DNA from: Actinobacteria bacterium IMCC19121
GTDB taxonomy: Bacteria; Actinomycetota; Actinomycetes; Nanopelagicales; Nanopelagicaceae
DNA length: 64,000 nt
NCBI GenBank assembly: GCA_002284895.1
Contig: CP015605.1
Coordinates: 1-64,000, forward strand
Direction of reading: 5' to 3'
The notes under the pieces were generated by a model. That model saw only the letters and a program-made list of their open reading frames with translations. It was not told the DNA's origin and did no database searches. The stretch's first letter is position 1. Each line of letters begins with the position of its first letter. The position numbers and the translations under genes were made by a program. Positions 1 to 64,000 of the stretch are shown here, one piece after another.

Positions 1-84
1 CGGATTATTGGTTTACGAGATCATTCCGGCTTCCTCGGCCCGCTTCCCCTGCCTCAACATCCAAAGTCGAGACCGTTCACCCCC
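1..84 (-). ncRNA. ssrA: tmRNA (ssrA), 5' part only
   Basis: Read on the minus strand from about 84 the sequence begins GGGGGTGAACGGTCTCGACT, the conserved tmRNA 5' end that forms the tRNA-like acceptor and D-arm, then runs through GATGTTGAGGCAGGGGAAGC to CTCGTAAACCAATAATCCG at the window edge, which corresponds to the region just before the tag reading frame. Together with SmpB it rescues stalled ribosomes. It lies downstream of smpB on the same strand, the usual actinobacterial order. The tag codons, pseudoknots and 3' acceptor half are outside the window. The exact 5' end depends on pairing with the missing 3' end. Confidence 0.88.
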
Positions 85-252
85 AAGATTAAAACTTGAA
101 AGAAAAGAAACGTATTTCATTTCATCACTATGTAGTTGTCAAAGTAATTCTCATTACTTGCCGTCGCTAAATCGCACCCAAAAATTGGGCGAACTAGGCG
201 GCGGTGGAATAAGTGTAAGACATAAAACGGACAAGCCATAATCGAGGAAAAA

Positions 253-756
253 CTAGTCTTCGTAACGCTTAGATGCGCGCCCGCTCTTTCCTGATGAACC
301 TCTAGAAACAACGCGTGCTACTTCACGATCTGCCTCACGAGCCTTTAGGGCTTCACGCTTATCGTGGGCTTTTTTGCCACGTGCAACAGCTATTTCAATC
401 TTTGCTTTTCCATCTTTGAAATAAAGTGAAAGCGGAACCAAAGTAGTGCCTGAATCTTTAAGCTTTCCCATTAACTTATTGAGTTCGTTTTTGTGAACTA
501 GAAGTTTTCGCTCACGACGTGGGGTGTGATTGGTCCATGTGCCCTCGGTGTATTCAGGGATGTGAACCCCACTGAGCCAGAGTTCTCCGTCATTAATCAT
601 GGCAAAGCCATCGATGAGCGAAGCTCGACCGAGTCGTAGTGATTTAACTTCAGTACCGGTTAAAACCATTCCACATTCAAAAACATCCTCGATTGAATAG
701 TCGTGGCGTGCCTTTTTGTTTTGGGCAATGACTTTGCGGCCAATTTCTTTCACCAT
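253..756 (-). CDS. smpB: SsrA-binding protein SmpB
   Basis: 167-residue small basic protein that binds tmRNA and guides it into the A site of stalled ribosomes. The conserved core is plain: [11 protein letters not shown] near residue 10, the [13 protein letters not shown] strand around 28-40, and the [26 protein letters not shown] stretch near 107-134 that leads to the basic C-terminal tail inserted in the mRNA channel (longest quoted pieces cut here by positions). Length matches the family (about 155-165). The start is an ATG followed directly by a GTG, with only a weak G-rich site upstream. It follows ftsX and precedes ssrA, so the rescue factors sit together. Confidence 0.95.
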
Positions 757-832
757 TACCGCATCACCGCCCTTTCCTATTTGTTAGCGTTCAAGGATTA
801 CAGGGGCAATTCTCTCACTAGATGCGAAGGCT

Positions 833-1735
833 TTAGACCTTTAAGTAGCGGCGTAGCGTGACTACTGATGCAACGGTTGAAACAAATAGGCCAGTTGCCA
901 GCAAATACGCTGAAGCCACCCACACTTCTCCCCACCCAAAGAAATTGGTAAAGGACAAAAGTGGGGCAACTTTGGAATCGATAACGCTTTTTAGGCCTGC
1001 AAGTAATCCTGTTGCAAGTGCCCAACCCACGATTGCTGAGATTATTCCTTCAAGTAAAAACGGCAATTGAATAGACCAGGAAGATGCACCAACAAGTTTC
1101 ATCACACCAGTTTCACGCCGGCGGTTAAAGGCTGCAATTCGAAGAGTATTACTAATTAACAATGCAGCTGTTAATACAGAAGCCAGACCAACCAGTAGTG
1201 CACCATTTCTTAGCACTCCCAATAACTTAAAGAACTTCTCCAAAATACTGCGCTGATCTTGAACCACATCCACACCAGGTCGTCCCGAGAACGCGCTAAC
1301 AATGACTGCAAACTGTGTTGGATCTTTTAGTTTTACTCTAAAGGATTCAGGTAGTTGATCGGCAGTCACATTTGCTGCAATTGCAGAATCTTTAAAGCGC
1401 TCCTGGAAACGATTAAATGCCTCTGACTGAGATTCATAAAAGACGCTATCTACTGCCGGCATAGACTGAAGATCTTGCTGAATTTGCAGGCGTTGTTCTG
1501 ATGTGACCACACCACCTGAACAAGATGGGGATTCAGAGAGTGAACCACACAAGAAAACCGATACTTCAATCTTGTCATACCAATAATCTTTCATTGCACC
1601 AACTTGCGCATTTGAAAGTAAGCCAATACCAAGTAAAGAAAGTGAGATCGCTGTAGTGACGATGACGGCAAAAGTCATTGTCATATTTCGACGTAGGCCA
1701 ATACCAACTTCGCTTAGTAGAAACCGTGCGCGCAT
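833..1735 (-). CDS. ftsX: Cell division protein FtsX
   Basis: About 300-residue membrane partner of FtsE; the pair regulates peptidoglycan hydrolases at the septum. It has an N-terminal membrane segment (roughly residues 19-39, TFAVIVTTAISLSLLGIGLL), an extracytoplasmic loop with two cysteines (VFLC...SPSCSGG), and three C-terminal membrane segments, the classic FtsX topology. An ATG 33 bases upstream (1768) is also open, but AAGGGG lies a few bases before the ATG at 1735, and the protein then begins MRARFLLSEVG as in relatives. With that start it lies 10 bases after ftsE. Confidence 0.93.
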   Translation of the reverse strand: MRARFLLSEVGIGLRRNMTMTFAVIVTTAISLSLLGIGLLSNAQVGAMKDYWYDKIEVSVFLCGSLSESPSCSGGVVTSEQRLQIQQDLQSMPAVDSVFYESQSEAFNRFQERFKDSAIAANVTADQLPESFRVKLKDPTQFAVIVSAFSGRPGVDVVQDQRSILEKFFKLLGVLRNGALLVGLASVLTAALLISNTLRIAAFNRRRETGVMKLVGASSWSIQLPFLLEGIISAIVGWALATGLLAGLKSVIDSKVAPLLSFTNFFGWGEVWVASAYLLATGLFVSTVASVVTLRRYLKV

Positions 1736-1745
1736 GTTGTGCCCC

Positions 1746-2435
1746 TTATCCCGTGTATCCATAGACACCGCGAACTTGGTCGCGGATGACGTGGCCTAAA
1801 TCAAGTTCAATAACGCGCTTTCGCATCTGATCCACAATTCCAGCATCATGTGTTGCCATTAAAACTGTTGTTCCCTCACGGTTAATGCGATCAAGAAGTT
1901 TCATAATTCCAACAGATGTTGCTGGATCTAAGTTTCCAGTTGGTTCATCAGCAATTAAAATTGGTGGGCGGCTCACATATGCACGTGCAATTGCCACGCG
2001 CTGTTGCTCTCCACCTGAGATTTCTGAAGGCAAACGATCACCCTTATCTTCAAGACCAACAAGCTCTAGAACCTCAGGGACTTCGCGGTTGATCTCTTTT
2101 TGTGAATAGCCAAGAACGTGCAAAGCAAATGCCACGTTTTCAGTAATAGTCTTATTTGGGAGCAAACGAAAATCTTGGAAAACCGTTCCAACCTGGCGGC
2201 GAAGTTCTGGGACTTTGTGTGTTGCAAGAGTGCCTAAATCTTTTCCAGCAACATGGATAACTCCAGTTGTAGGGCGCTCTTCACGCAAAATCAATCGCAG
2301 AAAAGTAGATTTACCCGAGCCTGAAAGACCCACAAGGAAAACAAACTCACCTTTAACAATTTCTAGATTTACTGAATCAAGGGCTGGACGTTCTTGTCCT
2401 GGGTAGACCTTTGTGACGTTCTCAAAGCGAATCAT
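1746..2435 (-). CDS. ftsE: Cell division ATP-binding protein FtsE
   Basis: 229-residue ABC ATPase that works with FtsX. Visible motifs: Walker [10 protein letters not shown], signature [14 protein letters not shown], Walker [10 protein letters not shown], and the switch histidine in MATHD. The ATG at 2453 gives six extra residues, but GGGAGA stands seven bases before the ATG at 2435 and the family starts [12 protein letters not shown], so 2435 is preferred. A short inverted repeat (GCGGAT/ATCCGC) lies just upstream around 2462-2482, of unknown role. Order prfB-ftsE-ftsX-smpB is conserved in actinobacteria. Confidence 0.94.
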
Positions 2436-2583
2436 GTAGATCTCCCATTGCATCTGCGGCGCGGATATCGGGAAATCCGCTCTCGGCCTGATGCATAGTT
2501 TATGGAAAACGGAGCCAAATGAGGGTATGTAACGCGCATGTGAGCCTGTGAAAAAAATGTGATTTATGCTTTAGGCAAGGAAA

Positions 2584-3684
2584 TTATGAACTTCTGCGCC
2601 ACCTAATGCCGGCCTCGATAAATTCATCGATTTCACCGTTGAGAACCGCAGAAGTGTTTCCCGTTTCATAATCAGTACGCAAATCCTTCACCATTTGATA
2701 CGGCGCTAAAACGTAGGAACGCATTTGATTTCCCCATGACCCAGAGTTATCGCCTTTGAGGGCATTTATCTTTGCTTGTTCTTCTTGTCGACGGCGTTCT
2801 AATAATTTTGATTGCAAAACAGCCATAGCCGTTGCCTTGTTTTGAATTTGTGATCGTTCATTTTGGCAAGAGACCACAATGCCAGTTGGTATGTGAGTTA
2901 AACGCACTGCAGAGTCAGTGGTGTTAACACCTTGACCACCTGGGCCAGATGAGCGATAAACATCCACACGAACTTCTTTTTCATCAATTTCAACATGATC
3001 ACTCTGATCAACTACCGGCACAACTTCAACACCAGCAAATGAAGTGTGGCGGCGGCTTTGGCTATCAAAAGGTGAAATACGAACTAATCGATGTGTGCCT
3101 TGCTCAACAGAGAGAGTCCCATAAGCATATGCAGCGCTGACTCGAAAAGTAGTTGACTTAATGCCGGCTTCTTCAGCATAAGAAGTTTCTAAAACATCCA
3201 CTTTAAAGTTATGACGCTCGCAATAGCGTAAATACATGCGCATAATCATTTCAGCCCAGTCGGCAGCCTCAACACCGCCGGCTTCTGAGCGAATAGTTAT
3301 GAGAGCATCACGATCATCGTATTCACCGTTGAGAAGAGTCTGAACTTCTAATTCACCAATCGACTTCTTAACTGCATCTAACTCTTTTTCAGCATCGTGA
3401 ACGCCAGAACCATCGGGCTCACTGGCCGCTAATTCAAAGAGAATTGGTAGATCTTCAACGCGCTGGCGAAGACCAGATAGCTTGGCAATCTCTGACTGAA
3501 CCCGTGATAGGCGACTTGTAATCTTTTGCGCACTCTCTGGGTCATCCCACAAATTGGGAACTCCCGCTTCTTCCTCTAGCTCTGCAGCTTGTTTGCGAAG
3601 TTTAGGAAGGTCTAAAACCTTTTCGATAGAAACCAGGGTCGCGTCAATTTCATTGATCTCTAATTGATATTCGCGCGCTGCCAT
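2584..3684 (-). CDS. prfB: Peptide chain release factor 2
   Basis: 366-residue RF2, terminating translation at UGA and UAA. The stop-codon-reading tripeptide SPF is at residues 204-206 and the catalytic GGQ loop at 249-251 ([16 protein letters not shown]). The gene is a single open frame, so it lacks the autoregulatory +1 frameshift found in many bacteria; that is common in actinobacteria. A TATCCT box six bases before the ATG suggests a leaderless mRNA, and no Shine-Dalgarno sequence is visible, which supports the ATG at 3684. Confidence 0.95.
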
Positions 3685-3690
3685 AGTGCA

Positions 3691-3696
3691 AGGATA
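3691..3696 (-). promoter_or_regulatory. -10 box of a leaderless promoter for prfB
   Basis: TATCCT on the minus strand, followed by exactly six bases and then the prfB ATG. This places the transcription start at or next to the A of the start codon. It is the same arrangement as at several other genes in the window. Confidence 0.6.
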
Positions 3697-3737
3697 GCGG
3701 AGAGCGAGTTAGCGAAAAACCTATGCCTTAATGCTGG

Positions 3738-4277
3738 TCAATGCAGGCGAACGCCAAATAGATAGAAGCCCTCTTGTACTTGATTTGTACTTGCGGCATT
3801 GGCAAATAAATTAGCTGAGCGCCAAGACGTAAAGGGCACTGTGAATGGAAACAACACCGTGGCATACGTAGATACCTCAACAGATGTTCCATCACATGTG
3901 AAATCTGTTAGCACAATCCCCTGCAGTTCTTGGCGCTTCATTGAAGAATCATCTGTACTCCAATTGTGTAGTTCCAACATCACATCGATAACCCCTTGAT
4001 TGCAATCAATGGGAATTGAAGGATGTTCGCGCTTATTTATCAGAGCAAGAGGAGTTGTAGCCATCGTGCCTTTGCCAGAATAATAGGAGTCACGATCTAA
4101 GGTATGAGCCCCACGCATTGCTGCAGCTTCTGTGGCTTGAGTGAGGGAACGCTTAGCAACCATGACTGCTGCAACATCTGTCATCACCATCAAACTGGCA
4201 ACTGTTATAACAAATAAGCCAATAATCACCAGGCTCAAAGAACCACGTTCGTCTCTAAACTTTGATAACCATTTCAT
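3738..4277 (-). CDS. TadG-like secreted/pilus-assembly protein
   Basis: About 179 residues. A short basic start with the motif DERGSLSLVIIGLFVITVAS is followed by one membrane segment and an extracytoplasmic domain rich in short polar segments (ATEAAAMRGAHTLDRDSYYSG is typical of the TadE/TadG group). Glu at +5 of the pilin-like segment is absent, which fits TadG-like rather than TadE-like proteins. An ATG at 4283 is also in frame; the ATG at 4277 gives an ATGA overlap with the preceding gene. It is the last of four co-directional genes and ends 53 bases before prfB. Family level is fairly sure, exact role is inferred. Confidence 0.7.
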   Translation of the reverse strand: MKWLSKFRDERGSLSLVIIGLFVITVASLMVMTDVAAVMVAKRSLTQATEAAAMRGAHTLDRDSYYSGKGTMATTPLALINKREHPSIPIDCNQGVIDVMLELHNWSTDDSSMKRQELQGIVLTDFTCDGTSVEVSTYATVLFPFTVPFTSWRSANLFANAASTNQVQEGFYLFGVRLH

Positions 4278-4678
4278 TTCCATGGGCTGATGTTTTCTTG
4301 TGCAGAGGCTTTCACGGTGCGATGTGACCTGGAATCTATATAGGAAATTGTTAAACGGATCCGGCTATTAGCTGATAAACATGGCAATCGTGAACATTCA
4401 TAATTCACATCTATTGTGTTTATTTCATCTGAGGTGAGTCCTAAATTTTGTGCAATCAGCACGATAGCTTGCTCAGAAACAACACGGCCAGAATGGTCAG
4501 TATCACTTGCTGCATATGCACGAACACCTTCTCGTGCCATCACTCGAACTATTGCCTCGTTTCCACTCACTGATGCAAAGCTATTGAGATAAATGAATAT
4601 CGGAATAAAGAGCGGAATAGCCAGAGCAACAAATTCAACAATGGCGCTTCCACTTTCATCTCGTAATTTGCCAATCAA
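4274..4678 (-). CDS. TadE-like pseudopilin
   Basis: 134 residues. N-terminus MIGKLRDESGSAIVEFVALA has the TadE/TadF pattern: a Gly cleavage point followed by a hydrophobic stretch with Glu at +5. The rest is extracytoplasmic with a likely disulfide pair (YECSRLPCLS). TadE-like minor pseudopilins take part in Flp pilus biogenesis at the membrane. It overlaps the next gene by an ATGA and overlaps the previous one by four bases, so the cluster is translationally coupled. The pilus ATPase, platform proteins and prepilin peptidase are not in this window. Confidence 0.72.
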   Translation of the reverse strand: MIGKLRDESGSAIVEFVALAIPLFIPIFIYLNSFASVSGNEAIVRVMAREGVRAYAASDTDHSGRVVSEQAIVLIAQNLGLTSDEINTIDVNYECSRLPCLSANSRIRLTISYIDSRSHRTVKASAQENISPWK

Positions 4679-5052
4679 TTAAGGTTTTCCATTACCGCCG
4701 CTCCATTAACTTCAACAACGGCATTGCCGCCAAGGAGTGCAACTAAACCCGGAACTAACTGAGGTAATGAATGCTTTCTATGACTAATTAAAAGCTTCAT
4801 ATGTGTAAAAGAATCGGGTGAATTCAATTCAATGACCTGATCTGAACTGTTGAGCACTCCGCTGATCGCTCTGCTTGAGGCATCACTTTGGGCCAAAGAA
4901 AAATCGCTATTACGAAGATTAGTTGCGACTATGAGTTCTACTGCGATGAGAAAGAGGAAAATAAGTGGAATCAGAACGAGTGAGCTTTCAACATTGCCAC
5001 GATCCTGTCGAAGTATTTTCAGCAGGTTCTGATGAAATGCTCCTCTATTCAT
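4675..5052 (-). CDS. TadE-like small membrane protein
   Basis: 125 residues. Basic N-terminus, then RQDRGNVESSLVLIPLIFLF, a pilin-like hydrophobic segment in which the acidic residue lies at +3 after the Gly rather than +5. The remaining 85 residues are predicted outside the membrane and have no recognisable motif. Membership of the Tad/Flp cluster is inferred from the segment and from position: stop/start overlap of four bases with the TadE-like gene downstream, and two bases after the pilin-like gene upstream. Confidence 0.62.
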   Translation of the reverse strand: MNRGAFHQNLLKILRQDRGNVESSLVLIPLIFLFLIAVELIVATNLRNSDFSLAQSDASSRAISGVLNSSDQVIELNSPDSFTHMKLLISHRKHSLPQLVPGLVALLGGNAVVEVNGAAVMENLN

Positions 5053-5054
5053 TG

Positions 5055-5288
5055 TTATCTAATCCCATTCATAGCATCAAGTGAGTTTTTTAGAATGGCA
5101 GTTAGACGTGGTGCAGCAATAGTCCAGATTGCAGTCACCAGTCCAGTGGTCATTAGGACAACTAAAACCCATCCAGGAACATCGCCTTTTTCATCTTTAA
5201 GTTGTGCATAAAAGTTCTTATGGGTCTTAATGAGATATTCACGCAGAACTAACTCTGCATCAACCATGGATTTCATTACTGTATTCAT
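5055..5288 (-). CDS. Small Flp-pilin-like membrane protein
   Basis: 77 residues, first gene of the four-gene pilus-like cluster. A 30-residue basic region is followed by DEKGDVPGWVLVVLMTTGLV and one hydrophobic segment ending in a short amphipathic tail, the size and layout of an Flp (type IVb) pilin. The Glu normally at +5 of the mature pilin is missing and Pro-Gly-Trp stands in its place. AGGAAAAGAGAG upstream of the ATG is a plausible ribosome site. It may be the structural subunit or a minor component. Confidence 0.6.
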   Translation of the reverse strand: MNTVMKSMVDAELVLREYLIKTHKNFYAQLKDEKGDVPGWVLVVLMTTGLVTAIWTIAAPRLTAILKNSLDAMNGIR

Positions 5289-5399
5289 TGATCTCTCTTT
5301 TCCTGTGAGTAGTGCATGAAGGTCGACTGACGCTCAATTTTGTTCTACGTTTCTTTCCTAAATCCTCTATCTACTTTGGCTGTGTACAACTGTTACTCA

Positions 5400-6560
5400 T
5401 TAGATAAGTACGTCTGGGCTTGTCCATAAACATTCACACTCTGGGTGCTGGGGAAATCTTTGTAGTGTGGGATTAAGCGCATCTAGAAAATCCACAATGA
5501 GCTGAGCAGCTTGAAGCTCACTCTCACCTGTATCTATGTATTTGAGCGCTGCGTGCGCGCCCAAAGCTGCAACTTGGTGAGCTATTGCAATAGGAAGCTC
5601 ATCACTTGTACCAAGTGGAATGGATAGTTCAGCAACGCCAACGCGATCGGCTTCAATAAGTGAAAGACAGCGCCGGCATGGAGTGCTGCCCGGTTGAACA
5701 AAAGGCCCAACAGTTGCAACATGACCAGGTGCTCTACCAATAAAGAAATGGTCCTGGCCATCGCGTAAAAGATGCTCTACATACTGGGAATCAAAGCTGC
5801 CACAAATAATGCGTAGATTCTTTTCGGGAAGAACCGGTCTTGGTGCTCCTCGTTGTGCAAGAGCAAAACTTGATGCCACTGGAAAGAGTGACCATTCGCG
5901 AGCAAGTTCTTCGATTCTATTCTTGTAGTTAAGTCCTAAATCTGTTGTTCGCAGTGATCCTGAGCCTAAGTCACTATCGACCACGGTGGGATGCTTGTAA
6001 GAAGCAGAAAGAGAAATTCGTGTATTTGTTACACCACTTGCTAAAAGAATGGAGAAAAGTAACGTTGCTGTTCGTGAGTTACCAATAATTTCAATCCCAT
6101 AATTTTGGCGCGCAGTCATGACATCCACTCCGCCATCTCGAACGCCTTGAATCCATGTTGCTTGACTTAACTCTGGTGCAAGTCGTTTTTGTAATTGACT
6201 ATAAGCGGCATCATTGCTTTGGTCTTGTGTGTGAGCGGCTCGGGACTGAATGCTGGATTGAAATCTATTATTGAGCTTTATCGTTTTTCTCTGTGTGTCA
6301 AGAAAGTTCGCTGCAAGTAACTCATCAATAATGGATTCTATAGTTTTTAGTGGGATTCCTAGTTTTTCTGAGATTTCATCACAGCTAAGAATTCCTGTGA
6401 ACTGTTCAATAATTGATCTAGCTCCGGAGTGCTTTATTGCAACTCCATGGGATGAGGTGGCCATGGTGACCGAGCTTTCCTGTGTTGAAGTTAGTGAACT
6501 AATAAAGACCCCGTTTTTTAAACGAGGAAAAATTGGGGCTGAGATGGATGATGTAGTCAT
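5400..6560 (-). CDS. ThiF/E1-like protein, TOMM-cyclodehydratase partner type
   Basis: 386 residues. A helix-turn-helix-like segment (ILSCDEISEKLGIPLKTIE, about 58-76) precedes an E1-like nucleotide-binding fold that starts GIEIIGNSRTATLLFSILLA near 155. The C-terminal half has a CRRC pair and a final CEC, which together look like the zinc site of E1-like proteins. Relatives pair with YcaO enzymes or bind RiPP leader peptides, but no YcaO or precursor gene is seen here. In mycobacteria a similar gene (the Rv3196 position, recalled, not searched) occupies the same neighbourhood with a DUF2342 gene, a Lon-like gene and UPF0182, so this is probably a conserved actinobacterial housekeeping protein of unknown substrate. 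Confidence 0.65.
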   Translation of the reverse strand: MTTSSISAPIFPRLKNGVFISSLTSTQESSVTMATSSHGVAIKHSGARSIIEQFTGILSCDEISEKLGIPLKTIESIIDELLAANFLDTQRKTIKLNNRFQSSIQSRAAHTQDQSNDAAYSQLQKRLAPELSQATWIQGVRDGGVDVMTARQNYGIEIIGNSRTATLLFSILLASGVTNTRISLSASYKHPTVVDSDLGSGSLRTTDLGLNYKNRIEELAREWSLFPVASSFALAQRGAPRPVLPEKNLRIICGSFDSQYVEHLLRDGQDHFFIGRAPGHVATVGPFVQPGSTPCRRCLSLIEADRVGVAELSIPLGTSDELPIAIAHQVAALGAHAALKYIDTGESELQAAQLIVDFLDALNPTLQRFPQHPECECLWTSPDVLI

Positions 6561-6683
6561 AGGGCAAGAGTTGCTATTGCCAAGGCCGCGCGTTTTTGCC
6601 CCGAGATAATCTGTGGAGCATCCCTATAGATAATTACTCTGTGAGATGAATCATTACTCATTGAATAAATATGAAGGCATGAA

Positions 6684-6719
6684 GAAACCCCCACATTCAC
6701 CAAGGAACATGAGGGTTTC
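6684..6719 (-). terminator. Hairpin after the zinc-ribbon gene
   Basis: GAAACCC...GGGTTTC inverted repeat with a further CAT/ATG pair and a loop of about 12 bases. It lies 40 bases past the stop of the DUF5679-like gene on the minus strand, in a 199-base space that holds nothing else I can identify. The following T-run is poor, so the termination role is inferred from position and stem strength. Confidence 0.5.
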
Positions 6720-6759
6720 CTTTAACGCTAGACGCTCACAAGGTGTGAGCGAAATTTAA

Positions 6760-6924
6760 TTACTGAGCTTTACCAAGGATGCGATTGACCTTGGTGCCAC
6801 ACACTGGGCAGATGCCCTGTGCCATGCGACGACCAGAGTCAGAGACCTTTACGGTTCCCTCGAAATCACGCTTCTCTTTGCACTTAACACAGTAAGCGTC
6901 ACCTTTGTATGTCTCTACTGTCAT
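6760..6924 (-). CDS. DUF5679-type zinc-ribbon protein
   Basis: 54 residues beginning MTVETYKGDAYCVKCKEKRD and containing two CxxC knuckles (CVKC at 12-15, CPVC near 41-44), so a small zinc ribbon. The longer open frame to 7023 would add 33 residues, but GGAGG stands upstream of the ATG at 6924 and the family starts there. Function is unknown. It is found beside the YgjP-like peptidase and ThiF-like genes in other actinobacteria. The 135 bases upstream hold GC-rich repeats (CCCC-GCAC-GGGG near 6966-6980) but no recognisable gene. Confidence 0.8.
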   Translation of the reverse strand: MTVETYKGDAYCVKCKEKRDFEGTVKVSDSGRRMAQGICPVCGTKVNRILGKAQ

Positions 6925-7059
6925 TTTTATGTCCTCCGTTCGACGCTTGCAATCCCTAAGGGGTTGCTCCCCGTGCGGGGCGAGCGTTCTGTTAAGTGAG
7001 ACGATACCCCTCGACACGCTCAATCAAGCGTAACTAAGGGCGTTTGTGGAGGAGTTTTT

Positions 7060-7662
7060 TCACCCCTTAGCGAGGAGCTTTTTGAGCGCTTCAGGAGCTG
7101 CGAGCGCAGTTTCAGCTGCTTCATAGCCATCTAAGTAGGCGCTGGCGATTTCAGCCCGTGGAAACCTGGCTAATAGCTCTTTGAACTCGGCTCCATGGTC
7201 GAAATACTGCAAATGGATAGCTTCATGAAAGAGGACATAGTCCAGGGCGTAGTCAGGTGCGCCTTTGAGTCGATCTGAGATTCTGATGGTGCGATCCACG
7301 CCCGTGCATGAGCCCCAGCGCTCGCGCATCCCTCGCCAGGCAACTGATGCTGGGCGTAGGGATATCTCTGGAGCCAGTTGGGTCAAAAGCTCCTCTATCC
7401 GTATGGCTAGGCCTTCTTCACTCATCGTGACCGCTGCTTCTTGAGCCCTGATCTTGGCCACCATCTCTGGAACCATCGCCCGTTCATCGGCTTTACTCAT
7501 TCTGGCCGGAATGGAGACCACAATCCGCCCACCTTGGCGGTAGGCAGAGATGTTTTTCTTTCGCCGAGTGGATCGAATGACGATGATCTCGCCCTCGTTG
7601 ATTCCGGGAAGTGTGTTCTCACTTCCTAGATCTTCAAATGCTGGGGTATCCATAGAGAGCAC
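7060..7662 (-). CDS. YgjP-like M48-type zinc metallopeptidase
   Basis: About 200 residues. The zinc-binding motif HEAIHLQYFDHGAEF (HExxH followed by a downstream histidine) and RWGSCT are characteristic of the YgjP/WLM-like group, also called DUF45 or M48-related. Substrate unknown. Start choice: a TTG at 7674 lies inside the likely ribosome site GGGAGA, which is four bases before the GTG at 7662; an ATG at 7653 is also possible. I chose the GTG. It sits between the zinc-ribbon gene and the DUF2342-type gene, an arrangement recurring in actinobacteria. Confidence 0.8.
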   Translation of the reverse strand: MLSMDTPAFEDLGSENTLPGINEGEIIVIRSTRRKKNISAYRQGGRIVVSIPARMSKADERAMVPEMVAKIRAQEAAVTMSEEGLAIRIEELLTQLAPEISLRPASVAWRGMRERWGSCTGVDRTIRISDRLKGAPDYALDYVLFHEAIHLQYFDHGAEFKELLARFPRAEIASAYLDGYEAAETALAAPEALKKLLAKG

Positions 7663-7821
7663 GGTATCTCCCAACCCAGAAATGCCATGGAAACCTCAAC
7701 CATGTGTTGAGAGATTTTTAGAATTGCCAGGAAAAATAAATCTCCATTACACGAGAAAAATAGGTTGTGTCAAAGCCGCTCTCAGTTGATTCTCGGGCCA
7801 AATACATTTACGTTACGACTA

Positions 7822-7892
7822 CGAACTCCTCGGAAAACTGTTCTATATCAGCAAGGGGAAGGCTGATACAGAATGAGCGGCCGGGGAGTTCG
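7822..7892. other. Nested two-stem inverted repeat in an intergenic space
   Basis: Outer arms CGAACTCCTCGG (7822-7833) and CCGGGGAGTTCG (7881-7892) pair over 12 bp with one mismatch. Inside, after a symmetric 7/7-base internal loop, TTCTATATCAGC (7841-7852) and GCTGATACAGAA (7862-7873) pair over 12 bp with one mismatch around a nine-base loop. It fills most of the 236-base gap between two minus-strand genes, 19 bases past the stop of the DUF2342-type gene. No U-run follows on the minus strand, and only CTTTTCT on the plus strand, so it is not a textbook terminator. Confidence 0.75.
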
Positions 7893-7910
7893 CTTTTCTA
7901 TCTGTGGCTT

Positions 7911-9227
7911 TTAGAGGCCTGATAAATCATCAGGAATTTCAATACTGGCTAAATACGTTTGCGGCGTTAATAGATCCTCGGCCGTTGGCAAAATTCCACT
8001 CCATATTCGATCTCTTCCTTCAAGATCTTTTACCTCACGAACTGCTTTCCAAAACGTTGCAGCCTCTCGCGCCAGCTTAGGTGAGACTTGCAAACCAAAC
8101 ATCGTTGCAAATAACTGCTGGGCTGGAGCTGACGTTGCTCTGCGGCGACGCAAAGTTTCTTGCAAAGCAACAAGATTGGGAAGTCGATCCCCTGCAGCAA
8201 GTGTGACAACTTCTTCACTCCAGCCATCAATGAGAGCAAGAACAGTTTCTAACTTAGTCAGCGCTGCCCGTTGTGCTGGAGTTTCCTCCGGTGTGAAAAT
8301 TCCTTCATTTAAGGCAATGTTAAAACTTTCTGGGTTTGTGGGATCGAACTCTTTGCCTTCTTGTGAAGCATTATCAAAAACTTCTTGTGCTTGACGCGCA
8401 ATAGCATCGATATCTATGCGAATACCTTTTCCATAATCTGAAATTGCTGTGCGAATGTATGAAATCAACCAAGGGTTGTGAGCAAATAATCGTGCAACTG
8501 CGCTTTCACGAAGTGCATGAAAGATGCGAACTTCATCCATTGGGACATTGAGATCTTGTCCCCACTCATCAATGTTTTGTGGAACAAGTGCAGGATAAAC
8601 AGGCTCTACTAACGGCAATCCCACATCATGAGTACCTGTAACTGATGCTGCTAAACCGCCAATGGATTGGCCCAGCTGTGTTGCAATCAAAGAGCCAATA
8701 AATGAGCGCAGCAGCGTGGCAATCATTCCAACAGGGATCTGCATAGCGTTTTCAGCCTCGCTTTGGCCTACTTCCCCATTGGCATTGTTGAGTAGCTCTG
8801 AAATTGCTGTAGCTAAACCAGTTGCTAATGGTTCAACAGATGTTTGCCAACCATTAAGCGTTGTGTCGACCCAATCAGTTCTGGCCATCGCAGGATTTCC
8901 GGTTTCACTTGATTGAGAAAAGAAAGTTGCTTCATTGAGCCACAGCTCTGCAATTACAAATGCCTCTTCTATCTTTGCCACATCGTTGGCACCAATAGGG
9001 GCCGAGCCCTTAGCTGTGACAAACTTCTTTGCAGTATCTCGAACAATGTTTTTAGGAAGGGCTTCAGTCGTTGCAGAAAATCCTGGTGCACTCATGCCAA
9101 GGGCTGAAAACTGTTGTTGGATCTGTTGTTGCATCTGCGCCATCATGGCTGCAAAATCAACAGACTCGCCATCCTTATTTTTTTCAGGGTCATCTGAATT
9201 ATCAGGTGTAAAACCAAATGGCGACAT
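7911..9227 (-). CDS. DUF2342/zinc-dependent metalloprotease-family protein
   Basis: 438 residues, the length expected for the actinobacterial family named zinc-dependent metalloprotease (DUF2342). Recognised by the N-terminal SPFGFTPDNSDDP start, glutamine/methionine-rich AAMMAQMQQQIQQQF, the Gly/Leu-rich segment with LGQSIGGLAASVTG, and the C-terminal LALIDGWSEEVV and LRRRRATSAPAQQLFATMFG blocks. I see no HExxH, so enzyme activity is doubtful despite the family name. The ATG at 9284 is open, but GGAGG lies eight bases before the ATG at 9227, which I prefer. It is divergent from the next gene. Confidence 0.8.
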   Translation of the reverse strand: MSPFGFTPDNSDDPEKNKDGESVDFAAMMAQMQQQIQQQFSALGMSAPGFSATTEALPKNIVRDTAKKFVTAKGSAPIGANDVAKIEEAFVIAELWLNEATFFSQSSETGNPAMARTDWVDTTLNGWQTSVEPLATGLATAISELLNNANGEVGQSEAENAMQIPVGMIATLLRSFIGSLIATQLGQSIGGLAASVTGTHDVGLPLVEPVYPALVPQNIDEWGQDLNVPMDEVRIFHALRESAVARLFAHNPWLISYIRTAISDYGKGIRIDIDAIARQAQEVFDNASQEGKEFDPTNPESFNIALNEGIFTPEETPAQRAALTKLETVLALIDGWSEEVVTLAAGDRLPNLVALQETLRRRRATSAPAQQLFATMFGLQVSPKLAREAATFWKAVREVKDLEGRDRIWSGILPTAEDLLTPQTYLASIEIPDDLSGL

Positions 9228-9344
9228 GTGTAAATCCTCCCAGTGCTGTAACCAGATAGCCATCTGATTTCTTCCCAAACTCACAGAGTTATTTGTGAGC
9301 GAGTTAATAAAAGGGCATCTTTAGCGCCACACGCCTTCTGACGA

Positions 9345-9350
9345 TAGGCT
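9345..9350 (+). promoter_or_regulatory. -10 box of a leaderless promoter
   Basis: TAGGCT followed by exactly six bases and the ATG at 9357. No ribosome site precedes that ATG. The box lies in the short divergent region shared with the DUF2342-type gene. Confidence 0.6.
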
Positions 9351-9356
9351 GACCCC

Positions 9357-9665
9357 ATGTCTAGCGCCTTTCTTGCACTCATCTGGTGGGTAGTCCCAGC
9401 TGTGGGTCTGAGTGGAGCCTTGCTCTATGTTTTATGGGTTACAAAATTTGAAGGAAAGTTCCAGCAAGAAACCCAGCGCTCTGTTGGCCAGTTTCAACGC
9501 TTTCAAGATTCTCTGCGCGATTCACAGGCCCGCGATGGTGCAGCAGATGCAGTGCAACTACCAACGGCTCCAAGTTCAGTAGCTGGAAATAGCAAAACCC
9601 AGATTATTAAGCCCGATTCTGCTGATGATTCTCTTGACGATAATCCTTTTCTAAAGAAATCCTAA
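9357..9665 (+). CDS. Small single-pass membrane protein, unknown function
   Basis: 102 residues: one hydrophobic segment at about 5-27 (LALIWWVVPAVGLSGALLYV), then a charged, glutamine-rich cytoplasmic tail that may be helical (FEGKFQQETQRSVGQFQRFQ) and an acidic low-complexity end. Not recognised. It is the first gene of a plus-strand run with the Lon-like protease and UPF0182, so it may act with membrane proteolysis. That is inference from position only. Confidence 0.75.
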   Translation: MSSAFLALIWWVVPAVGLSGALLYVLWVTKFEGKFQQETQRSVGQFQRFQDSLRDSQARDGAADAVQLPTAPSSVAGNSKTQIIKPDSADDSLDDNPFLKKS

Positions 9666-9683
9666 AAAGAACGCTTCCAGACT

Positions 9684-10421
9684 GTGCGCTTTTCACCACT
9701 ACCCCGAATAGCAATAATCGTTCTCACACTCTTTGCTTCTTTAACACTCATTGCCCCACTGCCTTATGTGATTATTTTGCCAGGGCAAGCACAAAACATA
9801 TTTAATAAATTAATAACCATTAAAGATCAAAAGTCTTATCCAGCAAATGGACGTATCGATCTCATGTCAATCAGAGTAACTAATCCAAACTCTTGGTTAA
9901 TTGGTCCTGAAATTATTTATTCATGGGTTAAAGCTGATGAGGCGGTCTACCCACGTGCTGCAATCTATCCACCTGGAACGACCCAAAAGATTGAGGATAA
10001 AAAAGCTAAAGCTGACATGGTTAACTCTCAAGATAATGCCAAAACTGCCGCACTCTCTTTTTTGCGGCTACATCCTGAATTCGGCGTTGCTGCCAATGAT
10101 TTGCACATAAAAAACATTGCATTTGATGTGAAGAAGACTGGTGGGCCAAGTGGTGGCATGGTCTTTGCAATCGGTGTCATTGAGTTGTTAACCCAAAAGG
10201 ATTTACTGCAAGGCCGTCACATCGCAGGAACGGGAACAATTTCAACTGATGGCAAGGTTGGTCCTATTGGCGGGATAAATGAGAAAATTCTGGCAGCCCA
10301 TAAGGCTGGTGCCACACTCTTTTTAGCCCCTGCTGGTAACAGTGCTGATATCGCCAATATTCCCGCTGGAATCAAAGTTATTACAGTTTCTACTCTGGCT
10401 CAGGCGATAGCTTGCCTATAA
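9684..10421 (+). CDS. Lon-like (S16) membrane-anchored protease without PDZ domain
   Basis: 245 residues, GTG start. One N-terminal membrane anchor (residues 8-32), then the extracytoplasmic YlbL/Rv3194c-type region, then the S16 Lon protease fold with the Ser in GGPSGGMVF (Ser156) and the Lys in GGINEKILAA (Lys201), the catalytic dyad at normal spacing. Family members of about 340 residues carry a PDZ domain between these parts. Here ALSFLRLHPEFG (about 123-134) runs almost straight into the S16 fold, so about 90 residues are missing. It follows the small membrane protein by 18 bases and precedes UPF0182. Confidence 0.85.
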   Translation: MRFSPLPRIAIIVLTLFASLTLIAPLPYVIILPGQAQNIFNKLITIKDQKSYPANGRIDLMSIRVTNPNSWLIGPEIIYSWVKADEAVYPRAAIYPPGTTQKIEDKKAKADMVNSQDNAKTAALSFLRLHPEFGVAANDLHIKNIAFDVKKTGGPSGGMVFAIGVIELLTQKDLLQGRHIAGTGTISTDGKVGPIGGINEKILAAHKAGATLFLAPAGNSADIANIPAGIKVITVSTLAQAIACL

Positions 10422-10453
10422 AAGGCGGAAATGAAGTTAGCACGCACTTGCGC

Positions 10454-10459
10454 TAGCGT
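10454..10459 (+). promoter_or_regulatory. -10 box of a leaderless promoter for the UPF0182 gene
   Basis: TAGCGT, six bases (ATGGCC), then ATG at 10466. The box argues for the second of two in-frame ATGs as the real start. Confidence 0.6.
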
Positions 10460-10465
10460 ATGGCC

Positions 10466-13306
10466 ATGACGAGTAATGCAACCCCACAGTTTAATTTCAA
10501 AGGCCGCCGCAGTCCCCTGACATTAACAATCACAATTTTGGTTGTTCTTTCAGGCATTCTGCTTTCACTGAGTGGTTTCTACGCTGATTGGTTATGGTTT
10601 AAATCAGTTGCTTTCACTTCAGTCTGGACAACAGTTCTAACGACCAAGATTTTCCTATTTGTAATCGCGGGATTGCTTACCTCATCAATAATTTTGTTTA
10701 ATATCATCATTGCTTATAAGCGACGTCCACTATATGTTCCATTAAGTATCGAAGCAGATAATCTCGAGCGTTATCGTGCACAAATCGAACCAATTAAGCG
10801 CTGGGTCGTTCTTGCACTCGCTGCTGGACTTTTCTATTTTGCTGGTACATCAGGATCAGCGCTTTGGGAATCGTGGTTGTTGTTTAAGAACTCAACTAGT
10901 TTTGGTGTGAAAGATCCACAGTTCAATATGGATATCTCTTTCTTTGCTTTTAAGTTGCCTTTCTACCAAACATTAATTGCTTGGGCTATCTCCACTCTAG
11001 TTCTGGCAATAATTGCTGCTGCAGTTGTTCATTACCTCTATGGTGGAATCCGACTACAGGTTCAAGAAGACCGCACAACAGTTGCTGCTCGCGTTCAGCT
11101 TTCAGTTCTTCTAGGTGGCGTTGTCTTGATGAAGGCAATGGCATACTGGTTTGATCGCTACCAGTTAGCACTTAAGGAAAGTAAGTTGATTACCGGTCTT
11201 ACCTATACCGATGTCAACGCCACTCTTCCAGCTAAGGCAATTCTTGCTGCAATAGCAGTTGTCTGTGCACTGCTATTTTTCGCAAATATCATTCGTCGCT
11301 CATGGGTACTACCAGCTGCAGGAACTGCGCTACTTGTAGTTTCTTCAGTCTTGATTGCAGGAATTTACCCAGGTGCTATCCAGCAGTTCCAAGTAAAACC
11401 AAGTGAGTCTTCTAAGGAAGCTCCTTTCATTCAGCGCAATATCGATGCCACTCGAGATGCGTATGGTCTATCGGGCGTTGAAGTCAGTGATTATCAGGCA
11501 ACTCTTACAACATCTGCTGGACAGCTCACTAAAGATGCGGCAACTATTTCAAATATCCGCTTGATGGATCCCAATGTAATTTCAGCTACTTTCCGCCAAT
11601 TACAGCAAATTAAGCCTTATTACACTTTCCCGGAATCCCTAGATATCGACCGCTACACCGTAGATGGTGTAAAGCGCGATGTTGCAGTTGCAGTTCGTGA
11701 ACTCAATATTGCTGGTAACCCATCACGTAACTGGATCAATGACCACTTGGTCTACACACATGGATTTGGTTTTGTTGCCGCCTTTGGTAACGCCCGAGAC
11801 ACCGATGGAAAGCCATCCTTTGCAGTTGGCGATTTGCCACCTACTAAAGGACTTGGTGATTTCGAGCCACGTGTTTACTTTGGTGAAAACGTTCCTGATT
11901 ACTCAATTATTGGTGGCGTAAAGACTGATAACCCAGTCGAGTTTGACTATCCAGATGATGCATCTGCAAATGGTCAAAAGAACGTGACTTACTCAGGTTC
12001 GGGCGGTGTTCCAGTCGGTTCATTAGTGAACAAGATTGTCTTTGCTCTTAAGTATCAAGAGCAACGCATCTTGCTTTCATCGCTGATAAATAAGGATTCG
12101 AAGATTCTCTTCAACCGTAATCCTCGTGATCGTGTTGCAAAGGTTGCACCTTGGTTAACTCTAGATGGAGATCCTTATCCAGCCATTATTGATGGCAAGA
12201 TTTTATGGATTATCGACGGCTACACAACAAGTGCTGGTTATCCATATTCACGACAAACTTCCCTTGCCAATGCCACCTTTGATGCGTTGACCTCAAACTC
12301 AACGTCAGTAACTGCTCAAGGCAATCAGAACATCAACTACATCCGTAACTCTATTAAGGCAACAGTTGATGCATACGATGGCACTGTCACTTTGTATCAA
12401 TGGGATGAGAAAGATCCAGTTCTAGCCACATGGAGTAAAGCTTTCCCTGGAACAGTCCAACCGAAGAGCAAGATTTCAAAGTCTTTACTTGATCACATCC
12501 GTTATCCAGAAGATATGTTCCGCGTTCAACGTGAAATTCTCTCTTCTTATCACGTGCAAACCGCAGCAGCTTTCTATGGCGGTCAAGACTTCTGGCGCGT
12601 ACCTCGTGACCCATCAACTTTTGGTGCTAACGCTGGAGCCCAGCCTCCTTATTACTTAACACTTCAAATGCCTGGTGAATCAAAGCCAGAGTTTGCACTG
12701 ACAACGCCATTTGTTCCACGAGGAGGTCGTGAGAACTTATCTGCATTTGCTGTTGTTAACTCAGATGCTGGTGCAAACTACGGCAAGATTTCTGTGCTTC
12801 AACTTCCAAGAAGCACAAACGTGGCTGGACCTTCTCAGGTGGCTTCAAACTTTGAAGCAAAACCGGAAGTTGCTAACTCACTTTCATTGCTTCGCCAAGG
12901 CGGATCAGATGTTGTGCTTGGTAACTTGTTAACTCTTCCAGTTGGTGGCGGCTTACTTTATGTTCAGCCTGTCTATGTTCGTGCAACAGCAAATGCTGCT
13001 TCATATCCATTACTACAAAAGGTTCTGGTTTCCTTTGGAGATCAAATTGGTTATGACGACACATTAAAGGGCGCACTTGATCAAGTATTTGGTGGTAATT
13101 CTGGAACTGCAACTTCATCTGGAACATCAACTACAACAACAGGAACAACTAATTCATCTCTTGCTAATGCACTCGCGAGTGCTAAGCAGGCATACTCTGA
13201 TGGTTTAGCTGCACTTGCAAAGGGTGATTTCGCCGCTTATGACAAAGCACAAAAGCGATTGAAATCCGCACTTGATTCAGCCATTAATGCGCAAAGCAAG
13301 AAGTAA
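10466..13306 (+). CDS. UPF0182 family large membrane protein
   Basis: 946 residues from the ATG at 10466 (two residues shorter than from the ATG at 10460). About seven hydrophobic segments occupy the first 300 residues (for example LTITILVVLSGILLSLSGFY), followed by a large extracytoplasmic region with the family blocks PYYTFPESLDIDRY and DPYPAIIDGKILWIIDGYT, a Ser/Thr-rich linker (SSGTSTTTTGTTNSS) and a helical lysine/alanine tail. Length is normal for the family. Function is unknown; related actinobacterial proteins sit next to the Lon-like membrane protease, as here. Confidence 0.93.
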   Translation: MTSNATPQFNFKGRRSPLTLTITILVVLSGILLSLSGFYADWLWFKSVAFTSVWTTVLTTKIFLFVIAGLLTSSIILFNIIIAYKRRPLYVPLSIEADNLERYRAQIEPIKRWVVLALAAGLFYFAGTSGSALWESWLLFKNSTSFGVKDPQFNMDISFFAFKLPFYQTLIAWAISTLVLAIIAAAVVHYLYGGIRLQVQEDRTTVAARVQLSVLLGGVVLMKAMAYWFDRYQLALKESKLITGLTYTDVNATLPAKAILAAIAVVCALLFFANIIRRSWVLPAAGTALLVVSSVLIAGIYPGAIQQFQVKPSESSKEAPFIQRNIDATRDAYGLSGVEVSDYQATLTTSAGQLTKDAATISNIRLMDPNVISATFRQLQQIKPYYTFPESLDIDRYTVDGVKRDVAVAVRELNIAGNPSRNWINDHLVYTHGFGFVAAFGNARDTDGKPSFAVGDLPPTKGLGDFEPRVYFGENVPDYSIIGGVKTDNPVEFDYPDDASANGQKNVTYSGSGGVPVGSLVNKIVFALKYQEQRILLSSLINKDSKILFNRNPRDRVAKVAPWLTLDGDPYPAIIDGKILWIIDGYTTSAGYPYSRQTSLANATFDALTSNSTSVTAQGNQNINYIRNSIKATVDAYDGTVTLYQWDEKDPVLATWSKAFPGTVQPKSKISKSLLDHIRYPEDMFRVQREILSSYHVQTAAAFYGGQDFWRVPRDPSTFGANAGAQPPYYLTLQMPGESKPEFALTTPFVPRGGRENLSAFAVVNSDAGANYGKISVLQLPRSTNVAGPSQVASNFEAKPEVANSLSLLRQGGSDVVLGNLLTLPVGGGLLYVQPVYVRATANAASYPLLQKVLVSFGDQIGYDDTLKGALDQVFGGNSGTATSSGTSTTTTGTTNSSLANALASAKQAYSDGLAALAKGDFAAYDKAQKRLKSALDSAINAQSKK

Positions 13307-13308
13307 AT

Positions 13309-13328
13309 AAGACCGATTTGGTCTTTAT
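13309..13328 (+). terminator. Short hairpin after the UPF0182 gene
   Basis: AAGACC-GATTT-GGTCTT stem immediately after the stop codon, followed by TATCTATT. The stem is only six base pairs, so it would be a weak terminator. Its right arm overlaps the likely -35 element of the tRNA promoter. Confidence 0.45.
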
Positions 13329-13347
13329 CTATTGATGCACATAAGAT
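13318..13347 (+). promoter_or_regulatory. Promoter of the initiator tRNA gene
   Basis: TTGGTC at 13318-13323, an 18-base spacer, and TAAGAT at 13342-13347, followed by the tRNA 11 bases later. The match to sigma-70-type consensus is moderate. Confidence 0.5.
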
Positions 13348-13358
13348 TGCTTCACCGA

Positions 13359-13436
<78 letters not shown>

Positions 13437-13454
13437 GCACAACAGTATGAAAGG

Positions 13455-13488
13455 TCTCGCTGGTGGAACATCCACTAGCGAGATTTTT
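13455..13488 (+). terminator. Rho-independent terminator of the tRNA gene
   Basis: TCTCGCTGGTGGA-ACA-TCCACTAGCGAGA forms a 13-bp stem (one G-T) with a three-base loop, followed by TTTTTTAT. It points in the plus direction and ends exactly at the copA stop codon on the other strand. Confidence 0.88.
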
Positions 13489-15737
13489 TATTTAATTCGA
13501 AGCGAGTTAGTTACAACAAAGAGTGATGAGAGCGCCATGGCACCTGCGGCATAGATAGGTTGCAAGTAGCCAAGGGCTGCAATGGGCAAGCCAATAACGT
13601 TGTAGATCAGCGCCCAACCCATATTCAAACGGATGATCTTCAACGTCTTTTGTGAAAGCTTGAGCGCTGAAATTACACTGCCCAAACCTGAGTTCATCAA
13701 GGTGATATCAGCTGAAGAAATCGCTGTGTCAGTGCCGGTTCCCATTGCCATAGATAAATCAGCAGCAGCTAAGGCAGCAGCATCATTGATTCCATCGCCA
13801 ATCATAAGAACGCAATGTCCTTCATCTTTTAATTTCTCAACAATAACTAATTTGGTCTCTGGCATAGCTGCAGAAACAACGTGCTCGCTTTCAATACCCA
13901 CAGTTGAAGCAACCGTTGCAGCAACTTCTGCGCTATCTCCTGTTACAAGCCACGGCGTTATTCCCATTGACTTAAGGCTAGAAATTGTCTCTGCTGCATC
14001 GCTTTTTAATTGATCGCCAACAGCAAAGACGGCCAAGGCAACGCCATCCCATGCCAAAACTGAAACAGTTAAACCTGCGCTCTGTCCTGCTGCAACAGCT
14101 GCCTTAATTTCAGTGTGAAAATCTGTGCAGCTGTGCGCAACAGCTGATGGTGAACCGATCAAAACTACAGGTGATTGAGTTTCAAGATTTACACGACCCG
14201 CAGCACCAGAGCCTGGCGTTACTGATAACTCTGTAGCCATATAGTTTTTTGCTCCAACGCTGAGAGCATATCGAGAGATAGCCAGAGCAACTGGGTGTGA
14301 ATTTGCTGATTCAATGGCATGTGCGGAAGAAAGTATTGTTGTTTCATTAATCAAAGATGAGAAGGATGCGCCAAGTACTGATCCTGCCGCTGCTGAAATA
14401 GTTGCATTCTGCACATTCATAACACCCTCTGTGAGTGTTCCAGTCTTATCAAAGACAATAGTGTCCACTTTGCGTGCAACTTCTAGAACTCGTGGCTCAC
14501 GCAGGACTATTCCACGTTGTGCGCCGCGTCCTGATGCAACAAGTAATGCAACAGGTGTTGCAAGCCCCAGAGCACATGGACAAGCGATTACAAGCACCGT
14601 GATCGCCACAGAAATAGATTGTGTGAGGCTATAGCCACTCAAATACCAAGCAGCAAATGTTCCAATTGAAAGAACCGTAACAATCGGAACAAAGACTGCA
14701 CTAATTCGATCTGCTAAGCGCTGAATCGGAGCTTTGGTTCCTTGTGCACTAATCACCATTGCGGTGATGCGGGCAAGTTCAGTATCAGTGCCTACTCGTG
14801 TGGCCCGCACAATTAATCGACCGTTGTGATTAACAGATGCACCAATTACTTGAGATCCAGGGCCGACATCTACGGGCTTTGTTTCTCCTGTGAGCATGGA
14901 GTTATCAACTGCGCTCTGACCACTGACAACAATGCCATCAGTTGCAACGCGATCTCCTGGTCTGACTTCAAATTCATCACCAATTTGTAACTGTTCAATT
15001 GGCACAATAAGTGGGAATCCCCCACGAACAATTGTCACCTCTTTGCTGCCTAGAGCCAAGAGAGAGGAAAGAGCTGCACCTGCTCGTGCTTTTGCTCTAG
15101 TTTCTAAGAAGCGTCCAAGAATGACAAAGAAGATAACTCCAGCAGCAACTTCTGTATAAACATCGCCTTCACCAGTTGAGTTTGCATAAATCGACCAAGT
15201 GAATGCTGCAATTGAACCCATCGAAATGAGGTTATCCATTGTTGGGTGCTTAAGATTTCGAAGTGCAGCGCGGTGGATCGGCCATGCAACAATCAAAACA
15301 ACAGGTGCACTAAGTGCAATTACGAGCCATGCTGTGGCGGAATAGAGTGGATGTGGGAGGCCAAATACATCTAACTGAGTATGAATCCACATATCAATAC
15401 TGTGGTGCCAACTCATAACCATTGAGATTGCAACTGCCGGCACAGCAAAAATAAAGGCAAAGAATAAAGCGCGTGCTGACTTCTTACTGTGCAAAGTTAC
15501 AGACTGAGCATCTTGCAAAAGAGTGGCTTTATAACCAGCTTTTTCGACGGTCTTGATTAACTCTTTAACATCCATATCTGCAGGAGCCAAAATATGGGCA
15601 GTCTCAGTTGCAAAATTGATACTTGCTCGAACGCCCTCCATGCCATTGAGCGCTTTTTCAACTGTATTCACACAAGAAGAACACGTCATTCCCTCAATTG
15701 CAAGAGTTGTGGGTTCTAAAATCGTTTCAGTTGCCAT
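13488..15737 (-). CDS. copA: Copper-translocating P1B-type ATPase
   Basis: 749 residues, usual length. One N-terminal heavy-metal domain with GMTCSSC (Cys19, Cys22), membrane helices, actuator loop (MLTGETKPVD), the metal-site motif ACPCALGLATP, the phosphorylation motif VFDKTGTLTEG, the SHPVA nucleotide-binding motif and MIGDGINDAAALAAADLSMA in the P domain. The CPC motif indicates Cu(I) export across the cytoplasmic membrane. It follows hisN by six bases, so it is probably transcribed with aroA-rsgA-hisN. No copper chaperone or CsoR gene is adjacent. Confidence 0.93.
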   Translation of the reverse strand: MATETILEPTTLAIEGMTCSSCVNTVEKALNGMEGVRASINFATETAHILAPADMDVKELIKTVEKAGYKATLLQDAQSVTLHSKKSARALFFAFIFAVPAVAISMVMSWHHSIDMWIHTQLDVFGLPHPLYSATAWLVIALSAPVVLIVAWPIHRAALRNLKHPTMDNLISMGSIAAFTWSIYANSTGEGDVYTEVAAGVIFFVILGRFLETRAKARAGAALSSLLALGSKEVTIVRGGFPLIVPIEQLQIGDEFEVRPGDRVATDGIVVSGQSAVDNSMLTGETKPVDVGPGSQVIGASVNHNGRLIVRATRVGTDTELARITAMVISAQGTKAPIQRLADRISAVFVPIVTVLSIGTFAAWYLSGYSLTQSISVAITVLVIACPCALGLATPVALLVASGRGAQRGIVLREPRVLEVARKVDTIVFDKTGTLTEGVMNVQNATISAAAGSVLGASFSSLINETTILSSAHAIESANSHPVALAISRYALSVGAKNYMATELSVTPGSGAAGRVNLETQSPVVLIGSPSAVAHSCTDFHTEIKAAVAAGQSAGLTVSVLAWDGVALAVFAVGDQLKSDAAETISSLKSMGITPWLVTGDSAEVAATVASTVGIESEHVVSAAMPETKLVIVEKLKDEGHCVLMIGDGINDAAALAAADLSMAMGTGTDTAISSADITLMNSGLGSVISALKLSQKTLKIIRLNMGWALIYNVIGLPIAALGYLQPIYAAGAMALSSLFVVTNSLRIK

Positions 15738-15743
15738 CAGAGA

Positions 15744-16541
15744 TTATGCATTCAACGCTTTGATTAAAGCTTCATGAACTGCCTTATTTGTTGAAACTCC
15801 ACTGCCACCAAATGGACCATGTTCACCTGAAGTATTTGTGAATACTCCTCCGGCCTCGCGAACAATAATATCTAGTGCAGCCATGTCCCACACAGCAAGA
15901 GTTGGTTCAATGGCGATATCTACTGCACCTTCTGCAACCAGCATGTGTGACCAGAAGTCACCCACTCCTCGAGTGCGCCAAGCAGTGGAGAGAATTGAGT
16001 TAAATGCGTTTAATCGTGAACCAAAACCAACAAAATCTGAGTACGCCACTGATGCATCACTGAGTGATGAAACATGAGAAACGGAAATCTTTCTCGTCTG
16101 ACCATTGAAAACTACAAAGGCACCTTCACAACATGATGCATACCAACGTCGTGCCAGAGCTGGAGAACTCGCGATTCCAACTACTACTTCTTGTGTGCCA
16201 TCTTCTGCAACTTCGACAAGTGCAATAAGTGTTGCCCACGTAGGTACTCCGCGCATAAAGTTTTTAGTTCCATCAATGGGATCTATAACCCAGTAACGCT
16301 TAGCCCCTGTAATATCACTTCCAAACTCTTCTCCGAGTAATCCATCATTAGGGCGGTGCGTTGCAAGTGCTTCACGGATAGCCGTTTCTACAGCGCGATC
16401 AGCATCAGTTACTGGTGTGTTATCGGGCTTGGTAGTGACTACTAAATCTAAGGATTGATAGCGATCGAGTGAGATTGAGTCAGCGATATCGGCGAGTAGG
16501 TGTGCCAAAGCTAAATCTTCAGCGTACTTACTTTCGCTCAT
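15744..16541 (-). CDS. hisN: Inositol-monophosphatase-type histidinol-phosphatase
   Basis: 265 residues with the IMPase metal-site motifs: GLLGEEFG, WVIDPIDGTKNFMRG, and WDMAALDIIVREAGG. In actinobacteria the member next to aroA-rsgA is the histidinol-phosphatase of histidine biosynthesis, and that context is present here. Family is certain; substrate is inferred from gene order and could also be inositol phosphate. Weak GAGAAG-type ribosome site before the ATG. Confidence 0.88.
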   Translation of the reverse strand: MSESKYAEDLALAHLLADIADSISLDRYQSLDLVVTTKPDNTPVTDADRAVETAIREALATHRPNDGLLGEEFGSDITGAKRYWVIDPIDGTKNFMRGVPTWATLIALVEVAEDGTQEVVVGIASSPALARRWYASCCEGAFVVFNGQTRKISVSHVSSLSDASVAYSDFVGFGSRLNAFNSILSTAWRTRGVGDFWSHMLVAEGAVDIAIEPTLAVWDMAALDIIVREAGGVFTNTSGEHGPFGGSGVSTNKAVHEALIKALNA

Positions 16542-16591
16542 TTTCTATTCTTCTCTCAATCAACTCATGCGCTATATCTACAGATTGAATA

Positions 16592-17614
16592 CTAATCCTC
16601 TGGCACAAATACTGCTTGGTCCTTGACCGATAACAACGAACGAAGGCTGCTTAATCTGGCTGCTCTCTCGGGGTCAACTACCCCGTTTGGCGTAGCCCAT
16701 GCATCAAGTTTGCACGAGCTCTCAGCGTGTGAGCAATTCGACAAACATGTTGCAGCTACTAGAGAGAGATCAGTAAATGCATCAACAATTCGACTCACAT
16801 CAATATGTGAGAGTCCAAATGCTCTAATTCCGGGTGTGTCAATAATCCATCCATCGTGTGTATCTAGAGCAAGTGCAACTGCACTCGATGATGTGTGGCG
16901 ACCACGACCAGTTGCCTCATTCACATCACCAGTTAAGCGATCAGCATCTGGAACCAGTGCATTAATGAGTGTTGATTTACCAACACCTGAATGACCAACG
17001 AGCACAGAAATTTTGCCTGAAAGCATCTTATGAAGCGCCTTTAAATCCTTCTCACGTGACTCACTCTTAATTGCAGTGTGCAGAATATCAACACCTAACT
17101 TTGCATACTCAGCTAAGAACTCTGGAACTACTCTCAAATCAGTTTTAGTAACAACTAATTTAGGTGTAATACCTTCAGTAAATGCTGAAACAAGGAAGCG
17201 ATCAATCAGACCGCGACGTGGTTCAGGATTTAGCGCTGCGACAACAATTACAAGTTGATCTACGTTAGCGACAATTGTGCGCTCAACTTGAGCAGCATCA
17301 TCCACAGTCCTACTGAGTGAGTTTCTGCGCTCATTGACTGAAACGATACGAGCCAAACTTCCTTCATCGCCAGTAACATCACCAACAATGGAAACTCGAT
17401 CACCCACCACAACAGATTTAGGTCCAAGCTCTCTTGCGCGCATTGCTGTAATAATCACGCCTTCGTCAGTAACGCATGTTTGTCGCCCACGATCAACACC
17501 TGTGACAAGAGCGGAAATGGCAGATGAATGTCTAGGGCGATCTTTGCTTCGCGGACGTGTGCTACGAGCAGGTCTTACGCGCGCATCTGATTCATCATAT
17601 TCGCGCGGGCTCAT
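16592..17614 (-). CDS. rsgA: Ribosome small-subunit-dependent GTPase A
   Basis: 340 residues. Circularly permuted GTPase: the TKTDL (G4) motif precedes the P-loop GHSGVGKST, which precedes DTPGIRAFGL (G3); a zinc knuckle with CLSNCSHAESSC follows. An N-terminal OB fold carries the basic region (RPARSTRPRSKDRPR). RsgA checks 30S subunit maturation. It starts 15 bases after aroA ends. Confidence 0.94.
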   Translation of the reverse strand: MSPREYDESDARVRPARSTRPRSKDRPRHSSAISALVTGVDRGRQTCVTDEGVIITAMRARELGPKSVVVGDRVSIVGDVTGDEGSLARIVSVNERRNSLSRTVDDAAQVERTIVANVDQLVIVVAALNPEPRRGLIDRFLVSAFTEGITPKLVVTKTDLRVVPEFLAEYAKLGVDILHTAIKSESREKDLKALHKMLSGKISVLVGHSGVGKSTLINALVPDADRLTGDVNEATGRGRHTSSSAVALALDTHDGWIIDTPGIRAFGLSHIDVSRIVDAFTDLSLVAATCLSNCSHAESSCKLDAWATPNGVVDPERAARLSSLRSLLSVKDQAVFVPED

Positions 17615-17629
17615 AGTTTGATTCTCTGA

Positions 17630-18934
17630 CTAAGCAAGAAGAGAACTCCAAAGACCTGGAAAATCAGGCAGAGTTTTACGAGTAGTTGCAATATTTTCAA
17701 CTTCAATTCCTGGAACTACTAAACCAAGAACAGCACCTGCCGTTGCTAGGCGGTGGTCGTCATATGTGTGGAATACGCCGCCATGTAGTGGTGCTGGAGT
17801 TATATGTAAGGCACTTTCTTCCTCAACTACATCTCCGCCCAAAGCATTGATTTCACGTGTGAGTGCAGCAAGGCGGTCAGTCTCATGCAGGCGAAGGTGA
17901 GCAATACCGCGCAAATGTGATGGTGAATCAGCAAGGGCAGCAACAGCTGCAATAGATGGTGTTAGTTCGCCAACATCGTGCAGATCAATATCAATTCCAT
18001 GAATCACGCCAGTTCCGGTCAACGTTAATCCACGCTGATCCATAGAAATTTTTGCACCCATTTGTGTGAAGATTGAACGTAATTGATCCCCAGGCTGAGT
18101 TGTGGTCTTAGGCCAATCAGCAATAGTGACACTTCCTCCACAGACCATTGCAAGAGATAAAAATGGTGCAGCATTTGAAAGATCAGGTTCAATAACTAAC
18201 TCTTGACCATGAAGTTTTCCTGACTTCACACTCCATGATTGCGCTGCTTTATCAACTTCTACCTGCGCTCCAAAGCTGCGCAACATATCAACAGTCATTT
18301 CAATGTGCGGCATAGACGGTAGTTGACCACCTTTATGTGTTGCAACAATGCCATTTTCAAAACTTGGTGCTACTAATAACAATGCTGATAAGAATTGGCT
18401 CGAAGCACTTGCATCAATTGTTAATGCCCCTCCTGGGATTTTTCCATTTCCGTGTAATTTCAAGGGCAAGCTGTATCGACCTTCATGCTCAACTGAAACT
18501 CCCAACTCTTCTAAAGCTTTAATCACTGGACCCAATGGGCGCTCATAAGAACGTGGGTCACCATCAAATGCAACATCTCCTGTTGCAAGAGCTGCAAGTG
18601 GTGGGAGAAAGCGCATCACTGTTCCAGCATTACCAACATCAATTTTCACACCACCGCGAAGTGGACCTGGTGTAATAATCCACTGAAGTTCTTCTACGCC
18701 ATTGGTTGTTACGTTCTTTTCTTCAATTCCAACACCCAGTGCACGTAAGCCCGCAACCATCAGTTCGCTATCGCGAGAAACTAATGGGCGGCGAAAAATG
18801 GATGGGGAATCAGCTTGGGCTGCCAAAATCAATGCACGGTTAGTTACAGATTTAGATCCGGGAATGACAACGAAAGCCTCGACTGGTTGTGAGCCGCGAA
18901 AGAGCGCGGGCCAGTGTGCGTTGTTATTCATCAT
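17630..18934 (-). CDS. aroA: 3-phosphoshikimate 1-carboxyvinyltransferase (EPSP synthase)
   Basis: 434 residues. Shikimate-pathway enzyme joining PEP and shikimate-3-phosphate. Motifs: PGSKSVTNRALILAA at the N-terminus, DVGNAGTVMRFLPPLAAL around 92-109, and LRLHETDRLAALTREINALG plus TYDDHRLATAGAVLGL near the end. A TAGACT box six bases before the first of two adjacent ATGs supports a leaderless start at 18934. Divergent from yedK across about 55 bases. Confidence 0.95.
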   Translation of the reverse strand: MMNNNAHWPALFRGSQPVEAFVVIPGSKSVTNRALILAAQADSPSIFRRPLVSRDSELMVAGLRALGVGIEEKNVTTNGVEELQWIITPGPLRGGVKIDVGNAGTVMRFLPPLAALATGDVAFDGDPRSYERPLGPVIKALEELGVSVEHEGRYSLPLKLHGNGKIPGGALTIDASASSQFLSALLLVAPSFENGIVATHKGGQLPSMPHIEMTVDMLRSFGAQVEVDKAAQSWSVKSGKLHGQELVIEPDLSNAAPFLSLAMVCGGSVTIADWPKTTTQPGDQLRSIFTQMGAKISMDQRGLTLTGTGVIHGIDIDLHDVGELTPSIAAVAALADSPSHLRGIAHLRLHETDRLAALTREINALGGDVVEEESALHITPAPLHGGVFHTYDDHRLATAGAVLGLVVPGIEVENIATTRKTLPDFPGLWSSLLA

Positions 18935-18940
18935 CGGCTA

Positions 18941-18946
18941 AGTCTA
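18941..18946 (-). promoter_or_regulatory. -10 box of a leaderless promoter for aroA
   Basis: TAGACT on the minus strand, six bases, then the aroA ATG. It lies back to back with the yedK promoter, 30 bases apart. Confidence 0.65.
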
Positions 18947-18976
18947 TCGCGGCTAACATCACTCTCGTTTTACGCA

Positions 18977-18982
18977 TATCCT
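18977..18982 (+). promoter_or_regulatory. -10 box of a leaderless promoter for yedK
   Basis: TATCCT, six bases, then the ATG of MCGRY at 18989. Same hexamer and spacing as at prfB. Confidence 0.65.
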
Positions 18983-18988
18983 TTGCAC

Positions 18989-19726
18989 ATGTGTGGTCGT
19001 TATGCGCAAAGTGCAGATATGCGCGAACTCATGGAGCAATTTGAAGTAACTGGCACTTCACCTGGCCAATCCATTCCAGTGAATTGGAATATCGCCCCCA
19101 CAAATCCCATTTATATTGTCCGCTCCCCCATAAAAGAACAGAGTGAAACTAAAAAAGATTTGGCCATAGTTTCATGGGGATTAATCGCACCATGGTTAAC
19201 AGATATTGCAGAAGCAAAGACTTCACAATCACGCGCAATTAATGCACGCAGTGAAAGCGTTCATGAGAAACCAACCTTTAGAGATGCATTTAAACAACGC
19301 AGATGCTTAGTTCCAGCCCAGGGTTACTACGAATGGGCCACGGCATTAGGAAGATATAAGCCTAAGCAGGCTTTCTATATTTCTTCTCGCGATGGTGCTC
19401 AGCTTTCAATCGCAGGGATCTGGAGCAGTTGGCGCGCACCTAATGGTGAAGTAATTGAGAGCGCATCAATTATTACTCAAGAAGCACAAGGTGAACTTGC
19501 AACCATTCATAGCAGAATGCCAGTTTTCATGCCGCGTAATCGCTGGGATGCCTGGCTTGATCCTGAGAATAAAGAGATTGAAGGATTACGAAACTTAATG
19601 CAGGTCCAATCCCCCGAATCAATAGTCAAGGCTCACCCCGTTTCAGCCGTGGTTAACTCAGTTGCAAACAACGGGGCTCACCTTATTGAGGCAATTGAAT
19701 TGGGTGAGCCAGAGACCCTGTTTTAG
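18989..19726 (+). CDS. SOS response-associated peptidase family protein (YedK/HMCES)
   Basis: 245 residues. HMCES-type protein that caps abasic sites in single-stranded DNA through its Cys2. Visible are MCGRYAQS with the catalytic Cys2, WGLIAPWL, NARSES, RRCLVPAQGYYEW with the active-site Glu, and the conserved His in TIHSRMPVFM. Cys2 must be the second residue to act after Met removal, so the start at 18989 is needed; the open frame extends 25 residues further upstream but that would bury the cysteine. Confidence 0.93.
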   Translation: MCGRYAQSADMRELMEQFEVTGTSPGQSIPVNWNIAPTNPIYIVRSPIKEQSETKKDLAIVSWGLIAPWLTDIAEAKTSQSRAINARSESVHEKPTFRDAFKQRRCLVPAQGYYEWATALGRYKPKQAFYISSRDGAQLSIAGIWSSWRAPNGEVIESASIITQEAQGELATIHSRMPVFMPRNRWDAWLDPENKEIEGLRNLMQVQSPESIVKAHPVSAVVNSVANNGAHLIEAIELGEPETLF

Positions 19727-19744
19727 CGATAATCTTTGCTGGCA

Positions 19745-20380
19745 ATGACATCGACAGATTTAGTTAAAGAGAGCTCAGCGGAGCGTGCTGCCCGCTTTGA
19801 GCGAGATGCCCTTGTATTCACCAATCAGCTTTATGCTGCAGCGCTGCGTTATACAAAAAATCCTGATGATGCCAAAGATTTAGTTCAAGACACTTACTTA
19901 AAAGCCTTTGCTTCATTTCACCAATTTGAACCTGGAACTAATTTAAAAGCCTGGCTTTATCGTGTTTTAACAACAACTTTTATAAATACCTATCGCAAAG
20001 ATCAACGTAGACCACAATTATCAGCTGGTGAAATTGAAGATTGGCAGTTAGCAGATGCTGCGTCACACACTAGTGATCAAGGTAAATCTGCTGAAGTAGA
20101 GGCCCTTGAAAATCTGCCTGATAGCGACATTAAACGAGCACTTCAAGAAATCCCTGAAGAATTTCGCATTGCTGTCTATCTCGCCGATGTTGAAGGCTTT
20201 TCATATAAGGAGATTGCCGAAATCGTCGGTGTGCCAGCTGGAACAGTGATGTCCAGACTTCACCGGGGAAGAAAACAGCTGCGTGAGCGGTTAACAGAGT
20301 ATGCAAAGGAACTTGGATATAACGTCAAAGCCAAGCCTTCGGCTAAGAAAACTGACCCTGATGAGGGGGCAGAATCATGA
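19745..20380 (+). CDS. sigR: RNA polymerase ECF sigma factor, SigR/SigH type
   Basis: 211 residues. Region 2 [20 protein letters not shown] followed by [20 protein letters not shown], and region 4 with [30 protein letters not shown]. These match the SigR/SigH group that drives the thiol-oxidative stress response. A TTG at 19736 opens the frame; the ATG at 19745 is preferred and lies nine bases after TAATCT, so the mRNA leader would be very short. The next gene is its zinc anti-sigma factor, overlapping by ATGA. I could not find a SigR-type GGAAT-N18-GTT site in front of it. Confidence 0.92.
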
Positions 20381-20781
20381 GTTTCTCATTTGTAACGCCA
20401 TGTAGTGAAGTCCTCAACTCCTTCGTGCTACTGATCGAAGGCAACATTGAAGCGCCTCAAATGCAGGTTATTGAAGTTCACGTTGCCGAGTGCCCTGCCT
20501 GTGAAGCTGAACTTGCCCATGAGCGTCAAATGCATTCATTAGTGCAAGAAGTTCTGCGTCGCACATGTAATGAAGAAGCGCCGCAAGATCTTCATAATGC
20601 AATCTTTAACCAAATTCATGGCCAAATGACTGGTGCCTTTACTGAGGTTGTCACACAGTTCAGCATGACTGAGATTTCTATAGAAATAGATGAGTTCGGC
20701 CAAGTCGAACACCGTGAAGTTACGATCGAACATACCGAAGAAATTCGATACATCAATGAAGGCGATAATCCCACCACTTAA
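20377..20781 (+). CDS. rsrA: Zinc-binding anti-sigma factor, RsrA type
   Basis: 134 residues. ZAS motif HVAECPAC (His35, Cys39, Cys42) with upstream Cys9 in [10 protein letters not shown], equivalent to the zinc-binding and redox cysteines of RsrA. The position of the double cysteine of RsrA has Thr63-Cys64 here, so one Cys is missing. An acidic C-terminal extension of about 45 residues (with [20 protein letters not shown]) goes beyond the usual 100-residue length. It would hold SigR inactive until disulfide stress releases zinc. Confidence 0.88.
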
Positions 20782-20793
20782 GGGTTAAGCAGG

Positions 20794-20799
20794 TAAGTT
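20794..20799 (+). promoter_or_regulatory. Possible -10 box before the thioesterase gene
   Basis: TAAGTT, seven bases, ATG. One base wider than the six-base spacing seen elsewhere in the window. Confidence 0.35.
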
Positions 20800-20806
20800 A
20801 TTAATC

Positions 20807-21211
20807 ATGAAACCTGCTGAGGAAGTCATTGGAGCCGTTGGTTTAACGGTCATGACTGTGCGAGCTGGTGACACTTCAGTTGCAATGGGAATTGGTGATT
20901 TGCCAATTGTTTCTCAATCACAATTAATGTCGCTAATGGAGCATGCGGCAATAATTTCAATGGATGAGCATTTAGAGCCAGAAGAAACAACAATCCCCAT
21001 TAGTTTTGAAATGATTACATTGAGTCCATCAACTATTGGTGCTGAACTGCGCGCAGTTTCGCGTTGTATCGAGATTGAAAACCGTGAGTTAACTTTTGAA
21101 TGTGAAGTTTATGAAGGTGAGCGCCAAGTTGCAGCTGCCATGATAAAAAGATCGGCGGTGGAGCGAGTTTCATTCCTCGCCCGCACCGCCGCGCAATCTT
21201 TAATTTCTTAA
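20807..21211 (+). CDS. Hotdog-fold thioesterase, FlK-like
   Basis: 134 residues. The order of blocks, with SQSQLMSLMEHAAIISMDEHL (trimmed core LMSLMEHAAI) and ECEVYEGERQVAAAMIKR, fits single-domain hotdog thioesterases related to fluoroacetyl-CoA thioesterase. The acyl-CoA substrate is unknown. TAAGTT lies seven bases before the ATG, so it may have its own leaderless promoter although it is 25 bases behind rsrA. Its stop overlaps the sodN stop on the other strand by four bases. Confidence 0.75.
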   Translation: MKPAEEVIGAVGLTVMTVRAGDTSVAMGIGDLPIVSQSQLMSLMEHAAIISMDEHLEPEETTIPISFEMITLSPSTIGAELRAVSRCIEIENRELTFECEVYEGERQVAAAMIKRSAVERVSFLARTAAQSLIS

Positions 21212-21597
21212 GCTTTTTTAGTTGCCCAGAAAATTTCTGCGATTTCATCAATCTTTGCGATCAACTTATCTGCAACTGCAACATCTTGAGTTCCCTTTGT
21301 GCCCGCAGCACCTGCAAGCTTTGTTGCATCATTAAATAGTGAGTGCAATTGTGGGTATGCCTCAAAGTGTGGTGCCTTGAAATAGTCAGTCCATAGAACC
21401 CATAGGTGCTCTTTGACTTGGTGTGAACGCTCTTCTTTGATTGCAACAGAGCGTGAGCGGAAATCCGCATCAGGATTAGCTGCGTATTTTTCCATGCATG
21501 CCTTTACTGAAAGAGCCTCAATCTTTGCTTGGGCTGGATCGTAAACACCACATGGAAGATCGCAGTGTGCGTAGACAGTTGTCTTTGGTGCAAACAT
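21208..21597 (-). CDS. sodN: Nickel superoxide dismutase
   Basis: 129-residue precursor. A ten-residue leader MFAPKTTVYA precedes HCDLPCGVYDPAQAKIEAL, the Ni-hook of the mature enzyme whose His1, Cys2 and Cys6 bind nickel. The rest is the four-helix bundle (SHQVKEHLWVLWTDYFK is distinctive). The open frame runs to 21813, but AGGGGAG just before the ATG at 21597 and the short leader fix the start. The maturation protease gene is divergent next door. The enzyme removes superoxide without iron. Confidence 0.97.
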   Translation of the reverse strand: MFAPKTTVYAHCDLPCGVYDPAQAKIEALSVKACMEKYAANPDADFRSRSVAIKEERSHQVKEHLWVLWTDYFKAPHFEAYPQLHSLFNDATKLAGAAGTKGTQDVAVADKLIAKIDEIAEIFWATKKA

Positions 21598-21679
21598 GTT
21601 TTCTCCCCTTTTATATATTCGTGCCATTAGCACGCAGTTCGCATCGACTGAAGGAACTACAAGTGCGAGACTACCGCCC

Positions 21680-22009
21680 ATGAGCAAATTTGGCACAGTC
21701 AAGGTATCTGGAGGCTCCATGCTTCCCGCATACCGAGATGGGGATTGGCTCTTTGTTAGTTGGATAGATGGAGCCCAAGCATTAACCGCGGTTGGAAACT
21801 CTATTGTCGGCAAGGTCGTTGTAATAGAGCGAGAAGAGAAGCCGGGAATCTTTTTAGTTAAACGTGTGCAGAAGTTTCACAGTGGCAAATATTGGGTCGA
21901 AGGCGATGCAAACGAGAGCACAGATTCGCGAAGTTGGGGCTGGATAGTTCCAGAGGAAATTGTTGGTGTGGTTCTCTTTCGTTACAAGCGAGGCAAGAAA
22001 CTGGCTTAG
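21680..22009 (+). CDS. sodX: Nickel-type SOD maturation protease (S26 signal-peptidase type)
   Basis: 109 residues. Minimal S26 peptidase core: catalytic Ser in SGGSMLPAYRDGDWL (Ser13) and Lys in IFLVKRV (Lys61), then GDANESTDSRSWGWI. There is no membrane anchor. Such proteins cut the SodN leader so that the nickel-binding His becomes residue 1. The frame is open 84 bases further upstream, but that would run into the sodN leader region and adds nothing conserved. The stop overlaps the kgd stop by four bases on the opposite strand. Confidence 0.9.
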   Translation: MSKFGTVKVSGGSMLPAYRDGDWLFVSWIDGAQALTAVGNSIVGKVVVIEREEKPGIFLVKRVQKFHSGKYWVEGDANESTDSRSWGWIVPEEIVGVVLFRYKRGKKLA

Positions 22010-25000
22010 CGTGTGAATGCTTCGAGCATTAATGCTTTTTGCTCATCTTCATGCAAGTGATGATTTCCAGTTGCAGGTGAAGCTGTTGCTCTGCGAGAAA
22101 TACGACGCAAGATGCGAGAGCCAAATCCGTGACCACCATGTTGTTCTGAGGTGCGAAGTGCGATGTGTGACCAAGGACCTTGATTTGCAGGTTCATCTTG
22201 AACCCACAACAAATTGGCATTTGGATGCTTGTTTGCTTCTGCAACCATTTCATCAATTGGTAGTGGATACAAAAGCTCAACCCGAACAATTGCAGTTGAA
22301 GTTTCGCCTAGCTTTGCACGCTCTGCAACTAGGTCGTGATAGACCTTGCCTGAACAGAAGATCACGCGAGAGGCGTTGCTAACTGAATCATCACTAATTA
22401 CTGGTTGGAAGTAACCTGAAGTGAAATCACTTAAAGCTGAAGCTGCAGCTTTTAAGCGCAACATTGATTTAGGTGTGAAGACAATCATTGGGCGACGAGC
22501 AGGGTTCTTTGTATGCCAGCGCAGTAAGTGGAAGTAAGAAGCAGGAGATGATGGCTGAGCCACGGTCATGTTTTGCTCAGCGCATAGTTGTAAGTAGCGC
22601 TCAATACGTCCGGATGAGTGATCTGGTCCTTGGCCTTCATAACCATGCGGCAAAAGCAAAACAACCGATGAGCGCTCACCCCACTTTTGAAGGGCAGAAG
22701 AGATGAATTCATCAATGATTGTTTGTGCGCCGTTAGCAAAATCTCCGAATTGGCCTTCCCATAAAACTAGGGCTTCTTCGCGCTCAACGCTATATCCATA
22801 TTCAAATCCCATGGCCGCATATTCACTGAGCAAAGAGTCAACGACAAAGAATTGATTCACATCAGATATCAATGCGCGAAGCGGAGTCCACTCATTACCG
22901 TTTTCTTTATCAACGATTACTGCGTGACGGTTGGAGAAAGTTCCACGTCGCGCATCTTGACCAGCAAGGCGAATTGGGCGACCTTCTTTAAGAAGTGAAC
23001 CAAATGCCAACATTTCTCCAGTTGACCAATCAATAGATGCGTCATTAAGAGATTCAACGCGCTTAGCCAACTGCGGTGAAAGTTTTGGATGAATACTAAA
23101 GCCATCTGGAGTTGCGATTTGTGTGGCAGCAATTTCGCGCGCAAGCTCTTCTGGAATTGAAGTAACAATCTTGTTTGCATCCGGTGCAACTGGTGCCTTG
23201 AAGTTTGGATTAGTTTCAGCACTTAAATTGTTAACTGCAGCAAAAACTGCTTCCAACTGAGTTTGATAGTCACGTGCTACTTCTTCTGCCTCTTCAACTG
23301 TGATATCGCCTCTACCAATAAGTGCTTCGGTGTAGAGGTGGCGTGTAGAACGCTTTGCATCAATGAGTTTGTACATTAATGGCTGAGTAAAGCTTGGCTC
23401 ATCGCCTTCATTGTGACCACGACGGCGGTAGCACACCATGTCTATGACAACATCTTTATTAAATGCTTGGCGGTATTCGAAAGCTAAACGAGCAATGCGC
23501 ACACAAGCCTCTGGATCATCACCATTAACGTGGAACACAGGGGCCTGGATAATCTTGGCGAAATCAGTTGAATAGCGTGAAGAACGTGCTGAACTTGGTG
23601 ATGTTGTGAAGCCAACTTGATTATTAATAACAATATGGATGGTTCCGCCGGTGCGATAGCCAGCTAATTGAGACATCTGAAGTACTTCTGCGTTAACTCC
23701 TTGGCCAGCAAATGCTGCATCACCATGGAGCAAGATTGGCAGCACTGAGTAAGCATTCTTGATATTGAGACGATCTTGCTTAGCGCGAACAATTCCCTCA
23801 AGCACCGGGTTCACAGCTTCTAAGTGTGAAGGATTTGCTGCTAAATAAATCTTTGTTGTTGCACCAGAGTTTGAAGTAAATATTCCTTCAGTACCTAGGT
23901 GGTACTTAACGTCGCCAGATCCTTGGACTTGATTTTCTGCGTAGTGACCTTGGAACTCTTGGAAAATTTGTCCGGCAGATTTACCAGCAATATTTGCCAA
24001 AACATTCAGGCGCCCACGGTGTGGCATACCGATGCATACTTCATCTAACTTCAATTCTGCTGCAGATGAAATCACTGCATCAAGTAGTGGAATGACAGAT
24101 TCTCCACCTTCAAGTGAGAAGCGCTTCTGTCCAACAAACTTAGTTTGCAAGAAGTTTTCAAAAGCTTCAGCACTGTTGAGCTTATGCAGGATGCGCAGTT
24201 GCTCTTCACGAGGGAACTGTTGAACGCCTACTTCAACGCGTTCTTGAATCCATTTGCGCTCTTCTGGGTTTTCAATGTACATGTATTCAACACCTACTGT
24301 GCGACAGTATGAATCACGCAAAATTCCAAGAATCTTACGTAGCAACATGAACTTCTTGCCACCAAAGCCACCAGTTGCAAACTCGCGATCAAGATCCCAA
24401 AGTGTTAATCCATGGTTTTGAACATCTAAATCCGGATGGTTGCGCTGGACATATTCAAGTGGATCAAAATCTGCCATTAGGTGGCCATTGGTGCGATATG
24501 CCTGGATTAACTGCTGGATACGCGCAGTTTTATCGATCTCTTCATCGTGGACAAACTCTTTATCGGCAGCCCATCGGATTGGCTCATATGGGATATGCAG
24601 GGCAGCAAAAATCTCATCATAGAAACCTTCAGCACCCAAAATGTATTCATGCATTCTGCGCAGGAAATCACCTGAAGTTGCGCCTTGAATAATGCGGTGA
24701 TCGTAAGTACTTGTGAGAGTAACGACCTTACTTATCGCAAGACGAGCCAAAGTCTCTTCACTCGAGCCTGCAAATTCAGCTGGATAATCCAAGGCTCCAA
24801 CGCCCAGAATCAAACCTTGTCCTTGAACTAAACGTGGCACAGAGTGAACTGTTCCAATTGTTCCTGGATTAGTAATTGACATTGTTGTGCCAGCAAAATC
24901 TTCAACAGTTAAAGAACCATCGCGTGCTTTTTTAACCACTTCTTCATATGCACTACGGAACTGGGCAAAATCTAGAGATTCACAACCCTTAACTGAAGGT

Positions 25001-25662
25001 ACCAAAAGCTGACGTGATCCATCAGGTTTAGCTAAATCAATAGCAACGCCAAGGTTGATGTGTTCAGGTTTACCAATAGCAGGCTTGCCATCTAGTTCCC
25101 CAAAGAAAGCATTCATCTCTGGCATTGCACGTACTGCCTTGATCATTGCATAAGCGATGATGTGAGTGAATGAAACTTTTCCACCGCGAGCGCGCTTCAT
25201 GTGATTGTTAATAACAATGCGATTATCAATCATTAACTTTGCAGGAACTGCGCGCACTGAGGTAGCAGTTGGAACTGAAAGTGAAGCTTCCATGCTTTGA
25301 ACAACACGGGCAGAAACTCCGCGGATGACTTCAAGAGTTGACGCACTTGGTGTGCTTAAAACTGGCGCAGGTTTAATAACAGGGTCCGCCGGCTTTGGTT
25401 GTGGCGCAGAACTTTCTCGCACAATTGGCTGAACATGTGGAACGGGAGCAACTGGCTCTGGTACTGCCGCTTTTTGTGCAGCCTTAGGAACTGGTGGAAC
25501 GCCTTTAGAAACTGGTGTTGATGACGCCGCAGTAGGAGAACCTGGTTTATTGTTTTTAAAATACTCAACCCACGCAGGGTCTACAGAAGAAGGATCCTGC
25601 AGATAGTGCTCGTACATTTCATCGACGAGCCAATCATTTGCACCAAAATCCTGTGCCGACAC
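22006..25662 (-). CDS. kgd: Multifunctional 2-oxoglutarate decarboxylase/dehydrogenase E1-E2
   Basis: 1218 residues, GTG start with AAGGAG in front. Actinobacterial single-chain enzyme of the TCA cycle: N-terminal E1-type recruitment segment (MSAQDFGANDWLVDEMYEHY), a proline/alanine linker (40-120), an E2 acyltransferase domain (HIIAYAMIKAVRAMPEMNAFF core, and TYDHRIIQGATSGDFLRRMH), then the thiamine-diphosphate E1 domain (GMPHRGRLNVLANI, GDAAFAGQGV, YRRRGHNEGDEPSFTQP). As in relatives there is no lipoyl domain, so it must use another E2. Stop overlaps sodX; 135 bases separate it from the regulator upstream. Confidence 0.95.
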   Translation of the reverse strand: MSAQDFGANDWLVDEMYEHYLQDPSSVDPAWVEYFKNNKPGSPTAASSTPVSKGVPPVPKAAQKAAVPEPVAPVPHVQPIVRESSAPQPKPADPVIKPAPVLSTPSASTLEVIRGVSARVVQSMEASLSVPTATSVRAVPAKLMIDNRIVINNHMKRARGGKVSFTHIIAYAMIKAVRAMPEMNAFFGELDGKPAIGKPEHINLGVAIDLAKPDGSRQLLVPSVKGCESLDFAQFRSAYEEVVKKARDGSLTVEDFAGTTMSITNPGTIGTVHSVPRLVQGQGLILGVGALDYPAEFAGSSEETLARLAISKVVTLTSTYDHRIIQGATSGDFLRRMHEYILGAEGFYDEIFAALHIPYEPIRWAADKEFVHDEEIDKTARIQQLIQAYRTNGHLMADFDPLEYVQRNHPDLDVQNHGLTLWDLDREFATGGFGGKKFMLLRKILGILRDSYCRTVGVEYMYIENPEERKWIQERVEVGVQQFPREEQLRILHKLNSAEAFENFLQTKFVGQKRFSLEGGESVIPLLDAVISSAAELKLDEVCIGMPHRGRLNVLANIAGKSAGQIFQEFQGHYAENQVQGSGDVKYHLGTEGIFTSNSGATTKIYLAANPSHLEAVNPVLEGIVRAKQDRLNIKNAYSVLPILLHGDAAFAGQGVNAEVLQMSQLAGYRTGGTIHIVINNQVGFTTSPSSARSSRYSTDFAKIIQAPVFHVNGDDPEACVRIARLAFEYRQAFNKDVVIDMVCYRRRGHNEGDEPSFTQPLMYKLIDAKRSTRHLYTEALIGRGDITVEEAEEVARDYQTQLEAVFAAVNNLSAETNPNFKAPVAPDANKIVTSIPEELAREIAATQIATPDGFSIHPKLSPQLAKRVESLNDASIDWSTGEMLAFGSLLKEGRPIRLAGQDARRGTFSNRHAVIVDKENGNEWTPLRALISDVNQFFVVDSLLSEYAAMGFEYGYSVEREEALVLWEGQFGDFANGAQTIIDEFISSALQKWGERSSVVLLLPHGYEGQGPDHSSGRIERYLQLCAEQNMTVAQPSSPASYFHLLRWHTKNPARRPMIVFTPKSMLRLKAAASALSDFTSGYFQPVISDDSVSNASRVIFCSGKVYHDLVAERAKLGETSTAIVRVELLYPLPIDEMVAEANKHPNANLLWVQDEPANQGPWSHIALRTSEQHGGHGFGSRILRRISRRATASPATGNHHLHEDEQKALMLEAFTR

Positions 25663-25797
25663 TGGCGAACTCCTTCTTGGCGGTTATTAGGTTAAGCCTA
25701 TAGCCATGCGGGGCTGGCTTAAACTAAAAAACTGGCGCTAGAGCGCGAGATAGGCCACATAATCACTGATTTTAAAGCAATGGCATAAGAAGCGGGC

Positions 25798-26682
25798 CTA
25801 GAGGCCTACGGCACGCTCAATCTCGGCCACGGCTTGCGAGAGATCTTCAACGATAGCCACGTCCTTGCATTGATCGTGATTCCACCCAGGCCCACCAAGT
25901 ACTACACGTGGCATTGGTCTAATCGCTGGAATCTCGTTGAAATACTTTGGGTCGGCATTTTTAGATAGCTGTGCCCATAAAAACACTGCTGGTGGCGCTG
26001 ACCGAGAAATCATTGCGCATAAGGCTTCATGTGGAGTTCTGGCTCCGAGAAAGTAGGTTTCGATTTTGCGTTCTGCTAGAGCTGCCGCAAGTGCGTGCAA
26101 TGCCAGTGAATGCATTTCTTCACCCACTGATGCCAATAAGACTGGGTGGGCATTTACAGGTTTCTTAATATCTTCAACATGTTCGCGCAATATCCCTTTG
26201 AGTACTTCAGTGAGCACGTGCTCTACTTCAACGCCTGTCCCACTTGCCTCCCACTCATTGCCAACTAAAAACAAAAGAGGCACGATGACTTCAGACCAGG
26301 ATTGTTGAACTCCATACTGTGCTAAATCTTTGCGCAAGGCCGCTTCAATAAATTTCTTATCCAACCCTTTAGCTGCTTTATGTAAGGCTTCAACTAATTC
26401 TTCGCGAACCACATAATCAGCAACTATTGTTTCAAGATTAATTCTTCCCTTGTGGTTCTTTGCTTGTTCAGCAGCATCACAAGGTGAGACCCCACTGGTG
26501 ATTAATCTGCGCATTAATGTCAGCCGAGCCAAATCCTCTGGGCAGTAACGGCGGTGCTCTCCACTTTCATGGGCAGATGGCCCAAGACCATAACGGCGAT
26601 CCCACGTGCGCAGGGTGGCTGGAGCAACTCCCAAACGGCGTGCGACAGCTGCGACAGTGAGCTGCTCTTCTTTAGTGGCCAC
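25798..26682 (-). CDS. MerR-family regulator with cobalamin-binding domain (CarH/LitR-like)
   Basis: 294 residues from the GTG at 26682; an ATG at 26733 is also open. N-terminal MerR winged helix (TVAAVARRLGVAPATLRTWD, then YGLGPSAHESGEHRRY), a helical segment around 80-165, and a Rossmann-like B12 domain from about 177 (PVLLASVGEEMHSLALHALA, LGARTPHEAL, VVLGGPGW). The helical part has W144-x9-E154-H155, the motif of adenosylcobalamin light receptors, and His191 stands 36 residues on, where CarH has its lower axial ligand. Likely a repressor released by light. It is divergent from whiB. Light sensing is inferred from these residues. Confidence 0.85.
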   Translation of the reverse strand: MATKEEQLTVAAVARRLGVAPATLRTWDRRYGLGPSAHESGEHRRYCPEDLARLTLMRRLITSGVSPCDAAEQAKNHKGRINLETIVADYVVREELVEALHKAAKGLDKKFIEAALRKDLAQYGVQQSWSEVIVPLLFLVGNEWEASGTGVEVEHVLTEVLKGILREHVEDIKKPVNAHPVLLASVGEEMHSLALHALAAALAERKIETYFLGARTPHEALCAMISRSAPPAVFLWAQLSKNADPKYFNEIPAIRPMPRVVLGGPGWNHDQCKDVAIVEDLSQAVAEIERAVGL

Positions 26683-26707
26683 GGGGCAATCGTGGCCTGA
26701 AGTGGGC

Positions 26708-26721
26708 CAACTCACCAGTTG
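26708..26721. repeat. Inverted repeat before the MerR-type gene
   Basis: CAACT-CACC-AGTTG, a perfect five-base dyad 26 bases upstream of the GTG start of the regulator. A candidate site for autoregulation; short enough to be chance. Confidence 0.35.
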
Positions 26722-26732
26722 AAACACGCCCA

Positions 26733-26772
26733 TGAACAACTTCTGGAGCGTTGGGGCTTGAACAACCTATGG
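26733..26772. repeat. Direct repeat in the MerR-whiB intergenic region
   Basis: TGAACAACTTCTGG (26733-26746) and TGAACAACCTATGG (26759-26772) agree at 12 of 14 positions and start 26 bases apart. The second copy abuts the whiB promoter. The MerR/B12 regulator is the obvious candidate ligand. Confidence 0.45.
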
Positions 26773-26781
26773 CGCGGTTGT
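26762..26781. promoter_or_regulatory. Candidate operator overlapping the whiB promoter
   Basis: ACAACC-TATGGCGC-GGTTGT, a perfect six-base dyad with an eight-base centre. Its last base is the first base of the whiB -10 box, so a bound protein would cover the promoter spacer, where MerR-family proteins commonly act. Confidence 0.45.
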
Positions 26782-26786
26782 AGAGT
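26781..26786 (+). promoter_or_regulatory. -10 box of a leaderless promoter for whiB
   Basis: TAGAGT, six bases (ATGGCC), then ATG at 26793. This favours the second ATG over the one at 26787. Confidence 0.6.
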
Positions 26787-26792
26787 ATGGCC

Positions 26793-27095
26793 ATGGCTGA
26801 AATTTCACGTTTACCCCGTCCCGTTGCTGATGAATGGGAATGGCAGTACCAAGGCTCATGCCGCGAGCTCCCAAGTGAGATGTTTTTCCATCCTGATGGC
26901 GAACGTGGCCCACGCCGTCGCAATCGCGAAAACACTGCTAAGGCTGTTTGCGCCACATGTCCAGTAATTGCTGCATGCCGCGCACACGCACTTGCAGTGC
27001 AAGAGCCATATGGAATTTGGGGCGGTCTATCTGAAGATGATCGCTTAGCAATTTTAGGTAAAGAAGTTACTCCAGATATTTCACACGCATCATAG
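26793..27095 (+). CDS. WhiB-family Fe-S regulator, WhiB3/WhiD-like
   Basis: 100 residues. Four cysteines (23, 53, 56, 62) in the C...CxxC...C pattern hold a 4Fe-4S cluster; YGIWGG at 73-78 is the beta-turn that contacts the sigma factor region 4. WEWQYQGSCRELPSEMFFHP and the GERG segment are closest to WhiB3/WhiD as I remember them, and the position beside groEL1-groES-tsaD is that of mycobacterial whiB3. A redox- or NO-responsive transcription factor. Terminated by a strong hairpin shared with groEL. Confidence 0.9.
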   Translation: MAEISRLPRPVADEWEWQYQGSCRELPSEMFFHPDGERGPRRRNRENTAKAVCATCPVIAACRAHALAVQEPYGIWGGLSEDDRLAILGKEVTPDISHAS

Positions 27096-27124
27096 GTTTT
27101 AACTCTCCTCCTGAGTTGAAAAAG

Positions 27125-27156
27125 AAAAGCCCCGCAGATTTTTCTGCGGGGCTTTT
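27125..27156. terminator. Bidirectional terminator between whiB and groEL
   Basis: AAAAGCCCCGCAGA-TTTT-TCTGCGGGGCTTTT: a perfect GC-rich stem flanked by A and T runs on both sides, so it can end both the plus-strand whiB and the minus-strand groEL transcripts. Confidence 0.92.
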
Positions 27157-27172
27157 CTACTGAGTTCTTTTC

Positions 27173-28813
<1,641 letters not shown>

Positions 28814-29101
28814 TTACTTCTCGATTACAGCGAGAATGTCGCGTGCTGAAAGAACCAAGAGGTCATCTCCACCGTGCTTGATTTCAGTTCCGCCGTACTT
28901 GCTATAAAGAACTACATCGCCAACTTTGACATCCATTGGAACGCGAACACCATCGTCAAAGCGACCTGGACCAACTGCAATAACAACGCCCTCTTGTGGC
29001 TTTTCTTTTGCTGTATCTGGGATAACAAGACCAGATGCTGTTGTTGTTTCAGCTTCGTTTGTCTTGATTACGATGCGATCTTCTAGTGGCTTAATGGCCA
29101 T
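28814..29101 (-). CDS. groES: 10 kDa co-chaperonin GroES
   Basis: 95 residues. [13 protein letters not shown] start, the mobile loop ([21 protein letters not shown], core [13 protein letters not shown]) and the [13 protein letters not shown] roof region. Forms the heptameric lid of GroEL. AAGGAG lies upstream of the ATG. First gene of the groES-groEL1 operon. Confidence 0.97.
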
Positions 29102-29144
29102 GTGCCTAACTCCTTTTAGTTCAGATTTCCTCGTGCGGGCCCGG

Positions 29145-29171
29145 TTAGCAGTGTGGACCCGTGAGTGCTAA
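29145..29171. promoter_or_regulatory. CIRCE-like operator (HrcA site) of groES-groEL1
   Basis: TTAGCAGTG-N9-GAGTGCTAA. The right arm and the nine-base spacing are exactly those of the CIRCE element; the left arm differs from TTAGCACTC at two positions (G for C at 7, G for C at 9). It lies 44 bases before the groES start. HrcA repressor binding is inferred. Confidence 0.8.
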
Positions 29172-29209
29172 CGCAAGGTTAGACGGGGCTATTCCCAACG
29201 GCAAATCGG

Positions 29210-30244
29210 CTAGGACAGGCTCACAACTGTTACTGGCAGGCTGGAATCGGCATCAAATGCCACAGGGCTGGGCTCACGCCGAGCTGCTGCCATCAGAGCG
29301 CCCAGGCTGGCCACCATCGCTCCGTTATCGGTGCAAAGGCTTGGGGCCGGGATCCTCAAGGCAATACCCGCCTTTTCACAGCGCGCGGCAGCCACAGCTC
29401 TTAACCTGGAGTTAGCGGCAACGCCTCCAGCAATTACCAATGAATCTATCCCGCTCTCCTTACAGGCCGCCAGCGCCTTTAGCATCAAGACATCAACAAT
29501 GGATTCTTGGAAAGAGGCTGCAACATCGGAGCGAACATAATCTGGAACGCTTTCTAAGTATCTGGCAACAGCAGTCTTTAAACCTGAGAATGAAAAGTCA
29601 AAGGGACGTGTTTGCCAATCATTAGAAGTTGTTAGACCACGTGGGAAATCAATTGCAGTGGCATTGCCCTCTTTAGCAAGTGCATCAATGGCAGGTCCTC
29701 CTGGAAAACCTAACTTCATTACTCTGGCAATTTTGTCAAAAGCTTCACCTGCAGCATCATCGATTGTCTGGCCTAACTTCACAACCGAAGATGTAATGTC
29801 ATTGACCTGCAGAAGAGAAGAGTGTCCACCGCTAACAAGGAGAGCAATCGTTGGTTCAATCTTTTGCGCATGAGTTAAGTAATCAACGCTAACGTGTGCT
29901 GCTAAATGATTAACTGCATAAATCGGTTTATCTAAACCAATTGCAAGACCTGCAGCAGATCCCACGCCAACCAGCAACGCACCAACTAACCCAGGACCTG
30001 CTGTGACTGCAATTGCATCAATGTCGCTCAGTGAAACCTTTGCATCAGCTAGAGCTTTTTTAATCGTTGGCTGCATAGCCTCTAAGTGGGCCCTACTAGC
30101 AATCTCAGGAACTACTCCCCCAAAACGTGCATGTTCTTCAACGCTAGAGGCAATGACATTTGCCAGCAATGCGCGACCACGAACAATTCCTACTGCGGTT
30201 TCATCACATGATGTTTCAATGCCCAGTACTAGGGGCTCACTCAT
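29210..30244 (-). CDS. tsaD: tRNA t6A37 threonylcarbamoyltransferase TsaD
   Basis: 344 residues. Kae1/Gcp fold with [15 protein letters not shown] at the start, metal-binding NHLAAHV and SGGHSSL, and [14 protein letters not shown] near the C-terminus. Transfers the threonylcarbamoyl group to A37 of ANN-decoding tRNAs together with TsaB and TsaE, both encoded just upstream. ATGA overlap with rimI. Ends 39 bases before the CIRCE-like site. Confidence 0.96.
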
Positions 30245-30687
30245 GGCAGCTCCTTGCGCATAACTAATGCATCTAAGCCGGTGCCAAAATAATCTTTTCG
30301 AACATTTAGCTTTGAGTAACCAAGTGATTCATACAATGAAATCGCTTCAACATTGTCGATTTTAACCTCTAACATCATGGCTATTGAGCCTTGATCTATT
30401 GCCCATTTGGTAATGCTCCCCATTAATGCTCGAGCAACTCCTTGCCCGCGATGCTGCGGAACCACGCCAACCGTTAAAACGTCAGCTTCAGCGCCCCCTG
30501 GTGCAAAAACTCCTGCATAGCCAATAACACTGCTTACATCATCTAGTGCGACAACAAAGAATCGTGTGGGGGCAGAGATCTCTTCCCGGTATTGCCCCGC
30601 AGACCAAGGCGAATATGGAAACAACTCCTTATCTAGTGAAACAAGAACAGGGATGTCAAAGGAGTTAGCATCGCGATAAGTAATCAT
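30241..30687 (-). CDS. rimI: Ribosomal protein S18-alanine N-acetyltransferase (RimI-like)
   Basis: 148 residues. GNAT acetyltransferase: [20 protein letters not shown] is the acetyl-CoA-binding block, followed by [20 protein letters not shown] (core [15 protein letters not shown]) and [11 protein letters not shown]. The place between tsaB and tsaD is the conserved one for rimI. ATGA overlaps on both sides. Confidence 0.9.
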
Positions 30688-31220
30688 TGTCGATCCGCCG
30701 TTGCCACTGCATCTGGTCTGCGCAAATACATCGGTTCAGTGATGTTTCCAGCAAGTGCAACTAACGCTTTCATATCTGGATAAAGATTAGGATGAATTGG
30801 GGCACCTGCAACATCTGCCGGGAAATTCACAGCTGGTTCGCCAACACGAACTCCATCTTTATATCGAGCCCAATAAACCTCTTTGCGTCTGGCATCGACA
30901 GTGACAATAAAATCCTTTTCATTTACTTGTGCTGCAATTGCATCAAGTGAACACACTCCGCGAACCGAAATCCCTCGAGCCAATGCAAAGCTTTGTGCAA
31001 AGGCAATTCCCACACGCAAACCTGTAAATGGCCCAGGCCCCATTCCAACTACAACTTCATCAATTACAAATCCTTTAATTCCTTCTTGAACCAGTGAAGG
31101 CAGAGCTGGGCCATGTTCTGTTGCACCATCTCTATGCCCGCTCCAAAGAATTGATCCATCTTCAATAATCGCAACTGATGTGCGAGAGGTTGAAGTATCT
31201 ATAGCTAAAGTAATTCTCAT
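30684..31220 (-). CDS. tsaB: tRNA t6A synthesis protein TsaB
   Basis: 178 residues. ASKHA-fold partner of TsaD: ITLAIDTSTSRTSVAIIED at the N-terminus and VVGMGPGPFTGLRVGIAFAQ in the middle. Somewhat shorter than the roughly 215-230 residues usual for TsaB, with the C-terminal part reduced. Four-base overlaps with tsaE and rimI indicate one translationally coupled operon. Confidence 0.93.
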   Translation of the reverse strand: MRITLAIDTSTSRTSVAIIEDGSILWSGHRDGATEHGPALPSLVQEGIKGFVIDEVVVGMGPGPFTGLRVGIAFAQSFALARGISVRGVCSLDAIAAQVNEKDFIVTVDARRKEVYWARYKDGVRVGEPAVNFPADVAGAPIHPNLYPDMKALVALAGNITEPMYLRRPDAVATADRQ

Positions 31221-31654
31221 ATCGCAAAGCCATTCCAGCGATTACCAATAGTTTTAATCTCGACTTGGCGAATTTCATTGGTTCTATCAATTGTTATCTC
31301 TAAACGATCTTCGCTCAAACGTGCCGATTCGGCCCCGCCCCATTCAACAACTGTGACTGAATTTTCTGTGTCTAAATCCAGATCATCCAAATAAAGATTG
31401 GGGTTGTCGGTATCAATTAAGCGGTAGGCATCCAGGTGAATCATGGACAGAACAGCTTTGTGTGTTCTAGAAATTACAAAGGTGGGAGAAGTAATGTCAT
31501 CTATCCCTAAGCCCTTGCCAATACCTTGTGCTAACACTGTTTTTCCTGCACCGAGAGGGCCGTTAATTAGAACAAGATCACCTGCTTTGAATTGAGCAGA
31601 AAGAGAAATGCCGAGATCAAACATCTGTTGTGCTGTAGATACTTGGATTCTCAC
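31217..31654 (-). CDS. tsaE: tRNA t6A synthesis ATPase TsaE
   Basis: 145 residues, GTG start. P-loop INGPLGAGKTVLAQGIGKGLG, then TSPTFVI and MIHLDAYRL, the TsaE signature blocks. A TACTCT box six bases before the GTG suggests that the t6A operon has its own leaderless promoter here, because the gene that normally lies upstream (alr) is displaced by the transporter cassette. Confidence 0.94.
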   Translation of the reverse strand: MRIQVSTAQQMFDLGISLSAQFKAGDLVLINGPLGAGKTVLAQGIGKGLGIDDITSPTFVISRTHKAVLSMIHLDAYRLIDTDNPNLYLDDLDLDTENSVTVVEWGGAESARLSEDRLEITIDRTNEIRQVEIKTIGNRWNGFAI

Positions 31655-31660
31655 GGCTTA

Positions 31661-31666
31661 AGAGTA
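31661..31666 (-). promoter_or_regulatory. -10 box of a leaderless promoter for tsaE-tsaB-rimI-tsaD
   Basis: TACTCT on the minus strand, six bases, then the GTG start of tsaE. It lies directly behind the terminator of the upstream hydrolase gene. Confidence 0.55.
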
Positions 31667-31670
31667 AAGG

Positions 31671-31704
31671 AAACGGGGGCCTCGGTTTCCCGAAGCCCCC
31701 GTTT
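31671..31704 (-). terminator. Terminator of the liv-hydrolase operon
   Basis: AAACGGGGGC (31671-31680) pairs with GCCCCCGTTT (31695-31704), with a further inner TTCGG/CCGAG pairing. On the minus strand it is followed by CCTTTACT, a weak T-rich run. It starts 16 bases after the hydrolase stop codon. Confidence 0.8.
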
Positions 31705-31719
31705 ATTACCCTCGATGTA

Positions 31720-33351
31720 TTAGTTGTCGCCGTAGAACTTAAGCAACGGAGCAAAGATGCCCTTATCAGTTGAAAGGTTGCCAGCTTTACGAACAGCTGT
31801 ATTCAACGCTCCACCTGATGGAAGCTTTCCAGTGCTTGAGGCTTGAACCAAAGACTTGGCTACCAACACTAGTTGTGCTGATGTGAAGTTACAGTGGTTT
31901 GTGCCCTGTGCAGCTGGAGTTGATGTGATTGGAGCACCAGTACTTGCAAACTTTGTGTAGTTTGCAGGAGTTGTATTCCAAAGCATCAGTAGCTTTTTAG
32001 TAGGTGTCTTGTAATCGCGAGTTGTTTGGTAAGCCTTAATAGCAGCAGCCTTTTCAGCAGCATACTGTTCGGCATACAAATCAACTAGACGCTGTGAGGC
32101 ACCTGCTGGAGTAATTGGATCAGCAAGACCAACCATCAAAACAGTTGGTACGTTGATCTTTCCAGTGTTCATATGTAGAGCACGCATCTTTGCAACTGCT
32201 GCCGGATTAGCTTTAGCACGTGGTGCACCTGGGTTAGCTGCAGAGAGCGCACCCAACATTGCATCAATTACTGTATTACCTGACAAAGCAGCGTTGAAGA
32301 TTACGCGCTCAGAATCAACACGTGCTGCGTAGTTAGTCTTTGTGTTATCAAAGATTGCTCCGCCAGCCTGCATTTCAACATCTTGTGTTGCAAGGATTGC
32401 AAGTGCTGCAGCATTTGTTCCATTTTCTAGAATTGCAAGTGCTGGGCTAACTGCAAGTGGGAATGACAACTTCAATGCTCCATCAGGACCAGAGATTGAA
32501 TCAAAGTGTGCTGATTGAGTTGGAAGTCCTGACATCAAGCCAAGTAGCAACAATGCACTTCGCACTGGAACACCAGCTGCTTCAAGTGACTTGCCTGTTG
32601 CAGAAGAAGTATCTGGCCATGCGCCAGATGAAATTCCTGCCTGTAACTTGCCCATAACTGTAAAGACCTTACCTAGATCTGCATATGACTCGGCAACTCC
32701 AGCAGCTCCAGCTGAATAATTTCCAGCCTTAATTGTTGGATCAAATAGAACCTTGATGCCCCAGAGGAAATCTCCAGCCATTGTTAATTCAGGTTCTACG
32801 TTATCTGCCATACACATTGGAGCAACTGCACTCACAAGGTTTGGATACTTTTCAGCAAGACCTTGAGTAATTACGCCACCGAGAGATGATCCCCATGCAA
32901 CTACCTTCGTAGTCTTTGGGAACTGCTTCTTGAAAGTGTCGATGAGCTCAACATTTGTCTTAATTGCAGAATCTGGGTTCCAGCCTTGACGAGCAAAGCC
33001 TGAACCAACGATTGCAACACCTTGGCTAAATAGATACTTGGCAACATCAGCATTTCCGCCAGGAACTGGTTCTGGAGTGTTGGTTACTTTGTATCCACCA
33101 ATTAGTGGAATTGCTGATGGGATATCAACGTTGTAACGGTATCCGTGTGAATACAACGCAACAGTTCCGTTGAAGTTTGCTGGAACCTGCATTGCATATG
33201 GAGCACCGTCAGATGTTGCACCAACGCAAGACTGAATTGGACTCTTGCCATCGCACGCAGGAGCAGCGTTTGCTGCTACTGGTACTGAAACAAGAACAGT
33301 TGTAACTAGTGCTGTTACTGAAAGAAGCGAAAGAATTCTTACTTTTTTCAT
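31720..33351 (-). CDS. Secreted alpha/beta hydrolase
   Basis: 543 residues. Sec signal peptide (KKVRILSLLSVTALVTTVLV, cleavage near ANA-AP at 30). The hydrolase fold shows the nucleophile elbow AWGSSLGGV, an acid candidate in MVGLADPITPAG, and a His in GTNHCNF near the end, so the triad looks complete. A likely disulfide pair is CDGKSPIQSC. Substrate unknown. Its ATG overlaps the stop codon of the liv substrate-binding gene (TAATG), so the two are coupled, which suggests that it makes or releases the ligand of that transporter outside the cell. Confidence 0.75.
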   Translation of the reverse strand: MKKVRILSLLSVTALVTTVLVSVPVAANAAPACDGKSPIQSCVGATSDGAPYAMQVPANFNGTVALYSHGYRYNVDIPSAIPLIGGYKVTNTPEPVPGGNADVAKYLFSQGVAIVGSGFARQGWNPDSAIKTNVELIDTFKKQFPKTTKVVAWGSSLGGVITQGLAEKYPNLVSAVAPMCMADNVEPELTMAGDFLWGIKVLFDPTIKAGNYSAGAAGVAESYADLGKVFTVMGKLQAGISSGAWPDTSSATGKSLEAAGVPVRSALLLLGLMSGLPTQSAHFDSISGPDGALKLSFPLAVSPALAILENGTNAAALAILATQDVEMQAGGAIFDNTKTNYAARVDSERVIFNAALSGNTVIDAMLGALSAANPGAPRAKANPAAVAKMRALHMNTGKINVPTVLMVGLADPITPAGASQRLVDLYAEQYAAEKAAAIKAYQTTRDYKTPTKKLLMLWNTTPANYTKFASTGAPITSTPAAQGTNHCNFTSAQLVLVAKSLVQASSTGKLPSGGALNTAVRKAGNLSTDKGIFAPLLKFYGDN

Positions 33352-34640
33352 TAGTTAGGTAGTCCCTTCGCAGGCATTGCTGGACGAACATAAGTTGACT
33401 TAACAACTGCGCCAGCGCCTGAATCGGTTGTGTATGTGACATATGTGCCACCTACTGGAGCAAGATCACCTGTTGGTGAGTACTTACCAACCCAGTAACC
33501 AGTTAAGCCAACGTGGCTTGATGATGAGTAGCCAAGTGGAACTAATGCTGAGTTAGCAAAAGTTGCACCCTTACCATCAATCACTGCCATTAATGACTTA
33601 CGTGTTGGATTCTGACCTGCAGCCTTAAGAGCTTGCGCAGTCATGAATGCTGTATTCATACCGAGTAGAACGTTGAGATCAAATGCTGATCCAGGAACTG
33701 CCTTGGCATAGATATCTGAGAAGAATTTAACGTATTCATCCTTCATATCTGTTGTTGCTGGCACTGGTGAGAAACCAATTGCGTTATATAGAACGCCAGC
33801 TGGAACACCAGTCAATTTGATTGTTGTTGCATCTCCACCAACTGAACCAAGCATCCACTGTGGTGCGTACTTCAATTGAGCTGCAACGCCGAGCATTGCA
33901 GAAGTTGCGCTAGATACACCGAAGAGAATTACAACGTCGGCTTCAGCAGCCTTGAACTTTGTAATCCAACCGGCTGCAGCTGCAGCACCTTGTGAACCTG
34001 ATGCATAAGGAACCTTGACCGCGAAGTTAACTCCAGCAGTCTTAAATCCTGCGAGCGCATCTGTACCAAAGTCGTCATCCTGGTATAGAAGACCAATCTT
34101 CTTACCTGCAAAGTTATCCTTGATGTACTGACCCATAATCTTTGCTTCCATGATGTATGAAGGCAAGACTGCGTAAGTAGTTGGATACTTCTTTGTATCA
34201 GCGAATCCGCTGAAACCAGTGTTAACGAATAGAACAGGGATACCACGGCGAGCAGGGTTAACCGAAGCTGCAACAGCCTTATTGTTTGCTGTTCCTAGTG
34301 GAGCAAGAAGAGCCATGACCTTATCTTTAAGAATAAGTTCGTTGGTCTTTGCTACTGCTTCTGTTGGTACATAACGATCATCTTTAACAACGAGTGTGAC
34401 CTTACGGCCGTTAATTCCACCGTTTGCATTGAGGTAATCGAAGTACGCCTTTGCTGCACCTGGAATCTTGTTATAACCAAGTGATGCTGTACCTGTCATC
34501 GGTAGTGTCATTCCGAGTTTGATTTCGGTTGATGAGACTCCCACTTCAGCCGCTTGCGCCGGGACTGCTGTAACAGCCAAGCTCACTGCGGCAAGTACCG
34601 CTGAAACTGTTATCAGTTTCCGGCGATTCATTGCTTTCAT
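33351..34640 (-). CDS. Branched-chain amino-acid type ABC transporter substrate-binding protein
   Basis: 429 residues. Signal peptide with AVLAAVSLAVTAVPAQA-AE, then the LivJ-type periplasmic-binding fold (IKLGMTLPMTGTASLGYNK, LNANGGINGRKVTLVVKDD). No lipobox cysteine at the cleavage site. GGAAGG precedes the ATG. The ligand could be amino acids, amides, urea or short peptides; the sequence does not decide. Follows livM by 42 bases. Confidence 0.88.
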   Translation of the reverse strand: MKAMNRRKLITVSAVLAAVSLAVTAVPAQAAEVGVSSTEIKLGMTLPMTGTASLGYNKIPGAAKAYFDYLNANGGINGRKVTLVVKDDRYVPTEAVAKTNELILKDKVMALLAPLGTANNKAVAASVNPARRGIPVLFVNTGFSGFADTKKYPTTYAVLPSYIMEAKIMGQYIKDNFAGKKIGLLYQDDDFGTDALAGFKTAGVNFAVKVPYASGSQGAAAAAGWITKFKAAEADVVILFGVSSATSAMLGVAAQLKYAPQWMLGSVGGDATTIKLTGVPAGVLYNAIGFSPVPATTDMKDEYVKFFSDIYAKAVPGSAFDLNVLLGMNTAFMTAQALKAAGQNPTRKSLMAVIDGKGATFANSALVPLGYSSSSHVGLTGYWVGKYSPTGDLAPVGGTYVTYTTDSGAGAVVKSTYVRPAMPAKGLPN

Positions 34641-34682
34641 GTGTTTCCTTCCATCGAGGGTTTGGTACGAGAGGTAATACTT

Positions 34683-35672
34683 TTACTTCTTTTGAGCTAA
34701 GTGCTTTGCTTTCCGTGCGCGATGTTGTTCAACTGGCCCATTTGGAACAAACAGAACAGTTAAAATCAATAACGCGCTTACTAAAAAGCCCGGCAGGTTC
34801 GTAGTCACTCGTTCAGAACTACCGAGACGGTGTGCCACCACATCGGCAATCTCTGGAATAGCGACCAGGACCACTGACCCAATCATTGCGCCTCCGAGGG
34901 TGGTTAGGCCAGACAGAACTGCGCCTGTCAGCAGGGAAAATGAGAGGGCAAGGGGAAATGCGCTCGGGGAAACGGTGCCGATGGTCATAGAAAGCAACGC
35001 CCCGGCCAATCCGGCTATTCCCGCACTAATCGTGAAGGCTAGGATCTTGGAGCGGGCGATATTAATCCCCGAGAGTTGGGCAGCGACCTCATTGCCTCGA
35101 ATCGCCCTCCAAGTTCGGCCATAGCGAGAACCCAAAATGTTTTTAATTGCCCACATTGAAAGCAGAGCTGCAAGACCTGCAATCCAAAAGAACCATTTGT
35201 ATTGTGTGAAATCTTCACCTAAGGAAAGTGGTGGGAATCCAACATCAAAGAGAAGTCCTTGTTCACCGCCTAAGACGCTAAATTGATTAGCAAGAGAAGG
35301 TAAGCCAATTGCAAGGGCCAAAGTTGTTCCAGCTAAATATGGACCCGACAAGCGAGCAGCTGCTGCCCCTAGAAGTGCACCACCAATTGCCGCAGCAAGC
35401 ACAGCAACTACAAAACATAAAACAATTGGCAAACTAAATTCAACTCTGGCAACTGCAGCTGCATATGCGCCAACTGCCATAAGCGCACCGTGACCTAATG
35501 AAACCTGACCGGAATAGCCTGTCAACAAAATAATTGATGAGATTGCAATGACATAAACCGCAATAGTTGCACCTTGATAAACGCGCAGTTCATCAACCAT
35601 TCCGCTGAGGAAATAAAGAACAACTCCCCCAAGAATAAATAGGAAAATATCTCTCGATTGCTTCTTATGCAC
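34683..35672 (-). CDS. livM: Branched-chain amino-acid type ABC permease LivM
   Basis: About 329 residues, eight or more membrane segments, with the LivM block LTGYSGQVSLGHGALMAVGAYA near residue 50-70 (core SGQVSLGHGALMAVGAY). The frame opens at a TTG (35693), but AAAGGCGG lies six bases before the GTG at 35672, which I prefer; either way it overlaps the end of livH. Inner-membrane half of the importer. Confidence 0.87.
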   Translation of the reverse strand: MHKKQSRDIFLFILGGVVLYFLSGMVDELRVYQGATIAVYVIAISSIILLTGYSGQVSLGHGALMAVGAYAAAVARVEFSLPIVLCFVVAVLAAAIGGALLGAAAARLSGPYLAGTTLALAIGLPSLANQFSVLGGEQGLLFDVGFPPLSLGEDFTQYKWFFWIAGLAALLSMWAIKNILGSRYGRTWRAIRGNEVAAQLSGINIARSKILAFTISAGIAGLAGALLSMTIGTVSPSAFPLALSFSLLTGAVLSGLTTLGGAMIGSVVLVAIPEIADVVAHRLGSSERVTTNLPGFLVSALLILTVLFVPNGPVEQHRARKAKHLAQKK

Positions 35673-36570
35673 GACGGGCCGCCTTTGCTCCAAATAGACC
35701 TTGAGGTCTGATGAACAAGACAGTTAACAAAATAACGAATGGTGCAATAAAGAACAGCCCACTACTTACATACATCAGCACAAATGAAATCATCAGACCC
35801 AATACAAGTCCGCCGATTACCGCACCGATCATGCTATCTAGTCCGCCGATTACCGCGGCAATAAATCCTGAAACAAGAAGAAGTGAAAACTCAATGGAAT
35901 CTGGCGACAAAGTTCCGTTGCCATTAACAGTCTGGAACATGCCGGCCACCGCACCTGCTGCACCTGATAATGCCCATCCCAGAGTTCGAACCCAATCAAC
36001 TTTAACTCCGGATAAGCGGGCAATCTCTGGTGCATGTGCAGATGCCCGCAGAGCTAGGCCAATGTTAGTTTTTTGGAAAACAATCGAAAGAATCAACATT
36101 AAGACCAAGACTGTTACAAGAATCAAAAGCTTAAGCGGTGAGAAAACCAGCGTTGTTCCATTAATTGTGAAGCCATCATTTGAAACTGGGCCAACGATGC
36201 GCACATCTTGACCACCCCAAATCATCGCTGAAACTGAACGAATAACACCCAATAAACCTAAAGTTGCAATAATCGGTGCAACACCTGCGATTGGACCAGA
36301 TGTACTGTGTTTTACAAGTAAACGAATAAGAATCATTTCAACGAGTGCTGCAACTAGTGCTCCACCAATCATCGCAACAGGTAGTGCAATCCAGAAAGAT
36401 CCCAACCTGGTGACCGCTTCATAACCAAAATAAGTTGAAAGCAGAGCCATGCCAGCCTGGGCAAAGTTAACAACCCGCGTGCTTCGCCAGACCAAAACCA
36501 TTGAGATGGCCATCAGGCCATAAATTGTGCCTGCAGTAACACCGATTAAGAAAGTATTAAGTAGGTCCAT
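35665..36570 (-). CDS. livH: Branched-chain amino-acid type ABC permease LivH
   Basis: 301 residues, about eight membrane segments. GVTAGTIYGLMAISMVLVWR at the N-terminus, VVNFAQAGMALLSTYFGY (the LivH NFA.G motif) and FIAAVIGGLDSMIGAVIGG in the coupling region. Partner of LivM. Two bases separate it from livF. Confidence 0.9.
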   Translation of the reverse strand: MDLLNTFLIGVTAGTIYGLMAISMVLVWRSTRVVNFAQAGMALLSTYFGYEAVTRLGSFWIALPVAMIGGALVAALVEMILIRLLVKHSTSGPIAGVAPIIATLGLLGVIRSVSAMIWGGQDVRIVGPVSNDGFTINGTTLVFSPLKLLILVTVLVLMLILSIVFQKTNIGLALRASAHAPEIARLSGVKVDWVRTLGWALSGAAGAVAGMFQTVNGNGTLSPDSIEFSLLLVSGFIAAVIGGLDSMIGAVIGGLVLGLMISFVLMYVSSGLFFIAPFVILLTVLFIRPQGLFGAKAARRA

Positions 36571-36572
36571 GA

Positions 36573-37283
36573 TTAGTACCCCAAATAAGCCGCGCGCACG
36601 GCAGGATCATCGATGAGGGCTTGGGCATGGTTCACTGCAACAACTTTTCCAAGATTGAGAACGATTCCAAGGTCTGCAATCTTTAAGGCCCCCATGGCAT
36701 TTTGTTCTACTAGTAAAACCGTTAAATTCATTGAAGTTGTTAAGTCCCGGATAGTTTGAAAAATCTGTTCAACAACAAGCGGTGCTAGTCCAAGGGAGGG
36801 TTCGTCAAGTAAAAGAAGTTTTGGCTTAGACATAATTGCACGACCAATAGCAAGCATCTGTCGTTCACCACCGGATAAAGTATCTGCGCGTTGCTTGATG
36901 CGCTCCCCTAAACGAGGAAAAATTGAAACAACTTGATCAATAGATTCTTTTGACTCTTTAGCATTACGGCGCCAAATCGCACCCAACTCTAAGTTCTCTC
37001 GCACGGTTAACTCTGGAATAACTGATTTACCTTCAGAGACATGAGAGATTCCTCGGCGAACTAACGCTTCAGGTTTAATTCCAACAATCTTTTCACCCAT
37101 CCACATCATTGAGCCAGATGATGGATTCTTTAGGCCAGAGAGAGTGCGAAGCAGTGTAGTTTTACCTGCCCCATTTGATCCAATAATTGCCGCTAACTTT
37201 CCCGTTGGAACTGCAAGTGAAACCTGACTAATTGCACAAATTGCACCATGGTGAACAGTTAAGTTGGAAACATTCAGGCTCAT
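36573..37283 (-). CDS. livF: Branched-chain amino-acid type ABC ATPase LivF
   Basis: 236 residues. Walker A GSNGAGKTTLL, signature LSGGERQMLAIGRAIM, Walker B LLLLDEPSLGLAP and switch VEQNA, the LivF pattern. ATG directly after the livG stop. Confidence 0.93.
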   Translation of the reverse strand: MSLNVSNLTVHHGAICAISQVSLAVPTGKLAAIIGSNGAGKTTLLRTLSGLKNPSSGSMMWMGEKIVGIKPEALVRRGISHVSEGKSVIPELTVRENLELGAIWRRNAKESKESIDQVVSIFPRLGERIKQRADTLSGGERQMLAIGRAIMSKPKLLLLDEPSLGLAPLVVEQIFQTIRDLTTSMNLTVLLVEQNAMGALKIADLGIVLNLGKVVAVNHAQALIDDPAVRAAYLGY

Positions 37284-38048
37284 TTAGACACCTGTTCCTA
37301 AATAAGCAGCCATCACTGCTGGATCTCGGCGCACGGTCTCAGAACTTCCACTTGCAATTACTTCACCAAAGTTAAGAACATAAAGCTTGCTACAGACTGA
37401 CATAACAACATCCATATGGTGCTCAACTAGCAGCACAGACATAGATGCACTCAAATTTCGAATGAGTAAGTTCATCCACTCAATATCTTGTGACCCCAAT
37501 CCACCAGCTGGCTCATCCAACATCAAAATCTTAGGTTCACTTACAAGTGCACGTGCAATAGCTACTCGCTTGGTATCAGGATATGACAACGTGTCCGCAC
37601 GGCGATCTGCCAAGCCACCTGCATACACGCGCTCTAGAGCACTAAATGATTTTGTTCGAATCTCTTTTTCATCTCTGCCGCTTCGACCCAAGGCCGCAGA
37701 GATCAATCCAGATGTTGCAAGGTGGTTAGCTCCAACCATTACATTTTCAAGAACAGTTAAATCACCAAATAATCCGACACCTTGCAAAGTACGTGAGATT
37801 CCTAAATCAACTAAATTCGAAGTTTGTGGAAAATCTTGTTCTTTGCCATCTAAGAAAAACTTGCCTGAATCTGGCTTGACTAAACCGCAGAGCGCATTAA
37901 ATAAAGTTGTCTTGCCGGCACCATTGGGACCAATTAATCCAACAACTTCGTTCTTACCAATTTCCAAATAGACATCATTGAGAGCGCGAAGTCCGCCGAA
38001 GGAGATATTGACACCTTCGACACGCAGCGCTGCATTATTAGTAGACAT
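37284..38048 (-). CDS. livG: Branched-chain amino-acid type ABC ATPase LivG
   Basis: 254 residues. Walker A GPNGAGKTTLFNALCG and Walker B ILMLDEPAGGL with VEHHMDVVM are LivG-like. The signature region reads LSYPDTKRVAIARAL rather than the common LSYGQQR, so the LSGGQ-type glycine is replaced by Pro-Asp; still close enough for the family. The start overlaps the last 11 bases of alr. Confidence 0.92.
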   Translation of the reverse strand: MSTNNAALRVEGVNISFGGLRALNDVYLEIGKNEVVGLIGPNGAGKTTLFNALCGLVKPDSGKFFLDGKEQDFPQTSNLVDLGISRTLQGVGLFGDLTVLENVMVGANHLATSGLISAALGRSGRDEKEIRTKSFSALERVYAGGLADRRADTLSYPDTKRVAIARALVSEPKILMLDEPAGGLGSQDIEWMNLLIRNLSASMSVLLVEHHMDVVMSVCSKLYVLNFGEVIASGSSETVRRDPAVMAAYLGTGV

Positions 38049-39141
38049 GAGGTGCGTAGATTCTAGGCACTCTTGGCCCGATTCTTGTCACGATTTCATA
38101 ATTAATTGATAACGATGCCTTACCCCAATCATCGGCGGTGTATTCGCCTTGAGAGCCATCTCCAAAAACAATTACCCAATCACCCGAAATGGCTGTGGAG
38201 TTCACCCCTAAATCAACAACAAATTGATCCATAGACACTCGCCCAATTATGGGAGCCCTTTTGCCGTCAATAAATACTCCAGCGCCTTGGGCAATACGTG
38301 GAATTCCATCGGCATAACCCATAGCAACCACGCCAAGTTTTGTCTCTTTTTCTGTAACGGTAGTAGCACCATAACCAACACGTAAACCTGCAGGAACATG
38401 CTTTACTAAATGCAATTTTGCACGAAGTTGCATGACTGGCTTTAAACCAAGTTTCTTACTATCCCCCATAGTTTTAATATCTGGGCTCAACCCATACATC
38501 GCAATACCTGTGCGCACCATGTCAAAAGCAGAATCACTATCTAGCAATGTAGCTGCTGAGTTAGATAGATGTTTAATAGGTGGATTAATCCCAACCGCCT
38601 TTAGCTGCTCTACTTTTGTCTTAAACTCTTTGAGTTGATCAAGGTTTTGTTGTTGACCCACTTCATCAGCTCGTGCAAAATGTGAGAAGATTCCCACAAC
38701 TTCTACTTTAGAAAAATCAGCTTTGAGTAACTCGTCCCACTCATCTAGAAAACCACCACGTGTCATTCCTGTATCGACCTCAATATGAATACGGGGCTTG
38801 TTAGGTAGTTGTGAAATTTCCTTTAAGGCCCCAAGGCATGCAACTGCTACATCGATGTCATGCTTTGCGGCTGAATCAAAATCTGATCCTGGTGGAACTA
38901 ACCAGGCCAAAATAGGAATGCGCACACCGTGTGTTCTAAGTGAGATTGCCTCTTCTAGTAATGCAACACCTAACCAGTCAGCACCACTTTTCTCTGCCGC
39001 CAATCCAACCTCAACTAATCCATGACCATAAGCATCTGCTTTTACAACTGCCAAGAGATCTACTTTGGAGGTAGCTTTTAAAATTGAAATATTTGAGGCA
39101 AGAGCAAGCAAATCAATACGGGCTTCAGCGCGATGTTGCAT
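38038..39141 (-). CDS. alr: Alanine racemase
   Basis: 367 residues. PLP lysine in LLAVVKADAYGHG, catalytic tyrosine in GYGATTV, and RVSMDQFVVDLG. Makes D-alanine for peptidoglycan. In relatives alr is followed by tsaE; here the liv operon begins inside its last codons, so alr expression and transporter expression are tied. Overlaps acpS by one base. Confidence 0.95.
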   Translation of the reverse strand: MQHRAEARIDLLALASNISILKATSKVDLLAVVKADAYGHGLVEVGLAAEKSGADWLGVALLEEAISLRTHGVRIPILAWLVPPGSDFDSAAKHDIDVAVACLGALKEISQLPNKPRIHIEVDTGMTRGGFLDEWDELLKADFSKVEVVGIFSHFARADEVGQQQNLDQLKEFKTKVEQLKAVGINPPIKHLSNSAATLLDSDSAFDMVRTGIAMYGLSPDIKTMGDSKKLGLKPVMQLRAKLHLVKHVPAGLRVGYGATTVTEKETKLGVVAMGYADGIPRIAQGAGVFIDGKRAPIIGRVSMDQFVVDLGVNSTAISGDWVIVFGDGSQGEYTADDWGKASLSINYEIVTRIGPRVPRIYAPHVY

Positions 39142-39485
39142 TACGTGCGCTCCACAATCACCATGGCCGATGCGATCCCGGCATCATGGGAAAGAGAAAG
39201 ATGAACATGCGCACCATCAACTAAATCAGCTATCTCACCACGAAAGAGAAAAACTGGCTTTCCACTCTCTAGATTAACTACTTCAGCCTCATGCCAGCTC
39301 AGACCCTTGCCTGCGCTCAACGCTTTAGCTAACGCTTCTTTTGCTGCAAAGCGTGCAGCAAGTGAATTAATTGGTTTTGTTTGTTCATTGGTTGTAAATA
39401 GCTTTTCAAGTAATCCCGGAGTTCGTTCTAATGAGGATTTAAATCGCTCGATATCAACGACATCAATGCCGATTCCATCAATCAT
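39141..39485 (-). CDS. acpS: Holo-[acyl-carrier-protein] synthase
   Basis: 114 residues. [18 protein letters not shown] at the start (Mg-binding Asp) and [18 protein letters not shown] with the catalytic Glu. Transfers phosphopantetheine to ACP for fatty-acid synthesis. A TAGGCT box seven bases before the ATG overlaps the stop codon of the upstream PAP2 gene; AAGGA is also present. Confidence 0.95.
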
Positions 39486-39492
39486 GTCCTTA

Positions 39493-39498
39493 AGCCTA
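39493..39498 (-). promoter_or_regulatory. Possible -10 box before acpS
   Basis: TAGGCT, seven bases, ATG. The TAG is also the stop codon of the PAP2 gene. An AAGGA ribosome-site-like sequence lies between, so leaderless transcription is less certain here. Confidence 0.35.
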
Positions 39499-40164
39499 GT
39501 GCAGTTGGCTCTTTGAGGGAACGTAGCGATCTACGGCAATGACAGCCACAAGCAAAGCACTACCAATAAACAGGCCCCCCAATAAATCAGTGAACCAGTG
39601 AGTATGGCGAATAAGAGAAACTATGCAAACAGTTAATGAAATCGCCACAACTCCAGCACTTGCAAGACGGCCTTGATATCTATCAACTTTTGCATATCTA
39701 TAAATCAAATAAGCCAAAATTCCCCACGATAAGACAGCATTTGATGCATGCCCACTTGGGTAAGACATTCCACCGACATGTATTAAATCAAATCCATCGC
39801 GAGGCTTTGTTCTTCCTAAAACCAATTTAAATGTTCCTACTACTAAATTTAGTAATATCAATGATAGGAAAGCTAAATTCAGTGGTCGCCATGTCTTGAA
39901 CTTAAGGGCAATAAATAATGCAGCTAAAATCAAAACAGTCGCCGTTAATCCGCGAAGCCCTAAATCATCTAGCCTGCGAAGAATAAATCCAGCAAACCCT
40001 GCAAACTGTGGCTTTGGATCACTATTTATCTTTTTGTCATATTCAACTAATGGACCAAAGGTAAGAACTTGCTGTGTAACTAAAAGAAAGCCGGTGAAAA
40101 GCAGCAAAGACCAGCGCAATGCGCGATCCATTTGTTTTCTGCGTAATTGAGTTTCTGTTTGCAT
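39496..40164 (-). CDS. PAP2-family membrane phosphatase
   Basis: 222 residues with about five to six membrane segments. The three phosphatase motifs are present: [23 protein letters not shown], and [15 protein letters not shown]. Likely acts on a lipid pyrophosphate or phosphatidate, perhaps undecaprenyl pyrophosphate given the wall-precursor neighbours; that substrate is inference. Begins directly after the glmS stop. Confidence 0.85.
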
Positions 40165-42003
40165 TTATTCAACTGTAACTGATTTTGCCAAGTTTCTAGG
40201 TTGATCAACATCATTGCCTCGGGCTACTGCCATCTCGTAAGCAAAAACTTGCAAAGGCACGGTAGCCAAGACTGGCTGGAACAAAGCTGGAACTACTGGA
40301 ATACGAATAACGTGCTCTGCACCTTCAACATGTGCGCCTTCTTCAGCAATCACAATAACACGAGCACCGCGAGCTTTAACTTCTTGGATATTGCTGAGCA
40401 TCTTTTCATCTAAAGCGTGCTCATGTCCTGCTGGCAAAATAGCGATAACTGGAGTTCCTTTATCAATGAGTGCAATCGGACCATGCTTGAGTTCTCCGCC
40501 AGCAAATCCTTCGGCGTGGATATAGGCAAGCTCTTTCAACTTCAGCGCACCTTCTAGTGCAACTGGGTATCCAATATTTCTACCTAAGAACAAAACTATA
40601 TTGTTCTCGGCAAAGCTACGAGTTAGAGCGCGCAATGGCTCTACGGTCTCAAGAATTTGTTCAATCTTTCCAGGAAGTTCCAAAAGCTCTTTATATAGAT
40701 TTTCTACTTCGACATCTTTAAGCGCGCCATTTACTTGCGCTAAATGAAGACCAATTAAATAAACGGCCACCATCTGCGTCAGCAGGGCTTTAGTAGAAGC
40801 TACTGCTATTTCAGGGCCAGCATGGGTATAGAGAACTGCATCAGATTCACGTGGAATTGTTGAAGAGTTTGTATTACAGATTGCAAGTACCCGGCCACCA
40901 GCAGCTTTGGCATGGCGAACAGCCATCAAAGTATCCATCGTTTCACCTGATTGTGAAATAGCGATGACTAATGTGCCTGCATCGATGATCGGATCGCGAT
41001 ATCTAAATTCACTAGCAATCTCAACATCGACTGGAATCTTTGCCCACTTTTCAATTGCATACTTAGCCACTAGGCCTGCGTGATAGGCAGTGCCGCAAGC
41101 AATGACTGTGATTTTCTTTAGTGCACGGATCTCATCCGCGCTCATGCGCAACTCATCTAGAACTATCTGCTTGTTATCGCTCAAACGGCCAATCAAGGTA
41201 TCTGCAACTGCCTTTGGTTGTTCAAAGATTTCCTTGAGCATGAAGTGCGTAAAACCACCCTTTTGGGCAGCACTTGCATCCCACGTTATTTGATACTCCT
41301 TGGGTTTTACTGCTTTACCTTCTAAATCAGTAATTTTCACCGTTGTTGGAGTCATTGTGACTACTTCATCTTGGCCAAGTTCTATTGCGCGCTTGGTGTA
41401 ATCGATAAAGGCTGCAACATCAGATGCCATGAAGTTCTCGCCATCACCTAAACCAACAACTAAAGGTGAGTTTCTGCGAACACCAACAACAATCTCTGGT
41501 GCATCCCCATGAATTGCAAGAAGGGTGAAGGATCCTCGTAAGGCTTTAACTGCTTCACGCATTGCAGCAGATAAATCTCCATTGTGTTTTTTGCGCAAGT
41601 CACTGAGAAGGTGTGCAACTGATTCTGTATCTGTTTCTGAAGAAAACTTATGTCCCCGCGCCTCTAACTCTTTTCGAAGCTCTGAGTAGTTCTCAATAAT
41701 TCCATTATGGATAACAGCTAACTTGCCTTCGTTATCAACATGAGGGTGGGCATTGCCATCTGTTGGTCCGCCGTGGGTTGCCCAGCGTGTGTGACCAATT
41801 CCAGAATGAACGACTGGAAGAGATGAATCTAAAGATGCTTCAAGATTTGAAAGCTTTCCAGCTTTCTTTTCAATAAAGAGTGTGCCGGGTGTTCCAAGTG
41901 CGATTCCTGCTGAGTCATAGCCGCGGTATTCAAGGCGGCGTAGCCCTTCGATTAGAGGCGTTGCTGCAGATTGTGGCCCGCTGTAACCCACAATTCCGCA
42001 CAT
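40165..42003 (-). CDS. glmS: Glutamine-fructose-6-phosphate aminotransferase
   Basis: 612 residues. Cys2 glutaminase (MCGIVGYSG) in the N-terminal domain with GIGHTRWATHG, then two SIS domains (IACGTAYHAG, SQSGETMDT, HAEGFAGGELKHGPIALI) and the C-terminal AKSVTVE. First step of UDP-GlcNAc synthesis; glmM, the next enzyme, lies immediately upstream. No glmS ribozyme is seen in the six-base gap. Confidence 0.97.
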   Translation of the reverse strand: MCGIVGYSGPQSAATPLIEGLRRLEYRGYDSAGIALGTPGTLFIEKKAGKLSNLEASLDSSLPVVHSGIGHTRWATHGGPTDGNAHPHVDNEGKLAVIHNGIIENYSELRKELEARGHKFSSETDTESVAHLLSDLRKKHNGDLSAAMREAVKALRGSFTLLAIHGDAPEIVVGVRRNSPLVVGLGDGENFMASDVAAFIDYTKRAIELGQDEVVTMTPTTVKITDLEGKAVKPKEYQITWDASAAQKGGFTHFMLKEIFEQPKAVADTLIGRLSDNKQIVLDELRMSADEIRALKKITVIACGTAYHAGLVAKYAIEKWAKIPVDVEIASEFRYRDPIIDAGTLVIAISQSGETMDTLMAVRHAKAAGGRVLAICNTNSSTIPRESDAVLYTHAGPEIAVASTKALLTQMVAVYLIGLHLAQVNGALKDVEVENLYKELLELPGKIEQILETVEPLRALTRSFAENNIVLFLGRNIGYPVALEGALKLKELAYIHAEGFAGGELKHGPIALIDKGTPVIAILPAGHEHALDEKMLSNIQEVKARGARVIVIAEEGAHVEGAEHVIRIPVVPALFQPVLATVPLQVFAYEMAVARGNDVDQPRNLAKSVTVE

Positions 42004-42009
42004 AGATTC

Positions 42010-43350
42010 TTACCCCAGTTCGCTTTTCACAACATCTGCAAGTTCTCTTGCAACTTCTTGGGCAAGGCTATCACTGGCAGCTTCAACCATGACTCTTACC
42101 AATGGCTCTGTGCCAGAGGCTCGCAATAACACACGACCACTATCAGCCAACCGTGCTTCAGCCAATTTAACTGCCGCTGTTATTGCTGCAGAATCTGCCA
42201 ACTTATCTTTCTTAACATCTTTAACATTGATCAATACTTGCGGAAAGCGCACCATAGTCGCTGCTAGCTCCTGCAGAGTTTTTCCCGTGCGAACTACCTC
42301 TTGCAGCAGTTGCAATGCAGTCAAAATTCCATCTCCAGTATTGGCAAGATCGCGCATGATGACATGGCCCGATTGTTCTCCGCCCAATGAATAATCATTA
42401 GCAATCATATTTTCAAGAACGTATCGATCTCCAACCGGAGTAGTAACAACATCTATTCCGGCATCTTTCATTGCATGCATGAAACCAAGATTGCTCATTA
42501 CTGTGCCAACAACTGTGTTGCCCTTTAACTTGCCACGAGCCTTGAATCCACGAGCTAACAAAGTCAGAATGTGATCGCCATCAATTTCATTTCCAGCCGC
42601 GTCAATTGCTAAGCAACGATCAGCATCACCATCATGGGCGATTCCAACATCGGCGCCTTCCTTAAGAACTGCTGCACGAAGTTGGTGAAGGTGGGTAGAA
42701 CCACAATCATCATTAATGTTCCAACCATCTGGCTGATTAAAGATGGCAACCACTTCGGCGCCTGCTCTGCGATATGCCTCAGGTGCAACAAAGGATGATG
42801 CACCGTTTGCACAATCCACGACAATTTTTAATCCTTTAAGTGGAGTTTCAACTGATGAGAGTAAATGCTTGAGGTATCGCTCTGTTGCACTCTCGTCATT
42901 GATTGCTCGGCCCACATTTTTACCTGTTGGACGTTCCCAATCCTCACCCATACGCGCTTCAATTCGAGCTTCAATAGCATCATCTAATTTGCCGCCACCG
43001 CGGGCAAATAACTTAATTCCATTATCTGGCATTGGATTATGTGAAGCACTGATCATCACACCCAGGTCTGCTTTTGATTCAGCAACAAGATGTGCAATTG
43101 CAGGTGTAGGCAATACGCCAACGCGATAAACATTGATTCCAGCACTTGTTAAACCAGCAACAACAGCTGCTTCTAAGAACTCCCCTGAAGCACGTGAGTC
43201 TTGACCCACAATTGCAGTTGGGCGATGGTCCTTATTTGATGAGCTTTCAACCAAAACGTGGGCAGCAGCAACGCAAACATCTAAAGCAATCTCTGCAGTT
43301 AAATCGCGATTGGCTAAGCCACGAATTCCATCAGTACCAAAGAGCGCCAT
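42010..43350 (-). CDS. glmM: Phosphoglucosamine mutase
   Basis: 446 residues. Phosphoserine loop GVMISASHNPMPDNGIK (catalytic Ser), metal loop DGDADRCLAID, sugar loop GGEQSGHVI and phosphate loop RASGTEPLVRVMVE. Interconverts GlcN-6-P and GlcN-1-P. AAAGGAG precedes the ATG; follows rpsI by 27 bases, the usual actinobacterial order. Confidence 0.96.
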   Translation of the reverse strand: MALFGTDGIRGLANRDLTAEIALDVCVAAAHVLVESSSNKDHRPTAIVGQDSRASGEFLEAAVVAGLTSAGINVYRVGVLPTPAIAHLVAESKADLGVMISASHNPMPDNGIKLFARGGGKLDDAIEARIEARMGEDWERPTGKNVGRAINDESATERYLKHLLSSVETPLKGLKIVVDCANGASSFVAPEAYRRAGAEVVAIFNQPDGWNINDDCGSTHLHQLRAAVLKEGADVGIAHDGDADRCLAIDAAGNEIDGDHILTLLARGFKARGKLKGNTVVGTVMSNLGFMHAMKDAGIDVVTTPVGDRYVLENMIANDYSLGGEQSGHVIMRDLANTGDGILTALQLLQEVVRTGKTLQELAATMVRFPQVLINVKDVKKDKLADSAAITAAVKLAEARLADSGRVLLRASGTEPLVRVMVEAASDSLAQEVARELADVVKSELG

Positions 43351-43377
43351 TGGAACTCCTTTGCTAGAAAAAGTGAA

Positions 43378-43872
43378 TTAACGCTTGCTGTATTGAGAAC
43401 GCTTACGTGCCTTCTTCAGACCGTACTTCTTGCGCTCGATAACACGTGCATCACGTGAAAGGAATCCAGCCTTCTTAAGAGCTGGACGGTTTGCTTCTTC
43501 ATCAATCTGGTTAAGTGAACGTGCAACGCCAAGACGTAGTGCACCAGCTTGACCAGAAACTCCGCCACCATTGATACGGGCGAAAACATCGTATGAATTC
43601 TCTGCACCAACTGTGCGGAATGGTTCTGACACTAGTTGTTGGTGAACCTTATTTGGGAAATAGTTTTCAAGAGTCTTTCCATTAACAACCCACTTGCCGC
43701 TTCCTGGAACTAAGCGAACACGTGCAACTGCCTCTTTACGACGACCTGTTCCGCGACCTGGAGCCTTGATAGCTGGGCGGTTAGTTGCTGGTGCTGGAGT
43801 TGAAGAAGAGTATGAAGTAGGAACTTCGGCCTCATCGAGATCGAAAGCTGTTGTGTTCTCTGACATTGTCAT
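43378..43872 (-). CDS. rpsI: 30S ribosomal protein S9
   Basis: 164 residues with the actinobacterial N-terminal extension (acidic, then [20 protein letters not shown]) before the core [12 protein letters not shown], ending [12 protein letters not shown], whose last residues reach the P-site tRNA. A second ATG two codons in (43866) is equally possible. Confidence 0.96.
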
Positions 43873-43875
43873 CCC

Positions 43876-44328
43876 TTACTTCACGATTTGTGAAACTTGA
43901 TCGAATACATATGGTGTTGGTGCTTGTGCTGCATGTGGGTGATTTGGTCCCGCATAAACCTTTAGCTTCGAAGCGATTTCCTTACCAAGGCGGTTCTTAG
44001 GAATCATTCCCTTAATCGCCTTTTCAACTGCGCGAGTTGGGTGCTTCTCAAGAAGTTCGCCATAGACAGTTGAAGTTAAACCGCCTGGGAAACCTGAGTG
44101 ATGGTGAGCCCACTTTTGCGCTGACTTGTTACCAGAGAGTGCAATCTTTTCTGCATTGATAACGATGACGAAGTCACCCATGTCCATGTGTGGTGCAAAT
44201 GTTGGCTTGTGCTTTCCACGAAGTAGAACGGCAGCATGTGTTGCAAGACGGCCCAAGACCACATCTTGTGCATCGATGATGTGCCACTTACGGACTGCAT
44301 CACCAGCTTTTGGACTGTATGTACGCAC
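43876..44328 (-). CDS. rplM: 50S ribosomal protein L13
   Basis: 150 residues, GTG start ([20 protein letters not shown]). [20 protein letters not shown] and [11 protein letters not shown] are family blocks. Assembly-initiating 50S protein. Preceded by a good promoter and a small leader hairpin. Confidence 0.96.
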
Positions 44329-44387
44329 GCTATTGCCTACCTTCTCATTCGTTGATTACTACCAAGCCCGTTTAAGGGCAGAGGATT

Positions 44388-44416
44388 AGGGTACCCGTGC
44401 AGCGCGAATGGGTCAA
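44388..44416 (-). promoter_or_regulatory. Promoter of rplM-rpsI(-glmM-glmS)
   Basis: TTGACC, 17-base spacer, TACCCT on the minus strand, 60 bases before rplM. The leader holds GCCC-TTAAAC-GGGC (44367-44380), a small hairpin that may serve control of L13. Best sigma-70-type match in the window. Confidence 0.65.
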
Positions 44417-44423
44417 AATGGCC

Positions 44424-45200
44424 TCATTCTGAGTAGTCCACCTGGCGCAAAGTCAGGCCCCGGGATGGGAAAACAAGGGAATCTGAGATCCGCTCTTTAT
44501 TTTCCAAGGTGGCTTGAATCCAATCGGGCCCAAAGCGCCCCTCGGCAACACAGACAGCTGCTCCGACAAGATTTCTCACCATGGAGTAGCAAAATGAATC
44601 AGCAGCTAGTTCAGCAACCAATATTCCTTCACTATTTCGAACCCAATCAAAGCGCACAAGATTTCGAATGGTTGTGCTGCCCTCACGGAACTTGCAGTAA
44701 GCAGCAAAATCATGTTCTCCCACTAAAAGAGCGCTGGCGGCATTGAGTAAATCAACATCAAGAGTGCGATACCAGGGCGTGATATCAAAGCGATTAATAG
44801 GCGGAACGGCTTTATTGCCATCCATAATCTTGTATGTGTAATACCTGCGAGTTGCAGAAAAGCGGGCATGAAAAGCCCCAGTTACAACTGCCACATTATT
44901 AATGCGAATATCTTCATCCAGCATGCGGTTTAACTTAAAAGCTAAGTCATCAAGGCTTGTGGACTCTGCAACATCAACATGGATTACTTGCCCAGTTGCA
45001 TGTACTCCAGCATCAGTTCTACCAGCCACAATAGTTTCAATGGGGCTTTGCAAAATAGTTGAAAGTGCGTTTTCGAACTCTTCTTGAACTGTGCGGCGAT
45101 CAGGTTGTTTAGCCCAGCCTGAGTAATTTGTGCCGTCGTAGGATAAATCAATCCTTAAACGAAGAAACCCACTCTCTGGGTAGAGAGTGGGTTCCGTCAT
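44424..45200 (-). CDS. truA: tRNA pseudouridine(38-40) synthase TruA
   Basis: 258 residues. RIDLSYDGTNYSGWAKQPD and the catalytic Asp in VAGRTDAGVHATGQV; RNLVGAAVCVAEGR near the end. Follows rplQ by 26 bases. The first dozen codons contain a perfect 12-bp hairpin followed by a T-rich run (see finding). No alternative start codon lies after it in this frame, so the ATG at 45200 must be used. Confidence 0.94.
   Translation of the reverse strand: MTEPTLYPESGFLRLRIDLSYDGTNYSGWAKQPDRRTVQEEFENALSTILQSPIETIVAGRTDAGVHATGQVIHVDVAESTSLDDLAFKLNRMLDEDIRINNVAVVTGAFHARFSATRRYYTYKIMDGNKAVPPINRFDITPWYRTLDVDLLNAASALLVGEHDFAAYCKFREGSTTIRNLVRFDWVRNSEGILVAELAADSFCYSMVRNLVGAAVCVAEGRFGPDWIQATLENKERISDSLVFPSRGLTLRQVDYSE
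45166..45193 (-). terminator. Terminator-like hairpin inside the start of truA
   Basis: On the minus strand AACCCACTCTCT-ACCC-AGAGAGTGGGTT, a perfect 12-bp stem with a four-base loop, followed by TCTTCGTTT. It lies at codons 3-12 of truA, after the alpha operon ends with rplQ. Probably attenuates read-through or gates truA translation. Confidence 0.7.
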
Positions 45201-45226
45201 GAGAATCTATTTCTAAGGTTTTAGAC

Positions 45227-45592
45227 TTAGTTATCTTTCTCAGTTAATACTTCAATTACTGCCATAGGTGCGTTGTCACCCTTACGAGGACCGACCTTAG
45301 TAATGCGTGTGTATCCACCATTACGTGCAGCAAAGCGTGGACCGATTACAGTGAAAAGAGTGTGTACAACGCTCTTATTTGAAATCTGTGCCATAACTTG
45401 GCGACGTGCGGGAAGATCACCCTTCTTAGCGAAAGTGATTAACTTTTCAGCTAATGGACGCAGGCGCTTAGCCTTTGCCTCGGTTGTTGTGATCTTGCCA
45501 TGCTCGAACAACTGCTCTGCAAGAGTGCGTAGGAGTAAGCGTTCGTGTGATGGGCCTGAACCCAAACGAGGACCTTTACTTGGTTTTGGCAT
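45227..45592 (-). CDS. rplQ: 50S ribosomal protein L17
   Basis: 121 residues. [20 protein letters not shown] start and [12 protein letters not shown] end, standard bacterial length. AGGAG before the ATG. Last ribosomal gene of the alpha operon. Confidence 0.97.
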
Positions 45593-45603
45593 TTCTTTTT
45601 CTC

Positions 45604-46617
45604 CTAGGCCTGATCTGCATCGACGAAGTCATCGTCAACTGCTGCGTTGTAGTTTTGGTGCTTGGTTGGATCAAATCCAGCTGGGCTGTCCTTGAGAGAC
45701 ATTCCCATTGAGACAAGCTTTGCCTTGACCTCATCGATAGATTTTGAACCAAAGTTACGGATATCAAGTAGATCAGCCTCTGAACGACCAACCAACTCAC
45801 CAACTGTGTGAATGCCTTCGCGCTTCAAGCAGTTGTATGAACGAACTGTTAAATCAAGATCTTCAATTGGAAGAGCAAGATCGGCAGCAAGTGCGGCATC
45901 CATAACAGATGGCCCCATCTCAATGCCTTCAGCTTCTAGGTTAAGTTCGCGTGCTAGACCAAATAGTTCAACCAATGTGCGACCAGCTGATGCAACTGCA
46001 TCGCGTGGCTTCATTGATGACTTAGTTTCTACATCTACAACAAGGCGATCGAAGTCTGTGCGCTGTTCAACGCGAGTTGCTTCTACCTTGTATGTGACCT
46101 TCAAAACTGGCGAATAGATTGAGTCAACAGGAATGCGACCGATTTCAGCGCCAGCTTGCTTGTTCTGGACTGCAGTTACATATCCACGACCACGCTCAAC
46201 AGTAAGTTCGATCTCGAGAGATCCCTTGCCGTTAAGTGTTGCTAAGTGAAGTGATGGGTTATGAACTTCAACGCCAGAAGGAACAGCAATATCAGCACCA
46301 GTTACTGGACCGGCACCTGACTTGCGGATGTAAACAACGGCTGGTTCATCGCTATCTGATGAAAATACCAAGTTCTTGATATTCAACACGATATCGGTGA
46401 GATCTTCTTTTACGCCTTCAAGAGTGGTGAACTCATGAAGTGCACCGGCAACGCGGATGCTGGTCACTGCTGCACCTGGAATAGATGAAAGCAATGTACG
46501 GCGCATGCTGTTGCCTAGTGTGTAACCGAAGCCTGGCTCCAGCGGTTCAATGATGAACCGTGAGCGATTCTCGGAAATTACTTCTTCACTGAGGGTGGGA
46601 CGTTGTGCAATTAGCAC
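45604..46617 (-). CDS. rpoA: RNA polymerase alpha subunit
   Basis: 337 residues. N-terminal dimerisation domain ([20 protein letters not shown]) and C-terminal UP-element/activator domain ([34 protein letters not shown]). The acidic tail ends [11 protein letters not shown]. The 103 bases between rpoA and rpsD hold a GCCC...GGGC pairing near 46691-46713 but no gene. Confidence 0.97.
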
Positions 46618-46720
46618 TGCTGCTCCTCTTCATTCGGGGAAATCCTCTATTTGATTTCCACTTTGGTCGTACTGGTACTGCGTGCATGCCCTTTGCTTGG
46701 TAGCTCTGGGCTTTTAAAAA

Positions 46721-47347
46721 TTACTTAGAATAAAGTTCAACGATGAGCTGCTCTTGAACCTGGGTGTCGATGACGGCACGTGCAGGAACTGAGTGAATGA
46801 TGATTCTCATCTGAGAACCAACAACCTCCATCCATGCAGGAACTGCCTTCTCGCCAAGCTCAGCGCTAGCCACGATGAATGGTGTGAGATCCAATGACTT
46901 TGGAAGAACATCAATGATGTCCATCGCAGAGACACGGAATGAAGGAATGTTTACCTTCTTGCCATTAACTAAGAAGTGACCGTGACGTACTAGCTGACGT
47001 GCCATGTCGCGGCTCTTTGCAAAGCCTGCACGGAATACAACGTTATCTAGACGAGTTTCAAGAATGACAAGAAGGTTTTCACCAGTCTTACCCTGCTTGC
47101 GGTTAGCTTCTTCGTAATAACCACGGAACTGCTTTTCTAGAACACCGTAAATACGTGCGCACTTTTGCTTTTCGCGCATCTGCATGAGGTATTCAGATTC
47201 TTTTGCACGGCCACGGCCATGCTGTCCTGGTGGATATGGACGTGATTCGATAGGACACTTTGGTCCATCGCACTTTGCGCCCTTAAGGAAGAGCTTTACT
47301 TTTTCGCGACGGCAACGCTTGCAGTCTGCTCCGGTATAACGAGCCAT
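46721..47347 (-). CDS. rpsD: 30S ribosomal protein S4
   Basis: 208 residues. N-terminal zinc-type cysteine cluster (CKRCRREKVKLFLKGAKC, CPIESRPYPPGQHG) and the S4 domain (RLDNVVFRAGFAKSRDMARQ). Primary 16S binder and, in many bacteria, the translational regulator of this operon. Confidence 0.97.
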   Translation of the reverse strand: MARYTGADCKRCRREKVKLFLKGAKCDGPKCPIESRPYPPGQHGRGRAKESEYLMQMREKQKCARIYGVLEKQFRGYYEEANRKQGKTGENLLVILETRLDNVVFRAGFAKSRDMARQLVRHGHFLVNGKKVNIPSFRVSAMDIIDVLPKSLDLTPFIVASAELGEKAVPAWMEVVGSQMRIIIHSVPARAVIDTQVQEQLIVELYSK

Positions 47348-47363
47348 TTATTCTCTTCCTTCC

Positions 47364-47783
47364 TTAAACTCGACGTGGTTTACATGGACGGCAACCGTTG
47401 TGTGGAGCAGGTGTTACATCAGAGATGGCACCAACTTCCAAACCAGCTGCTTGCAATGAACGGATTGCAGTTTCGCGTCCGGAACCAGGTCCCTTAACGA
47501 AGACATCTACCTTCTTTAAGCCATGCTCCTGTGCGCGACGAGCTGCGGCTTCTGCTGCAAGCTGTGCTGCGAAAGGAGTTGACTTACGTGAGCCCTTGTA
47601 ACCAACCTGGCCAGATGATGACCAAGAGATAACAGCGCCGGTTGGATCAGTAATAGAAATGATTGTGTTGTTGAAAGTGCTCTTAATGAACGCTTTACCA
47701 ACAGCAACATTCTTCTTTTCCTTCTTGCGAATTTTAACTTTGCCCTTAGTTGCTGGGGCAGTCTTAGTTTTAGGAGCGGCCAT
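47364..47783 (-). CDS. rpsK: 30S ribosomal protein S11
   Basis: 139 residues; basic N-terminal extension, then [20 protein letters not shown] and C-terminal [18 protein letters not shown]. One-base overlap with rpsM. Confidence 0.97.
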
Positions 47784-48160
47784 TACTTAGTCACCTTCTT
47801 CTTACCTGCAATTGCCTTACGAGGACCCTTACGTGTACGCGCATTTGTATGTGTGCGCTGACCACGAACAGGAAGTCCCTTACGGTGACGAATGCCTTGG
47901 TAGCTCTGGATTTCAACCTTGCGACGAATGTCGCCGGAAATTTCACGACGAAGGTCACCTTCGATTTTGAAGTTTGCTTCGATGTATTCACGTAGCTTTG
48001 CTAGATCTGCTTCTTGCAGATCCTTCACGCGAATGTCTGGGCTAATCCCAGTTGCTGCTAATGTTTTTTGAGAACGGGTAAGACCCATTCCAAAAATATA
48101 AGTGAGTGCGACTTCCAAGCGCTTTTCGCGCGGGAGATCGACACCGACAAGACGTGCCAT
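47783..48160 (-). CDS. rpsM: 30S ribosomal protein S13
   Basis: 125 residues; [20 protein letters not shown] start, [20 protein letters not shown] in the tRNA-contacting tail. Its leader (48161-48270) contains CTTTTAG-TTTC-CTAAAAG at 48226-48243 and GGAGGTCCTCC, possible regulatory structure. Confidence 0.97.
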
Positions 48161-48225
48161 GTATCTACCTATCTATATCTGGAGGTCCTCCGCAATACTG
48201 TTCTCTGGCCTACCAGTCCAAAGGT

Positions 48226-48243
48226 CTTTTAGTTTCCTAAAAG
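48226..48243. other. Inverted repeat in the rpmJ-rpsM spacer
   Basis: CTTTTAG-TTTC-CTAAAAG, a perfect seven-base stem with a four-base loop, 28 bases past rpmJ and 66 bases before rpsM. No T-run follows on the minus strand. Could be part of an S4-responsive leader or a processing site; not decidable here. Confidence 0.45.
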
Positions 48244-48270
48244 TCGTATTACGAGTTTGTTAGTACTTAT

Positions 48271-48384
48271 TTACCCTTGACGTTGCTTGTGACGAAGGTT
48301 TTCGCAAATGACCATGACGCGACCCTTGCGGCGAATGACTTTGCACTTATCGCAAATCTTCTTAACGCTTGGATTAACCTTCAT
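48271..48384 (-). CDS. rpmJ: 50S ribosomal protein L36
   Basis: 37 residues: [20 protein letters not shown], then [17 protein letters not shown]. The zinc site is complete (Cys11, Cys14, Cys27, His32), so this is the C+ form. AAGGAG lies before the ATG. It sits 17 bases after infA, the usual place; easily missed because of its size. Confidence 0.97.
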
Positions 48385-48401
48385 GTCGTTGTGCTCCTTC
48401 G

Positions 48402-48623
48402 TTACTTGTAACGATAAATAATTCGACCTTTTGTAAGGTCATACGGACTCATTTCCACGATCACACGATCGGCAGGAAGAATACGAATGTAGTTCTTTCG
48501 CATCTTGCCGCTTATGTGAGCAAGGACTTTATGTCCATTTGTTAGCTCCACGCGAAACATTGCATTAGGTAAAGCTTCAGCAACAGTGCCTTCCATTTCG
48601 ATTGCACCATCTTTACTAGCCAA
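48402..48623 (-). CDS. infA: Translation initiation factor IF-1
   Basis: 73 residues, a single OB fold ([40 protein letters not shown], ending [10 protein letters not shown]). The start is TTG (residues MASKDG); no ATG or GTG upstream in frame gives a better start. It is separated from its usual upstream partner map by the tct-MFS cassette, so it must have its own promoter within 48624-48700. Confidence 0.96.
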
Positions 48624-48700
48624 GCTGTAACCACATTTCTGTTTTGAGCGTGAAACAAGCGAAGTCGTAGTTTAGAGGGCGGGCTCAGATAAGGGAAATC

Positions 48701-48734
48701 GGCCCAAATGAATTACATGGGTGTAACTCAGGCC
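48701..48734 (-). terminator. Hairpin ending the tct-MFS operon
   Basis: GGCC at both ends encloses TGAATTAC (48709-48716) and GTAACTCA (48723-48730), which pair with one G-T. It lies just past the stop of the MFS gene on the minus strand. The T-run is poor (GATTTCCC), so rated moderate. Confidence 0.5.
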
Positions 48735-48738
48735 ACAT

Positions 48739-49905
48739 CTACTCTTTTTTCACGCTGAAAATCGAGCTACCCAAAAGCACTGCAAGGCCAATAAAGACCG
48801 CCCCTGCCCCAGAAGCCGCAGCTGCAATTCCGGCTGCTGCCGGTACCAAAAACTGTCCCAAGCGATTTCCCATCAATCTGGCAGAAACGGCTAAAGCTCG
48901 TTCATTACTTTGTGTTTTTTGCGAAACTAATGACATCGTTAAAGGTTGTCCGATACCAAGTGAGAAACCAGCAACAAAAACAATAAGTCCAAGTGTGAGT
49001 GGTGTGTGTGCAAAAGCCATTGCCGCACATGCAATCACTGAGATCACTGTGCTCCACCAGAGCAGCTGGAATGTTGTGAATCGCTCACTCAATCTTCCAA
49101 GAAAAAGCCTTGAAAGCATTGTCGTACCTGCGCGGATAGCCAAAATCGCACCTACTGCATATGGCGAGAAGTTATTTTCAGTGCCAAAAAGTGGCAAGAA
49201 AACTACTAAAACATCGGCAGCCGATGAGATTGCAAGAGAGATATAGATTGCTGCCAGGATTCCAGGACGTTTAACCAGGTTTAAAGCGGTCTTGTATGTT
49301 CCTTCAGAGTTTTGCTGTGCAACAACTGTTGGTCGCTCATTTCTCCATCTAATGACAGGAAAGAGTGCAAAGATTGTTAACACAACTCCAAGTAAGAAGG
49401 CATTAGATGTTGATTTAGGAAGATTTCCATTTGATCCTGCAACAACTGCTGCAACGATTGGACCGAGCATGTGTCCAACAGATGCACTGAAAGTATAGAA
49501 ACCGAAGTATCTGTCATAGCTCTCACGCGGTGCACGAAGTGCAACCATGGACTGTCCACCCACCATGCATGCTAAGTGCGCAGTGCCAGCACATGCTGCG
49601 GCAATTGAAAGCCAAAGAATTGAATCGGCAATCATGAGTCCGGCAGAAGTTGCCAACATCGCTAACGTTCCATAGATAATGAACTTAGCTTCACCCATTC
49701 GCCCAACCCATGTACCAAATTGAAGTGCCAGTAAAACTGGAAAAAGAGCATAGACCGATGCAATCAAACCAATTTGCGCGGCATTGGCATCGAGCTCTAG
49801 CGCCCGATAAGTAATCATCGGACGCAAAACATAGATAGTTGCTTGGGTAAGCGTGGATGAAATAAGTAAAGGCTTAGCCCAAGGCAAGAGCTTGTCTGAA
49901 CTCAT
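48739..49905 (-). CDS. Major facilitator superfamily transporter
   Basis: 388 residues, about 12 membrane segments. The loop 2-3 motif reads FGTWVGRMGEAKFI (in place of G-x-x-x-D-R-x-G-R-R), and a duplicated half has FLGRLSERFTTFQ. Drug-exporter-like by general pattern, but the substrate is unknown. The ATG follows the tctA stop immediately, so it is part of the tripartite-transporter operon, perhaps exporting a product or exchanging a substrate. Confidence 0.82.
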   Translation of the reverse strand: MSSDKLLPWAKPLLISSTLTQATIYVLRPMITYRALELDANAAQIGLIASVYALFPVLLALQFGTWVGRMGEAKFIIYGTLAMLATSAGLMIADSILWLSIAAACAGTAHLACMVGGQSMVALRAPRESYDRYFGFYTFSASVGHMLGPIVAAVVAGSNGNLPKSTSNAFLLGVVLTIFALFPVIRWRNERPTVVAQQNSEGTYKTALNLVKRPGILAAIYISLAISSAADVLVVFLPLFGTENNFSPYAVGAILAIRAGTTMLSRLFLGRLSERFTTFQLLWWSTVISVIACAAMAFAHTPLTLGLIVFVAGFSLGIGQPLTMSLVSQKTQSNERALAVSARLMGNRLGQFLVPAAAGIAAAASGAGAVFIGLAVLLGSSIFSVKKE

Positions 49906-51411
49906 TTACTTCTTAACTGCGAATTTTTTCTTAAAGTTCCAGACCAGTGGCCCAATAATCACGAGCAATAAAATGCTGTAGATGATCTTTGGGAATCCGC
50001 CCGCAATCAAGATGTGCCAATCACCTTGGCTAATCTGAAGTGCGCGCTTAAATTGCAGTTCAGCTAATGGCCCAAGGATTACGCCAATAATAAGTGGTGT
50101 AATTGGAACACCAAATCTGCGGAACATATAGCCAATAAATCCAACGGCCAAGGCCACTTGCAGATCAAAGGTGGAGTTATTTAATGCATAGGCACCTAGC
50201 AGGGCAAAAGTAGTAATTCCTGCATATAAGTAATGTGTTGGAATCTTAAGTAAAAGAACCCAGAAACGAATCAAAGGCAGGTTGAGAACCAAAAGCAAAG
50301 TATTACCAATAAATAGTGAGGCGATTAATCCCCATACGACCTCTGGACTAGTTTGGAAAAGCATGGGTCCTGGTTGAATATTAAAAGACTGGAAAGCAAC
50401 TAATACCACGGCCGCAGTTGCAGATGTTGGCAAACCTAGCGCCAGCATTGGAACTAACACACCTGCAGCGTTTGCATTATTTGCAGCCTCTGGGCCAGCA
50501 ACACCTTCAATTGCGCCTTTGCCAAATTCATCTTTATTTTTAGATAAAGCTTTTTCAACACCATAACTTAAAAATGTTGGCACTTCAGAACCACCTGCTG
50601 GAATAACTCCGAGAGGAAAACCAATTGCAGTTCCACGTAGCCATGGTTTCCATGAGCGGCGGAAATCTTCCCGAGTCATCCAGGCTTTGCCTTTCATCTC
50701 AAGAACTTCAGTACTCATTATTGTGTGACGGCTTGCAAGATAAAGCGCTTCACCTAATGCAAAAATTGCCACAATCACCGTAACAGTTTCAATTCCATCA
50801 ATGGCATTCATGTTGCCAAAAGTTAATCGCAACGCACCTGACTGAAGATCTGCGCCAATGAGTCCAATTACAAGGCCCACAGAAAGCGCCACTAAACCAC
50901 GGATTCTTGATGATCCCAGCAGAGTGCCAACAGTTGCAAAAGCCAAAATAATCAGTGATAGATAACCCGCTGGCTGAATAGTCAGTGCAACATCGGCCAT
51001 CCATGGCGCGCCAAAAGCCAATAACAATGTCGCAATAGTTCCTGCTACGAATGAACCAATGGCAGCTGTTGCTAGGGCAGCACCGGCGCGGCCCGCTTTA
51101 GCCATCTTGTTGCCCTCTAAAGCGGTGATTACTGAACCACTCTCACCTGGAGTATTGAGCAAAATAGAGGTTGTTGACCCGCCATACATGGCACCGTAAT
51201 AAATAGCGGCAAACATAATTAATGCTGACGTTGGATTAACTGTTAAACACACTGGAAGCAGTAAGCCAATTGCTAGAGCAGGCCCAATTCCTGGTAATAC
51301 TCCAACCAGAGTTCCAAGGAATGTTCCTAAAAGTCCAAACATTAAATTAGTAGGCGTGAATGCTGTTTGGAAACCATCCATCAACATTGCAAAGCTATTA
51401 CCCATTTCCAA
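49906..51411 (-). CDS. tctA: Tripartite tricarboxylate transporter large permease (TctA)
   Basis: 501 residues, about 11-12 membrane segments. Family motif [20 protein letters not shown] near 37-56 and its second-half counterpart [20 protein letters not shown]. Moves carboxylates with a secondary ion gradient, fed by the TctC binding protein. Overlaps tctB by 14 bases. Confidence 0.9.
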
Positions 51412-51904
51412 GCACCCCCTTGAAGAAACCAGAAGGTAGGTTGATATTGAGGCCTTTTGTAAATGAGAAATAGACTATTAATGCAAAAGCTAAACTAATT
51501 CCAAAATCTTTAAGGTATTTTCTTGAGCCAAATCCATAGGAGACTCCAAAGAAACACACTGTTGCTGCAATTACATAACCAGCAATCTCGAGCAAAATCA
51601 CATGGAGTCCAATAGCAGCGGCAATAATTGCCATCGTCTTAAAGTTTGCACCGACGAATGGATCTCCTGGTTCATCGCCTTCGGGTGTACCGAGGCGGCC
51701 ACGCAAAACATCTAAAATTAAAACGAAGCCGACTAATGAAGTGAAAGCGGCAACCATGTATGGAAAAGTTTGAGGGCTAACAATTGATGAACCCTGTGGG
51801 ATATCCATACGTGATGTATCCCAAGCAACAAATATGCCAAGCAGGAAGAGAGAGCTGGCAAAAACCAGCTCCCCCTTCGCCTGCTTAGAGATCTTTAGAA
51901 TCAA
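51398..51904 (-). CDS. tctB: Tripartite tricarboxylate transporter small permease (TctB)
   Basis: 168 residues with four membrane segments ([59 protein letters not shown]; a C-terminal one), the TctB layout. Follows tctC directly. Confidence 0.85.
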
Positions 51905-53032
51905 TTAGATTCCAAGGCCCTTCATAACTGCATTGATTTCTGGGATGTGCTTTTCAAGGAATGACTTGAAGGCAGTGCCTACTACGAACTCGTTATCCCA
52001 TTTGTTCTTTGTGAGTTCAGCTTTCCATGCTGGTGAAACGTGCATGATGTCAATTACCTTAACGAAGTTGAGGTAATCAGCCTTTGAAAGATCAGCTGGA
52101 GCCATGATTCCGCGCCAGTTTCCGTACACAAGGTCGTAACCCTGTGAAACGAATGTCTTAGCTTTGATGCCTGAGATTGTCTTGGCTGAAGAAACTCCAA
52201 GATAACGCATCTTTCCTGATGCAACATATGGTGCGAAGTCAAGTGCGCCAGAGATACCAACCTGTGTTGCATTGCTAAGGAGCGAAGTAATAACTTCAGG
52301 TCCACCTGAGTAAACAACGTAGTTCAACTTAGTTGGATCTACGCCAGCCTTTTGAGCAAGTAGGCCAATAGTTTGGTGATCTACTCCACCCTTGTTACCA
52401 CCTGCGATTGCAACCGCATTTGGCTTTGCAACAAGGTCATCCATCAATTGCTTCAATGTGCGGTACTTAGATGATGCTGGAACAACGATTCCCTCATACT
52501 CGCGCAAGATCTTTGCAATTGGTGTTGAAGCTAGAAGATTAAGTGGTGACTTATTTGAATAAAGTCCACCAGTCATTGCAATACCAGTAACCATTGCAGC
52601 TTCTGGCTTGCCCTTGATTTCTTGGAATGCGCCAAGCCCAACAGCTCCACCAGCACCTGGCTTATAAACAGATGTAGTAGCAGCTAATAGACCTTCTGCT
52701 TTTAGAGAGTTTGTGATTGCATCTGCTGTGAGTGAATATCCACCTGGGTTAGCCGGGATTGTCCAGTCAATAGCCTTGAGTGGCTTAACATCTGCGTACC
52801 ACCACTTGTTATCACCTTTATATGAACCAGTTGTAACAACCATACAAGTTAAATCTGATCCATCAACTCCACGACCTGGAGCTTTTTTGCCAGTAGATGC
52901 TTGAGTACAGTCATCACCGATTGTTGCTTTATTAGCCGGCTTGATAGCAGCATTTGCTGGAAGTGCCGTTCCTGCTAGAACAGCAACTGCAGTTGCCGCA
53001 ACAGCGAAACGAATAAAAGAATTCTTTCTCAT
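51905..53032 (-). CDS. tctC: TctC-type solute-binding protein with N-terminal Cys-pair extension
   Basis: 375 residues from the ATG at 53032 (GGAGAG upstream); the frame also opens at 53047. Signal peptide FAVAATAVAVLAGTALPANA. The Bug/TctC fold starts near IDWTIPANPGGYSL and shows TTSVYKPGAGGAVGLGAF and ELTKNKWDNEFVVGTAFKSF. Between signal and fold lie about 55 residues with two cysteines (DDCTQAS, SDLTCMVV) and NKWWY, an extra small domain absent from classic TctC. Ligand likely a carboxylate. Confidence 0.85.
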   Translation of the reverse strand: MRKNSFIRFAVAATAVAVLAGTALPANAAIKPANKATIGDDCTQASTGKKAPGRGVDGSDLTCMVVTTGSYKGDNKWWYADVKPLKAIDWTIPANPGGYSLTADAITNSLKAEGLLAATTSVYKPGAGGAVGLGAFQEIKGKPEAAMVTGIAMTGGLYSNKSPLNLLASTPIAKILREYEGIVVPASSKYRTLKQLMDDLVAKPNAVAIAGGNKGGVDHQTIGLLAQKAGVDPTKLNYVVYSGGPEVITSLLSNATQVGISGALDFAPYVASGKMRYLGVSSAKTISGIKAKTFVSQGYDLVYGNWRGIMAPADLSKADYLNFVKVIDIMHVSPAWKAELTKNKWDNEFVVGTAFKSFLEKHIPEINAVMKGLGI

Positions 53033-53079
53033 CGATGAGCTCTCCATAATTTCTACCTTCGAGGGTGAAGGTTGAGTAG

Positions 53080-53108
53080 AAAGTAGTATGAATCCGCACC
53101 ATTGTTAA
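53080..53108 (-). promoter_or_regulatory. Promoter of the tct-MFS operon
   Basis: TTAACA, 17-base spacer, TACTTT on the minus strand, 33-48 bases before the two candidate tctC starts. The leader holds ACCTTC-GAGGGT-GAAGGT (53055-53072), a six-base dyad. Confidence 0.55.
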
Positions 53109-53138
53109 GCGTTTGCATGTAACAAAACGATTAATTAT

Positions 53139-53951
53139 TTACACAAGTAGGCTAGATATCTCAATTCCTAGGTGTTCTAGGTCACTCTTACCGCCATCAA
53201 TGGCTGTGAGCACAAATGGCTTGCCATCAGGGCAGATTACGTAAGAGTGTTCAAAGTGAGCACCTCTGGATGAATCAGTAGAGACAACAGTCCAGTCATC
53301 TTTTAGCACTTTAGTTCGAGCAGATCCACGAGTGATCATGGGTTCAATGGCAAGGGCTAACCCCACAACAATCTCTGGTCCTTGTCCTGCGCGACCAAAA
53401 TTTAAAACGTGTGGTTCCTGGTGCATTTCAGTACCAATTCCATGACCACCGTATTCTTGCAAGATTCCATATGTGCCTTGTGAATTAATATATTGCTCAA
53501 TTGCATGACCAATATCAGAGAGCTTTGCGCCATGCTTTCCCGCAGCTATCCCCCGCCACATTGATTCTTCACAAACATCCATCATCTTTTGATCTTCTGG
53601 ATTTACTGAGCCAGCTCCAATTGAAATCGCTGAATCACCATGCCAGCCTTCAATAATCGCGCCGCAATCAATAGAGACAACATCGCCTTCTTTGATAATT
53701 CTTGAACCTGGAATTCCGTGAACAATTTCTTCATTGACAGAGACACAGATTGTGGCTGGGAAGCCGTGGTAGCCCAGAAAGTTTGATGTACCGCCACCGC
53801 GCTTAATATTTGCTGCAGCAATTGCATCTAGCGCATCAGTTGTCATGCCTGGCTTAATTGATTCACGCAAGAGCTCAAGAGTTTGGCCAACGAGTAATCC
53901 AGCACGGCGCATGAGCTTTAACTGCTCAATATTTTTGATCTGAATTGCCAT
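53139..53951 (-). CDS. map: Methionine aminopeptidase, type I
   Basis: 270 residues. Metal ligands are visible in VVSIDCGAIIEGWHGDSA (Asp, Asp), GGHGIGTEMHQEPHV (His), ALAIEPM (Glu) and the C-terminal FEHSYVI. Removes N-terminal Met. TAAACT seven bases before the ATG overlaps the adk stop and may be a -10 box. Confidence 0.96.
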   Translation of the reverse strand: MAIQIKNIEQLKLMRRAGLLVGQTLELLRESIKPGMTTDALDAIAAANIKRGGGTSNFLGYHGFPATICVSVNEEIVHGIPGSRIIKEGDVVSIDCGAIIEGWHGDSAISIGAGSVNPEDQKMMDVCEESMWRGIAAGKHGAKLSDIGHAIEQYINSQGTYGILQEYGGHGIGTEMHQEPHVLNFGRAGQGPEIVVGLALAIEPMITRGSARTKVLKDDWTVVSTDSSRGAHFEHSYVICPDGKPFVLTAIDGGKSDLEHLGIEISSLLV

Positions 53952-53961
53952 GCTTACAAGT

Positions 53962-54594
53962 TTATTCTGAAACGCGGCTTAGCGCCGAAATTGCATGCGC
54001 TGTTACGTCTTCAACGCTTCCAAGCGCGCCAACAGTTATTAGTAGGCCCTCGTTGCGATAGAAAGAAACGATTGGTGCGGTTTGTTCTTGGTAAACCTCT
54101 AAGCGACGGGCAATAACTTCAGCCTTATCGTCCTCGCGCTGGTAAACATCTCCCCCGCATTGTGGGCATTTATCCTGCCCAACAGAAGGCTGTCCGCACT
54201 CTTTGCATGTGCGACGTGAAGATAATCTGGCAACAATCTCTTCATTAGCCAATGAAAACTCTAGAACTGCATGTAGCGGTGTCTTCTTCTCGGCCAAAAT
54301 TGCGCGCAAGACTTCAGCTTGTGCAACATTTCGTGGGAATCCATCTAGTAAGAATCCGTTAGCCACATCATCATGTGTAAGACGATCTCTCACCATTTCA
54401 TTTGTTACAGAATCTGGTACCAACTCGCCATTGTCCATAAAGCCTTTAGCTTGAAGACCAAGTGGAGTTCCTGCCTTTAAATTGGCACGGAAAATATCAC
54501 CTGTAGAAATATGTGGAATTGAATAATGCGCTGCAAGGAATTGTGCTTGTGTTCCTTTTCCAGCGCCTGGTGGACCTACCAGGACAAGACGCAT
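53962..54594 (-). CDS. adk: Adenylate kinase
   Basis: 210 residues. P-loop GPPGAGKGTQAQFLA, DGFPRNVAQAE, and a LID with four cysteines (CKECGQPSVGQDKCPQCGG), so the zinc-bound type. Its ATG shares one base with the secY stop (TAATG). Confidence 0.96.
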   Translation of the reverse strand: MRLVLVGPPGAGKGTQAQFLAAHYSIPHISTGDIFRANLKAGTPLGLQAKGFMDNGELVPDSVTNEMVRDRLTHDDVANGFLLDGFPRNVAQAEVLRAILAEKKTPLHAVLEFSLANEEIVARLSSRRTCKECGQPSVGQDKCPQCGGDVYQREDDKAEVIARRLEVYQEQTAPIVSFYRNEGLLITVGALGSVEDVTAHAISALSRVSE

Positions 54595-55889
54595 TACTTA
54601 AGGAATCCCTCATATGAACGCTGCTGCAACTGTGACTCAATCTGCTTTGCAGTATCAAGACCAACACCCACAACGATCAAGATCGCAGTTCCACCAAATG
54701 GGAAGTTCTGTGTTGCACCAAAGAGCACCAGTGCACCGATAGGAATAACGGCAACGAGAGCTAGATACAAAGAACCTGGGGCTGTAATGCGTGAGAGAAC
54801 ATATTGTAGATATTCAGAAGTTGGGCGACCTGCACGAATACCAGGGATAAATCCGCCGTACTTCTTCATATTATCTGCAACCTCATCTGGGTTAAATGTG
54901 ATTGCAACATAGAAGTATGTAAAGAAAATAATGAGTGCTGCATATGCCCCAACATAGATTGGGTGATCACCCTTAACAAAGTTACGGCTTACCCATACTG
55001 CCCATGCTGCCTGGCTATTTGTGAAGTTCACAATCAGTGAAGGAATATAGAGAAGTGATGAAGCAAAAATTACTGGGATAACACCAGCCTGGTTAACTTT
55101 GATTGGGATGTATGTGCTTGTCCCACCGTATGCCTGGCGTCCAACCATGCGCTTGGCATATTGAACTGGAATACGGCGCTGAGCTTGCTCAACGAATACA
55201 ACGGCTGCAACAACTAGAACACCAACAGCTAGAACGAAGATGAATGCAAACAAGCCCTTTTGAAGCTTGATTGACCAGAGCTGGCTTGGGAATCCTGCTG
55301 CAATTGATGTGAAAATCAAGATTGACATACCGTTACCAACACCACGATCAGTGATTAATTCACCCAACCACATGATTACAGATGTTCCTGCAGTCATTAC
55401 GAAGATCATGGTGACAATACGTTGCCATGAAGTGTCAGGAATGATTGCTAGGTTGCAACCTGCAAGTAAACGTCCTGGTGTGCGAGCAACTGCAATCAAG
55501 CCTGTTGACTGCAAGATTGCAAGACCGATTGTTAAATAACGTGTGTACTGGGTCAGCTTCGCAGTTCCTGACTGTCCTTCATTCTTTAGCGCTTCAAAGC
55601 GAGGAATAACGACAGTTAGGAGCTGAATAATAATTGAGCTGGTGATGTAAGGCATGATGCCTAGTGCGAATACAGAAAGCTGAATAAGCGCACCACCGCT
55701 GAACAAGTTGATAAGACCAAAGAGACCACCTGATTGAACAGTCTTCAAACATTCTTGAACGTTTGAATATGAAACACCTGGTGTTGGAACTACTGAACCA
55801 AAGCGGAACAGCGCCATAATAGAAAGAGTGAAGAAGATCTTCTTACGTAGATCTGGTGTCCTAAAGGCCATACCAAATGCTGAAAGCAT
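54594..55889 (-). CDS. secY: Protein translocase subunit SecY
   Basis: 431 residues, ten membrane segments. FRFGSVVPTPGV near the start, FSGGALIQLSVFALGIMPYI, and the cytosolic loop PVQYAKRMVGRQAYGG are typical. Channel of the Sec translocon. Good ribosome site GAGGAG. Confidence 0.97.
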   Translation of the reverse strand: MLSAFGMAFRTPDLRKKIFFTLSIMALFRFGSVVPTPGVSYSNVQECLKTVQSGGLFGLINLFSGGALIQLSVFALGIMPYITSSIIIQLLTVVIPRFEALKNEGQSGTAKLTQYTRYLTIGLAILQSTGLIAVARTPGRLLAGCNLAIIPDTSWQRIVTMIFVMTAGTSVIMWLGELITDRGVGNGMSILIFTSIAAGFPSQLWSIKLQKGLFAFIFVLAVGVLVVAAVVFVEQAQRRIPVQYAKRMVGRQAYGGTSTYIPIKVNQAGVIPVIFASSLLYIPSLIVNFTNSQAAWAVWVSRNFVKGDHPIYVGAYAALIIFFTYFYVAITFNPDEVADNMKKYGGFIPGIRAGRPTSEYLQYVLSRITAPGSLYLALVAVIPIGALVLFGATQNFPFGGTAILIVVGVGLDTAKQIESQLQQRSYEGFLK

Positions 55890-55934
55890 TGATCTTCTCC
55901 TCTTCCTTTTTAAATCTTTAGTCGAACTTATAAA

Positions 55935-56375
55935 TTAAAGAACGTTTGTCTTTCCGCCAGCAGCAGTGATCTTGTCGACTGCTGATGATGAAAATGCATG
56001 TGCAGTTACAGTCACCTTGACATCGATTTCGCCATTGCCGAGAACCTTAACTGGAAGGCTGTCGCGAACTGCGCCTTTAGCGATCAAGTCTGCAACTGTT
56101 ACGTCTCCACCCTTAGGGAAAAGCGCGTTAATAGTTGAAACATTAACTGCCTGGTATTCGATGCGAGCTGGGTTCTTGAAACCACGTAGTTTTGGCAAAC
56201 GCATTACGAGAGGTAGCTGACCACCTTCGAAACCTGCGCGAACTGTGTTACGGGCACGAGTTCCCTTGCCACCACGACCGGCTGTCTTACCCTTTGATGC
56301 TTCACCGCGACCCTTACGAGTCTTAGCTTTTTTAGCACCAGGAGCTGGACGTAGATGATGAAGTTTTAGCGTCAT
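55935..56375 (-). CDS. rplO: 50S ribosomal protein L15
   Basis: 146 residues. [20 protein letters not shown] and [20 protein letters not shown] blocks. Two bases after rpmD. Confidence 0.97.
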
Positions 56376-56377
56376 CT

Positions 56378-56560
56378 TTATTCAACCTCCTCAACTGTAA
56401 TCATGTGACGAACAGCGTGAACCATTCCTCGAATTTCTGGACGATCTTCTTTAACAACAACATCATTGATGCGCTTTAGGCCCAATGAACGAAGTGTGTC
56501 GCGAAGCTCTGGCTTATTGCCAACCTTCGAACGAATCTGAGTTACTTTTAAGCGAGGCAT
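56378..56560 (-). CDS. rpmD: 50S ribosomal protein L30
   Basis: 60 residues; [40 protein letters not shown]. One-base overlap with rpsE. Confidence 0.96.
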
Positions 56561-57186
56561 TATGCACCTACCGTTGTCTGTAATGCGCGGATAATTGCTG
56601 CAGGTGCAACATCTTCTAGTGGACGACCACGACGCGCAGCAATTTGTGCTGGGCTTTCAAGCATCTTCAATGCAGCAACGGTTGCGTGAACCATATTGAT
56701 TGCATTGTTAGATCCAAGAGACTTGGTCAATACATCTGTGATGCCTGCGCACTCAAGTACTGCACGCACTGGGCCACCGGCAATAACTCCGGTACCTGGG
56801 CTAGCTGGGCGAAGTAGAACTACGCCAGCTGCTGTTTCACCTTGTACTGGGTGAGGAACAGTTCCTTGAACGCGTGGAACAGTGAAGAAAGATTTCTTTG
56901 CTTCTTCTACTGCCTTAGCAATCGCTGCTGGAACTTCCTTAGACTTTCCGTAACCAATACCGACCTGACCATTGCCGTCACCGACAACAACTAGAGCAGT
57001 GAATGAGAAACGACGTCCACCCTTAACAACTTTAGATACGCGGTTGATGAACACAACGCGCTCCATGAATGGGTTCTTTTCTTTTTCGCGATCATCGCGG
57101 CGTTCGCGGCGTTCACCGCGACCTTTGCCTGAATTACCACGCTCGTTGCCTGCTGCTGCAGGAGCTTGAGTAGTTGTCTCAGCCAT
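56560..57186 (-). CDS. rpsE: 30S ribosomal protein S5
   Basis: 208 residues with the charged actinobacterial N-terminal extension ([19 protein letters not shown]) before [40 protein letters not shown] follows as [15 protein letters not shown]. Confidence 0.97.
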
Positions 57187-57563
57187 TAGAACTCCAATCC
57201 ATTCTCGCGCGCACTGTCAGCAACTGCTGCAATGCGACCGTGATACTTATTACCAGCACGGTCAAAGACGACAGTTGAAACGCCAGCATCTTTTGCACGT
57301 GATGCGATCAACGCACCAATTGCCTTTGCCTTTGCACTCTTGTCTGCTTTATCTGTACGGAAATTTGCTTCCATTGTTGAAGCGTAGGCAATTGTCTTAC
57401 CTAGTTCATCGTTAATAACCTGCACGAACAAGTGACGTGATGATCGTGAAACGACTAAGCGTGGACGTTGTGCTGTTCCAGAAACCTTCTTGCGAACACG
57501 GAAAGCACGACGGGCACGGGCATTTGTAGCCGAACCTTTGCGGACCTTTACACCAATAGCCAT
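57186..57563 (-). CDS. rplR: 50S ribosomal protein L18
   Basis: 125 residues; [20 protein letters not shown] and the C-terminal [20 protein letters not shown]. Binds 5S rRNA. One-base overlaps on both sides. Confidence 0.97.
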
Positions 57564-58102
57564 TACTTCTTACCCGTCTTTCCTTGCTTGCGGCGAACGA
57601 CTTCACCGGCGAGACGTAAGCCCTTACCCTTATAAGGATCAGCCTTACGAAGCTTCTTAACCTTGGCAGCAACTTCGCCAACCAACTGCTTATCAATTCC
57701 AGAGATATGGAACTTAGTTGGTGACTCAACCTTGAAAGTGATTCCTTCAGGTGCTGGGAAATCGATGTTGTGGCTGTAACCAAGTTGGAACTCTAGGTTC
57801 TTACCCTTTTCAGCAACGCGGTAACCAACACCAACGATTTCGATTGTAAGTGTGTAACCGTTTGTTACGCCTTCAACCATGTTCGCAACAAGTGTGCGAG
57901 ATAGGCCGTGAAGAGAACGTGTTGTGCGCTCTTCGTTAGGACGTGCAACTGTGATTACACCTTCTGCATGTGAAACTTGAATTGGCTCAGCAACGTTGAG
58001 TGCAAGTGAACCCTTAGGTCCCTTAACTGCAACGTTCTGTCCAGCGATTGTTACTTCAACGCCGCTTGGGACGGTGATAGGCATGCGACCAATACGTGAC
58101 AT
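57563..58102 (-). CDS. rplF: 50S ribosomal protein L6
   Basis: 179 residues; [20 protein letters not shown] and [20 protein letters not shown]. Standard length. Confidence 0.97.
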
Positions 58103-58109
58103 TTATCGA

Positions 58110-58514
58110 TCACCATACATAGGCGAGAACTTCTCCGCCTACGCCCTGCTTATTGGCTTGCTTATCAGTAAGCAATCCAGATGAAGTTGAAATGATTGCA
58201 ACGCCAAGTCCACCAAGTACTTTTGGTAGAGCTGTTGACTTTGCGTAAACGCGAAGTCCTGGCTTGCTTACTCGACGCAAACCAGCGATTGAACGCTCAC
58301 GGTTTGCACCAAACTTAAGTTCAAGAATGAGGTTTTTGCCCACTCCATTTTCTGCATCTTCAATGCGATGTGAAGCGATATATCCCTCAGCTTGAAGGAT
58401 CGCTGCAATTCTCGCCTTAACCGATGATGACGGCATTGAAACCGAATCATGGTAGGCAGAGTTCGCATTGCGCAGACGAGTCAACATGTCTGCGATCGGA
58501 TCTGTCATTGTCAT
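58110..58514 (-). CDS. rpsH: 30S ribosomal protein S8
   Basis: 134 residues; [20 protein letters not shown] and the C-terminal [21 protein letters not shown] second in-frame ATG lies two codons downstream. Confidence 0.97.
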
Positions 58515-58588
58515 ACGTGGCCTCGTGGCCTTTCTCGAACTGGTTTCCTTAACGGACCTATTTCGTTGTAGTTATTGGATAGAACGGA

Positions 58589-58774
58589 TTACCAAGATGC
58601 CTTGGTGATGCCAGGAAGTTCACCACGGTGCGCCATTTCACGGAAGCACACGCGACAAATTCCAAACTTTTGGTAGACAGAGTGTGGACGACCACAACGC
58701 TGGCAACGGGTATAGCCGCGAACCTTAAACTTTGGCTTGCGAGCTGCTTTAACTTTCAGTGATGTCTTTGCCAT
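58589..58774 (-). CDS. rpsN: 30S ribosomal protein S14, zinc type
   Basis: 61 residues, the short form with two CxxC knuckles (CQRC at 24-27, CRVC at 39-42): [20 protein letters not shown]. Three bases after rplE. Confidence 0.97.
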
Positions 58775-58777
58775 CTC

Positions 58778-59335
58778 TTATGCCTCCTTGAATGGAAAGC
58801 CGAGCGCCTTAAGTAGTGCGCGACCTTCTTCATCGTTCTTAGCTGTAGTAACAATGGTGATATCCATACCGCGTGGACGATCGATCTTGTCCTGTTCGAT
58901 TTCTGGGAATACAACCTGCTCGGTTAGACCGAATGTGTAGTTTCCTTTTCCATCAAACTGCTTTGGTGAAAGACCACGGAAGTCGCGGATACGTGGAAGT
59001 GAGATTGAAAGCAAACGATCTGCGAACTCCCACATACGATCTCCGCGCATTGTTACGTGCGCACCGATTGGCTGATTCTCACGAAGCTTGAACTGCGCAA
59101 TTGATTTACGTGACTTAGTAACCTGTGGCTTTTGGCCAGTGATAGTTGCTAGGTCGCGGATTGCACCTTCAATAAGCTTTGAATCGCGAGCTGCATCGCC
59201 CACACCCATGTTGACCACAATCTTGGTCAGGTTTGGAATCTGCATCACGTTCTTTAATCCGAATTCGGCCTTAAGTGCTGGAGCGATTTCGCTCTTGTAC
59301 TTAGCCTTAAGACGTACGTCTAACGCTGTTGACAT
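58778..59335 (-). CDS. rplE: 50S ribosomal protein L5
   Basis: 185 residues; [20 protein letters not shown] and [20 protein letters not shown]. 5S rRNA binder. One-base overlap with rplX. Confidence 0.97.
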
Positions 59336-59646
59336 TAGATGTCCTTTCCGGTGCGACGTGAAACGCGAACATTCTTGCCTTCGTCATCCTTGCGAACGCC
59401 AAGACGAGTTGCCTTGCCATCGCCATCAGTGACCATGACATTTGAAATATGAATTGATGCTTCAACAGTGATGATTCCGCCAACTTTGACGCCGCGATCT
59501 CCAGTTGTTTCTTTGGTGTGACGCTTTTGGCGGTTAACACCTTCAACAAGGATGCGGTTTCCATCGACAGATAGAACTTTTCCAGTTACGCCGCGATCTT
59601 TTCCGGCGATAACCAAAACAGTGTCATCTTTCTTAATCTTGGCCAT
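59335..59646 (-). CDS. rplX: 50S ribosomal protein L24
   Basis: 103 residues; [20 protein letters not shown] (KOW motif) and [20 protein letters not shown]. Confidence 0.97.
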
Positions 59647-59648
59647 GT

Positions 59649-60017
59649 TTATAACACCTCCGGTGCTAGCGAGATGATCTTCATGTACTTCTTATCGCGA
59701 AGTTCGCGTGCAACCGGTCCGAAGATACGAGTTCCACGTGGTTCGCCATCAGCCTTCAAGATCACTGCGGCATTTTCATCAAACTTGATATAAGAACCGT
59801 CTGGACGACGACGCTCTTTTACAGTACGAACGATGACAGCCTTAACGACTTCACCCTTCTTAACTTGTCCGCCAGGAATTGCATCCTTAACAGAACAGAC
59901 GATGATGTCTCCGATACCGGCATAACGGCGCTTGGATCCACCGAGCACACGAATACAGAGAAGCTCTTTAGCTCCTGTGTTATCCGCAACGCGTAGGCGC
60001 GATTCTTGTTGAATCAT
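59649..60017 (-). CDS. rplN: 50S ribosomal protein L14
   Basis: 122 residues; [20 protein letters not shown] and [20 protein letters not shown]. Confidence 0.97.
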
Positions 60018-60036
60018 TAGTTATCCACCTTCACCC

Positions 60037-60306
60037 TTACTTTGCCTTCTCGAGAATCTCGACCAAACGCCAGCGCTTTGTTGCTGAGAGTGGACGAGTT
60101 TCCATGATGAGTACACGATCGCCCATGCCGGCAGTGTTCTGCTCGTCATGTGCTTTTAGCTTGCTAGAGCGAGACATAACCTTTGAGTACATACCGTGCT
60201 TCACACGATTTGATACCTCAACAGTGATGGTCTTATCCATCTTGTCGCTCACAACAATTCCTTCACGGACCTTACGGTCGCTGCGGTCTGCAGGTGATGT
60301 AGTCAT
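60037..60306 (-). CDS. rpsQ: 30S ribosomal protein S17
   Basis: 89 residues; [20 protein letters not shown] and [20 protein letters not shown]. One-base overlap with rpmC. Confidence 0.97.
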
Positions 60307-60521
60307 TACGCAGCTCCTCCGATTCCTAGTTCGCGTTCACGAACGATTGTGTAAACACGTGCGATCTCTTTGCGCACTGCGCTTAAGCGACCGTGGCTTT
60401 CAAGTTGACCAGTGGCTGCTTGGAATCGAAGGTTGAATAGTTCTTCCTTCAACTCGCGCACCTTGCCTGTTAACTCTTCAGCTGACAATTGGCGTAGCTC
60501 TTCATTAGTTGTAATAGCCAC
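60306..60521 (-). CDS. rpmC: 50S ribosomal protein L29
   Basis: 71 residues; [20 protein letters not shown] near the middle. Directly after rplP. Confidence 0.97.
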
Positions 60522-60935
60522 TTATGCCTCCTCACGCTTTACTACTCGACACTTCATTGGAAGCTTGTGCATCGCAAGACGCATTGCTTCATTTGCAATT
60601 GCTTCTGTAACACCAGAGATTTCAAACATAACGCGCCCTGGCTTTACGTTTGCAATCCACCATTCAGGTGAGCCTTTACCAGAACCCATACGAGTTTCAG
60701 CTGGCTTCTTTGTTAGTGGACGATCTGGATAAATATTGATCCAAACCTTTCCACCACGCTTGATGTAACGAGTCATTGCGATACGTGCAGATTCAATCTG
60801 ACGGTTTGTTACGTAAGCAGGCTCTAGAGCTTGCAAACCAAAATCGCCGAATGCAACTGCAGTTCCGCCCTTTGCTGCTCCACTACGAGATGGGTGGTGC
60901 TGCTTACGGTGCTTAACACGACGTGGAATTAACAT
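60522..60935 (-). CDS. rplP: 50S ribosomal protein L16
   Basis: 137 residues; [20 protein letters not shown] and [20 protein letters not shown]. Confidence 0.97.
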
Positions 60936-61702
60936 TAGTTCCCAGCTCCTTCCGCAGTTGGTGCAGTATGAGAAACAGTTACTTCACCGCGAGGTGCTCG
61001 TGGATTACGTGGTCCGCGACGCTCTGGCTTTGGTGCGCGTGCTTCTGCAAGAGCAGTTGCTGCACGATCTGCACGTGAACCAATAATTTCGCCCTTGTAG
61101 ATCCATACCTTTACACCCAAGCGACCGAATGTTGTATGTGCCTCATAGAAGCCATAATCAATATCGGCACGAAGTGTGTGCAATGGAACGCGACCTTCGC
61201 GATAGAACTCAGAACGTGACATTTCAGCTCCACCTAAACGACCACCGCACTGAACACGAATGCCCTGTGCGCCAGACTTCATTGCGGTCTGCATTGACTT
61301 TTTCATTGCGCGACGGAAAGAAACACGTGCAGCAAGCTGCTCGGCAATTCCCTGTGCAACAAGTTGTGCGTCGATTTCTGGGTTCTTAACTTCAAGAATA
61401 TTGAGCTGAACTTGCTTGCCAGTTAGCTTCTCTAGACGCTGACGCAGGATGTCTGCTTCTTGACCACGACGGCCAATAACAATTCCTGGACGAGCAGTGT
61501 GTAGATCGATACGGACGCGATCGCGTGTGCGCTCGATTTCAATTCGAGATACACCAGCGCGCTCCATACCTTTCTGCATCAAGCGACGGATTTCGACATC
61601 TTCCTTGACGTAATCCTTGTACAACTTGTCTGCATACCAACGTGACTTAAATTCAGTTGTAATGCCGAGACGGAAGCCGTGTGGGTTTACTTTTTGACCC
61701 AT
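60935..61702 (-). CDS. rpsC: 30S ribosomal protein S3
   Basis: 255 residues; KH domain [20 protein letters not shown] and C-terminal [20 protein letters not shown]; an Arg/Pro-rich tail closes the protein. One-base overlap with rplV. Confidence 0.97.
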
Positions 61703-62106
61703 TACTTGGTCGCTCCCTTCTTGTTCATAGTCTTGCTAGCGGCTTTTACATCGCTAACTGCAACTGAGATGTGTGATGAACGCTTCAAGATACGGAAACC
61801 GCGACCTTGTGCACGTGGGCGAAAACGCTTCATTGTGCGACCCTCATCAACGAGAGCTTCAACAACCCAAAGTTCTGAAGCATCACGAATAGCTGGGTTC
61901 TGCGCTTTTGCATTAGCAACTGCAGAGTTAAGAAGTGTGAACACATCAGAACCAGCTGATTGTGGAGCAAACTTCAAAACTGAGAGAGCTTCATCTGCGC
62001 GCATTCCACGGACCAAGTCGACAACGCGACGAGCCTTCTGTGGTGTGTGGCGAATGTCGCGCAAAATTGCGCGAGCAATCAAAGGATTATTAGTTGTATT
62101 AGGCAC
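61702..62106 (-). CDS. rplV: 50S ribosomal protein L22
   Basis: 134 residues from a GTG at 62106: [20 protein letters not shown], then the exit-tunnel loop [19 protein letters not shown]. The frame is open for 44 more codons upstream (to 62238), but those codons lie inside rpsS and GGAGAG stands seven bases before the GTG. The start overlaps the rpsS stop by eight bases. Confidence 0.93.
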
Positions 62107-62383
62107 GTGTTGCTCTCCGATCGTCGCCCTTAACGTGACCGCGGAATGTACGAGTTGGTGAGAACTCACCAAGCTTGTGTCCGACCATCGCGTCAGTAAT
62201 GAAAACAGGAATGTGCTTGCGTCCGTCATGGACTGCAATGGTGTGACCGATCATTGAAGGAACGATCATTGAGCGACGTGACCAGGTCTTGATCACGTTC
62301 TTTGTGTTGGCATCGTTTTGTGCATCTACCTTCTTTTGTAGATGTCCATCAACGAATGGACCCTTCTTGAGACTTCTTGGCAT
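62099..62383 (-). CDS. rpsS: 30S ribosomal protein S19
   Basis: 94 residues; [20 protein letters not shown] and [20 protein letters not shown]. Confidence 0.97.
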
Positions 62384-62395
62384 GAGGGCTCCTAC

Positions 62396-63229
62396 CTACC
62401 GCTTCTTATTCGACTTGCGACGACGGACGATCATTGAATCTGATGCTTTCTTCTTACGAGTGCGGCCTTCAGGCTTACCCCATGGAGTCACTGGGTGACG
62501 TCCACCAGAAGTCTTACCTTCACCACCACCGTGTGGGTGATCTACTGGGTTCATAACAACACCGCGAACTGATGGGCGCTTGCCCTTCCAGCGCATACGG
62601 CCTGCTTTTCCGTAGTTAATGTTTCCTTGTTCTGCGTTTCCAACTTCACCAACAGTTGCGCGGCAACGAACATCAACGTTACGAATTTCTCCAGATGGCA
62701 TACGAAGTTGGGCAGTTGCACCTTCTTTAGCAACAAGCTGAACTGATGCACCAGCTGAACGAGCAATCTTTGCTCCTCCACCTGGACGAAGTTCAATTGC
62801 GTGAACTGTTGTACCTACTGGAATATTGCGAAGTGGCAGGTTATTTCCTGGCTTGATATCTGCCTTTGGACCGTTTTCAACTGTTGCACCCTGCTCTAAT
62901 TTATTAGGAGCGATGATGTAACGCTTTTCTCCATCTGCATAGTGCAGTAGAGCGATACGTGCTGTGCGGTTTGGGTCGTACTCAATGTGAGCGACCTTTG
63001 CTGGCACACCATCTTTATCGTTACGGACAAAGTCAATCAAACGATACGCACGCTTGTGACCGCCACCTTGGTGACGAACAGTGATGCGACCTGCATTGTT
63101 ACGACCACCCTTTGAGTGGATTGGACGTACCAAAGATTTTTCTGGAGTAGAGCGTGTGATTTCAGCGAAATCTGGAACGCTTGCGCCGCGTTGACCCGGG
63201 GTCGTTGGCTTTAATTTACGAAGTGCCAT
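62396..63229 (-). CDS. rplB: 50S ribosomal protein L2
   Basis: 277 residues; [20 protein letters not shown] and the peptidyl-transferase-proximal [20 protein letters not shown]. Confidence 0.98.
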
Positions 63230-63262
63230 GATGATCCTTTTCTCTTAGAAGTCCGCTTTCCC

Positions 63263-63556
63263 TTAGGAAACCGGTCCCCCGAAGATGTCGATACGGTCGC
63301 CAGCTGCTACCTGCACAATTGCGCGCTTTGTGTCTTTACGCTTTCCATCACCGAAACGGGTCTTCTTGTTCTTACCCTGACGGTTCATGGTGTTAACGCT
63401 TAGCACCTTTACACCAAATACTTTTTCAACAGCAATCTTGATCTCTGTCTTATTAGCATCTGGTGAAACAATAAATGTGTACTTGTTTTCATCAAGCAGT
63501 CCGTAGCTCTTTTCAGAGACAACAGGTGCTACTAGTACATCGCGGTAATCTTTCAT
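63263..63556 (-). CDS. rplW: 50S ribosomal protein L23
   Basis: 97 residues; [20 protein letters not shown] and [20 protein letters not shown]. Overlaps rplD by four bases (ATGA). Confidence 0.97.
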
Positions 63557-64000
63557 GCGTTGACCTCGCTCTCACGTGCAACAGCCTTTGCCACCTTACG
63601 TGGGCCAGCTAGGAAATCCTTGATCGCACTTTCAGAGAAGACAATGTCATCACTTTTTAGGATGTCATAGGCGTTCAACTGATCTGGAACAAGAAGATGT
63701 AGGTCATCTGCGTTACGAAGTGAACGCCATGCAAGATCTTCAGTTCGAGAGACAACTACAAGAAGATTCTTGCGCTCTGAGAACTGACGAACTGCTGCAA
63801 TAGCTGCCTTTGTTGAAGGAGCTGATGAGATTGAATCCAGCACGTGAATACGATCATTGCGTTGGCGATCAGAGAGAACTCCGCGCAAAGCTGCAGCAAT
63901 CATTTTCTTTGGTGTGCGTTGGAAATATGTACGTGGGCGAACAGCGTGTGCTGCACCACCACCGCGTTGCAACGGTGCACGAATTGAACCCTGACGCGCG
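63553..64000 (-). CDS. rplD: 50S ribosomal protein L4, partial
   Basis: C-terminal 148 residues or so; the N-terminus lies beyond the window edge. In-frame [20 protein letters not shown] reads from the edge without a stop, followed by [20 protein letters not shown], the L4 tunnel-loop and helix region. The TTG at 63972 is an internal codon, not a start. Confidence 0.95.

Follow-up and report, generated by a model that had tools for sequence, protein, structure and literature searches.

A CarH-like MerR-B12 regulator paired divergently with a whiB3-type gene in many actinobacterial families, and a candidate operator between them

A gene for a MerR-B12 regulator (25798..26682, minus strand; 294 aa, GTG start) and a whiB gene (26793..27095, plus strand; 100 aa) form a divergent pair that is widespread in one class of actinobacteria, and the whiB promoter contains a conserved site whose occurrence tracks the presence of the MerR neighbour. 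Both genes lie in the window, that is, the whole stretch of 64,000 nucleotides from Actinobacteria bacterium IMCC19121 that was analysed. An earlier sequence-only reading of this DNA had proposed a regulatory link between the two genes, and the conserved site supports it. In the account developed below, for and against which we judge the case evenly balanced, the protein is an AdoCbl-binding MerR regulator of the CarH/LitR type that acts chiefly on the divergent whiB3-type gene, keeping it blocked in the dark and releasing it in the light.

Distribution and surroundings of the divergent pair

Within the genus of IMCC19121, the MerR-B12 protein was found in 30 of 37 genomes (that of IMCC19121 included; one copy is cut by a contig end); the other seven genomes, all less than 90% complete, gave a match of HTH length only (five) or no match (two). 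An adjacent, divergent WhiB gene is present at 28 of these 30 loci, and the remaining two stop at the end of a contig. Among loci on named contigs the pair occurs in 76 of 80, with less than 500 bp of contig on that side in the other four; the nearest of these loci belongs to actinobacterium SCGC AAA044-N04 (99%), and the label Candidatus Planktophila or acI recurs among several further relatives. Across the class, the pair was counted in at least 78 of 296 genomes from 19 families (a lower bound), and a set of 96 divergent-pair loci, selected for good MerR matches, spans 21 families. The same divergent pair is thus present in related genomes. The idea that it is confined to planktonic actinobacteria was rejected on the same 21 families, and the earlier description of it as a feature of a planktonic actinobacterium is too narrow. 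In one search, MerR matches were obtained in 34 genomes, 23 of them outside the class; at ten of these outside-class loci (L336-L343, L345, L346), inspected over about 1.5 kb on each side, no WhiB match lies beside the MerR-B12 gene.

The start of the MerR-B12 gene (26682) and the likely start of WhiB (ATG 26793) are separated by 110 bp. Two in-frame ATGs are available for WhiB, at 26787 and 26793; the latter is likelier, because ATG 26787 falls between the proposed -10 element and the proposed transcript start. The WhiB protein scores above the PF02467 cut-off (Pfam) and carries the marks of class III, namely the Whib domain, four cysteines (Cys 23, 53, 56 and 62) with a CxxC, and GIWGG from residue 74. 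We therefore read it as a class III (WhiB3/WhiD-type) protein, in agreement with the description of a WhiB3-like gene facing the regulator across about 110 bases. WhiB-family proteins hold a [4Fe-4S] cluster and respond to redox state and NO, and the clusters of WhiB3 and WhiD react with O2 and NO, as summarized in the available part of a family review (PMC6282962). On the far side of whiB, groEL (27173..28813, minus strand) is a conserved neighbour and probably lies outside the switch. On the other flank, kgd (2-oxoglutarate dehydrogenase; 22006-25662), on the same minus strand, begins 135 bp (25663-25797) after the end of the MerR-B12 gene. The kgd gene is also downstream of the MerR-B12 gene in L002 and L003, and read-through from the regulator gene into kgd is possible.

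Gains and losses are visible at several points of the class. Three genomes of a sister genus (g26; 1.2 Mb) have only weak MerR matches (E 8e-5 or worse), and none of their WhiB matches reaches E 1e-20, the best being 44-46% identical; judged by these matches, MerR-B12 and whiB have both gone from the three genomes. At three loci of family f9 (L036, L075, L123), MerR-B12 and groEL are immediate neighbours without a WhiB gene separating them, so that whiB cannot be the sole target of the regulator everywhere. In this family the regulator outlives its presumed whiB target. Conversely, families f4 and f19, which we take to be mycobacteria and Streptomyces, have WhiB3/WhiD orthologues without an adjacent MerR. 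On a tree of 90 MerR-B12 rows (L040, L043, L097 and L105 excluded; 7 of 44 genus loci retained), the pair label can be explained by 7 changes, whereas shuffled labels required 25.2 on average and in none of 500 shuffles so few. Lone LitR-like clades fall among the pair rows in this tree, whose reading is limited by weak forks (32 of 87 inner forks with less than 80% SH-aLRT support) and by a long branch to the Thermus root. A speculative and, in our view, doubtful extension would be an ancient class-wide photoswitch in which an AdoCbl-dependent MerR protein first put a WhiB3-type regulator under light control; the carotenoid-controlling LitR of Streptomyces would be a later derivative that gave up its tie to whiB and, in several lines, also the capping Trp, and mycobacterial WhiB3 would be an orphan of the switch.

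Fold, cap residues and cofactor supply

A Pfam search of the MerR-B12 protein placed MerR_1 (9-72), B12-binding_2 (97-166) and B12-binding (181-267) all above cut-off, corresponding to an HTH at about 9-72, a four-helix bundle at about 97-166 and a Rossmann B12 domain at about 181-267. With the predicted fold, these matches reproduce the CarH architecture of MerR HTH, B12-binding_2 and B12-binding domains. The AlphaFold2 model has a mean pLDDT of 91.3, and its residues 93-289 match CarH structure 8c73 with Z 19.8 (2.4 Å over 191 residues); the Z score is 19.6 for CarH 5c8d, at the same level for photocobilins (20.8), and 17.8 for AppA SCHIC domains. On the NCBIfam CarH equivalog model the protein scores 100 bits, below the cut-off of 400.

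The cap residues W144, E154 and H155 (W144-x9-E154-H155) and H191 at the lower-ligand position are all found where the sequence-only reading had placed them. The phmmer alignments with solved structures put W144 opposite the Trp, and E154-H155 opposite the Glu-His, of Thermus CarH/LitR (3whp, E 2.5e-18; 5c8d) and H191 opposite the His of 'GERH' in Thermus CarH, so that the Wx9EH cap and the lower-ligand His are in register with CarH. From H155 to H191 there are 36 residues; the corresponding distance in Thermus CarH, from His142 to His177, is 35 (PMC11796333, available part), which agrees with the near-CarH spacing noted before. The set of W, E-H and H is complete in 91 of the 96 divergent-pair loci and in all 80 named-contig loci, which argues that it is more than a chance resemblance. 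The adenosyl-capping Trp itself is present in 93 of 96 pair rows. Five rows depart from the set: L034 and L081, with Phe instead of Trp, L064, with Glu-Arg, and the doubtful rows L086 and L105, which were apparently translated in wrong reading frames. The 33 non-pair rows include 11 with Gln and 2 with His in place of the Trp. A class-wide alignment of 30 pair members shows no variation at E154, H155 or H191, and conservation of at least 90% at W144.

The description of this protein as having the full light-receptor residue set stands for the cap and the lower ligand, but not for two further positions. CarH His132, the upper ligand of the light state, is Glu145 here; none of the 96 pair rows (L086 and L105 with doubtful frames) has His at this position, and E, A or Q occurs there in all 80 named-contig loci. 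Of the GxxW, GxxH and GxxxP signatures given for CarH and class I LitR (PMC11796333, in part), GxxW (G141-W144) and GxxxP (G213-P217) are present, whereas GxxH reads ExxH, with Glu188 in place of Gly and G187 one position off. The H132A variant of Thermus CarH is described as mostly tetrameric in the light, that is, with light-driven disassembly largely lost, although an earlier study cited there reported disassembly without His132 (PMC10442372, in part). CtMerR, with Arg at the His132 position, disassembles in the light and is a working AdoCbl photoreceptor (PMC11796333, in part). Given that H132A CarH stays mostly tetrameric and yet CtMerR disassembles, Glu145 weakens the case for a light response without excluding it.

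AdoCbl is plausibly present in the cell. The IMCC19121 genome encodes a PF01923 adenosyltransferase, and an ECF transporter whose subunits include a CbiQ-like one and a fused double ATPase (L286:2859-6795; genome positions about 1155358-1159294), likely a corrinoid importer, lies 3' of a cobalamin riboswitch match that is below threshold (23 bits against a gathering score of 31.5). Higher riboswitch matches, of 31.4 and 35.4 bits, occur in G184 and G175 beside the same gene, aldo-keto-reductase-like as named by sight; transporter genes follow the match in G184, but not in the stretch of G175 that was read. No MetH-length B12 protein was found in the IMCC19121 genome, where the PF02310 matches are the MerR-B12 regulator and an MtgC-like corrinoid protein. 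The latter belongs to a cluster (L285:4423-9591; about 795422-800590) with an MTTB-like methyltransferase, a pterin-binding methyltransferase and an MTHFR-like gene, which points to betaine-type demethylation in a genome without a MetH-length B12 protein. It is the adenosyltransferase, the ECF transporter with its sub-threshold riboswitch and the MtgC-like protein together that argue for AdoCbl in this organism.

A candidate operator and its interpretation

Alignment of the genus intergenic regions revealed a conserved block, TTGAACAACCTATG...CGGTTGTA, just 5' of whiB. From this alignment and a class-wide matrix we propose a whiB promoter with a MerR-B12 operator at 26758..26786 (plus strand), consisting of a -35 element TTGAAC (26758-26763), a 17-bp spacer and a -10 element TAGAGT (26781-26786), with an inverted repeat ACAACC-N8-GGTTGT (26762-26767 and 26776-26781); TTGAACAACCTATGGCGCGGTTGTA covers the -35 element and the spacer. 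The whiB mRNA is proposed to start at or near 26793 and to be leaderless. A second, weaker copy of the site, ATGAACAACTTCTGGAGCG (26732..26750, plus strand), lies 26 bp further upstream as a direct repeat and is found in some members of the genus; situated between both promoters, it could allow cooperative binding. The MerR-like BldC forms multimers on direct repeats (PMC5859096, in part). In the opposite direction, the genus alignment suggests a MerR-B12 promoter at 26689..26717 (minus strand; TGGTGA 26717-26712, 17 bp, CACGAT 26694-26689), from which the mRNA would be leaderless at GTG 26682. Nothing in 25650-27200 was called as a sigma-70-like promoter by a generic scan; counted by hand, 8 of the 12 positions of TTGAAC/TAGAGT agree.

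The same motif is readable in many other families. With a matrix seeded from 69 of the 96 pair regions, rebuilt without the family being tested and compared with 100 letter shuffles per region, the motif beat every shuffle in 90 of the 96 pair promoters and in 18 of 21 families; it was found in none of the six pair promoters of f21, f26 and f32. The f26 promoters L089 and L101 carry other repeats such as CTGAACAAGTT instead, and an operator switch in this family is possible. Since the -35 and -10 elements lie inside the motif, it might represent the whiB promoter alone or the site of another factor, for example WhiB itself, with the MerR gene merely adjacent. The full matrix, compared with 100 shuffles, found the motif in 0 of 13 whiB3/whiD promoters (families f4, f18 and f19) from genomes whose MerR matches are only weak (E 4e-6 or worse). 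Family f18 holds both states, L037, L108 and L122 having both MerR and motif and L235, L238 and L242 neither; no other evidence ties the motif to the MerR protein as strongly as this, together with the 13 controls. The MerR HTH, moreover, is 54-75% identical where matched alone across the class. A motif independent of the MerR protein is accordingly very improbable, and on these sequence comparisons the MerR-B12 protein very probably acts directly on the whiB promoter. It would do so as a repressor, which we consider probable, if on indirect grounds, given that the whiB spacer of 17-18 bp is of ordinary length. Classic MerR activators have spacers of 19-20 bp, against an ordinary 17 bp, and their sites lie between -35 and -10. 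Binding to the whiB spacer in aid of polymerase, in the manner of these proteins, would fit the position of the inverted repeat between the two elements, the weakness of both hexamers and the absence of a called promoter; the spacer of 17 bp here and 17-18 bp in the other sites read by eye, and the fact that CarH is a repressor, make such activation distinctly unlikely.

As to the ligand and the signal, AdoCbl is the ligand with good probability, and light as the physiological signal is modestly favoured. That the B12 fold is a mere scaffold with another ligand or none, as in class II LitR or AppA-like domains, draws on the resemblance of the model to the AppA SCHIC domains and is very improbable against the invariance of H191 and E154-H155 in 30 of 30 aligned pair members. 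The regulator could instead sense AdoCbl status, reporting B12 sufficiency to the WhiB3 regulon with photolysis incidental: the same residues would bind AdoCbl, the His132 equivalent is absent, and B12 supply may vary in a cell with an apparent corrinoid importer and no MetH-length B12 protein. A capping Trp is unnecessary for plain corrinoid binding, and its conservation among the pair rows speaks against a status sensor. Nor does the pair track B12 use, the adenosyltransferase (PF01923) being also present in the three sister-genus genomes that lack the pair; overall we regard a status sensor as rather unlikely. Also adverse to the light-receptor reading are growth data from two other species of freshwater actinobacteria, which favour a blue-light sensor (PMC8591293, in part), whereas CarH is described as a green-light receptor (PMC11796333, in part).

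In the light-receptor reading, AdoCbl would be held in the dark between H191 and the W144/E154/H155 cap and would cause assembly of the MerR-B12 protein, as in CarH. Assembled on the site over the whiB -35 element and spacer, it would block RNA polymerase; light, by splitting the Co-C bond, would dissociate the assembly and permit whiB expression, and the Fe-S protein WhiB would then add redox or NO information to the transcriptional output.

Each of 17 genus genomes has a single exact match to the operator pattern, at whiB, and the three sister-genus (g26) genomes have none; the pattern was built from the genus itself, so that only its absence elsewhere is informative. With one mismatch, 20 genomes yielded four further places and the second copy at whiB, against 16 for a reversed control. 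In the IMCC19121 genome, a loose one-mismatch pattern matched 24 times, twice at whiB, and its reversed control 11 times, a difference that leaves room for further weak sites; the sole match of a tighter pattern besides whiB lies inside a coding frame resembling folK. By these pattern counts a wide regulon in this genome is not supported. Other families contributed 45 pair-bearing genomes with 33 matches in total: 26, each in a different genome, are at whiB, and seven lie away from whiB, in five genomes; 18 genomes have no match, and the reversed pattern gave 0 in all 45. Seven matches away from whiB against none in the control suggest that there are probably further MerR-B12 targets outside the genus. 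Two of the seven, exact matches to the class-wide operator pattern in small f5 genomes, lie 5' of a gene for a fasciclin-domain protein (L316; G068:C9:13811-13832) and of one for an MFS transporter (L317; G040:C13:5196-5217), possible extra members of the regulon.

Comparison with known systems

The pair provides a candidate light (or B12) input for a WhiB3-type regulator in many actinobacterial families and, if the account is correct, would couple redox control to light or B12. It offers a testable explanation of why whiB3-type promoters differ between lineages, with a defined operator now at hand for testing. According to a light/dark study of two other species of freshwater actinobacteria, the protein that senses light is still to be identified (PMC8591293, in part). 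The pair had been thought undescribed; a literature search that left most subscription journals and all bioRxiv preprints outside found no publication treating it, as judged by titles and opening lines of abstracts, and the available portions of two reviews, one on the Wbl family (PMC6282962) and one on developmental genes in actinobacteria (PMC4255298), draw no link between MerR and WhiD. The parts are of known kinds; as far as searched, their class-wide pairing with a phylogenetically footprinted operator has not been described.

With CarH and class I LitR of Thermus, Bacillus megaterium and Myxococcus, the MerR-B12 protein shares the HTH, bundle and Rossmann domains, the Wx9EH cap, the lower-ligand His and GxxxP. 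It differs in having no His after the Trp and Glu for the Gly of GxxH, and it faces whiB rather than carotenoid genes. Its identity in structural alignments is 27% to Thermus CarH and 18% to CtMerR of Chloracidobacterium (8jbs), which is likewise an AdoCbl-dependent MerR photoreceptor without a His132 equivalent, having Arg there (PMC11796333, in part). Photocobilins, in which a bilin-binding domain stands behind the B12 domain, contrast with the MerR-B12 protein, which has no such domain, its 294 aa extending a short way beyond the B12 domain.

The LitR of Streptomyces (litRS region) resembles the 'lone' MerR-B12 relatives of the tree, with no adjoining whiB and W-x10-EH in the f19 rows. The lone f19 loci L087 and L093 lie beside photolyase genes, with a sigma-factor gene in L087 and an amine-oxidase-type gene in L093. 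These neighbours match what we take to be the litR/litS gene order, and the lone f19 genes presumably encode Streptomyces LitR. On the other side of the pair, the four cysteines and GIWGG of the WhiB protein are common to WhiB3, WhiD and WhcB (class III Wbl), identity being 54-70% among the matches listed outside its own family, and groEL is nearby in many loci. What sets the present whiB gene apart from the 13 orthologues in genomes without this MerR is its promoter, which carries the MerR-linked site.
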